A DNA stretch of 33,076 bases from Bacteroidales bacterium (GTDB lineage Bacteria > Bacteroidota > Bacteroidia > Bacteroidales > F082): contig JAFSJF010000119.1 in the NCBI GenBank assembly GCA_017439405.1, positions 1 to 33,076 on the forward strand, given 5' to 3'. Both the position numbers and the translations under genes were made by a program. Under the pieces are notes generated by a model. The model had not been told where the DNA came from and ran no database searches. It worked only from the letters and a program-made list of their open reading frames with translations. The first letter of the stretch is position 1. Each line of letters starts with the position of its first letter. This document shows positions 1 to 33,076 of this stretch, piece by piece.

Positions 1-128
1 CCCATGGATGCTGCTTTCTTAAAGTATTTGGCTCCATCGGTGTAATTTCCTCTCTGACACATTTTATACCCATGTATCAAGAGTTGTTTTGCCTTTGTCT
101 TTTGGTCTAACGTGTCGTTTGTTTCCAT
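1..128 (-). CDS. Partial Sel1/TPR-like protein (N-terminus only)
   Basis: An ATG at 128 opens a frame of 42 codons that runs off the left edge of the window. It begins METNDTLDQKTKAKQ and continues with an amphipathic helix pair ending in GNYTDGAKYFKKAASMG, which has the spacing of a Sel1 or TPR unit (aromatic residue, Ala, then a YFKKAA-type helix). The next gene upstream ends only 37 bases away and probably begins with a similar METN start, so the two look like neighbouring genes of one transcript and may be related. Only the first repeat can be seen, so the partner and function are unknown. Confidence 0.6.
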   Translation of the reverse strand, partial: METNDTLDQKTKAKQLLIHGYKMCQRGNYTDGAKYFKKAASM

Positions 129-165
129 GATTGTTGTTTTTTATGTTTAGAAATGAACTCCTTCA

Positions 166-1008
166 CTAAAATGGATTCTCCATATCCATCTCTGGAAAAG
201 GTATTAAACCGTCTACTTCTTCCATATAAGGGATAGGATGAGATGGAAAAACATCAAAGGTAAATTCATCCTCGCCATTTCTAAGTCTTTCAGCTTTGTC
301 ATGCATTCCAGCCTTTTCGTACCATTCAGCAGCAGTGGCAAGATCTTTCTTGACACCTATTCCCTTTTGGTAGCAAAACCCGAGCTCCTCCATAGCTTCT
401 TTATGGCCTCTCTCTGCAGCCCTCTTGTACCACAAAAACGACTTTCTGTAACTACGCTTACCCAAGCTTTTGTCACTAAAACACTCTCCAAGACGGTACA
501 TCGCTACCTCTTCACCCCGCTTCGCCAGTTTTTCATACCATTTCATTGCTTCGCGGTGCATTTCTCTTTTCCGGTTATCCCAGTAGTAACATTGACACAT
601 CGACGCCAATTCCCACTGCATATCTATGTAGCCGCATTCAGCCAAAGTCTTCAGATATTCCAAAGCCTTGTCTTCATCTTTTTCCACCCCCAAACCTACA
701 TTGTATGCGACAAACAACCAATAGGTAGCATCTTGGTTGCCTTCCTCGAAAGCTGGTTGGAGCACCTTGTCGATGATGCGCTGCAAGCGTTTCTGGACTT
801 TTATGGATAACGGACGGTTAAACTGATTATAGCGATGTAGGTATTGAAGGGTCTCATCATCGGTATGCGGCCAATTCGAATTCCAGCAGTCATACAAGAA
901 TTGGATACCAGCCTCAAGTGCCGTATGGGGCTCTGCATTCGGATCACTAGGGTGATAGACAAGGGTGAAATTGCCCTCGGGGGTGATGTTGGGGTTGTTT
1001 GTTTCCAT
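166..1008 (-). CDS. Sel1-repeat protein
   Basis: A 280-residue protein if it starts at the METNNPN methionine; an in-frame start 27 bases upstream is possible, but the chosen ATG matches the METN start of the next gene. The middle and C-terminal part holds about four Sel1-like repeats, for example a GVEKDEDKALEYLKT unit, an EAMKWYEKLAKRGEE unit, a SFLWYKRAAERGHKEAM unit and a GVKKDLATAAEWYEKAG unit. Sel1 repeats form alpha-solenoid scaffolds for protein-protein contacts. No signal peptide is visible. It follows the E1-like/microprotein genes on the same strand after 72 bases, and a TATTTTTG box in that gap (minus strand) could give it its own promoter. I infer an adaptor or substrate-recognition role in the ubiquitin-like module; the sequence does not prove it. 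Confidence 0.85.
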   Translation of the reverse strand: METNNPNITPEGNFTLVYHPSDPNAEPHTALEAGIQFLYDCWNSNWPHTDDETLQYLHRYNQFNRPLSIKVQKRLQRIIDKVLQPAFEEGNQDATYWLFVAYNVGLGVEKDEDKALEYLKTLAECGYIDMQWELASMCQCYYWDNRKREMHREAMKWYEKLAKRGEEVAMYRLGECFSDKSLGKRSYRKSFLWYKRAAERGHKEAMEELGFCYQKGIGVKKDLATAAEWYEKAGMHDKAERLRNGEDEFTFDVFPSHPIPYMEEVDGLIPFPEMDMENPF

Positions 1009-1019
1009 AATATTTGCCG

Positions 1020-1027
1020 CAAAAATA
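1020..1027 (-). promoter_or_regulatory. Candidate -7 box (TATTTTTG) for the Sel1 gene
   Basis: On the minus strand TATTTTTG fits the Bacteroidota TAnnTTTG box and lies 11 bases before the ATG at 1008, which would give a very short leader. No good -33 element is seen, so this is a weak internal promoter candidate. Confidence 0.35.
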
Positions 1028-1080
1028 GATACCATCGCGAAAAGGTGGTTAATACTTTTCGGTACATTTCTTTTGCCAAC

Positions 1081-1212
1081 TCACGCAAACAATGACATGA
1101 TCAAACTGATGACAGCAATCACGCCACACACTATGGCAGCAATAGTGAAGCAGCCTGGGCCATCGCCTCCGCCAGAACCATCAAATTCTCCAGTTCTTGA
1201 ATTATAATTCAT
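1081..1212 (-). CDS. 43-aa single-pass membrane microprotein
   Basis: A 43-codon frame whose ATG overlaps the TGA stop of the E1-like gene (ATGA, 4-base overlap), which argues that it is translated by coupling. The product has a short polar N-terminus with the motif NSRTGEFDG, a Gly-rich linker (SGGGDGPG), then one hydrophobic helix of about 23 residues (CFTIAAIVCGVIAVISLIMS) reaching almost to the C-terminus. I do not recognise a family. The TGEF motif recurs in the 58-aa product encoded on the other side of the E1 gene. Likely a membrane-anchored component, tether or substrate of the E1/E2/JAB module (inference). Confidence 0.65.
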   Translation of the reverse strand: MNYNSRTGEFDGSGGGDGPGCFTIAAIVCGVIAVISLIMSLFA

Positions 1213-2402
1213 TCTAAATTGTCTCCTATATCTAAAAGAATTTCATCATCTGAGCAAATCGCACAACCTTCACGCCTGCTAATGTGGGCTCCATACCAGC
1301 GCATAATGGTAGGCATCGGACCTGCTCCTGGCAAAACATGCCAATTGGTGAACTTACGTTCCCGCCTGTTCGCCCAAAGATAGTAATTGTAAACAAGCTC
1401 ATCTTCCAAACAAGAGATACCAGATGCTTCACCTTTTGACAGTTCCACCAAAGCCAGCTTGACCATCATATTACAGATAGGCTCAATATCGGCAGAAAGT
1501 CCCACCTGAACCATCGCGTCAGCATCCTGGGCCGAAACGTAGGCGGGAATCACGCCGTTTTGCCGCGCCGAAGCTTCGTTGGTAATTTCCTCCTGAGCGA
1601 CACCAATGTTTCCTACCATGCAGCTGTAGCACGCTTGACCTGGGCGATAAACGAACACGTCGCCACCCTCGGCACGAGTAAAAGCCCTACCGAAGATGCC
1701 GATCTTCTGGAAATCGAACAGTGCCTGCGACAAGACAAAACGGCTCGGATTGTTGTCCGTGGCACAAATTACCAAATCAACATGGCTGACGATTGTCTCA
1801 AGTTCCATACGGTTTTTGCTAATGTCCAATGGATATTTGTGTATCTTTGCGTACGGGTTTTTCCCAAGTACCGCCTCCTCGATGGCATCCGTTTTCAGCC
1901 GTCCCAAATCCTTGATGAAACATGTGTGACGAGCCAAATTGTGTAATTCTACCCGGTCAAAATCCACAAAAGAGAATTCCCCTACTCCAGACTTCGACAA
2001 TTCAATGGCAATTTGGGATCCAAAACTGCCCAACCCAATGATGGCAACATGCTTGTTCTGCAAAACTCCAACCTCCAGAATCCCTTTGCTTCGGGAATAA
2101 AGGTTCTCTTTAGAAGGAATCATCTGAAAACCAACATATTGAATCCCACCATCAACCCTTAAGCCAACCTTAATGCAACCCTCATCGATGAAGACAAGCC
2201 AACGGACATCTTCAACGACATCAGTACAGAAGGCTGACTTCGAGAACTTACATCCCGAAATCTGACCAAAAGCATGAGTTAAAGGCTGGGTATGGAGATG
2301 CACAACTCCCTCTCCCTCCCATTCGTAGGCATACCCAACTAAAACATCCTCTTTGCTTTGGTCAAACGCATCCAACTCCTTTTGGGAAAGATAGACAATC
2401 AT
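1209..2402 (-). CDS. E1-like adenylating enzyme (ThiF/MoeB superfamily)
   Basis: A 397-residue protein. Residues 1-110 form a beta-rich N-terminal region I do not recognise. Residues from about 117 are a Rossmann-type ThiF/E1 adenylation domain: nucleotide loop GLGSFG at 123-128, acidic VDFDRVELHNLARH segment (D147, D149, R158), K170 and ATDN at 215-218. Two CxxC pairs (C258/C261 and C380/C383) probably bind zinc, as in MoeB and eukaryotic E1s. The family activates the C-terminus of a ubiquitin-like protein or peptide with ATP; MccB of microcin C7 is a relative acting on a short peptide. The start codon overlaps the stop of the 58-aa gene upstream (ATGA), and its own stop overlaps the next microprotein. 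With the E2-like and JAB genes it forms a full conjugation/deconjugation set. Which cysteine, if any, forms a thioester cannot be told by eye. Confidence 0.9.
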   Translation of the reverse strand: MIVYLSQKELDAFDQSKEDVLVGYAYEWEGEGVVHLHTQPLTHAFGQISGCKFSKSAFCTDVVEDVRWLVFIDEGCIKVGLRVDGGIQYVGFQMIPSKENLYSRSKGILEVGVLQNKHVAIIGLGSFGSQIAIELSKSGVGEFSFVDFDRVELHNLARHTCFIKDLGRLKTDAIEEAVLGKNPYAKIHKYPLDISKNRMELETIVSHVDLVICATDNNPSRFVLSQALFDFQKIGIFGRAFTRAEGGDVFVYRPGQACYSCMVGNIGVAQEEITNEASARQNGVIPAYVSAQDADAMVQVGLSADIEPICNMMVKLALVELSKGEASGISCLEDELVYNYYLWANRRERKFTNWHVLPGAGPMPTIMRWYGAHISRREGCAICSDDEILLDIGDNLE

Positions 2403-2575
2403 GCGAATCCGTCTTTAGTCATATCGGTTACAACCTCACCTGCGCCGTTGGTTATGCCCCAAGGAGCCTCTTCAAACTCACCTGTTGTGGGATTGAAAAC
2501 CAAATCCGTTATGGTGTTTCCGTTTTGGGTGTCCTTGACGACCTCGGCAATTTTGTTTACTTTTTCTTCGTTCAT
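2399..2575 (-). CDS. 58-aa microprotein between E2-like and E1-like genes
   Basis: A 58-codon frame starting 12 bases after the E2-like gene and ending in an ATGA overlap with the E1-like start, so it is part of the operon and probably translationally coupled. The product is acidic and polar (starts MNEEKVNKIAEVVKD), contains the motif NPTTGEFEEAPWG and ends in MTKDGFA. There is no signal peptide, membrane segment, C-terminal Gly-Gly or cysteine. It is too short for a standard beta-grasp domain. Its position makes it the leading candidate for a small substrate or modifier, or a cofactor of the E1; this is inference. The TGEF motif is shared with the 43-aa membrane microprotein. Confidence 0.65.
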   Translation of the reverse strand: MNEEKVNKIAEVVKDTQNGNTITDLVFNPTTGEFEEAPWGITNGAGEVVTDMTKDGFA

Positions 2576-2587
2576 AAGCTATTATGT

Positions 2588-3016
2588 TTAGTCTTGATGT
2601 TTCAAATAATAACCAATAGGCTCGCCTGTGCTCAAATGTGCCTCATACATTTCAAGCCACAGACGACACTTGATATAAACTTTATATAGGGAAACCCTAT
2701 TGGTCCATGAGGAAGTCCCATAATGGCAAATCTGGGTACACCCATTTTCGCTATTTAATGTATGCATAGAAGAACTAGGGGTGTCGAGTGGGTTGAGGTT
2801 ACAATCATATAACATTTTGGTTACAAACACCTTGGGAATATTCTCGGGAAACATATCCAACTCAATTTTCAAGGTATAGATATTTCCTCTGTTGGTACGG
2901 GCTGCCATTACCAGATAAGGCTTTGCCGTATTCATATCCATGAAACGATAAATGTTTGATGGTAGTTTCTCCTCCAACACTTTAATTTCAGCTTGATATC
3001 TGCTGTATTTCATCAT
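2588..3016 (-). CDS. E2 (UBC)-like conjugating protein
   Basis: A 142-residue protein whose start overlaps the JAB stop (ATGA). I call it E2-like because the core aligns by eye with ubiquitin-conjugating enzymes: strands ending in the MFPENIP element (position of the YPxxPP motif), then H85-x2-N88, the presumed active cysteine C97 in QIC97HYG, W104-T, and a helix beginning VSLYKV (108-113), as in the HPN...ICL...W...SLxxVL pattern of E2s. E2 proteins accept a ubiquitin-like protein from E1 as a thioester on this Cys. No membrane segment is present. It sits between the isopeptidase and the 58-aa gene. Remote homology judged only by pattern; the alternative is a non-catalytic UBC fold. Confidence 0.72.
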   Translation of the reverse strand: MMKYSRYQAEIKVLEEKLPSNIYRFMDMNTAKPYLVMAARTNRGNIYTLKIELDMFPENIPKVFVTKMLYDCNLNPLDTPSSSMHTLNSENGCTQICHYGTSSWTNRVSLYKVYIKCRLWLEMYEAHLSTGEPIGYYLKHQD

Positions 3017-3918
3017 AATCTATGTAGTTTATAGTATTCAATAAATGATTGTTCGGTTTCTCCTTCAATAGGTTGCCAGCCCAATCCAGATGCGCATAAG
3101 CCTTCTGTTTCATAGGTAATCAGAGGAGAACGTTCGGGGAATCCCATTGGGAACAGAATATCAGTTGTTTTCGCTTCTTCTTCGTTTTTTACAAGGATAT
3201 GAATGAGGTGGTTTTCGTCAAGTGAAACAATGCACTCCATTTCCTTATGCTGTTCTTGAACAAAATCAAGCATCTTTTTTAGCACCTTGTTATTGCTCTT
3301 CTCGTTCATCCAATAGCCTTCGGGATATTGTTGTTTCGCCACATGTACGACCGTAGATTTGTATTTCATCCCTACCAGCGCAGGAGTTTTGGTATAAGGA
3401 TGCCTCAGCATCCTTTTCAAGCGCCGGTCGATCATCCTTCGAAAAGGGCTTTCCATAGGCAGCACTTCCCATTGGGATTCTTGATAACGTGGCGTGCTTT
3501 CGATGAAATTAAAGGCATTGACAGTCGATGTCGTGTTGGTGCAGTTCCCTATACAAAGCAAGAACCACCGCAAGTGATGGCGGAGCATGTTTTCGTATAT
3601 CGTGCGGGCATCATGGCCACTGGGGTGCGCCAAGCCCAACTGATGATGGGAATGCCACTCGCCGATATGTTGTAGTCCAAATTCATGAACGAGGATTCCG
3701 CCCACTGTTTCAAGATAGTCAAGGTCTTGATTGAAGAAAGTGGGCTGATGATTGGCGTTGTCGCCTGGACCAATGGCATACAACACCACTGGGACACCAG
3801 CCGAAGTCCAATAGCCGAACAGCTGTCCGCCAGTCTCGATATGCGGATAGTCCAAAATACACCGTGAGAGATAGTCCAATTCGCTTTGATAGACAAGAAC
3901 CGTGTCGGCAGGCTTCAT
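3013..3918 (-). CDS. JAB/JAMM metalloprotease (deconjugase-like)
   Basis: I chose the ATG at 3918 (301 aa); the longer frame begins at a TTG and would overlap the gene before it. Residues about 1-130 are a JAB/MPN domain: E28 in IETGGQLFG, then H89-S-H91 in GEWHSHHQ, S100 and D103 in PSGHD. These are the zinc ligands and catalytic residues of JAMM isopeptidases, with one extra residue (x8 rather than the classical x7) between H91 and S100. The C-terminal half of about 150 residues has a beta pattern ending in ILFPMGFPERSPLITYE that recalls a UBC/RWD-like fold without the Cys motif (inference). Expected role: cleaving the modifier from targets, or maturing the modifier. It ends in an ATGA overlap with the E2-like gene. 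Confidence 0.88.
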   Translation of the reverse strand: MKPADTVLVYQSELDYLSRCILDYPHIETGGQLFGYWTSAGVPVVLYAIGPGDNANHQPTFFNQDLDYLETVGGILVHEFGLQHIGEWHSHHQLGLAHPSGHDARTIYENMLRHHLRWFLLCIGNCTNTTSTVNAFNFIESTPRYQESQWEVLPMESPFRRMIDRRLKRMLRHPYTKTPALVGMKYKSTVVHVAKQQYPEGYWMNEKSNNKVLKKMLDFVQEQHKEMECIVSLDENHLIHILVKNEEEAKTTDILFPMGFPERSPLITYETEGLCASGLGWQPIEGETEQSFIEYYKLHRL

Positions 3919-3931
3919 GATGCGTATGTTT

Positions 3932-4216
3932 TTATCTTTGGTGAGCAATGATGATTTGTCGCATTTGTATGGCCTCTGACCTCAAGAAGCCATGTATCGA
4001 AATTTGATTCCCGAAGGCATAAAATGATATGGTGGAGAAGCCGATGATGGGCGTTTCGATATGCACCGATGAGATACAACTATACGGAATGTAGGTCGAT
4101 TTGCCGCTGTAAATGAAGGGGCAACGAACCGTCACGCCGTTGTCATCGAAAATGATGGTCGGTGGAAACAGGACATTGCCTTCTGAGATTCGGGATGCGG
4201 TGAAAGTTTTGTGCAT
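3932..4216 (-). CDS. Small PH-domain-like protein
   Basis: A 94-residue protein starting directly after the TGA stop of the amidohydrolase (no intergenic base) and ending 13 bases before the JAB start. It is nearly all beta strand with a C-terminal helix (RSEAIQMRQIIIAHQR). The pattern FDDNGVTVRCPF, then STYIPYSCISSVHIETP, then FSTISFYAFGNQISI resembles bacterial PH-like domains, in which a seven-strand barrel is capped by one helix. No signal or membrane segment. A possible binding or docking module for the conjugation enzymes. Fold assignment is by pattern only. Confidence 0.6.
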   Translation of the reverse strand: MHKTFTASRISEGNVLFPPTIIFDDNGVTVRCPFIYSGKSTYIPYSCISSVHIETPIIGFSTISFYAFGNQISIHGFLRSEAIQMRQIIIAHQR

Positions 4217-4963
4217 TCAGCCAAATAGTTTTTTAAAGTTCTTGTGGGTAATCAATTCAAAATCTTCTTGACTTATTGAATCCTTCAACTTTTGTACAAG
4301 GTCGAGGTAATATATTTTCATGTCCGTATCCAGATAATAGTATTTAGGTATTGGATAATCCGTACCCCAAAGCACATGATTAGACAATTTCTCATCACAG
4401 AGTTTTACGATATTTTCAGTTGGCATAAAGGCCGTATCGCACCAAACATTTGGATATTTCTTCATCAATTCGAGGGTTTCATTAATCGGGCGTCCGTGCG
4501 CCAGTATGAAAACCACATTGGGGAAATCTGAAATAGGCTTTTCGTATAGTTTAGGATTACAACCTTCTTTCTCTCCCGTATGGATGAGCAATGGCATTTG
4601 CAAAACACTTGCCATTGACACCACCCATTTCATTTCGTGCGAATCATTTATCCAAGTCGTAGGATGCAATTGTGGATGTATTTTCAGACAACGCCAACGA
4701 ATACCCGAATCCATGAATTTATCCAATCCGCCATCTTTCAACATGGGTTGAGTAATCCACAGCACAGGCAAAAACCGACTGCCACAAATATCGGCTAACT
4801 CTTTCGTCTCGGCAATGACTTTATCATAATCACTTTCGCAAATCGTTGTGGACGAAGCCGCAAAACGCTCCACTCCCACGGAATCAAGAAAACGTTTCAA
4901 TTCCGTGGGAGAAGTGTAAAGGTCATAAAATTGGCCGAAATGAATATGGGAATCAAACAGCAT
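4217..4963 (-). CDS. Amidohydrolase-family (amidohydro_2-like) TIM-barrel hydrolase
   Basis: A 248-residue protein with the ordered metal-site signatures of the amidohydrolase superfamily: DSHIHFG at the N-terminus (H6, H8), LKIHPQLH (K94, H96), LLIHTG (H128), ILAHGRP (H156) and WGTDYPIP (D202). The length is near that of compact amidohydro_2 members. Substrate unknown; the family includes decarboxylases and hydrolases of small acids and amides. It starts 7 bases after the radical SAM gene and abuts the PH-like gene, so it belongs to the same transcript. I infer a tailoring or trimming step on the peptide product. Confidence 0.85.
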   Translation of the reverse strand: MLFDSHIHFGQFYDLYTSPTELKRFLDSVGVERFAASSTTICESDYDKVIAETKELADICGSRFLPVLWITQPMLKDGGLDKFMDSGIRWRCLKIHPQLHPTTWINDSHEMKWVVSMASVLQMPLLIHTGEKEGCNPKLYEKPISDFPNVVFILAHGRPINETLELMKKYPNVWCDTAFMPTENIVKLCDEKLSNHVLWGTDYPIPKYYYLDTDMKIYYLDLVQKLKDSISQEDFELITHKNFKKLFG

Positions 4964-4970
4964 TGCGGTG

Positions 4971-6461
4971 TTACTTCAAAAGTCCTTTTGAACGATATTC
5001 TTCTATCAATCTCTTGTTAAGGAAAGCAACCTTGCAAAAATGCTCGTTGATTTTGAACATATCACCGCCGCTTTCGTTGTAGTTGCGCACCAAGCAGCGA
5101 GCGCAATAGTCACGCGCTTCGCACTCCAAACACTGGGGGAACGAGGCTTGCGTTATCTTGCGCAATTCTTTCACCCTTGGGCTTTGTTCCCATATCTCTT
5201 TCAACGACTGCTTATACACATTGCCCAACACGTAGTTTTGCCATCCTGCACACGGATATACATCGCCATTGGCAGTAATGCAACAATTGTCGTAGCCCAC
5301 ACCACACACGGGTTGCTTCTTGTAGCGTTCCAAATCGAAAGCGATAAAGTCGCTTACGGGAGGCTTCTCTTCCACCATTTTTTTATAATCAATGTCGTGT
5401 TCAATGATGTCGCGAAGCAATTCCTCCGTCTCCTCAATGGAAATGCGGTTGGCAAGGTTGTTGGTGTCGAAGTCTGCTTGAGCCATCATAATATAGTCTG
5501 TCTGTGCCTTTATCTTCAAGCCTTTTGCATATTCCAACACTTCAGCATAACCTTTACGGTTGGCCTTCATAATGGGGCAGGAAATCTGCACAGGAATGTC
5601 GTTTTTCACCAGCAGTTCAATAGCCGCTTTTGTCTTGGCATGTGAGCCTGGCACAGTAGTGATAAAGTCATGAATTGCAGGATCCATTGAGTACAACGAA
5701 GTCTGAATTAATGACAAGTTTACTTCTTTCAAGGTGGGGATTTGTTCTTCCTTCAGCGAAATAAGGTTGGAAAGGATGGATATTTTCAAGTCCTTCTCAC
5801 GACAGTAGCGACAAATCTCCATCAAGTCTTTGTGCAGAAACGCCTCGCCGCCAGAGAGGGTGACATGCAGACCTCCCATATCGGCAAACTCGTCAAGGAT
5901 GCTTTTCACTTTCTCCAAAGGCATGTCGAAGCCTTTGTTCTTCTTGCCATTGGGAATGTAGCAGTGAATGCAACGCTCGTTGCAACGGCTGCTCAACTCA
6001 AACTGCAAGTTGGAAATAAGTGGCCTTCCTTGTATTTCTTCAAGAAAGAAATCTTGTGTGTTTTCGCTTACCTTCTCCTTTGTCTCTTGCGTGAAATCCA
6101 CGGCAAAGGTCTTGGGATTGTCCACTGCGTATGTGAAAGACTGGTCGTTGGCATCCAACTCTTCAACCGTTTCGCCTATCACAAGGAAATGGTCAGCGGC
6201 CAAATCGGTGATAAAGCCTATGAAATCTTCCCTTAGCTCATCGCGGTTTGCATTGGCATACACCTGCATCAATCGGTCGACGATGTCTTCCACATTTTGT
6301 GGCTCACGACTGATTTGTTTCAGATAATCAGCACCCGTCTCGTTATATGAACGGTCGTGTCGAGTAAGCTGATTGGTGATATATCCGTATCTGTCCGTAG
6401 TACGGATGTATGCATTTATTGATTGACGGACCTGCATAAGTTTACTACTAAATAAGAACAT
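4971..6461 (-). CDS. Radical SAM/SPASM peptide maturase with PqqD-like N-terminal domain
   Basis: A 496-residue protein. Residues about 15-100 match the PqqD-like RiPP recognition element by pattern (YGYITNQLTRHDRSYNETGADYL, then EDIVDRLMQVYAN and GFITDLAAD). The radical SAM cluster motif is C160-x3-C164-x2-C167 (CNERCIHC), followed by the glycine-rich GGLHVTLSGGE element. The C-terminal SPASM region is rich in Cys (CGVGYDNCC, YPCAGW, CLECEARDYCARC, FCKVAF) and probably holds auxiliary 4Fe-4S clusters. Such enzymes install thioether or carbon-carbon links in ribosomal peptides. The start overlaps the end of the 84-aa gene by 46 bases; a later ATG at 6437 is also possible. The precursor candidate lies upstream at 6755-6892. 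Confidence 0.93.
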   Translation of the reverse strand: MFLFSSKLMQVRQSINAYIRTTDRYGYITNQLTRHDRSYNETGADYLKQISREPQNVEDIVDRLMQVYANANRDELREDFIGFITDLAADHFLVIGETVEELDANDQSFTYAVDNPKTFAVDFTQETKEKVSENTQDFFLEEIQGRPLISNLQFELSSRCNERCIHCYIPNGKKNKGFDMPLEKVKSILDEFADMGGLHVTLSGGEAFLHKDLMEICRYCREKDLKISILSNLISLKEEQIPTLKEVNLSLIQTSLYSMDPAIHDFITTVPGSHAKTKAAIELLVKNDIPVQISCPIMKANRKGYAEVLEYAKGLKIKAQTDYIMMAQADFDTNNLANRISIEETEELLRDIIEHDIDYKKMVEEKPPVSDFIAFDLERYKKQPVCGVGYDNCCITANGDVYPCAGWQNYVLGNVYKQSLKEIWEQSPRVKELRKITQASFPQCLECEARDYCARCLVRNYNESGGDMFKINEHFCKVAFLNKRLIEEYRSKGLLK

Positions 6462-6670
6462 TCTATGGTCAACTCGTTTGATTGCCCAACGGCTTCAACG
6501 ACCTTATCTACACTACAATTCACATTAACAACATGTATCGCTTTAACTGCTTTATCTTCTATTATCAGAATGGCCATTTGTTTCATGTGCTCATCGTAAA
6601 CATTTACAGATGCATAAGGATTTAGGGGGAAGTTCCCGTCGAATTGGTTTTGCGAAATCGTGTAACTCAT
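6416..6670 (-). CDS. 84-aa protein between peptide precursor and maturase
   Basis: An 84-codon frame with a purine-rich leader (AAAAGAGAAAAA) before the ATG. It overlaps the maturase start by 46 bases in another frame. The product alternates strands and one helix (ASVNVYDEH, MAILIIEDKAVKAIHVVNV, SVDKVVEAV, LTIECSYLVVN). There is no signal peptide, no Gly-Gly end and only three cysteines. I do not recognise it. It could be a RiPP partner protein, a second substrate or a small beta-grasp-like fold; the sequence alone does not decide. The position between precursor and enzyme suggests it takes part in peptide maturation. Confidence 0.65.
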   Translation of the reverse strand: MSYTISQNQFDGNFPLNPYASVNVYDEHMKQMAILIIEDKAVKAIHVVNVNCSVDKVVEAVGQSNELTIECSYLVVNLCRSVNQ

Positions 6671-6720
6671 TTTTTCTCTTTTGATTAAACTTTACTATTG
6701 GTTTACTTACATTGCTAAAG

Positions 6721-6742
6721 GAGGAAGCCCATGGGCTTCCTC
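6721..6742 (-). terminator. 22-base perfect palindrome after the precursor gene (attenuator-like)
   Basis: The half-site GAGGAAGCCCA is followed at once by its exact reverse complement, so an RNA hairpin with a GC-rich stem can form. It lies 12 bases after the precursor stop and 50 bases before the 84-aa gene. Only a short CTTT tract follows on the minus strand, so partial termination or mRNA stabilisation is more likely than full termination, which would favour precursor over enzyme production. Confidence 0.6.
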
Positions 6743-6754
6743 GCTCTTGCTGAT

Positions 6755-6892
6755 TTACATCGTACGCTCGCAATTAATGCAAGAATACTTGCCCGTGCTA
6801 CCTTGTCCACGTTCTTGCGGAGGGCAACCAGCAGCATAAGAACCAGTAGGAAGGTTCTTTGCAATCATTTCGACTTTCTTAAACTCTTTCAT
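6755..6892 (-). CDS. Putative RiPP precursor peptide, 45 aa
   Basis: An ATG-started frame of 45 codons, the first gene of the radical SAM cluster. The N-terminus MKEFKKVEMIAKNLPTG is charged and helical, as expected for a leader. The C-terminal part has a small-residue segment SYAAGCPP, a flexible Gln/Gly/Ser stretch, and YSCINCERTM. The three cysteines are C23, C38 and C41. Cys-rich cores preceded by a short leader are typical substrates of SPASM maturases with PqqD-like domains. No Gly-Gly cleavage motif is obvious, and no dedicated peptidase/ABC transporter is seen nearby; the JAB protein or amidohydrolase could take part in processing (inference). The family name is not recalled with certainty. 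Confidence 0.75.
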   Translation of the reverse strand: MKEFKKVEMIAKNLPTGSYAAGCPPQERGQGSTGKYSCINCERTM

Positions 6893-6912
6893 TTTGTTAA
6901 GATTTTAAAACT

Positions 6913-6985
6913 TGCCTACTCTTTGAAGGATTTTCGGCATTCTCCTTTTTCTTTTTATTTCTGCCTACTCTAAAAGCTTTTCGGC
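6913..6985. repeat. Two imperfect direct repeats (49-base period) upstream of the precursor
   Basis: TGCCTACTCT occurs at 6913-6922 and 6962-6971, and TTTTCGGC at 6931-6938 and 6978-6985, so a composite element is present twice in the leader/promoter region of the peptide gene. This could be a pair of operator sites or repeated leader elements. No function can be assigned. Confidence 0.55.
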
Positions 6986-7021
6986 TTCCGCTGCATCGTT
7001 CGCGTTGGGGAAGAAGACAAC

Positions 7022-7195
7022 AAAAAAAGCCCGCACCCCAATCCTATCTTGAAGTGAAGGCTCTCGCATGCCCGAAGTAAAGATATGGAAAGCAGTGCGT
7101 GCTTTATGGGCACGCAGCGCACTCTCTTCCGTCTTACTTCGTTCAAATTTGCGAGATTCTCACTTTCAGACAGACGGTATCGCTACCGATAATAA
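7022..7195 (-). ncRNA. Rod-shaped noncoding RNA, 6S-like candidate
   Basis: A good promoter (next entry) would start a transcript near 7195. About 120 bases then fold into one long interrupted rod: 7062-7067 with 7151-7156, 7073-7080 with 7134-7141 (8 perfect pairs), and 7096-7102 with 7110-7116 closing a 7-base loop; an unpaired region of about 5 and 9 bases separates the first two stems. It ends in GGGGTGCGGGC followed by seven T on the minus strand (7028-7022). A rod of 170-200 bases with an internal bubble is the architecture of 6S RNA. The alternative is a structured leader or attenuator of the downstream peptide operon, or a kinase 3' element. No covariance search was possible. Confidence 0.5.
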
Positions 7196-7200
7196 TGCCG

Positions 7201-7228
7201 CAAATATACAAATATTTCGCTTTTGCAA
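7201..7228 (-). promoter_or_regulatory. Promoter for the noncoding RNA / peptide operon
   Basis: On the minus strand TTG (7228-7226), a 17-base spacer and TATATTTG (7208-7201) match the Bacteroidota -33/-7 consensus. Transcription would begin a few bases past 7201 and read the rod-shaped RNA and perhaps the peptide operon. Confidence 0.65.
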
Positions 7229-7328
7229 CAATTCTTGCACATTTTTCCAGCAAAACCACCAGCACTGCTATCCGAGGGCAAAAGTAGAGGTTTTAATAAT
7301 ATAAGGTGTGGTACTTTTCGGTACTTGT

Positions 7329-8699
7329 TTATTTTTCGTGCGGCAGTTTCTCATCAAACAAGTCCCTATTCATTCTGAAATAAAACCGTTGACATTCTAT
7401 TCGCAGCGAATCGGCCTTCCTTGGATTGTCCTGACCAATCCAACCAATGGAAGGTAACTTGTTAGCATATAATCCAGCCAATTTGGAGACTAATTTTTCT
7501 GAAACCATTTTGAAATCCATTTCAAATTGGGCTTGAACAGCCAAATCCATTGGCCTCATCGAATTGTGTAATTCTTCCATTTCCAACGCAAAACGGTCTT
7601 TATAAATCTCTCCATAGTCCCAATATGCGATTTCACCGCTTTTCATCCCATCTTGGATTTCCTTTTCAAACCTGCTATATAAAACCTGATAGGCTTGGTG
7701 TATGGAATCCAAATTCAGCACGCCTACGGGATTGCTAACAACAGGCTTCACTTTGGTTTTTGTGCGACTTTGCATTACAGGATTGGATTGTTCCATCACA
7801 ATCGTATCACGCTGCTCTTTAACAATAACTACCGTGTCGGGAACCGTAACAACTTGTGGAACAGGCTCTATTTGTGCTGGAGCCGAAACCTCTTCAACCA
7901 TTTTCTTTGGCCAACCCAAAACAATCAAAGCCATAGCCAAAGCAACCAAAGCCAGCCATATACCAATCTCACGCCGCCAAATGGCCTTGCCTATTTCCGA
8001 AATTCGATGATATCGTTTTGCAGCCTCCTTTCGTTGACATTTACGAACAACCCAACCATAACGGTTCGGAAACAGCAACTTAATAATAAAGCCCAAGGAA
8101 TAAATGTCGCTCGCAACACTAGTTGTTTCCCGACGGGTCAATTCGGGAGCGGCAAAGGCTTTCGTGCCTCCTGTGGCCTTGTCAAGATGGGAATCGCTGT
8201 CGGCATAGCCGAAGTCTATCAATTTGACATTGCGTCCGTTGCGGGTGATGAGAATATTCCCTGGCTTCAAATCGTTGTGTACAATTTGGTGCTTGTGGAT
8301 ATAAGCCAAAGCGTCAAGCAATTCATTCAGAACACGTTTCTTCTCTTTGTTTGAAGGATTGGTTTTCAGATAGTCGGTCAAAGTCTCGCCGTCCACGTAT
8401 TCCATGACGATACAAGGCCCCACCTTGGCATCTTCTCGCCAGCCAACACACCTTACAACATGCTCATTGCCATACAGTTGTTCAAGAATCCTGTATTCAC
8501 GCCGCAACCTCGCAAGATGCTCCGCCGAAGCTCCCTGCTCCTGGTTCAAGGCCTTCAGAAACAGTTTGCGCTCCCCGCTCAGCACCGTATATAACACACT
8601 ATAGCCCGCCCCTTGGAATGGCATCCGCTGATAATCATGGAATTTGGAAAAACTTTCTTCCATTTCCCCGAACGATCCCGAAGTGAAACTCTCTTCCAT
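7329..8699 (-). CDS. Membrane Ser/Thr protein kinase (Hanks type)
   Basis: A 456-residue protein if translated from the ATG at 8699, which lies 21 bases past a TATTTTTG promoter box. The kinase domain covers about residues 25-240: ATP-site Lys K49 (LFLKAL), catalytic loop IVH141NDLKPGN, DFG at 162-164, and AAPEL. The usual HRD Arg is Asn here (HND), which removes the residue that normally contacts the activation loop. A transmembrane helix (about 244-262) follows, then a Pro/Val linker and an outer domain of about 170 residues with no recognised family. Expected role: phosphorylation in response to an envelope signal. It ends 437 bases before the RiPP-like precursor on the same strand; a link to that cluster is not shown. 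Confidence 0.9.
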   Translation of the reverse strand: MEESFTSGSFGEMEESFSKFHDYQRMPFQGAGYSVLYTVLSGERKLFLKALNQEQGASAEHLARLRREYRILEQLYGNEHVVRCVGWREDAKVGPCIVMEYVDGETLTDYLKTNPSNKEKKRVLNELLDALAYIHKHQIVHNDLKPGNILITRNGRNVKLIDFGYADSDSHLDKATGGTKAFAAPELTRRETTSVASDIYSLGFIIKLLFPNRYGWVVRKCQRKEAAKRYHRISEIGKAIWRREIGIWLALVALAMALIVLGWPKKMVEEVSAPAQIEPVPQVVTVPDTVVIVKEQRDTIVMEQSNPVMQSRTKTKVKPVVSNPVGVLNLDSIHQAYQVLYSRFEKEIQDGMKSGEIAYWDYGEIYKDRFALEMEELHNSMRPMDLAVQAQFEMDFKMVSEKLVSKLAGLYANKLPSIGWIGQDNPRKADSLRIECQRFYFRMNRDLFDEKLPHEK

Positions 8700-8719
8700 T
8701 TTTTGGCGGATAACGGATG

Positions 8720-8748
8720 CAAAAATAGAAAACTCTCTCCACTTCCAA
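8720..8748 (-). promoter_or_regulatory. Kinase promoter
   Basis: On the minus strand TTG (8748-8746), 18 bases, then TATTTTTG (8727-8720), ending 20 bases before the kinase ATG. It lies back to back with the promoter of the plus-strand gene. Confidence 0.6.
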
Positions 8749-8758
8749 CAGATTATCG

Positions 8759-8766
8759 TATTTTTG
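8759..8766 (+). promoter_or_regulatory. -7 box of the divergent gene
   Basis: TATTTTTG fits TAnnTTTG and lies 23 bases before the ATG at 8790. The -33 region is poor, so strength is uncertain. Confidence 0.45.
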
Positions 8767-8789
8767 TCAGTCCAAACCAAACAAGACCC

Positions 8790-9422
8790 ATGGCAAAGAC
8801 TTCAGTCCCAAGAAACACGAAAGAGCTTGACAACCTGCGTGATGACATACGAAGACATGCTGGTTTTCACGACAAGGAATTGTCACCACAGGATTTCGAC
8901 ACCCTCGAAACCAACATCAAAAAGAAACTGCCGCAGGCGGTCATTAATGCGAAAACGCTGAAGCGCTTGTTTGGCTATGACAAAACCGACACCGACTCTA
9001 CCATAAGGCTCTACACGTTAGACATACTGACGAAATATCTCGGCTATGACAATTGGAACGCCTACCTTGAGCATCTGCGTCTCTTGGAAGGCAACGGTTC
9101 GGGCGACTTCAAGGGCGAGCAAATCAACGCGGACGATTTGCAAATCGGCGACACACTCCAAATCGCTTGGCGACCTAACCGAAAAAGCATCTTGAAATAT
9201 CTTGGCAATCATGTGTTTGAAATCATCGAAACGGAAAACTCGAAATGGCAGGTCGGCGACACGTTTTTATGCAAGCACTTCATTATGGGCAAACCTCTTT
9301 ATGTCGATAATCTGACCGACAAAGACGATGTATTGAAATCCGCGATGTATGTTGTTGGGGAGAAGGGTGGCGTTCAATTTCAACCAATAAAAAAGGTCTT
9401 CCGCGATGGAAGGTCTTTATAA
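8790..9422 (+). CDS. Unrecognised 210-aa protein divergent from the kinase
   Basis: The ATG at 8790 (MAKTSVPRN) is preferred because a TAnnTTTG box lies just upstream; the longer frame would run through both promoters. The N-terminal half is helical (ELDNLRDDIRRH, SPQDFDTLETNIKKKL, INAKTLKRLFGYD, TIRLYTLDILTKYLGYDNWNAYLEHL) and resembles a small all-helical regulatory domain. The C-terminal half, after a Gly/Ser linker, is beta-rich (LQIGDTLQIAWRPN, HVFEIIETENSKWQVGDTF). No signal peptide, membrane segment or catalytic motif. It may be a cytoplasmic regulator or partner of the divergent kinase (inference from position). Confidence 0.75.
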   Translation: MAKTSVPRNTKELDNLRDDIRRHAGFHDKELSPQDFDTLETNIKKKLPQAVINAKTLKRLFGYDKTDTDSTIRLYTLDILTKYLGYDNWNAYLEHLRLLEGNGSGDFKGEQINADDLQIGDTLQIAWRPNRKSILKYLGNHVFEIIETENSKWQVGDTFLCKHFIMGKPLYVDNLTDKDDVLKSAMYVVGEKGGVQFQPIKKVFRDGRSL

Positions 9423-9446
9423 TAAGTTACGAGTCGTTGTATTTCT

Positions 9447-10031
9447 TTATGAAACTACTGAACGATCGTTTCCTTCACGAACAAGACGATCCAAAAAAGC
9501 CTGAAAATTATCTTCGCTGTAATCAAACCATTTGGCAGCCTCTTCAGGGTCTTTTTTTACCCCATACCCATTACTGAAAGCCATCCACAATAAAACCCTG
9601 GCTCTCTCTCTTTCAACATCTTCATCATGGTTCTCTGCCACGTTCTTTAAATACCTTACCAACTTCTTTCCGTTGTCATGCTCTTCGTTCAAAACGCCCC
9701 ATTCATTATAAAAGCTACTAAGCTCATTTGCGATATAACACTGGCAGTGCAGATCGCCCTCTTCGGCCAACTTTTCAATCTGGTCTTGTATCTTTTCAAA
9801 CGCTTCATCCACTGCATCGCCATTCATTGTCAGTAAACACTGCACGGCTCCTCTGTTTCCTTGCAATGCAGCTGGTAGTATTTCTGTTTCCACTGCGGCC
9901 TTTACTTGCTCTTCGTCAAACACCGGATTGCCAAACCACACCCCGTATTTGTTCCTAACGAGATACTTGTTAACGAAATAAAGTTCAGCATCTTCCATTG
10001 GCTTTGAATTGAATTTGTCTTCCATAACCAT
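9447..10031 (-). CDS. Sel1-like protein, 194 aa
   Basis: Starts at MVMEDKF, or two codons later at 10025; a TATCTTTG box (minus strand, 10056-10049) lies 17 bases upstream of the ATG. The N-terminal two thirds are helical and acidic. A recognisable Sel1 unit is near the C-terminus (SNGYGVKKDPEEAAKWFDYSED). It differs from the Sel1 protein at 166-1008 but has a similar size and style, for example the opening that leads into an ILPAALQGNRGAVQCLL helix pair. Likely a protein-interaction scaffold; no partner can be named. Confidence 0.75.
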   Translation of the reverse strand: MVMEDKFNSKPMEDAELYFVNKYLVRNKYGVWFGNPVFDEEQVKAAVETEILPAALQGNRGAVQCLLTMNGDAVDEAFEKIQDQIEKLAEEGDLHCQCYIANELSSFYNEWGVLNEEHDNGKKLVRYLKNVAENHDEDVERERARVLLWMAFSNGYGVKKDPEEAAKWFDYSEDNFQAFLDRLVREGNDRSVVS

Positions 10032-10048
10032 GATAACTTTTTAGATTG

Positions 10049-10056
10049 CAAAGATA
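10049..10056 (-). promoter_or_regulatory. -7 box (TATCTTTG) of the Sel1-like gene
   Basis: Perfect match to the common form of the Bacteroidota -7 element, 17 bases before the ATG at 10031. Confidence 0.55.
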
Positions 10057-10204
10057 ATACAAAAAACAATCCATATTATAGTATCTCGAAAAAGCTGGAT
10101 GGTAACATACCAAACACAAGAGAAAGCGATACGGGTCGAATATGGACTCGAATAATACTACTGAGAAGAGAAACCTCATGTGCTTTTCAATATCTTTTCC
10201 AGAA

Positions 10205-10329
10205 AATAAGTTAACCCAACCACATCAACATATCCTCCTAATTTCCAATATCTTATATCAAAAAAACCTTACTATACTTCTTCTTTAGAAAAAAAGGAAT
10301 AATTAGGTACAACTTTAGGTTAACTTATT
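10205..10329. repeat. 125-base AT-rich segment with 12-base perfect inverted ends
   Basis: AATAAGTTAACC at 10205-10216 is the exact reverse complement of GGTTAACTTATT at 10318-10329. The 398-base gap 10032-10429 holds no convincing gene; this element and the terminator are what I see in it. No target-site duplication is evident, so a MITE remnant is only one option. Confidence 0.4.
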
Positions 10330-10365
10330 CTTCCAAAATAGCCCGAAATATGCTGTTTTAAGCAT

Positions 10366-10401
10366 AAAAAAAGGCCGTTAGTTAACCTAACAGCCTTTTT
10401 A
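10366..10401. terminator. Bidirectional intrinsic terminator
   Basis: A run of A, then AAAAAGGC and GTTAG pair with CTAAC and GCCTTTTT across a short loop, giving a T-run on either strand. It ends the DUF2795-like gene on the minus strand. Confidence 0.8.
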
Positions 10402-10429
10402 ATTTATTGATAATCAGTTGATTATCAGT

Positions 10430-10651
10430 TTAATACTCATCTTCATTGAAGAAGAAGTCGTCCTTCGATGGGTAGTCGGGCCAAAGGTCTTCGATGCGTT
10501 CGTATATCTCGCCTTCGTCCTCGATTTCCTGAAGGTTCTCTATGATCTCATCTTGTGCTCCAGTGCGCAAAGCCCAGTCCAACAGTTCGTCGCGGGTGGC
10601 TGGCCACGGGGCGTCTTCCAATTTTGAGGCTAATTCAAGTGTCCAATACAT
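10430..10651 (-). CDS. DUF2795-like small acidic protein
   Basis: A 73-residue acidic protein. The segment LEDAPWPATRDELLDWALRTGA followed by IIENLQEIEDEGEIYERIEDLWPDYP matches the DUF2795 style (a short helical domain with a conserved PWPATKDELIDYA-like motif), ending in FFFNEDEY. Function is not established for the family. A TACTTTTG box at 10686-10679 on the minus strand gives a promoter. It appears to be a single-gene transcript closed by the terminator at 10366-10401. Confidence 0.85.
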   Translation of the reverse strand: MYWTLELASKLEDAPWPATRDELLDWALRTGAQDEIIENLQEIEDEGEIYERIEDLWPDYPSKDDFFFNEDEY

Positions 10652-10736
10652 GTGCTATTTCGTTTTAATTTGAGCGCGCAAAAGTACAAGTATTTTTCAA
10701 ACTAACAAGGACTTTTTTTGTAAAAATAACGATTTT

Positions 10737-11297
10737 TTATTTCGTTGATTCCCAATTGTTTTCACCAACCTTATCTAAAAAGCCAAAAAATCTTGCCAAA
10801 ACGAAGAAGTAATCCGACAATCGGTTGAGGTATTTCAAATCAAGCGAATCGATTGGATGTTGTGAGGCCAAACGCCAGCCCTGGCGCTCGGCCCGCCGGC
10901 ACACTGTGCGGCACACGTGGGCATGGCTCGCCTTGAGGTTGCCGCCTGGTATGATGAACGATTTCAGCTCGGGCAATTGCTCGTTCATCATGTCGATTTC
11001 GTGCTCCAAATAGGCCACATCATCGGCTGTCAAAACGGGAATCATCTTCTTCACTTCGGAGTTCTCGTCCAAGGCGAAGTGCGACTCGATGGTGAACAGT
11101 TTGCTTTGCACTGTGTCCAAAACGGCTTTCATCTCAGTGGTGACGCCGTCTTGGTCGTAAAGCACGCCAATGAAGGCGCTCAGCTCATCGACGGTGCCAT
11201 AGGCCTCTAGTCTATCGTCAAATTTCGCGACGCGCAAGCCGCCTATCAATGAGGTCTTGCCTTCGTCGCCAGTTTTGGTATAAGTAACATTTTTCAT
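10737..11297 (-). CDS. Cob(I)alamin adenosyltransferase (PduO type)
   Basis: A 186-residue protein of the normal PduO-type length. The N-terminal ATP-binding signature YTKTGDEGKTSLIGG is followed by DDRLEAYGTVDELSAFIG, the FIIPGGN segment and the RTVCRRAERQGW helix, in the expected order. It transfers the adenosyl group of ATP to cob(I)alamin to make coenzyme B12, needed for example by methylmalonyl-CoA mutase in Bacteroidota. Cytoplasmic, trimeric in the family. No other cobalamin gene lies nearby; the intergenic repeat 11311-11463 separates it from the methyltransferase gene. Confidence 0.95.
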   Translation of the reverse strand: MKNVTYTKTGDEGKTSLIGGLRVAKFDDRLEAYGTVDELSAFIGVLYDQDGVTTEMKAVLDTVQSKLFTIESHFALDENSEVKKMIPVLTADDVAYLEHEIDMMNEQLPELKSFIIPGGNLKASHAHVCRTVCRRAERQGWRLASQHPIDSLDLKYLNRLSDYFFVLARFFGFLDKVGENNWESTK

Positions 11298-11310
11298 AAC
11301 TCAGCAATTT

Positions 11311-11463
11311 AACTACGAATTTTACGAATGAAACGAATTTGTTGAGAATTTATTGGGATGCAAGCATCCTATTTTACGAATTACCGACACAAATTCGTAT
11401 TCATTTGCGGACTTGTCCGCTCGATTCACAAGTATATTCGTATAATTAGTGTAATTCGTAGTT
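11311..11463. repeat. Structured intergenic repeat, copy 1
   Basis: Bounded by inverted ends AACTACGAATT and AATTCGTAGTT and containing two hairpins, GGATG-CAAG-CATCC and GCGGAC-TT-GTCCGC, in an AT-rich body with many CGAATT words. A second copy of the same plan lies at 15539-15699 with different but still paired stem bases. Confidence 0.8.
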
Positions 11464-11465
11464 CC

Positions 11466-12134
11466 TTAATAACGTAACACAAAATCTTGTTTCTCAATGC
11501 CTTCGCGGAAGAAAACGATACCCACGCTGTACAAGTCCATGCTGAGTGTTATGTCCTCGTCGGCGATGATAGCTTCCCAAGCGTTTTCAGTGGCTCTTGA
11601 ATGGTGGATGCCCTCGAAGATGAGGACTGTTTCTTCGTTGGCCTGGGCGTAGGCTTCCTCCAGTTTGTTCCACGTGTCTTCGCCAAAGTCGTTCAGGCCG
11701 AAGAAAACGAAGTCGAGGCTCAGGCGTTCCAATTGCTCCTGCTCGGGCTTGTCGCGCCGCAGCAAGTTCACGTTGACCACCCCCATCGAGTTCATCGTTT
11801 CGAGGAAGTCGGCTGAATGGTCGAGATAGACCTTCGTCTGCAAGTTGCCCAGAGCGAATGCCGTCGTGTTGAGCGCCGAAAGCGTGCCGAACGAAACCAC
11901 CGCTTCCGGTTCAAGGTAGTTCACCAAACGATAGAGCAACCGTGCCTCCTTGCGATGAGAGCGCGTAGCAAACCGCTTTCCATCAAGCAAGCGACTGATT
12001 CTCAATATGGTGTCATAGTCGGTATTGGAGCCTTGGTCGTACAACACCTTGGTCATGAAGTCATACACAAAGGGCGAATGGACCGAGTATTTGGTTTTGC
12101 GCTGCAACAAGTATTTCAAGTAACTTCCTAACAT
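11466..12134 (-). CDS. Class I SAM-dependent methyltransferase-like protein
   Basis: A 222-residue protein starting MLGSYLKYLLQRKTKYSVHSPFVYDF, a pattern I associate with a Bacteroidota methyltransferase family. The motif I region AVVSFGTLSALNTTAFA keeps the first Gly but has Ala where the third Gly is common. LDHS could be the acidic end of strand 2, and LDFVFFGLND the strand 4 motif. Substrate unknown. The degenerate motif I leaves open a non-catalytic role. Its stop codon lies 2 bases beyond the end of the structured repeat, and its start is 4 bases from the stop of the secreted protein gene upstream, so it is likely cotranscribed with that gene. Confidence 0.7.
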   Translation of the reverse strand: MLGSYLKYLLQRKTKYSVHSPFVYDFMTKVLYDQGSNTDYDTILRISRLLDGKRFATRSHRKEARLLYRLVNYLEPEAVVSFGTLSALNTTAFALGNLQTKVYLDHSADFLETMNSMGVVNVNLLRRDKPEQEQLERLSLDFVFFGLNDFGEDTWNKLEEAYAQANEETVLIFEGIHHSRATENAWEAIIADEDITLSMDLYSVGIVFFREGIEKQDFVLRY

Positions 12135-12137
12135 GGC

Positions 12138-13697
12138 TCAGTCGTATTGCACTTTATGCAGGTAAAAAACCGTCCGTCTCTGCTTGGGTTGGGTGCTGTT
12201 TTGTATGATTTGCGACCCGAAGACGAGGAACCGGCTCCCATACCAAGGCGCGATTTGGGCAAAATACTCATCTTCCACATAATCAGCGCCGTGAATGGCT
12301 TCAAGCTTTTCCTCCTGCTGTCCCATCAAAGGTGAGCCAGAGGCATCGAAAGCGGTGAAACGCAACTTGTTTCGGTAGGGCGACGCCACGACAAACTCGC
12401 CAAAGCAGGCACCTTCGGTGGCGTGGGGGTAAAGGTCGTAGGTCAGCTCATTGTCGAACTTCACGGAACTTTGCCATTTCAGACGGCCCTCCTTGTCGAA
12501 GGCCAACAAGATCTCGCTGAAGAAGTCATAGCCATCGAACACGGTGTAGGTGTAGGGATAGCCGCCATAGTAGCCGTAATAGCCATAGCTCGTACGCGTT
12601 TCGGTGTGGTAATAAGGCATGAAAGCCTCGGCTGCAAACACGGTCAAGTCGCCGAAATCGGTCAGGCGGGGCGTGAGAAACTGGAAGGCGATTTCGCCTT
12701 TGGCGATGTTTTCGTTCTTTTGCTTCCGCAGCCTTTCCTCCCTCACCCTGACGCGGTCTGATGAGGTCAACGCATATTCGATTTCGGGCATGTCCTTGAA
12801 GAGGAACACGCGGCTTTCGGGAGTGCCTGCGGCACACTTCATCCACACCACGCCGACACTCTCCTTATCGAAGTCCTCTGTCAGGCCTTCGAGCTTGACT
12901 TTTCGCCCCGTTTCACGCTCCAAAGTGCCGATGACGACAAGGTTTTGGCTTTCATCGAAGCGGAAACCCATGCGACCCAAAGTGGCGTTAGGGATGTTGT
13001 CGTAGCGACAAGAACTTCGCAAGGTACCCGATGGGGAATAAACGAGGAACGAAGTCGAAACGAAGCGTTTGTTCTCAAACTCCTTGGCCGCCACAACAAA
13101 ACAATGCTCCTCTTGGAACGATGCCGTCTGGAACAAGATGAAACTTTCTGACTGGGTGGGCGTTACCTCGCGGTTTTGGTCGCTGCCCAAATCGTAGAAG
13201 CGCAAGCAGCCGTTGCCGCTTTTGCTGTTCATGGCGAGCATCATCGTGCCATCGACCACATTGACGGCGAGCGGCACCGTCTTTTCGGGCCACTTATCCC
13301 AGAAAGTCCGATAGGAGTTTTCCTGCCTATCGAAGGCAACCACAAGAAAATCAAGCGAATCCGATACTTTTTTGTTGCCGTCGTTGACGAATAGGAAACT
13401 GGCAAAACCTTTGTCGCTGGCCGAGGCGAAGAAAGCCATTTTTTCGGGCAAGGGTATGAGGTCGCTGCGGGTCTCGTAAAGGCTGCTATCCAAACAAGAG
13501 AACTGCCAGAGGCGGTGCTTCTCCTTGTCGGTTTTTTCCGTTTCAATGCAAATCAGGCCACCTTGCGCTCCAAACGGCTCGAAGTGGCAGCCTTGCTCCT
13601 TGTTCCAACGGCTCACCTCATAGCGCACCGGCTCGACCTGCTGGGCCGAAGCGAAGCAGGAGAGGAAGAGGAATGCTATGAGGAGATGGTTTTTCAA
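12138..13697 (-). CDS. Secreted protein of unknown function, TTG start
   Basis: The open frame extends to 13772, but its first 25 codons lie in an intergenic GC-rich repeat. A TTG at 13697 gives MKNHLLIAFLFLSCFASAQQ, an excellent signal peptide, and no ATG exists before about 85 residues further in, so I favour this TTG (519 aa). The mature part is beta-rich, with repeated blade-like segments (LDFLVVAFDRQ, FILFQTASFQ, FLVYSPSG, ILLAFDKEGRLKW), suggesting a beta-propeller. A Tyr/Gly-rich stretch (TSYGYYGYYGGYPYTYTV) interrupts it. No type IX sorting domain is seen. It probably resides in the periplasm or outer membrane; function unknown. Confidence 0.75.
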   Translation of the reverse strand: MKNHLLIAFLFLSCFASAQQVEPVRYEVSRWNKEQGCHFEPFGAQGGLICIETEKTDKEKHRLWQFSCLDSSLYETRSDLIPLPEKMAFFASASDKGFASFLFVNDGNKKVSDSLDFLVVAFDRQENSYRTFWDKWPEKTVPLAVNVVDGTMMLAMNSKSGNGCLRFYDLGSDQNREVTPTQSESFILFQTASFQEEHCFVVAAKEFENKRFVSTSFLVYSPSGTLRSSCRYDNIPNATLGRMGFRFDESQNLVVIGTLERETGRKVKLEGLTEDFDKESVGVVWMKCAAGTPESRVFLFKDMPEIEYALTSSDRVRVREERLRKQKNENIAKGEIAFQFLTPRLTDFGDLTVFAAEAFMPYYHTETRTSYGYYGYYGGYPYTYTVFDGYDFFSEILLAFDKEGRLKWQSSVKFDNELTYDLYPHATEGACFGEFVVASPYRNKLRFTAFDASGSPLMGQQEEKLEAIHGADYVEDEYFAQIAPWYGSRFLVFGSQIIQNSTQPKQRRTVFYLHKVQYD

Positions 13698-13710
13698 GGA
13701 TTGGGAGTTG

Positions 13711-13846
13711 TTTGCCCCCGCCCTTCGGCTTGGGAGCGTTTTGACTCCCCCGCCCTTCGGGCACCCCCTCAAGAGGGGGACGCCTACTGGACGCTTGTTT
13801 TGCGCCGCTTTGCGCGTCCCCCTTTTAAGGGGGGCAGGGGGAATTG
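13711..13846. repeat. GC-rich structured intergenic repeat
   Basis: CCCCCGCCCTTCGG occurs at 13715-13728 and 13747-13760. Two hairpins follow: CCCCCTC-AA-GAGGGGG (13764-13779) and CCCCCTT-TT-AAGGGGG (13818-13833), and GGGGGACGC (13775-13783) can also pair with GCGTCCCCC (13814-13822). The base composition is unlike the flanking genes. Likely a mobile palindromic element; the hairpins could also act as terminator of the gene on its right. Confidence 0.7.
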
Positions 13847-13848
13847 AA

Positions 13849-15489
13849 TCAATACTTCACAAACTTGGAGACAGTCGTGGTGCCGTCAGCGAAACGGAAG
13901 TTGACGAAATAAACGCCATTCACCAGTTCGCTGACGTTGATTTGGGCTTGGCCGGCCATGCAGTCGGTCGTGCTCACCATGCGACCCGTCATGTCGTAGA
14001 CGCTCACTTGGGCATCGTTTTCAAGCATGAACGAAACCTGCTCGCGGGCGGGGTTGGGATAGAGGCCGACGGTTTGTCCAACATTTTCGTTAACGCCTTC
14101 AGTTTGATAAGTGTAGGCCTTCACATAGTCGATTTCCCATGAAGAGGCAGCCTCGTTCGTGCTCGTGTAAATGAAAGCCAAATAGAAGCCACCCCAAGGA
14201 TTGTAATCATAGAATTCCTCAAACACATTGAAAGCGCCAGACTCAACCCATTCGTAGTTGCCTTGTGAGAAGTTGAAATAATCCGTAATGCTGTACCAAG
14301 TGTAATCCAAGGGATCACTTTGGCCATCATAATCGAAGGAAACCGCAACGCCAATATGATCTCCATCAAACTTCATAGCCGTGCGGAACTCAACCCAAAG
14401 ATCCATAAATCCTGTCTGCAATTTAGGGCTAATAAGCCAGTCGGTATTTTCGTTATAAACCTGATTGGCATAGCCGTTGCAAACAGCATAAGTCGTTCCC
14501 TGGTATGAGGCTTGATGCCAGCTCTGATCGCCGTACATGTCGTAAGCAGTGAACACGCCGAGGTCTTCATCGAAGTCTTCAAACAACAGATATTCAATGT
14601 TTTCAGTTGTAACAGTGACCGTTGGGTAGCTGCCATCGGTCTTGTAGTCGATGTTGGCGCCGCTGTTGGTGTAGGGGAAGATGCCGAAATGATAGGTAGT
14701 TCCACCTTGCAAGCCGCTGAACGTCACGGTTTGCGAGCCGTAAGCCACGTTTTTGGCCAATGCGCCATCGGCGACGGGAGTACCGTCGGTGGGAACGGTG
14801 ATGTTGCCCGTGGAGGCCAGCACCAAATACCTTGAGGGCAGTTGTGCACCCGTGGCATCGCTCCAGGTGAGGGTGACGCTAACTTCTTCTACCACAGCCA
14901 TGAAATTGGTGGGATAGTTGCTCGGCTCCGGGTCGGGCTGGGCAGCGCCGCCTGCCTTGAAGAAATAAACAGGGGCAGCCACATTCGACGACTCCTTATA
15001 GCAGCCGAACAAGGTCGAAGTGATGTTGTAGCGCATGTAGCATTGCTCAACACCGCCATTGCTGACGGGCACCATGCCACCTTCGTCACCATCGGTGATA
15101 GTCCAACGACCTTTGTCGTCGAGCGTGCTTTGGGTGCGCAGATAGTTGCCACCACCAGCAGCATACAGATAACCGTCGTTGAGGGCGTCGTAGAGCGTCC
15201 AAGCACCTGGGCCACCGTCAAGGGTGAACTCAAAAGGATCTTCTTGCGAGGCGGGGTCAGTGGCCACGGTAGCCGTGATGACACCAGCAGCCTCGTCGAT
15301 GGCGATGGCATGGCGGTTGTTGGATTTCTGGTAGCCCATAACGAAGGCTTGGCCGTCGTTGTCGTAGCCAACCAAGATGTACTGGCCAGGCTCAAGCTGC
15401 GAGGCCGAGTTGACCATGGTGTAGGTCGTTTGCGCGATGCCGCCGACTGCAAGCAGCATGGCCACTAATGAGAATAGAACTTTTTTCAT
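13849..15489 (-). CDS. Type IX-secreted surface protein, fibronectin III and anchor-J-like
   Basis: 546 residues from the MKKVLFSLVAMLLAVGGIAQ start, a clear signal peptide. After an N-terminal beta domain of about 165 residues (SQLEPGQYILVGYDNDG and following), a Pro linker (PDPEPSNYPTNF) leads to a fibronectin III-like domain (VEEVSVTLTWSDATG ... TYHFGIFPYT). Next comes a jelly-roll domain of the choice-of-anchor J type (FEDFDEDLGVFTAYD ... WLISPKL). The last 75 residues are a Por secretion sorting domain (VGLYPNPAREQVSF, VSVYDMTGRMV, GVYFVNF, TTTVSKFVKY). The protein should cross the outer membrane by the type IX system and be attached to the surface. Ligand unknown. Confidence 0.88.
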   Translation of the reverse strand: MKKVLFSLVAMLLAVGGIAQTTYTMVNSASQLEPGQYILVGYDNDGQAFVMGYQKSNNRHAIAIDEAAGVITATVATDPASQEDPFEFTLDGGPGAWTLYDALNDGYLYAAGGGNYLRTQSTLDDKGRWTITDGDEGGMVPVSNGGVEQCYMRYNITSTLFGCYKESSNVAAPVYFFKAGGAAQPDPEPSNYPTNFMAVVEEVSVTLTWSDATGAQLPSRYLVLASTGNITVPTDGTPVADGALAKNVAYGSQTVTFSGLQGGTTYHFGIFPYTNSGANIDYKTDGSYPTVTVTTENIEYLLFEDFDEDLGVFTAYDMYGDQSWHQASYQGTTYAVCNGYANQVYNENTDWLISPKLQTGFMDLWVEFRTAMKFDGDHIGVAVSFDYDGQSDPLDYTWYSITDYFNFSQGNYEWVESGAFNVFEEFYDYNPWGGFYLAFIYTSTNEAASSWEIDYVKAYTYQTEGVNENVGQTVGLYPNPAREQVSFMLENDAQVSVYDMTGRMVSTTDCMAGQAQINVSELVNGVYFVNFRFADGTTTVSKFVKY

Positions 15490-15538
15490 TTTCGTTTGGT
15501 TTATATTAAACATTTAATTAGTTGTTTGTCATTTGTTT

Positions 15539-15699
15539 AACTACGAATTACACGAATTGTGCGAATTGTTTCGAAGAATTTGGGACGCAAGCGTCCGAAT
15601 TGATACGAATAAGTTCCGACGTTTCCCAAATTCGTCAAATTTGCAGCCACGGCTGCATAATTCTAGATAATATTCGTTTAATTCGTCCAATTCGTAGTT
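15539..15699. repeat. Structured intergenic repeat, copy 2
   Basis: Same ends as copy 1 (AACTACGAATT ... AATTCGTAGTT) and the same two hairpins with changed stems: GGACG-CAAG-CGTCC and GCAGCC-AC-GGCTGC. It fills most of the gap between the surface protein start and the NifU-like stop. Confidence 0.8.
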
Positions 15700-15707
15700 C
15701 CTTTCAT

Positions 15708-15959
15708 TTATAAATCCAGTGTTTCCACTTGTTCGACTGCACTGACTTCGGGGATGACCTTTTTCATCACGGATTCGATGCCGTTTTTGAGGGTCATTTT
15801 GCTGTGCGGGCAGTTGCCGCAAGCGCCCGTCAGTTCCACGATGACGGTGTTGTCGTCGGTGAGTTCCACGAAGTTGACGTCGCCGCCATCTTGCTGGAGG
15901 TAGGGACGCACCTGCTCGAGGACGTTCTTAACTTTGCGTTGTATTGTGTCTTTATCCAT
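15708..15959 (-). CDS. NifU-like (Nfu) iron-sulfur scaffold protein
   Basis: An 83-residue stand-alone NifU C-terminal domain: LEQVRPYLQQDGGDVNFVEL, then VELTGACGNCPHSKMTLKNGIESVMKK, with C47 and C50 as the CxxC that holds a 4Fe-4S cluster between two monomers. It carries clusters to target apoproteins in the cytoplasm. It lies 108 bases downstream of the Mrp gene on the same strand; pairing of these two Fe-S carriers is common in Bacteroidota. Confidence 0.93.
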   Translation of the reverse strand: MDKDTIQRKVKNVLEQVRPYLQQDGGDVNFVELTDDNTVIVELTGACGNCPHSKMTLKNGIESVMKKVIPEVSAVEQVETLDL

Positions 15960-15977
15960 ATCCTGTTTCTTTTCTCA

Positions 15978-16004
15978 CGCAGAATCCGCAGAAATCGCAG
16001 AACC
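15978..16004. repeat. Three CGCAGAA words at a 9-base period
   Basis: CGCAGAA begins at 15978, 15987 and 15996. It forms part of a 108-base spacer (15960-16067) between the Mrp and NifU-like genes that holds no gene. Confidence 0.6.
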
Positions 16005-16067
16005 TGCCGGACGCTTAGTTTGGGGTCTCTTTGTGCTTCCCATAGTTCCGCGTATTCTACGTGCCAA

Positions 16068-17087
16068 TTATTTCATGTTTATTATTTCCATCGCTATCTT
16101 GTCGAAGGCCTTCGTCACGGGCGAGTCGGCATCCAAGGCCAAAGGCACGCCGGCGTCGCCACATTCGGCAATCTTCTCCGTAATCGGAATCTGGCCAAGG
16201 AGCGGCACTCCGAGTTGGTCGGCAAACTGCTGGCCCGTCTCCTTGCCGAAGATGTAGTATTTCTTGTCGGGCATGTCGGTAGGCGTGAAGTAGGCCATGT
16301 TTTCCACCAAGCCGTAGATCGGGATTTGCAGGGCTTCTTCCTTGAACATATTGGCGGCGCGAAGCACGTCGGCGAAAGCCACCTTCTGCGGCGTGGTCAC
16401 GATGAGCGCACCCGACACGTTATATTGCTGAGCCAACGTCAGCTGGATGTCGCCCGTCCCGGGAGGCATGTCAACCACCATATAGTCGAGTTCGCCCCAG
16501 AGGGTGTCGTTCATCAGCTGGTTGAGGGCGCTGGTGGCCATGGGGCCGCGCCAGATGAGCGGACGGTCGGCATCAACGAAATAGCCGATACTCAACAACT
16601 TGATACCATACTTCTCAATGGGCATCATCACGGCCTTGCCGTCTTTCTCGAAAGCAGCCGGACGCTCATTGGTCGTACCGAACATCATCGGCACCGAAGG
16701 GCCATAAATGTCGGCATCGATGAGACCCACACGCTGGTTGGCGCGTGCCAAAGCGATGGCCAAGTTGGCCGCCACCGTCGATTTGCCGACACCGCCCTTG
16801 CCCGAGGCCACAGCGATGATGTGCTTCACCTTCGAGAGGGCGGTCTTCTCCTCCACCACCTTGATTTCGATTTCGACGTCGCCGAAAACCTCGGTCAGCG
16901 TGCGCTTGGCGCCGTTCACGAGGATGTCGTTTTTCGGGTCGTTGGCGTGCTCCATGACAAGGTCGAAGCGGATGGCATTGTCTTTAACCATCAGATTGTC
17001 AACCATATTCAAAGCCACTATGTTATCCCCTTTGGGGAAATAAATCACGTCCTTCAGGACTTCTATGACATTTTCTTTATTTAGCAT
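16068..17087 (-). CDS. Mrp/NBP35-type P-loop ATPase, Fe-S cluster carrier
   Basis: A 339-residue protein. The first 80 residues form an FSCA/DUF59-like domain. Then come the deviant Walker A motif GKGGVGKS (96-103), the LIDADIYGPSVPMMFG motif and VVDMPPGTGDIQLTL, all classical for the Mrp/ApbC family. The C-terminal CxxC seen in many homologues is absent at the ENMAYFTPTDMPDKKYYIFG segment, so cluster binding would need other ligands. Expected role: ATP-dependent transfer of Fe-S clusters. A TAATTTTG box on the minus strand (17115-17108) lies 20 bases before the ATG. Confidence 0.93.
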   Translation of the reverse strand: MLNKENVIEVLKDVIYFPKGDNIVALNMVDNLMVKDNAIRFDLVMEHANDPKNDILVNGAKRTLTEVFGDVEIEIKVVEEKTALSKVKHIIAVASGKGGVGKSTVAANLAIALARANQRVGLIDADIYGPSVPMMFGTTNERPAAFEKDGKAVMMPIEKYGIKLLSIGYFVDADRPLIWRGPMATSALNQLMNDTLWGELDYMVVDMPPGTGDIQLTLAQQYNVSGALIVTTPQKVAFADVLRAANMFKEEALQIPIYGLVENMAYFTPTDMPDKKYYIFGKETGQQFADQLGVPLLGQIPITEKIAECGDAGVPLALDADSPVTKAFDKIAMEIINMK

Positions 17088-17107
17088 GATTCAAAACAAT
17101 TGGTCTG

Positions 17108-17115
17108 CAAAATTA
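17108..17115 (-). promoter_or_regulatory. -7 box of the mrp-like gene
   Basis: TAATTTTG fits TAnnTTTG and lies 20 bases upstream of the start. It is divergent from the CotH promoter. Confidence 0.5.
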
Positions 17116-17135
17116 CTAAATAGTTAGAAACCCGT

Positions 17136-17165
17136 TTTGCCGTTTTCAAAAAAAATGTACTTTTG
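17136..17165 (+). promoter_or_regulatory. Promoter of the CotH-like gene
   Basis: TTTG (17136-17139), an 18-base spacer and TACTTTTG (17158-17165) give a good Bacteroidota promoter 21 bases before the ATG at 17187. Confidence 0.65.
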
Positions 17166-17186
17166 CCAAAACTTAACAACACCCTT

Positions 17187-18377
17187 ATGAAAAAGCCCCG
17201 ATATCCGATGGTTATTCCAATTGTCATTCTGAGTTTGGTTTCGCTATTGTCGTGCGAGCGCACACGACCCCTGCCAACCATCGAAATCATCGCCGAGACC
17301 TTCTCTTTCGGAGAAAAGCTCCCCTGCGAGATAGGCTATTCCGACGGCGAAGTGCAGTTCACGGAAAGTGCCAGGATCAGATGCCGCGGCGGAATCTCGA
17401 GCGGCTTTCCGAAACATTCGTTCACGTTCAAGATGGCACACCAACGGTCGTTGGCTGGACTTCCCTCGCAACGCGCCTATGTCCTGAACGCCAATTACAT
17501 CGACAAGACGATGATGCGCCACAAATTGTGTTTTGACTTGTTCAGGGAGATGAATCCCGAAAAAAACCGCGCTGCCCAATGCGCCTATGTCAACGTCATG
17601 TTGAACCAGAGATATTTCGGCCTCTACGTGCTCATGCAAAAGCTTAACCCTGGCTCGCTCGGACTCGACAAGAAAGACAGCCTCGCCATGATTTTCAAGG
17701 ATCCGCCCGTGTTTTTCGGCGAAAACCGGCTTGAATGGGTGCAGGAACCTGGCAACTACTTCCAGCAAAACTTCCCCGACATCGAGGAAGAGGACAGGAA
17801 CTGGTACCTCGAAAACGTCATGCAGTTCATGATTCATGCCGACGACAGCACTTTTGCCCACGAAATCGGCATGGTTTTCGATTTGGAGAACATCATCGAC
17901 TGGCACCTGCTGCTCATGTTCACCAACAACGGCGACGGCGTGATGAAGAACTTCTACCTCTACAAACGCGACAGCTTCACCCCTTTCCGACTGGCCATTT
18001 GGGACTACGACGATTCCTTTGGCCGCGACTGTGAAGGCGAACTGAAAATGACGGAAAGCCTACCCAATTTCGACAGGTGCCTGATACTGAACAGGTTGCA
18101 GAACAACCCTTACCTAAATTATAACGACCAACTGAAACAGCGCTACAAAGCATTGCGCGAGTCGGGGATCTTCAGCAAGAAGCACATCAAGGAAATGATT
18201 GAGGCGAATGACAAAGCCATCCGAAACGAAGTGGAGCGCAACTTCGAAAAATGGCCTGTCGACGGCATCGGCTATTACGATGCCAAAGGTTACAAGGAAG
18301 AACTCGACATCATGCTCCAGTATTTGGACATTCGCATTCCGCAGTTGGACAAGGAATTAGGATACATTAGCCATTGA
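17187..18377 (+). CDS. CotH-like lipoprotein
   Basis: 396 residues from the ATG at 17187, which follows the promoter closely; an upstream in-frame ATG at 17163 lies in the -7 box and is rejected. The signal ends in a lipobox (VSLLSC), so the protein is lipid-anchored. The body matches the CotH kinase-like fold: ARIRCRGGISSGFPKHSFTFKM, then YVLNANYIDKTMMRHKLCFDLFREM, YVNVMLNQRYFGLYVLMQKL, IIDWHLLLMFTNNGDGVMKNFYLYK and FRLAIWDYDDSFG (the Asp-rich catalytic-like segment). Related proteins phosphorylate spore coat proteins, while the role in Bacteroidota is not settled. It converges on the YbaK gene, with 8 bases between the stops. Confidence 0.9.
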   Translation: MKKPRYPMVIPIVILSLVSLLSCERTRPLPTIEIIAETFSFGEKLPCEIGYSDGEVQFTESARIRCRGGISSGFPKHSFTFKMAHQRSLAGLPSQRAYVLNANYIDKTMMRHKLCFDLFREMNPEKNRAAQCAYVNVMLNQRYFGLYVLMQKLNPGSLGLDKKDSLAMIFKDPPVFFGENRLEWVQEPGNYFQQNFPDIEEEDRNWYLENVMQFMIHADDSTFAHEIGMVFDLENIIDWHLLLMFTNNGDGVMKNFYLYKRDSFTPFRLAIWDYDDSFGRDCEGELKMTESLPNFDRCLILNRLQNNPYLNYNDQLKQRYKALRESGIFSKKHIKEMIEANDKAIRNEVERNFEKWPVDGIGYYDAKGYKEELDIMLQYLDIRIPQLDKELGYISH

Positions 18378-18385
18378 GCGGCTTC

Positions 18386-18871
18386 TCACTGCGTCAGGTC
18401 GGCCACGGTCATCCCGACGACTTGAATCAAGTCCTGCGGGTTGAGCTTGAACTGCAAGCCGCGCATGCCCGCGCTAACATAAATGTAATCAAACAGTTCG
18501 CAGGTCTCATGGATGAAGGTCGGGAACTGTTTCTTCATCCCCACGGGCGAGCAGCCGCCACGGATGTAGCCCGTCAGCGGCAGCAGCTCCTTCATCGGGA
18601 TGAGGTCGCAACTTTTGTTTCCCGTAGCCTTGGCGGTCTTTTTGAGGTCGAGTTCGTCGTTCCCTGGAATGACGCAGACGAAATAACCGATCTTGTCGCC
18701 TTTCAGCACCAAGGTCTTGAACACTTGGTCGATGTCCTCGCCCAATTGGTCGGCGATATGCTGCGCCCCGAGGTCGTTCTCGTCCACCTCGTAAGGAATC
18801 AATTCATAAGCCACCTTCCTTTGGTCGAGAATGCGGCAAGCGTTGGTTTTGTTTATTTTTTCTTTGGGCAT
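18386..18871 (-). CDS. ybaK: Cys-tRNA(Pro)/Cys-tRNA(Cys) deacylase (YbaK/EbsC)
   Basis: A 161-residue protein of normal family length. The signatures are TNACRILDQRKVAYELIPY at the N-terminus, DQVFKTLVLKGDKIGYFVCVIPG, ELDLKKTAKATGNKSCDLIP, and GYIRGGCSPVGMKKQFPTFI, the conserved YbaK Gly-Cys-Ser-Pro-hydrophobic-Gly loop. It hydrolyses Cys misloaded on tRNA-Pro, working with prolyl-tRNA synthetase. The N-terminal lead is the bacterial type. It begins 21 bases downstream of the AlbA_2 gene stop and may share its transcript. Confidence 0.93.
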   Translation of the reverse strand: MPKEKINKTNACRILDQRKVAYELIPYEVDENDLGAQHIADQLGEDIDQVFKTLVLKGDKIGYFVCVIPGNDELDLKKTAKATGNKSCDLIPMKELLPLTGYIRGGCSPVGMKKQFPTFIHETCELFDYIYVSAGMRGLQFKLNPQDLIQVVGMTVADLTQ

Positions 18872-18892
18872 TATTCCAATAATTGATTTGAT

Positions 18893-20371
18893 TTATATAA
18901 TAACTTCCCAAAAACCACCTTTATCAGGGCCAACGCGACGGATATATTTGTCGCGCATGGCTTCAATATTCCGTGACACAGAATTTGGACTGATACCTAT
19001 CGTTTTAGATATTACCAACTTCGAAATTTGAGGATTTTCTATCACCAATTGAAGTATTTTTATCTTGCTTTCTGTCAACCTTTCTCCCAAAATATTGGCT
19101 TTTTCTATCACCTTCTCTATCACCTTCTCTGTGTTTTCTGTCACCTTTTCTATCACCTCCTTGTCATCTTTTCGGTCATCAGTTAGGTTGCTTGTCTGTG
19201 TACCTCTACGGAAAGTGACAATGACAAATCCTCCTCTCACGCTCCATTCAGGATCTGGGACATTCTGTTTCCTGCAAGCGTCAACGATACGTTTCACGCC
19301 CGAACCCCAACTCTCAAGATAGGAAGTCTTATACAACACCTCAGCAATGAGCGGATTATATGGATAAGAGCCATGAGGCTCCTTGATGTTCGATAGCGTA
19401 ATCTGTGGCGGAAACATTCCTGGGTTCTCGATCTCAATTCGGTCGTCGTAGATGGCGATGCCAATAGTGAGATTATATTTCTCATACTGCCTATGGCACA
19501 AAGCATTAATCAAAGCCTCGCGCAAAGCCTCAGAAGGGATTTCCAAATGCTCCTCGCGCTTGAATCCAACGATTTTTCCGCTCAACGAAAGGTGTTTGAA
19601 AAAGAACGACATTCCAGCATCCAACAAAACAAAGAAGTTACCTTCAATTCGTTGGTTATCAATAAACTCATTCTTGTCAATGCCACGAAAACGAGCCAAT
19701 CGCAGAATAAATTGAGGATAATCGTAAGTATTATTGGTGAAAAGCATTGCGGCGGTATTGTTGGGAACACCATTATCAAGCAAGCGCCACTTTTTCAGTA
19801 TCTTGTCAACAGGCTCTGTAAATGCCATTTCCGACATACGCCCCATCTCAACACCCAAACGCACCGCTCCCCTAATAAGTTCTTGGTTCAAGTCCTCCAA
19901 TTTCAATCCATCGGCGGGCTGCCTTTCCCATGCAAACAGATGGGGCTTGCTTGCCCGCAAACGCTCATCATACATATCGCGAGGCATCACTTGGGTCGTG
20001 CTCTCCTCACGATAATAAGGCCGACCATGAAATGTGAAAGGCTCTTTTCCCCACACCCAAGCATCAAAGCCAAGGGCAATCACTTGCATCCCAGGACGGT
20101 CGGGTACGTCTACATACTCCACGCGAACATCCACGGCAGGCTCCAATCCCGCCAAGGCTTGGGCCAACTCGCGACGTGTATTTTCCGTCACCTCCTGACC
20201 CACCACTTTCAGCGAATTAGGCGTGATGCCAAAGATAAGCCATCCGCCATCGGTATTCAAAAAAGCGCATGCCGAATGCATGGCATCCTTCAACTCGCCC
20301 GTCGATTTCTTCAACTCAACTTGGCGGGTTTCGTCGTTTGAAACAAGTTTTCTTATGTCGTCAATGGCCAT
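18893..20371 (-). CDS. AlbA_2 / RecG-like ATP-binding regulator
   Basis: A 492-residue protein. Residues 10-115 are an AlbA_2 (Schlafen-like) domain: ETRQVELKKSTGELKDAMHSACAFLNTDGGWLIFGI. The middle has an HATPase_c_4-like region (IPSEALREALINALCHRQYE, YDDRIEIENPGMFPP and WGSGVKRIVDACRKQ). The C-terminus is a winged helix (KILQLVIENPQISKLVISKTIGISPNS). Between the last two sits a low-complexity KVIEK repeat. Proteins of this type are often annotated as ATP-dependent DNA helicase RecG-like, but no helicase domain is present. It probably senses or regulates something in a DNA-binding role; often found in mobile or defence contexts. Its promoter resembles that of the DUF4160 gene. Confidence 0.88.
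   Translation of the reverse strand: MAIDDIRKLVSNDETRQVELKKSTGELKDAMHSACAFLNTDGGWLIFGITPNSLKVVGQEVTENTRRELAQALAGLEPAVDVRVEYVDVPDRPGMQVIALGFDAWVWGKEPFTFHGRPYYREESTTQVMPRDMYDERLRASKPHLFAWERQPADGLKLEDLNQELIRGAVRLGVEMGRMSEMAFTEPVDKILKKWRLLDNGVPNNTAAMLFTNNTYDYPQFILRLARFRGIDKNEFIDNQRIEGNFFVLLDAGMSFFFKHLSLSGKIVGFKREEHLEIPSEALREALINALCHRQYEKYNLTIGIAIYDDRIEIENPGMFPPQITLSNIKEPHGSYPYNPLIAEVLYKTSYLESWGSGVKRIVDACRKQNVPDPEWSVRGGFVIVTFRRGTQTSNLTDDRKDDKEVIEKVTENTEKVIEKVIEKANILGERLTESKIKILQLVIENPQISKLVISKTIGISPNSVSRNIEAMRDKYIRRVGPDKGGFWEVII
19101..19160 (-). repeat. Degenerate 12-15-base tandem repeat in the AlbA_2 gene
   Basis: TTCTATCACC-like words recur on the plus strand and encode a Val-Ile-Glu-Lys / Val-Thr-Glu-Asn repeat linker between the ATPase-like part and the winged helix. 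It is a possible site of slippage. Confidence 0.6.
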
Positions 20372-20397
20372 GACCTATCTTTCAGTATATTGATTTA

Positions 20398-20441
20398 CAA
20401 AATTACAACTTTTTCGGAATTGCCAAGCGCGAGACGAAAAA
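20398..20441 (-). promoter_or_regulatory. Promoter of the AlbA_2 gene (copy A of a shared element)
   Basis: On the minus strand it has TTGG, about 17 bases, then TAATTTTG (20405-20398). About 80 percent of the 44 bases match the promoter at 21056-21099. Confidence 0.6.
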
Positions 20442-20476
20442 CAAATAATGCATTGGAAAGTTGAGATAAAGAACTT

Positions 20477-20731
20477 TCAAGCAAAAATGGCGTTCTCATA
20501 TAGGTCTTCGAGGTGGAACTCCAAGTCATTACCCCAACAGACATTACCATATTCAAGCCTGCATTTGCGGAAATTCGATGGTTTCAGATATTTGTCGTAT
20601 TGCGGATGCGGATGTTTGCGAATGAAAGCCCCAACATCCACATGCTGATGAGTGCCATCGCTAAACACCAAGTCAACGGTAATGTCATCGTGGCACACGA
20701 AACTCACTATTGTTACATAATCGACCGTCAT
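20477..20731 (-). CDS. DUF2442-like protein
   Basis: 84 residues from the ATG at 20731, which overlaps the TGA of the DUF4160 gene (ATGA); a longer in-frame start at 20791 lies inside that gene and is rejected. The sequence MTVDYVTIVSFVCHDDITVDLVFSDG, then VDVGAFIRKHPHPQYDKYLKP and WGNDLEFHLEDLYENA follows the DUF2442 pattern. The DUF4160/DUF2442 pairing is common and is reminiscent of a small toxin-antitoxin module, but activity is not shown. Confidence 0.85.
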   Translation of the reverse strand: MTVDYVTIVSFVCHDDITVDLVFSDGTHQHVDVGAFIRKHPHPQYDKYLKPSNFRKCRLEYGNVCWGNDLEFHLEDLYENAIFA

Positions 20732-21027
20732 AATCTTTTGGTTATCTTCGTGATACGAATCTTTTTTCTGTAGATGAAGAAGTTCACCCATTTTTCAACA
20801 ATGTTGTGGGCATACTTTTCGACGAACTCCCGCGCCGTTCTCAAATCTTTTTCCGAAAGAGCGAGACCTTTTTGCTTCCTTTGCCTGATTTCGGACAATT
20901 GCCCATTTTCAAGTATCAACTCAAATACAGCCTCGCCACCATTGTGTTGAACATGCACATGAATGGGTTCGTGTTCATCAGAGAAGAACTTGAAGACAAT
21001 TCCAAAGTATTCGTAGATTGTTGGCAT
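20728..21027 (-). CDS. DUF4160 protein
   Basis: A 99-residue protein with the family pattern MPTIYEYFGIVFKFFSDEHEPIHVHVQHNGGEAVF, then KGLALSEKDLRTAREFVEKYAHNIVEKW and a basic C-terminus (FIYRKKIRITKITKRL). The HVHV histidines and following acidic residues are conserved in the family; the function is unproven. It is the first gene of a two-gene unit with the DUF2442 gene (ATGA overlap) and has its own promoter copy. A toxin-antitoxin-like role is possible. Confidence 0.85.
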   Translation of the reverse strand: MPTIYEYFGIVFKFFSDEHEPIHVHVQHNGGEAVFELILENGQLSEIRQRKQKGLALSEKDLRTAREFVEKYAHNIVEKWVNFFIYRKKIRITKITKRL

Positions 21028-21055
21028 AAATCTATTCCCATTTGTTTTGACCTTG

Positions 21056-21099
21056 CAAAATTACAATTTTTCCCGAATATCCAAGCGAAGAGCGAAAAA
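21056..21099 (-). promoter_or_regulatory. Promoter of the DUF4160-DUF2442 pair (copy B of a shared element)
   Basis: On the minus strand it has TTGG, about 17 bases, then TAATTTTG (21063-21056), 28 bases before the ATG at 21027. Very similar to the AlbA_2 promoter. Confidence 0.6.
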
Positions 21100-21113
21100 G
21101 CAGCTCTCAACCT

Positions 21114-22460
21114 CTAAAGCAACGGTGTCATGTATAGCGGCAAGTAGGTCAAGCCGTTTTCTTCCTTATAGTCAGCCGAATGTAGGATATAGGGGGTCGA
21201 CAGATGTTGCCCGTATTTGTTGATGCACTTCGTAAGCGAAGAAAGGCTATAACCCGACCCGGACTTCACCTCGATTGGCGAGATGTTGTGACGTGACGTG
21301 ATTTGCGGCTTTCTGACGAGGAAGTCTATTTCCATTCTTTCCTCGGCATCATCACGGGAGGAATTGCTGTAGAAATACAACTTATGGCCTGCCGCTACCA
21401 ACATCTGCGCCACAATATTCTCAACCAACATTCCCTTGTTGACCTCCAACTTGTCGAGCAACAACTTCTGATACAAATTGTTGTCCATCAACTCGTTTTC
21501 ATTGAAAGCATGTGAAACGAGCAAACCCGTGTCGGCAAAATAGCATTTGACACGCATGTTGTCCAACTTCAAACCCAAGCCAACATTAGGTTCGGTAGTG
21601 GCAAAGCAAAGATTCACCACACGCGCTTCGTCAAGCCAAACGAAACTCGATTCATAGCTTCGAAACTTGGCATTCTTCCCCAAGTCGGCCAATCGGAATT
21701 TCTTCTCATGCCGCTGCAATTCGGCTGGAATCGTGTCGAAGATGCTTTTCACTTTCTTTTCAAGGCGGTCGGCATGTTTTTCGATGTCCTGACGATACAG
21801 GTCAAGAATCATGCGTTTCTCGCGATCCACCTTTCGGAAATCCCTATACTCAACGAAACTTTTCACCGCTTGCGGCATACCGCCCACCAGCAAATATTTC
21901 CGAAAATAGTCCATCGTTTTCTTGTGAATGGGGCCAAGCGGCTTCTTTTTCACAAAGCAGTCCTTGATAAAAGGCATCGTCATCTCATCCCCCAATGCCC
22001 AAAGGAATTCCTCGAAATCCATCGGATACATTTTGATGCGTCGTTCCTCAGAGGGAATGAGTATGTCCTTGACATTCTTGTTGATGGAAACCAACGAGCC
22101 CGTCTCGATATAGTCATAACGTCCATCGGCGACCAAATGCTTGATAGCGGCACGCGCCTGCGGATACTCCTGAACCTCATCGAATACAATCAGCGAATTG
22201 CGCTCATGCAACGACACATGATAATACAGCTGGAGCTGGACAAACAGCTCATCGCGGTCGTGAAGGTATTCGTCGAATATCTGCCGCAGTTGCTGCGACA
22301 TATCACTGAAATCCACGAAAATGGAGGATTTATATTCCTTGGCAAACTCGCGGGCTATATAGCTTTTCCCTACACGACGCGCACCATCAAGCAAGATGGC
22401 CACTTTGCCTTGGTCTTCATGCTTCCATTTCAACAACTTATCGTAAACTTTCCGTCTCAT
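21114..22460 (-). CDS. AAA ATPase with C-terminal DUF4143
   Basis: 448 residues from the ATG at 22460 (MRRKVYDKLL); the longer frame starts from a TTG inside the repeat array and is rejected. The N-terminal AAA_14-type domain has Walker A LLDGARRVGKSY (25-33 core) and Walker B SLIVFDEVQEYPQ. The DUF4143 part ends in a nuclease-like segment, MEIDFLVRK followed by ISPIEVKSG, with the D-x-EVK pattern of PD-(D/E)XK enzymes. Such proteins are abundant and variable in Bacteroidota; substrate unknown. Its promoter carries the 33-bp repeat array. Confidence 0.9.
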   Translation of the reverse strand: MRRKVYDKLLKWKHEDQGKVAILLDGARRVGKSYIAREFAKEYKSSIFVDFSDMSQQLRQIFDEYLHDRDELFVQLQLYYHVSLHERNSLIVFDEVQEYPQARAAIKHLVADGRYDYIETGSLVSINKNVKDILIPSEERRIKMYPMDFEEFLWALGDEMTMPFIKDCFVKKKPLGPIHKKTMDYFRKYLLVGGMPQAVKSFVEYRDFRKVDREKRMILDLYRQDIEKHADRLEKKVKSIFDTIPAELQRHEKKFRLADLGKNAKFRSYESSFVWLDEARVVNLCFATTEPNVGLGLKLDNMRVKCYFADTGLLVSHAFNENELMDNNLYQKLLLDKLEVNKGMLVENIVAQMLVAAGHKLYFYSNSSRDDAEERMEIDFLVRKPQITSRHNISPIEVKSGSGYSLSSLTKCINKYGQHLSTPYILHSADYKEENGLTYLPLYMTPLL

Positions 22461-22468
22461 AACGGCGG

Positions 22469-22496
22469 CAAAGATACAACTTTTGCACCTTTTCAA
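22469..22496 (-). promoter_or_regulatory. Promoter of the AAA/DUF4143 gene, overlapping a repeat
   Basis: On the minus strand TTG (22496-22494), 17 bases and TATCTTTG (22476-22469). The TTG belongs to the gene-proximal copy of the 17-bp repeat. Confidence 0.65.
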
Positions 22497-22596
22497 GCAA
22501 CTTTATTATCACTTTTTGCACCTTTTCAAGGTAAATTCATACCGAGTTTTGCACCTTTTCAAGGTGTTTTGGCAGGTGATTTTGCACCTTTTCAAG
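22481..22596. repeat. Four 17-bp repeats at an exact 33-bp period
   Basis: TTTTGCACCTTTTCAAG occurs identically at 22481-22497, 22514-22530, 22547-22563 and 22580-22596, separated by three different 16-base spacers. The array fills most of the gap between the PurL stop and the ATPase gene. On the minus strand the gene-proximal copy supplies the -33 TTG of the promoter. Likely operator sites lying on one face of the helix. Confidence 0.92.
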
Positions 22597-22605
22597 CAAC
22601 TACAT

Positions 22606-25600
22606 TTACTTCCTATTCTCCTCCACCCACTTCCGCGCATTCACGAAAGCCTCCATCCAAGGCGACACCTCGTCGTTCTTGCGATCGTCGGGATAGAAGG
22701 CCCACTGCCAGGGCAGGAAGGCTCTTTCGAGGTGGGGCATCATGGCCAAGTGGCGTCCGTCGTTGGAGCAGACCGCCGCCGTCGACCAATCGCTGCCGTT
22801 GGGATTGCCCGGATATTCGTCTTGGCCGTAGGTCATCACGATCTTGTACTTGTCGCGATAGCAGGGGAAGTAGAAACGGCCCTCACCGTGGGCAATCCAC
22901 ACGCCTAATCTTCTACCCGACAGCGACTTGAGCATCACGCTCTCGTTTTGGGCAATCTCCACGTTGAGGAAGCCTGACTCGAACTTGTGCGAGTCGTTGT
23001 GCATCATCACGGGGTGTTCCTCGTGGTCGGGATAGAGCAGGCCGAGTTCCATCATCAGCTGGCAGCCGTTGCACACGCCAAGACTCAACGTATCTTCGCG
23101 AGCATAGAAGTCATCCAAGGCTTTTTTGGCTTTCTTATTATAAAGGAAGGCACCCGCCCAGCCTTTGGCCGAACCGAGCACGTCGGAGTTGGAAAACCCG
23201 CCGACGAAGACAATCATATTCACGTCTTTCAGGTCTTCGCGGCCCGTGGCTAAGTCAGTCATGGTGACATCCCTCACATCGAAGCCGGCGAGATAAAGGG
23301 CATACGCCATTTCGCGGTCGCACTGGCAGCCTTTCTCGCGGATGATGGCGGCATTGATGCCCGTAGGCTTGCGGCGGTGCAGGTCGATGCCCAAGTCGGC
23401 GGCAAGGCCCGTGAACTTGTGGCCAAAGCTATAGTGCAGGTACTGTTTCTTGTAGTTCATGAAACGCTCCATGGCCTTGCGCGGACCGCTTTGCTTGCGG
23501 TCGAGCAGGTACGACGACTTGAACCAAGTGTCGCGCAGCGCGTCGATGTCGAAAATATAGTTGTGGTCGGCGTGCAGAATATTGACCTGCCTCTTGGCTT
23601 GCGGTTTGCCAATCATCTTGAAGCTGATGCCTAACTCACGCAACATTCGGTTGGCGATGCCGTCGTTCGAGACTTGGATGACCACCGAAGGCTTCTCGCA
23701 GAACAGCACCGAAACGAGGTCGTCCTTGTCGAAAGCGCTCAGGTCGAGGTTCATGCCGTAGGTCGTGTTAGCGAAATTCATCTCAAGCAACGTGGTAATC
23801 AGTCCACCCGCCGACACGTCGTGACCGGCCAAAACCAAATTGTGCTCGATAAGGTTCTGGATGGCGTTGAAGCACTTCTTGAAATAAGGCACGCTCTTCA
23901 CGTCGGGGGTCTTTTGTCCGACCGCACCGATGGCTTGGGCGAAGCTGCTGCCACCCAGCTCGAAACCGTCTTTCGAGAAGTCGATGTAAATCAGCTCCGT
24001 ATTTTCGTCGGTCTTCATCACGGGTTGGATGGTCTGGCGGATGTTCGACACCTCGCCGGCGGCGGAGATGATGACCGTTCCGGGAGCCACAACTTTCTCG
24101 CCGTCAGGGTATTTCTGCGTCATCGAGAGGCTGTCCTTGCCCGTCGGCACGTTGATGCCCAAGGCCACGCAATAGTCGCTCAAGGCTTTCACGGCTTCAT
24201 AAAGTCTTGCCGTCTCGCCTTCTTGTTTGGCGGGCCACATCCAGTTGGCACTCAACGAAATACCAGACAAATTACCTTCAATCGGCGTCCAAATGATGTT
24301 GGTCAAAGCCTCGGAGACCGAAAGGCGCGAAGCAGCGGCTGGGTCGATAAGGCCCGCAATCGGGGCGTGACCCAAGGCCGTGGCGATGCCGCGCTTGCCG
24401 TTGTAGTCCAACGCGCTGATGCCGAGGTTGCTCAACGGCAGTTGAATTTCACCCACGCACTGCTGCTGTGCCACGCGACCCGTCACGGAGCGGTCCACCT
24501 TGTTGGTGAGCCAGTCCTTGCAGGCCACGGCTTCGAGTTGCAGCACGCGGTCAAGGTATTTGTGAATATCGCGTTTGGTATAGCTGATTTTCTTGAAATG
24601 ATAAGGCTTGGTCGTGTCGTGCAGCACCGTCTTGGGCGCACTGCCGAAGAAGTCGGAGATGGCCAAGTCGATGGGGGCCTTGCCCTTCTTGCGGACGAAA
24701 CGCAGGCGCTCGTCGCCAGTCACCTCACCCACTTCGTAATACGGGACGCGCTCGCGCTCGGCGGTCTCCTTGATGAGGGCAATGTCTTTCTTGTTGACTA
24801 ACAGACCCATGCGTTCCTGCGACTCGTTGCCGATGATTTCCTTGTCGGACAAGGTCGGGTCGCCGACGGGCAGGTTGTCGACGTAGACCACGCCGCCAGC
24901 GTCTTCAATGAGTTCGCTGAGGCAGTTGAGGTGGCCGCCTGCACCGTGGTCGTGGATACTGCGGATGGGGTTGTGGTCGCTTTCGGCCATGGCACGAATG
25001 ACGTTGCTCACGCGCTTCTGCATCTCGGGGTTGGCACGCTGCACGGCGTTGAGTTCGATGGCGTTGCTGTATTGGCCCGTGTCGACGCTCGAAACGGCGC
25101 CGCCACCCATACCGATGCGGTAGTTGTCGCCACCAAGGACGATGATGACGTCACCCTCTTCGGGTTCGAGCTTCTTGGCATCCTTTACCTTGGCGAAGCC
25201 GATGCCGCCCGCGAGCATGATGACCTTGTCGTAGCCCATCACACTGGGTTCGCGACCGTCTCGGTCGCCACCAGCGTGTTCAAAAGTCAGCAGGCTGCCG
25301 TTGATGAGCGGCTGTCCGAACTTGTTGCCGAAGTCGGAAGCTCCGTTGGAGGCCTTGATGAGGATTTCATCGGGCGTTTGATACAGCCACTTGCGCGGTT
25401 CGATGTCTTTTTCCCAGTCGCGGTCGGCCTCGGTGCGCGGATATGAGGTCATGTAAACGGCCGTTCCCGCCAAAGGCAGACTGCCTTGACCACCCGCCAA
25501 ACGGTCGCGGATCTCGCCGCCGCTGCCCGTGGCCGCGCCGTTGAACGGCTCGACGGTGGTCGGGAAGTTGTGGGTCTCGGCCTTCAGCGAAATCACCGTC

Positions 25601-26316
25601 TCGATGGGCTTGATTTGGAAGGCCGAGGGCTTGTTGGGCTTGGCGGGAGCGAACTGCTCCACCTTGGGGCCGAGGATGAAAGCCACATTGTCCTTGTAGG
25701 CCGACACGAGGCGGTTCGGGTTCTCTTTTGAGGTGCGCTTGATGAGGGCGAAGAGCGTGTTGGGCATCTTCTTGCCGTCGATGATGAACGTGCCGTTGAA
25801 AATCTTGTGGCGGCAGTGTTCGGAGTTCACCTGCGCGAAGCCATACACCTCGCTGTCAGTGAGTTTGCGGCCAATCTTCGCGGATATGCCTTTCAGGTAG
25901 TCGATTTCCTCGGCGCTGAGGGCAAGGCCTTCCTGTTGGTTGTAGGCCTCGATGTCGTCGATGTATTGCAGCGGTTCGGGCTTGCGGTCGACGGTGAACA
26001 CGTTCTGGTCGAGGTCTTTGTAGCGGTTTTGCAGCATCGGGTCGTAGGGCGCGTCTTTCGACTCCACCTTTTGGAATTCCTCGATGCGGACAATGCCTTT
26101 GATGCCCATGTTTTGGGTGATTTCGACGGCGTTGGTGCTCCATGGCGTGATCATCTCGCGGCGCGGCCCGACGAAATGGCCCTTCACCGTGTCTTTTTCG
26201 ACTTTTTTGGCGTTGCCGAAAAGCCACGAAAGCCGCGAAACATATTCTTCGGAAAGTTCTTTTACAGTATCGACTGCGATAATGCTTTGATTATCAGATT
26301 GGAAAAAGCATATCAT
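22606..26316 (-). CDS. purL: Phosphoribosylformylglycinamidine synthase, single-chain
   Basis: A 1236-residue single-chain FGAM synthase, the usual size of the large bacterial form. It has the central PurM-like repeats (GSGGEIRDRLAGG, LGGDNYRIGMGGGAVSS, SIHDHGAGGHLNCLSELIEDAGG, GHDVSAGGLITTLLEMNF) and a C-terminal class I glutaminase domain with nucleophile C1082 in LGVCNGCQLM and IAHGEGRFYF. It makes FGAM from FGAR, ATP and glutamine in purine synthesis. It stands alone, not in a pur operon. A weak promoter-like AATCTTTG lies upstream. The ATPase genes on either side are not functionally linked. Confidence 0.97.
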   Translation of the reverse strand: MICFFQSDNQSIIAVDTVKELSEEYVSRLSWLFGNAKKVEKDTVKGHFVGPRREMITPWSTNAVEITQNMGIKGIVRIEEFQKVESKDAPYDPMLQNRYKDLDQNVFTVDRKPEPLQYIDDIEAYNQQEGLALSAEEIDYLKGISAKIGRKLTDSEVYGFAQVNSEHCRHKIFNGTFIIDGKKMPNTLFALIKRTSKENPNRLVSAYKDNVAFILGPKVEQFAPAKPNKPSAFQIKPIETVISLKAETHNFPTTVEPFNGAATGSGGEIRDRLAGGQGSLPLAGTAVYMTSYPRTEADRDWEKDIEPRKWLYQTPDEILIKASNGASDFGNKFGQPLINGSLLTFEHAGGDRDGREPSVMGYDKVIMLAGGIGFAKVKDAKKLEPEEGDVIIVLGGDNYRIGMGGGAVSSVDTGQYSNAIELNAVQRANPEMQKRVSNVIRAMAESDHNPIRSIHDHGAGGHLNCLSELIEDAGGVVYVDNLPVGDPTLSDKEIIGNESQERMGLLVNKKDIALIKETAERERVPYYEVGEVTGDERLRFVRKKGKAPIDLAISDFFGSAPKTVLHDTTKPYHFKKISYTKRDIHKYLDRVLQLEAVACKDWLTNKVDRSVTGRVAQQQCVGEIQLPLSNLGISALDYNGKRGIATALGHAPIAGLIDPAAASRLSVSEALTNIIWTPIEGNLSGISLSANWMWPAKQEGETARLYEAVKALSDYCVALGINVPTGKDSLSMTQKYPDGEKVVAPGTVIISAAGEVSNIRQTIQPVMKTDENTELIYIDFSKDGFELGGSSFAQAIGAVGQKTPDVKSVPYFKKCFNAIQNLIEHNLVLAGHDVSAGGLITTLLEMNFANTTYGMNLDLSAFDKDDLVSVLFCEKPSVVIQVSNDGIANRMLRELGISFKMIGKPQAKRQVNILHADHNYIFDIDALRDTWFKSSYLLDRKQSGPRKAMERFMNYKKQYLHYSFGHKFTGLAADLGIDLHRRKPTGINAAIIREKGCQCDREMAYALYLAGFDVRDVTMTDLATGREDLKDVNMIVFVGGFSNSDVLGSAKGWAGAFLYNKKAKKALDDFYAREDTLSLGVCNGCQLMMELGLLYPDHEEHPVMMHNDSHKFESGFLNVEIAQNESVMLKSLSGRRLGVWIAHGEGRFYFPCYRDKYKIVMTYGQDEYPGNPNGSDWSTAAVCSNDGRHLAMMPHLERAFLPWQWAFYPDDRKNDEVSPWMEAFVNARKWVEENRK

Positions 26317-26460
26317 AAGCGCAAAGATTTATGCGATGAACAATGCGGCAAAGGTAGGGTTTTTATTGGAAAGATTTTTGAAGAAACCCCAAATATTTTT
26401 GGACGCAACGACAACACCAAGCGTTTTGAACCTTCAAAACGCCCTTGTCACCCCAAAAAA

Positions 26461-26519
26461 TTGCAGACTTTCGGGCCATAAGTCCAAATTTTTAGGCGTT
26501 AAGGCCCGAAAGTTTGCAG
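26461..26519. repeat. 17-base inverted repeat between purL and the second AAA gene
   Basis: TTGCAGACTTTCGGGCC (26461-26477) pairs with GGCCCGAAAGTTTGCAG (26503-26519) except at two positions, with a 25-base loop. The gap 26317-26657 has no gene; it holds this element, the direct repeats and a promoter. Confidence 0.7.
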
Positions 26520-26534
26520 AAAACCAAAATTCGC

Positions 26535-26617
26535 GGAATCATTTCCCCGAAAAATACAAAAATCGAGGAATTTTTTCCGCGATTTTTATAAAATATGGGG
26601 GATTTTTTCCGCGATTT
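26535..26617. repeat. Direct repeats at a 32-bp period before the second AAA/DUF4143 gene
   Basis: GGRATTTTTTCCGCGATTT occurs at 26567-26585 and 26599-26617, and a degenerate copy (about 14 of 19 bases) at 26535-26553, all 32 bases apart. The last copy ends 12 bases before the -7 box. Confidence 0.65.
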
Positions 26618-26629
26618 GAAAAATTTGCG

Positions 26630-26637
26630 TATCTTTG
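26630..26637 (+). promoter_or_regulatory. -7 box (TATCTTTG) of the second AAA/DUF4143 gene
   Basis: Perfect TATCTTTG. The ATG at 26658 is preceded by GGAGG, one of the few clear Shine-Dalgarno sites in the window. Confidence 0.6.
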
Positions 26638-26657
26638 CGGCACAAATCGGAGGAATC

Positions 26658-27824
26658 ATGGAACAATTGTATGAACTTTTCAACGCGAAATTGGCCGAAA
26701 CGCCGACCGACTTCCTGCGCTACCTGCACGACCGCATCAACTGGAAAAACCGCATGATTGCCATCCTCGGCGAGCGCGGCGTAGGGAAAACCACGCTCAT
26801 GCTCCAGAAAATCAAATTGGACGGCGCGGCCAACACACTGTATTTCAGTGCCGACAACATGTTCTTCGCCCAACACAGCCTCTTCGACACCGCCAACGAA
26901 TTCTACCGCAAGGGCGGCCAACGGCTCTACATCGACGAAATCCACAAATACCCGTCGTGGTCAACGGAGCTGAAGATGATCTACGACTACTGCCCGCAAT
27001 TGCAGGTGGTGGTCACCGGCTCGTCCATCCTCGACCTCTACAAAGGCACTGCCGACTTGAGCCGCCGCATCATTTGCTACATCCTCAAAGGGTTGTCGTT
27101 CAGGGAGTTCATTGCCATGACGAAAGGCATCGTCTTGCCTCCCGTTTCGTTGGAAGCCATTTTGCGCCACGAAGTGCCCTTCCCCATCGGCGAGCGACCT
27201 TTGGCCTTGTTCGACGACTACATCAAGTCGGGGTACTACCCGTTTTGGGCCGAGACCGACTACACGACGCGCCTCAACAACGTGCTCAATCTGACCTTGG
27301 AGAACGACATCCCGACCTACGCGAAGATGAACATCTCCACGGCACGGAAACTCAAGCAGTTGCTGTTCATCATCTCGCAAAGCGTGCCTTTCAAGCCCAA
27401 CTTCACCAAAATCGGGGCGGCGATGGAATGTGACCGAGGCACGGTGGCCGACCTGAGCTTCTACATGGAGAAAACCCACCTGACCATGACGCTCCGCCAT
27501 TGGGACGACGGCATGAAGACCTTCGGCAAGATGGAGAAGATGTATCTCGGCAACACCAACCTCGTCTATGCCCTCGCCGACGGCAAGCCCGACAGCGGCA
27601 ACCTGCGCGAGACCTTCTTCCTCTCGCAAATGCAGGTCAACCATAAGGTTTGCGCCTCGGCTGTTTCCGACTTCAACATCGACGGGACGACCTTCGAAGT
27701 GGGCGGCAAAAACAAGGGCAAGAAACAGATTGCCAACGTGAAAGACAGCTTCGTGGCAAAAGACAACATCGAATACGGTTACGACAACATCATTCCGCTG
27801 TGGCATTTCGGGATGAACTACTGA
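26658..27824 (+). CDS. AAA ATPase with DUF4143 (second copy type)
   Basis: 388 residues from the ATG at 26658 (MEQLYELF), chosen because of the GGAGG site and promoter just before it; a longer in-frame start at 26595 lies in the repeats. Walker A is GERGVGKT (38-45) and Walker B RLYIDEIHKYPSW. The C-terminal DUF4143 part includes FREFIAMTKG and a C-terminal segment beginning FEVGGKNKGKKQI, which resembles a nuclease-like lysine region. It differs much from the protein at 21114-22460 in sequence but shares the architecture and a periodic repeat upstream. Role unknown. Confidence 0.9.
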   Translation: MEQLYELFNAKLAETPTDFLRYLHDRINWKNRMIAILGERGVGKTTLMLQKIKLDGAANTLYFSADNMFFAQHSLFDTANEFYRKGGQRLYIDEIHKYPSWSTELKMIYDYCPQLQVVVTGSSILDLYKGTADLSRRIICYILKGLSFREFIAMTKGIVLPPVSLEAILRHEVPFPIGERPLALFDDYIKSGYYPFWAETDYTTRLNNVLNLTLENDIPTYAKMNISTARKLKQLLFIISQSVPFKPNFTKIGAAMECDRGTVADLSFYMEKTHLTMTLRHWDDGMKTFGKMEKMYLGNTNLVYALADGKPDSGNLRETFFLSQMQVNHKVCASAVSDFNIDGTTFEVGGKNKGKKQIANVKDSFVAKDNIEYGYDNIIPLWHFGMNY

Positions 27825-27832
27825 ATCCAAAA

Positions 27833-27860
27833 AAAGCGGCCCCGAAAGAGGTCGCTTTTC
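27833..27860. terminator. Bidirectional intrinsic terminator
   Basis: AAAAGCGGCC pairs with GGTCGCTTTT (one G-T pair) around an 8-base loop, giving T-runs on both strands. It lies between two convergent genes and serves both. Confidence 0.85.
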
Positions 27861-27880
27861 CTTTGCAACGTCGGCAATCC

Positions 27881-28852
27881 TTACCTTATCACCAACTTGC
27901 TCGTGATTTCCTCGCTCTCGTTCCTGGCCTTCAGGAAATAGATTCCTTTCTGGCACGAGCCGAGGTCGATGGCTGACTGGTTTTCGTGACGGTTTTCATA
28001 CACCTTGCGGCCTGTGAGGTCATAGACTTCCACGTCCCATTGGCCTTCGCCGAGGTTGAGGTTGAACGTGCCGTTCGACGGGTTGGGATAGACGGCATTT
28101 GTCACCGTTTCGGTTTCGACGACATCGGCCAACGAAGTCTCAAACGTCACGGCCTGATAGACTTCCTTGTTGCCGACAAAATCCTGCACCCAAGCCACAA
28201 GATGACAATCTTCGAGCGGATAGGGGATTTCGAACTCCTCGATGACGTCCATCTTAGGACCTTCGAAAGGCGTACCTTCTTCGGTGGGGATGAGGTCGCG
28301 GACGAGGTGGTTCAGCTCGCTCATGCCCTGCCACGAATAGGCCAAGTGGTCCTGCGTGAGGGCGATGAACACACGCACGTCAGAGCCATTGCAGTCGCCC
28401 ACCTGCTCAACTTGGCAGTTGACGCGGTAAAGGTCGCCTTCGACGGCATCAAGCGTCATTGTAATGGTAAAAGGGCTGGTCACGCCGATACGGTTCTGGT
28501 AGTAGGGTTGGTAATAATAATAAGTGTTGCTTCCACCACCAGGGAGACTGTTCATGCCGTCGACGATCAAAGTCGGGCAGCCCGCATGGGGATAGTAGTC
28601 CACACGGCGCTGGATTTCGTCAGTGTAGAGCGACGGCTCCGAAAAATAGTCGTCCTGATAGCAGACCGGGGCGATGGCCATTCCGTCGGCCAGCATGTCA
28701 TCGATGCCTTCTTCGGCACCAGGACAGTTGCCACAATGAACGCCCGTCATCAGTTCAAAAAGCACACATTCGCGTGCCACGTTCTTGGTTTGCGCAAACA
28801 TCGCAGGCATGGCAAGCATGGCCACGACGAGTAAAAATAAGTTTTTCTTCAT
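27881..28852 (-). CDS. Omp28-like type IX cargo protein
   Basis: 323 residues: signal peptide MKKNLFLLVVAMLAMPAMFA; an Omp28/thioredoxin-like domain starting CVLFELMTGVHCGNCPGAEEGI with a CxxC (CGNC), then CPTLIVDGMNS; and a C-terminal Por sorting domain (VYPNPSNGTFNLNLGEG, WDVEVYDLTGRKVY, GIYFLKARN, TSKLVIR). Members are exported to the surface by the type IX system; the thiol motif suggests redox or metal handling, unproven. It lies 42 bases downstream of a longer relative with a very similar tail. Confidence 0.88.
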   Translation of the reverse strand: MKKNLFLLVVAMLAMPAMFAQTKNVARECVLFELMTGVHCGNCPGAEEGIDDMLADGMAIAPVCYQDDYFSEPSLYTDEIQRRVDYYPHAGCPTLIVDGMNSLPGGGSNTYYYYQPYYQNRIGVTSPFTITMTLDAVEGDLYRVNCQVEQVGDCNGSDVRVFIALTQDHLAYSWQGMSELNHLVRDLIPTEEGTPFEGPKMDVIEEFEIPYPLEDCHLVAWVQDFVGNKEVYQAVTFETSLADVVETETVTNAVYPNPSNGTFNLNLGEGQWDVEVYDLTGRKVYENRHENQSAIDLGSCQKGIYFLKARNESEEITSKLVIR

Positions 28853-28894
28853 TTTTTAGTGGTTAAATTATCCCTATAAAATTGTTAGTTTGTC

Positions 28895-30916
28895 TTATTG
28901 AATCATCAGTTTCGTGGTCAATTCTTGGCTTTGGTTCTTGGCCTTCAAGAAATACATTCCTTTCGGGCATTGGCCAAGGTTGATGGCGGAATGGCCTTCG
29001 TGAATGCCTCTGTAAATCTCACGCCCTGTGAGGTCGTAAACCTCAACATCCCAGCGGCCTTCGCCGAGGTCAAGATTGAATTGACCGTTGGAAGGATTGG
29101 GATAAACCACGAACCCAGAATTTTCCGTTTCGTCAACCGACTGGGTCTCTTGGAACATCACGATTTGCTTCAGCGAAGTTTTGTCGCCTCCATAAAGTGC
29201 TTGCACCTCAATGATATAAAGCTTTTCAGGCTGGTACTCAAATTCGTATTCGTTTTCGGTAATGGCTTCCGCTACCAACACGTTGTTCACATACATGTTG
29301 TAGCCCGTAGGCGTGCCTTGCGAAGGAGCATCCCACGAGACGAGGAGGCAATGGCAATACACGCCTTCCTCCTCCTCGGCCTTCAGGTTTTGCACCGAAT
29401 AAGGATGCTCGTCGGTGTATTCGTATGCAAAACGGCTGTTGAAAACCTCCTTAGTGGTGTAGTCCTGAACCCAGACGGCCACTTCCAAATCGTTCATCTC
29501 CTCGACATGGGTCGAAGCCATATCGTATTCAAACTCAAAGTGTTGTTCCTCTCCAAAAACAAAATTCGCTGGTGTGCCTTGGGCATCGGGGAGCATCTTC
29601 ATCATGACGTGGTAGAACTCCGTCTCGCCATTGCTGCCCGTATTGCCGACCGTCTTTTTCTCGTTCACCGAAACGAATACGCGGGCGTTTTGGTCGACGA
29701 AAGGCATGATGTCGGCCAGCACCTTGATGGTGCTACCTTGGATGGAGAATGAGCTACGGATGTCGAAAAACGCGGCTTGTTCCAACCGAGGCTCGAAATT
29801 CACGCTTTGCACGGGATTGTATCCTTGGTCAGCACCATCGAGGAAAGCTTGAGGAACACCCACCAAATTGTAATAGTAAAAACGGGTGTCGCTTTCGGCG
29901 GTGTGGTATCGGTCGCCAAAAGTGGGATACTTCACGAAGGCGAACTGTCCGGCATAGTCCTCGCAGAGCTGGTGCAAAGCTTGGTTGGTAGCCACGCACG
30001 GACCGCAAGTCGACGACGAAAAACTCTCAATCATCACTTTCCTTTCGCCGATGGCATGAACCACCGTAAGGGTCAGGTCAAGCTGGTTGTTTTCGGCGTT
30101 GTCATCGCCTTCAGCCCCATTGACTTTCAACAACTTGAAAACGCAATCGTGTTGGCCCAAATCGAGGTCGACGGGGGTGCTGAAAGTCAGCACGTCATTG
30201 GTCATATTGGGAATATCGACCGAGAACGACTCCACCACAGGTTCCAGACCGTCAACCTGATAGCTCATCTCGACCGAGGTGATGGCATCGGTGCCGTAAT
30301 TGAGCACCTTCACGGCGAGGTTGGTCATGCCATACTGAACCGTCGATGGAAACGCCAACCTCGACAATCCCAAATCCAAGGCCGTGTTGCCAATAATTTC
30401 GAGGTCGTCGAAGTACCATTGGAGGAACTGCTGGCTATTTGTCTCGACAAAGATGCAGAACTGCACGTTGGGCTGTCCCATGTCGGGCGACTCGATCGAC
30501 TCCTGTATGTTGTACACAGAGGAGGAGTTGTAGGTGTGGCGCCAGCACTCGTTCCAAGTTGCGCCGCCGTCGGAAGAGGTGGCGATGCCCATGTCGTTGG
30601 TGGCGTAGAAATGGTCATAGTAATGGTTGAACCTAAACGTCACGCTGTTGACACCTGCCAAGTCGATGGCAGGAGTGACGAGGCGCGCCATGCCGTTGAA
30701 AGTAGGTGAGCACAACAGCTGCATCTCATTGGGGCTACCGCCCGTATGGTTCGTGGTTGAGACCACCCAGTTGTTGGCACCTTCGCCCTGAACCGACCAG
30801 CCGGCAGGAATCGTGTTCCCATCGAAAGATTCGTGAAGCAAGACGGCACGATTTTGCGCTAATCCTGCCGTTGCAAACAGGATAAGCACCGCGAGAGAAA
30901 AAACATATTTATTCAT
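28895..30916 (-). CDS. Larger Omp28-like type IX cargo protein with jelly-roll domain
   Basis: 673 residues. After the signal peptide (MNKYVFSLAVLILFATAGLA) comes a choice-of-anchor J/MAM-like domain (LHESFDGNTIPAGWSVQGEG ... WYFDDLEIIG) and a beta domain (residues about 175-265). An Omp28-like thioredoxin part follows with MIESFSSSTCGPCVATNQAL (CxxC), then FLDGADQGYNP. A fibronectin III-like region (CLLVSWDAPSQGTPTGYNMYVN) and a Por sorting domain (VYPNPSNGQFNLDLGEG ... TTKLMIQ) close the protein. Its C-terminal 75 residues are about two thirds identical to those of the next gene, so the pair probably shares history. It is divergent from the ECF sigma gene. Confidence 0.88.
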   Translation of the reverse strand: MNKYVFSLAVLILFATAGLAQNRAVLLHESFDGNTIPAGWSVQGEGANNWVVSTTNHTGGSPNEMQLLCSPTFNGMARLVTPAIDLAGVNSVTFRFNHYYDHFYATNDMGIATSSDGGATWNECWRHTYNSSSVYNIQESIESPDMGQPNVQFCIFVETNSQQFLQWYFDDLEIIGNTALDLGLSRLAFPSTVQYGMTNLAVKVLNYGTDAITSVEMSYQVDGLEPVVESFSVDIPNMTNDVLTFSTPVDLDLGQHDCVFKLLKVNGAEGDDNAENNQLDLTLTVVHAIGERKVMIESFSSSTCGPCVATNQALHQLCEDYAGQFAFVKYPTFGDRYHTAESDTRFYYYNLVGVPQAFLDGADQGYNPVQSVNFEPRLEQAAFFDIRSSFSIQGSTIKVLADIMPFVDQNARVFVSVNEKKTVGNTGSNGETEFYHVMMKMLPDAQGTPANFVFGEEQHFEFEYDMASTHVEEMNDLEVAVWVQDYTTKEVFNSRFAYEYTDEHPYSVQNLKAEEEEGVYCHCLLVSWDAPSQGTPTGYNMYVNNVLVAEAITENEYEFEYQPEKLYIIEVQALYGGDKTSLKQIVMFQETQSVDETENSGFVVYPNPSNGQFNLDLGEGRWDVEVYDLTGREIYRGIHEGHSAINLGQCPKGMYFLKAKNQSQELTTKLMIQ

Positions 30917-31049
30917 GTCAGCAAGGAATTAGTTTGTCAATGTTCTTTTTATAGGTGCAAAGGAACGCCAAAAAATAACACCGACGAAAAAAATCATCCG
31001 AAAGTTATTTTTTCCCTTATTTTGCACCGAAACAAGCAAAAGAGCTTTT

Positions 31050-31583
31050 ATGCCCAACGTGGAGACCACCGTCACGACACCATCACACAGCGAAAGGACC
31101 GAGAAGGACTTCGACGCCATGCTGCTGCGCAACAAGGCCATGCTTTGGCATGTCTGCGCCGACTACAGCTTGGGGCGCGAGTGGAGCATGGAAGACCGGA
31201 TGCAAGAGGTGATGGTGAGCCTTTGGCGGAGTTTCGGCCAATTTGAAGGGCGAAGCTCTGAAAAGACATGGGTGTGGCGCGTGGCCACCAACACGATGCT
31301 ACAGCTGCGGCGCAAGGCCGACAGGAGCATCGTCACCGAGACGATAGAAAACGACACGGAAGCCGACGCGGGAACTGCCGACGAGAACCTTCGCCAACTC
31401 AACCAGCTCATCGACACACTGCCAGAGAAAGAATCGACCACGATACGCGCCTTCCTCGACGGCTTCTCCTACAAGGAAATCGCCGACATGACGGGCAGCA
31501 CCGTCGGCGCCGTAGCCATGCGCATTGCCCGGACCAAACGACGCCTCAAGCAAATGTTCGAAAAAGAAAACAACACCTATTAA
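31050..31583 (+). CDS. ECF-type RNA polymerase sigma factor
   Basis: A 177-residue protein with region 2 (DFDAMLLRNKAMLWHVCADYSLG ... DRMQEVMVSLWRSFGQFEGRSSEKTWVWRVATN) and region 4 (LIDTLPEKESTTIRAFLDGFSYKEIADMTGSTVGAVAMRIARTKRRL). This is the standard ECF layout. The gene is first in a plus-strand unit with the probable anti-sigma factor (start 3 bases past its stop). The next genes encode a lipoprotein and a secreted protein, so the regulon may concern the envelope. A TTATTTTGCA element lies upstream, but the promoter match is imperfect. Confidence 0.93.
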   Translation: MPNVETTVTTPSHSERTEKDFDAMLLRNKAMLWHVCADYSLGREWSMEDRMQEVMVSLWRSFGQFEGRSSEKTWVWRVATNTMLQLRRKADRSIVTETIENDTEADAGTADENLRQLNQLIDTLPEKESTTIRAFLDGFSYKEIADMTGSTVGAVAMRIARTKRRLKQMFEKENNTY

Positions 31584-31586
31584 TAT

Positions 31587-31997
31587 ATGAAAACCAACCT
31601 CAAAGACAAGACAATGAACGCTCAACAACCAGGCGACGACTTCCAGAAGGCTTGGGAACGCCGCAAACAAGACTGGCAACGGCAGGCCGAGCATAGCCTG
31701 CCCGACGACGCCACCCTGCTGCGCCTGTCGGAGCTTGCACGCCAACAAGCGCAACGGCAAGAGGCCGTGGTCGTTCCCCTCGCCCGCCGCCGCCTCCGTT
31801 GGCTGCCCTACGCCGCCGCCGCAAGCCTCGTCGTCGGCATTGCCACCTTCATGCTATCGCGGCAGGGCCAACCCGATAACGCCTTGCCCGTGGCCGAAGA
31901 AGTCAGCGTGGAAGGGCAAACCATGCACTTCCTCTGCAACAGCGGATGCTCGGTCGATGAAGTGCTGATAGCCGCCAACGAGGTCATCAAGGAATAA
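31587..31997 (+). CDS. Probable anti-sigma factor, single-pass membrane protein
   Basis: 136 residues if the ATG just after the sigma stop is used; a second ATG at 31614 is equally possible. The N-terminal cytoplasmic part is helical and charged (DDFQKAWERRKQDWQRQAEHSLPDDATLLRLSELARQQ), as in anti-sigma domains. A basic RRRLRWLPY segment and one transmembrane helix (AAAASLVVGIATFML) follow. The outer part has two Cys (FLCNSGC) and ends in ANEVIKE. No ZAS motif. The call rests on the context and topology; the outer Cys pair could sense oxidation. Confidence 0.7.
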   Translation: MKTNLKDKTMNAQQPGDDFQKAWERRKQDWQRQAEHSLPDDATLLRLSELARQQAQRQEAVVVPLARRRLRWLPYAAAASLVVGIATFMLSRQGQPDNALPVAEEVSVEGQTMHFLCNSGCSVDEVLIAANEVIKE

Positions 31998-32020
31998 GGC
32001 TAATCGAAAAACGCCAAGCT

Positions 32021-32860
32021 ATGAGAACCATAATCAACTATATAGCCATTATCGCCACGGTAGCGACCCTTATGGGTTGCGGCAAGACGCGAGAGCATGG
32101 CAAGGAAGCCGGCAAATGCAACAACGCCGCGCTTGAGTTGTATTGCCGCTATGCCGACGACGACCACCTCACCGTGGCCTACTTAGGCGACTTCAACCTG
32201 AAAGGGAAGCCCATCGACGCAGTGATGCTACAAGCCAACGACGACGCCGACTGGCAACGCATCAGGCAAGACTTCGGAATGGTGATTGAAGCCGACTCGT
32301 GCGGCGAGGCCATTGACTTCCCGATGTGCCCCGACACGGCTAAAATTGTTTCCGTCGGCGTGGGCATCGAGACGGATTTCATCACCATCTTGGGTTTGGA
32401 TAGTCTGACCACGCGCGAGCAAATCACCGACGGGCAAGTCAAGCTGTTCGCCGAAAACGTGGCCAAGCAACTGCGCGACATCCTGAGCAACTTCGAGGCT
32501 TCCGACGCCGTAATGCCCGCCGCCATCATCATGGGCAACGGCCCCATCGAATATGAAGGGGAAAACATCAATTACGACGACTACATCAACACCGTGGCCG
32601 ATGCCATCGCCGCCAACATCATCGACGAATACTTCGCCCAACGCGACAGCATCGAGAACGGCTACGATGAGGAAGCCTACCAAAAAGCCGTGGAAGAAGG
32701 CAGCAACATGATGACCAACGCAAAACAGCACGGCCACAGCGGCTACATCACCGCCACCGACCACACCAACCGCACCTTGTGGCTTTTCTTCTACGACGAC
32801 CAAGAGGAATGCAACATCATACTGGCCCACATCAAGGACGACATCATCGTCAAACAATAA
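32021..32860 (+). CDS. Lipoprotein of unknown function
   Basis: 279 residues with a lipoprotein signal (IIATVATLMGC). The mature part is acidic and starts GKTREHGKEAGKCNN; it alternates strands and helices (LTVAYLGDFNLKGKPIDAVMLQA, FITILGLDSLTTREQITDGQVKLFAENVAKQL, TLWLFFYDDQEECNIILAHI). I do not recognise a family. It lies 23 bases after the anti-sigma gene and is probably cotranscribed, suggesting that it belongs to the envelope response of this sigma unit. Confidence 0.8.
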   Translation: MRTIINYIAIIATVATLMGCGKTREHGKEAGKCNNAALELYCRYADDDHLTVAYLGDFNLKGKPIDAVMLQANDDADWQRIRQDFGMVIEADSCGEAIDFPMCPDTAKIVSVGVGIETDFITILGLDSLTTREQITDGQVKLFAENVAKQLRDILSNFEASDAVMPAAIIMGNGPIEYEGENINYDDYINTVADAIAANIIDEYFAQRDSIENGYDEEAYQKAVEEGSNMMTNAKQHGHSGYITATDHTNRTLWLFFYDDQEECNIILAHIKDDIIVKQ

Positions 32861-32923
32861 AAAAGCCAAGAGCAAATCAAATACGAACAACCATCTTAAT
32901 CAACAATCAAATCAAAAAGTACT

Positions 32924-33076
32924 ATGAAGAAAAATGTATTTTCTTTGATGATGACGCTTGTGCTGGCCTTTGTGGGTTTGGCACAGGCGAGCGAACTGAC
33001 CGTCAATGATGGCACGACCACCAACGGTTACGTTCCGGTGTACGGCTACTATGCCGACGCCTATCTGAAAGCGGAG
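32924..33076 (+). CDS. Start of a secreted surface protein (cut by window end)
   Basis: An ATG at 32924 opens a frame of 51 codons to the right edge. It has a signal peptide (MKKNVFSLMMTLVLAFVGLAQA) followed by SELTVNDGTTTNGYVPVYGYYADAYLKAE, the opening of a mature domain common in Bacteroidota surface proteins with jelly-roll and fibronectin parts. It lies 63 bases past the lipoprotein gene on the same strand. Length, sorting domain and role cannot be seen. Confidence 0.75.
   Translation, partial: MKKNVFSLMMTLVLAFVGLAQASELTVNDGTTTNGYVPVYGYYADAYLKAE

Follow-up and report, generated by a model that had tools for sequence, protein, structure and literature searches.

We found a small gene between the E2 and E1 genes in all nine loci that carry a complete JAB-E2-E1 set of the type described here. 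Its product in this genome, p58, is a candidate stand-alone modifier, and on balance we lean towards reading the module that encodes it as a Cap2/Cap3-like cascade that is split and lacks a cyclase, p58 being its reversible tag. The p58 result is stronger than the pairing of this module with a radical SAM peptide cassette, which also occurs here. The window, that is, the whole stretch analysed, comprises positions 1 to 33,076 of contig JAFSJF010000119.1 in the draft genome (GCA_017439405.1; G000) of a Bacteroidales bacterium (F082). The first-pass annotation had listed ten genes on one strand at 1081..6892, and all ten were found there, on the minus strand and tightly packed. Beyond that list, the SEL1 gene and the 5′ leader also belong to the stretch. 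The features are as follows, L051 and L052 being related E1/E2/JAB loci and L011 the closest radical SAM locus.

166..1008, minus strand: SEL1-repeat protein with three stretches of Sel1 repeats, 94% and 51% identical to those at the same place in L052 and L051
1081..1212, minus strand: p43, a membrane microprotein (membrane segment assigned by eye), sharing 95% and 80% identity with its L052 and L051 counterparts
1209..2402, minus strand: E1/ThiF-like adenylyltransferase (Pfam ThiF, 111.6 bits)
2399..2575, minus strand: p58, candidate stand-alone modifier ending TKDGFA
2588..3016, minus strand: E2-like conjugating protein with candidate catalytic Cys97 (H85, C97 and W104 invariant in eight of eight rows)
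3013..3918, minus strand: JAB/JAMM peptidase (E28, H89, H91 and D103 invariant over seven rows; PADLOC JAB, E 2.8e-12), its start placed at the ATG aligning with L051 and L052
3932..4216, minus strand: PH94, which opens the E1 module and shares 85% and 88% identity with its counterparts in L051 and L052
4207..4230, minus strand: module junction (blastn homology to L051 and L052 ends at 4207 and 4204, that to L011 at 4230)
4217..4963, minus strand: amidohydrolase (Amidohydro_2, PF04909, 54.4 bits), with a 63% identical homolog in L011
4971..6461, minus strand: PqqD-radical SAM-SPASM maturase (Pfam PF05402, PF04055 and PF13186 past cut-off)
6416..6670, minus strand: p84, an open reading frame for an 84-aa protein of no trusted family in Pfam, NCBIfam and PADLOC searches
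6755..6892, minus strand: pep45, a Cys-containing 45-aa candidate RiPP precursor, with a 57% identical homolog beside the same maturase in L011
6893..7329, minus strand: 5′ leader with two tandem DUF805b RNA motifs (6913-6947 and 6962-6994)

The family assignments of the annotation held: PqqD, Radical_SAM, SPASM, Amidohydro_2 and ThiF exceed their Pfam cut-offs, Prok-JAB barely so (25.1 against 25), and the gene for the PH-like protein is present, its likeness to that family being weak (bPH_5, E 0.13). The best PADLOC match of the E1 is the E1-E2 model PDLC00829 (E 2.1e-28), and PADLOC E2 models match the E2 (best E 6.5e-6); we take the PADLOC models named E1-E2, E2 and JAB to be CBASS models. 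The E2 assignment draws on these matches together with the H85/C97/W104 pattern and a profile match to six E2-like proteins, described below. Residues C161, C258, C261, C380 and C383 of the E1 are invariant over seven rows. Among solved structures matched by sequence, MoeB is closest to the E1 (E 2e-16) and Cap2 is also found (E 3e-7); the E2 profile gave weak matches only, none better than E 0.016, to chains of RING finger protein 25 and FANCL, and the JAB profile matched none. The C-terminal half of the JAB matches no known family. We considered a viral origin and rejected it: the viral collection held no kin of the E1 or of the radical SAM protein, 14 phage records gave partial ThiF-type matches only (below 36% identity), and p58 matched no phage; the tandem p58 of L087 matched no plasmid.

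The E1 also matches MccB (E 2.7e-10) and PaaA (E 9.5e-10), as would be expected if it were a RiPP- or microcin-type enzyme (MccB, PaaA, ThiF-like) that chemically modifies the end of p58 while E2 and JAB perform another step; ThiF-like RiPP enzymes are a recognised kind, reviewed in PMC12250964 (excerpt). This explanation leaves the constant E2 and JAB unaccounted for, and the radical SAM module lies outside the conserved set, so that we give it only a very slim chance.

What, then, does this cascade conjugate? The annotation had noted that no Gly-Gly modifier is present, and the E1/E2/JAB set indeed lacks a recognisable one. Pfam and NCBIfam sequence models listed no ubiquitin-like family for the ten proteins at E 1, nor did Pfam for nine proteins of related loci or the SEL1 protein of the window. 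A hidden ubiquitin-like gene was rejected on the grounds that Pfam, NCBIfam and PADLOC listed none for the ten proteins, the maturase and the E1 being judged on their best 25 models. Several observations instead point to p58. First, the small gene encodes 58-69 aa in eight of the nine loci and a tandem dimer in the ninth (L087), and these loci come from several families of the phylum. L061 has two copies, and each unit of the L087 dimer ends in VKDGFA. The p58 gene is under coding constraint: its synonymous codon differences from L051 and L052 number 21 and 23, its non-synonymous ones 6 and 6. Second, leave-one-clade-out profiles recovered three of the four clades (all except L068/L069). The p58 profile finds one place in the host genome and, in seven of nine genomes beyond the host, one place, which adjoins the E1, the profile having been built from these sequences; it has no match in G014, where the radical SAM set is present and the E1 module absent. 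The nine loci exclude L067 and L078 (L072 is the same place as L078), in which JAB is truncated by the contig end; weak JAB matches in G774, G177, G644 and G482 lie outside the set, and L062-L066, L071, L081-L086, L090 and L135-L143 repeat places already counted. Tandem repeats fused to the E2 in L053 and L054 are not matched by the p58 profile and share with p58 only a helix-strand-tail look, by eye.

The C-termini are reminiscent of the conjugated tails of CBASS cyclases. The p58-type tails include KDGFA, KDGFF and KPYY. In Bacillus cereus, Cap2 conjugates a cyclase with the tail KPGGFA through the Ala of that tail, and Cap3 frees it again (PMC11153139, excerpt); for cyclases of Cap2/Cap3 operons, the last residue of the tail is Gly or Ala, and neither di-Gly nor a beta-grasp is present (PMC10097602, excerpt). 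The p58 proteins of the window, L051, L052 and one L061 copy end in Ala, and the encoded C-terminus is neither Gly nor Ala in five of the nine loci (L068, L069, L070, L077 and L087) and in the other L061 copy. An unbiased tail score was computed with 13 of 14 named linked cyclases, one linked row having been lost to an end-of-contig filter, and nine unlinked ones. For L068, two E2-linked cyclase tails came top of 551 tails (AUC 0.81, p 5e-5), and the tails of seven other window proteins gave AUC values of 0.28-0.59. The score was not significant for p58 of the window (AUC 0.56, p 0.24), nor for L070, L077 and L087. The L068/L069 clade, the sole clear positive in this test, is also the one missed by the profile built without it. 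Seven of nine Bacteroidota cyclases with a short E2-like neighbour carry KPYY, KGFF, KPFG, KPYA, KNFG or KNYG in their tails, a pattern chosen after the tails were seen; three of the nine neighbours (L124, L126 and L128) were classed as E2-like by eye. The SMODS model found no cyclase in the host genome at E 0.001 and none among the ten genes; elsewhere, 22 of 23 SMODS places were examined (G598:C34 was left out). One locus, L079, adjoins a SMODS cyclase, a SAVED nuclease and a TIR protein, and in this single case, with a cyclase close by, the E1 directly follows the E2 with no small gene between them.

The variation of these tails between clades, together with the failure of the window tail in the unbiased test, would also fit a p58 that is a constant small subunit of E1 or E2, or an adaptor or inhibitor of either, the conjugated protein then being PH94, a cargo protein or a host protein. 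Likewise, the N-terminus of p43, YNSRTGEF, resembles FNPTTGEF of p58 in a motif scan, and an N/DPxTGEF motif common to the two is what a common binding motif would produce. However, the tail end is kept within clades, the L087 dimer repeats its tail as polyubiquitin-type precursors do, and we saw no other small gene that recurs throughout the nine loci. For PH94, L051 and L052 were the only places besides the window to give a match (L077 and L087 lay outside that search), a weak one inside a ClpB-like gene of L061 having been set aside. We therefore regard such a subunit as an unlikely though serious contender. The p58 profile also matches a membrane protein of L061 weakly (E 0.4 in one run, 0.02-0.12 in another).

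Of the known systems, type II CBASS is comparable in several respects: E1, E2 and JAB occur without a recognised beta-grasp protein and match the PADLOC E1-E2, E2 and JAB models, a Cap3-like JAMM peptidase with E28, H89, H91 and D103 is present, and the candidate tag p58 ends in GFA where the B. cereus cyclase, in the excerpted source, ends in GGFA. It differs in that Cap2 is one E2-E1 protein, whereas here E2 and E1 are separate reading frames; a 58-aa microprotein would stand in for the cyclase; no recognised CBASS effector is found here; and the tree places three Cap2 proteins from Bacteroidota apart from the window-type E1 group, the support for that group being modest (81/85). The short E2-like proteins beside Bacteroidota CBASS-type cyclases match the E2 profile in six cases with the Cys aligned (probability 72, E 3.5e-5), but there the cyclase is present and no E1 or JAB was found within about 6 kb. 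The Bil system (BilABCD; PMC11354881, excerpt) likewise places E1, E2 and JAB in one operon, but Pfam and NCBIfam sequence models at E 1 show no ubiquitin-like (beta-grasp) BilA among the ten proteins, and the E2 here reads HYGTSSWTNRVSL after C97, without the C-E-H-H motif described for BilB in that excerpt. The 6a operons, with an E2-E1-JAB triple protein and a metallo-beta-lactamase (PMC1779556, excerpt), combine the same three activities, and in L052 an MBL-like gene lies upstream of the module (under the Pfam cut-off; PADLOC LmuA, E 1.6e-11); here, by contrast, the three proteins are separate, and the 6A-MBL model NF058523 scores 58.5 and 25.4 against 320 bits. PRTRC (6d) differs too, its ThiF model TIGR03736 giving 17 bits against 144.75.

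The catalytic steps, the donor role of p58, the nature of the target and any part in defence are inferences, along the following lines. The E1 would adenylate the C-terminus of p58 and form a thioester, from which p58 would pass to Cys97 of the E2 and be attached to a target lysine; JAB would later take it off the target. The target may be membrane-linked, given that the membrane protein p43 carries a motif like that of p58. In relatives with extra p58 residues past the tail, JAB or another peptidase might trim these first. On this reading p58 would replace the ubiquitin-like protein and serve as an unattached counterpart of the tail at the C-terminus of a type II CBASS cyclase, the cyclase itself being absent.

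The stretch itself falls, by sequence comparison, into two modules of different history, joined at about 4207-4230. Kin of the radical SAM protein, pep45 and the amidohydrolase are present without E1/E2/JAB in G014, and the order PH94-JAB-E2-p58-E1-p43-SEL1, with the SEL1 gene as its downstream end in the genus, is present without radical SAM in G003 and G111. Across 99 genomes in the genus, nine have radical SAM kin and three have close E1 kin, and the two overlap in one, the host. The modules are thus largely found apart, which is the outcome that the annotation had named as refuting its proposal. No maturase match was found around the eight other window-type loci in the stretches read (six by tblastn, L077 and L087 by ORF reading; L070 is a 4.2-kb contig with its flanks beyond view), and L011 has no E1 module. 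Module exchange is evident from these distributions.

Within the host, the annotation's apparent operon stands. Spacing from pep45 to p84 is 84 bp; p84 overlaps the maturase by 46 bp; gaps of 7, 0 and 13 bp follow up to the amidohydrolase, PH94 and JAB; JAB overlaps E2 by 4 bp; E2 and p58 are 12 bp apart; p58-E1 and E1-p43 overlap by 4 bp each; and p43 and SEL1 are 72 bp apart. The zero-base junction leaves no space for a terminator. A Bacteroidota-type promoter pattern had no match at the junction or in the leader, and four in the whole window against 1.07 expected; with that excess, and with the leader also missed, the scan says little. The leader motifs belong to Rfam RF02914 (49.0 and 38.2 bits against a gathering threshold of 35.6). 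Positions 6953-7329 are 87.6% identical to L051:18595-18963, directly 5′ of the first gene of the G003 E1/E2/JAB operon, and the leader is 73% identical to the sequence upstream of the L011 radical SAM gene; it is single copy in the host genome. The common leader and the zero-base junction suggest that the radical SAM cassette and the E1 module form one operon here, presumably as two exchangeable modules behind the DUF805b leader. The host assembly is in draft form (159 contigs, 5.21% contamination), which raises the prospect of an assembly artefact. However, the longest strings common across the junction are 7-9 bases, so no repeat could explain a misassembly; the GC contents of the two modules are similar (0.429 and 0.451, against 0.517 at 10700-33076), the reading frames to either side are uninterrupted, and the leader has homology with both L011 and L051. 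We set an artefact aside as the least probable explanation.

The annotation had offered three small proteins as the species activated by the E1 and released by JAB. Of these, the microprotein p58 is the best reading, and the radical SAM peptide is not supported. That pep45 or p84 is C-terminally activated by the E1 and attached to a target would accord with the apparent operon, with the leader common to the G003 E1 operon, and with L053, a second E1/E2/JAB locus in the genus, behind which lies a further radical SAM peptide cassette. Nevertheless, the modules are separable, the maturase of L053 resembles that of the window only remotely (E 3.9e-7), and pep45 ends in Met and its E1-less L011 homolog in Gln, neither Gly nor Ala. 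As the modules are separable and the tails do not suit, we set both aside as E1 substrates and consider the proposal highly improbable. The cassette resembles PqqD-radical SAM-SPASM RiPP cassettes in having all three maturase domains and a short Cys-containing precursor, but no named RiPP class model in NCBIfam reached its cut-off among the best 25 of 79 for the maturase, and the precursor belongs to no family. Cys peptides of about 37-40 aa adjoin related maturases in L012, L013, L088 and L089 (read by eye), a protein kinase gene lies near six of the ten related loci fetched, and no p84 homolog was found in L011. The modified peptide made by this cassette would be cargo of the operon, not the tag.

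Only tentatively, and with considerable doubt, we propose a new class of modifier: a free, non-beta-grasp microprotein of about 58 aa, with a tandem precursor in one relative and a tail derived from, or the source of, CD-NTase tails. It would be served by a split Cap2-like cascade on an exchangeable operon end behind cargo (radical SAM peptide, FtsK-type or MBL-like), with the cargo products or p43 as targets. Among the literature matches listed, we found no microprotein tag of the p58 kind and no identical gene combination, in a search whose scope excluded writing on Bub (a bacterial ubiquitin-like pathway named in PMC13373217, excerpt), on bacterial ubiquitin-like diversity and on Cap2. If p58 is a tag, ubiquitin-like conjugation would need a short tail only and could do without both the ubiquitin fold and the body of a cyclase, and the tail chemistry of CBASS would be linked to stand-alone tagging. 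The cascade would then offer a minimal system for E1-E2-JAB biochemistry and would show how such cascades pass between operons.

The first-pass annotation had placed radical SAM peptide genes and E1/E2/JAB genes on one strand in one apparent operon, an observation that our analysis bears out:

6892 down to 166, minus strand: in this order, a Cys-containing 45-aa candidate RiPP precursor (pep45), an 84-aa protein (p84), a PqqD-radical SAM-SPASM maturase, an amidohydrolase, a weakly PH-like 94-aa protein (PH94), JAB, E2, a 58-aa microprotein (p58), E1, a membrane microprotein (p43) and a SEL1 protein
6913-6994, leader upstream of the operon start: two tandem DUF805b RNA motifs

Adjacent genes overlap or lie at most 13 bases apart, except at pep45-p84 (84) and p43-SEL1 (72). 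The radical SAM side (module 1, pep45 to amidohydrolase) meets the E1 side (module 2, PH94 to SEL1) without a gap, the amidohydrolase stop abutting the PH94 start. No shared string of more than 9 bases was found at this junction, and neither junction nor leader matched the strict Bacteroidota promoter pattern. Because its GC content is lower (0.42-0.45, versus 0.52 at 10700-33076), the operon stretch looks like an acquired island. A protein kinase gene lies near the radical SAM cassette (7329-8780), and a homolog is found near 6 of the 10 related radical SAM loci fetched.

Is this combination one conserved system? Of the 99 genus genomes compared, three (the host, G003 and G111) hold close E1 kin at 79-100% identity and nine hold radical SAM kin (E 1e-40 or better); only the host has both. 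In G014, an 11.8 kb contig (L011) carries homologs of the kinase, radical SAM, pep45, amidohydrolase and SEL1 genes, with no match to E1, E2 or JAB. The PH94-JAB-E2-p58-E1-p43-SEL1 set is present in G003 (L051) and G111 (L052); the maturase had no match in the 20.0 kb and 13.5 kb stretches read there, and none at 1e-40 in either whole genome. DNA homology ends at 4204 for L052, 4207 for L051 and 4230 for L011. Upstream of PH94, L051 encodes an FtsK-type ATPase, a coiled coil, a 106-aa protein and an FtsA-type protein, and L052 an MBL-like protein; because these upstream genes differ, module 2 is an operon end that can be exchanged. The leader (6953-7329), present once in the host genome, is 87.6% identical to the stretch directly 5′ of the first gene of the L051 operon, so that the window and L051 agree at both ends of the operon and differ in between. 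It also precedes (73% identity) the radical SAM gene in L011, a locus lacking the E1 module. DUF805b motifs also occur in L011 (two) and L051 (one). Two E1-type loci (L051:13105-18580 and L093:584-6308) lie next to FtsK-type ATPase genes, recalling secretion-type clusters. The combination is a modular operon, not one conserved system; all the same, the two modules appear to form one operon in the window.

A second pairing was found within the genus, in G064:

L053:7601-14500 (G064:C92): E1/E2/JAB locus with radical SAM genes
L054:7023-13631 (G064:C59): E1/E2/JAB locus in which no radical SAM gene was seen

On one strand, L053 encodes an E2-like protein with two N-terminal tandem repeats of ~47 aa ending PGKLA, JAB, E1 and two membrane proteins. 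A radical SAM peptide cassette follows, made up of a radical SAM/SPASM gene, a gene for a peptide ending CASGCGICGYGSN, and a second radical SAM gene of the B12 type. Of all these, JAB, E1 and the radical SAM/SPASM gene matched those of the window by tblastn, and the remainder was read by eye. L054 encodes an E2-like protein with similar repeats, a JAB whose long extension carries repeats, E1 and several membrane proteins. Radical SAM peptide genes thus adjoin two of the five genus E1/E2/JAB loci viewed (window, L051-L054), which argues against a clean split of the two modules. Since the maturases of the window and L053 are distant, the pairings look like cargo taken up more than once, or like coincidence within accessory islands.

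Window-type JAB has matches in 5/393 order genomes and, at E 0.001, in 7/395 class genomes (three strong, the host among them); E1 at 1e-60 has matches in 3/395 phylum and 4/393 order genomes, and E2 patterns found three loci in the genome collection, two being records of G003 and G111. Nine loci carry the complete JAB-E2-E1 set (window, L051, L052, L061, L068, L069, L070, L077 and L087). No tblastn match to the maturase was found in the stretches read of L051, L052, L061, L068, L069 and L070 (the last a contig of only 4.2 kb, which limits this negative), and none among the ORFs read at L077 (9.5/14 kb) and L087 (9/12 kb). JAB E28/H89/H91/D103 and E1 C161, C258/C261 and C380/C383 are kept over seven rows, and E2 H85/C97/W104 over eight.

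The best PADLOC matches for E1, E2 and JAB were models named E1-E2, E2 and JAB, and the E2 profile matches the E2-like proteins encoded beside cyclases, the Cys residues lining up. On a Bradyrhizobium plasmid (L079), JAB, E2 and an E1 (36% identity over 71% of the window E1) adjoin a SMODS cyclase, a SAVED nuclease and a TIR protein; in contrast to the nine window-type loci, no small gene separates E2 from E1 here. The cyclase frame (L079:7653-8524) appears interrupted in this record. In the tree, the L079 E1 joins the window-type group at modest support (81/85), and three Bacteroidota Cap2 proteins (Cap2, E2-E1, and Cap3, JAB, being the conjugation pair of type II CBASS) lie outside this group. 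Matched against solved structures, the window E1 resembles MoeB (E 2e-16) more closely than Cap2 (3e-7). PtuA- and PtuB-like genes follow E1 in L077. A defence role is plausible at the level of the family, and a putative one in the window.

What, then, might be conjugated? All nine complete loci have a small gene placed between E2 and E1, encoding 58-69 aa in eight and a 160-aa tandem in L087. Its product has a short N-terminal part, mostly LxFNPxTGEF, and then a tail. L061 has two copies, L051 an additional 113-aa protein with two LxFNPxTGEF-type motifs, and each of the two L087 units ends in VKDGFA. In this distant relative, the tandem dimer (L087:3219-3701) adjoins two E2-like genes (3676-4595). 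Leave-one-clade-out profiles recovered the window group (E 8e-7 to 0.009; window 4e-4), L070/L077 (6e-8, 1e-8) and L087 (1e-10), and missed L068/L069. With a profile derived from the very sequences found in those genomes, p58 occurs at a single place in the host and in 7/9 other genomes, once each next to E1, and was found neither in G014 nor in G186, where JAB is at a contig end. p58 tracks the E1 module rather than the radical SAM module. Genes near E1, several of them for membrane proteins, start with an (N/D)PxTGE(F/I)-like motif resembling the p58 core:

window 1081-1212
L061:6565-6747
L068:6909-7286
L087:866-1792

On a Mesorhizobium plasmid (NZ_CP080523.1), a 57-aa protein ending LGGEY (L091:3778-3951) precedes E2, a second E2-like gene, E1, and JAB-like, MBL-like and patatin genes; judged by eye, it is a possible proteobacterial counterpart of p58.

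According to published work, the type II CBASS cyclase, which is not ubiquitin-like, is conjugated via a C-terminal Gly or Ala (PMC10097602), and in B. cereus, where the last peptide is KPGGFA, Cap2 joins its Ala to PspA and Cap3 releases it (PMC11153139). The window p58 ends in TKDGFA. SMODS cyclases gathered from 149 class genomes occupied 23 places in 14 genomes, and 9 of the 22 examined lie next to an E2-like gene (for six, the neighbours align as a single family; three were judged by eye). The tails of these nine are KGFFG, KPYYAG, KPFG, KPYA, KNFGG, KNYGG or HxFHG, some a few residues longer; three cyclases adjoining a Cap2-sized E1 match end in SFG (two) or SRSAK (L127). The pattern K[DPGN][GFY][FYGA], picked after the tails were known, occurs in the last 14 residues of 10/497 ORFs of at least 100 aa, seven of them E2-linked cyclases, and in 11/11 p58 units read by eye. 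In a tail score test without this pattern, L068 gave an AUC of 0.81 (p 5e-5), its top two of 551 tails being cyclases (L126 and L128), and one L061 copy 0.64 (nominal p 0.04); the window p58 gave 0.56 (p 0.24), the L070, L077 and L087 tails gave nothing, and none of seven further window proteins used as controls reached significance (AUC 0.28-0.59).

p58 has a good case as a candidate tag in its position, its conservation and its tandem form, and a suggestive one in its tail. We consider the p58 family the best-supported new element of this locus, a candidate tail-type modifier that may serve a split, cyclase-free Cap2/Cap3-like cascade.
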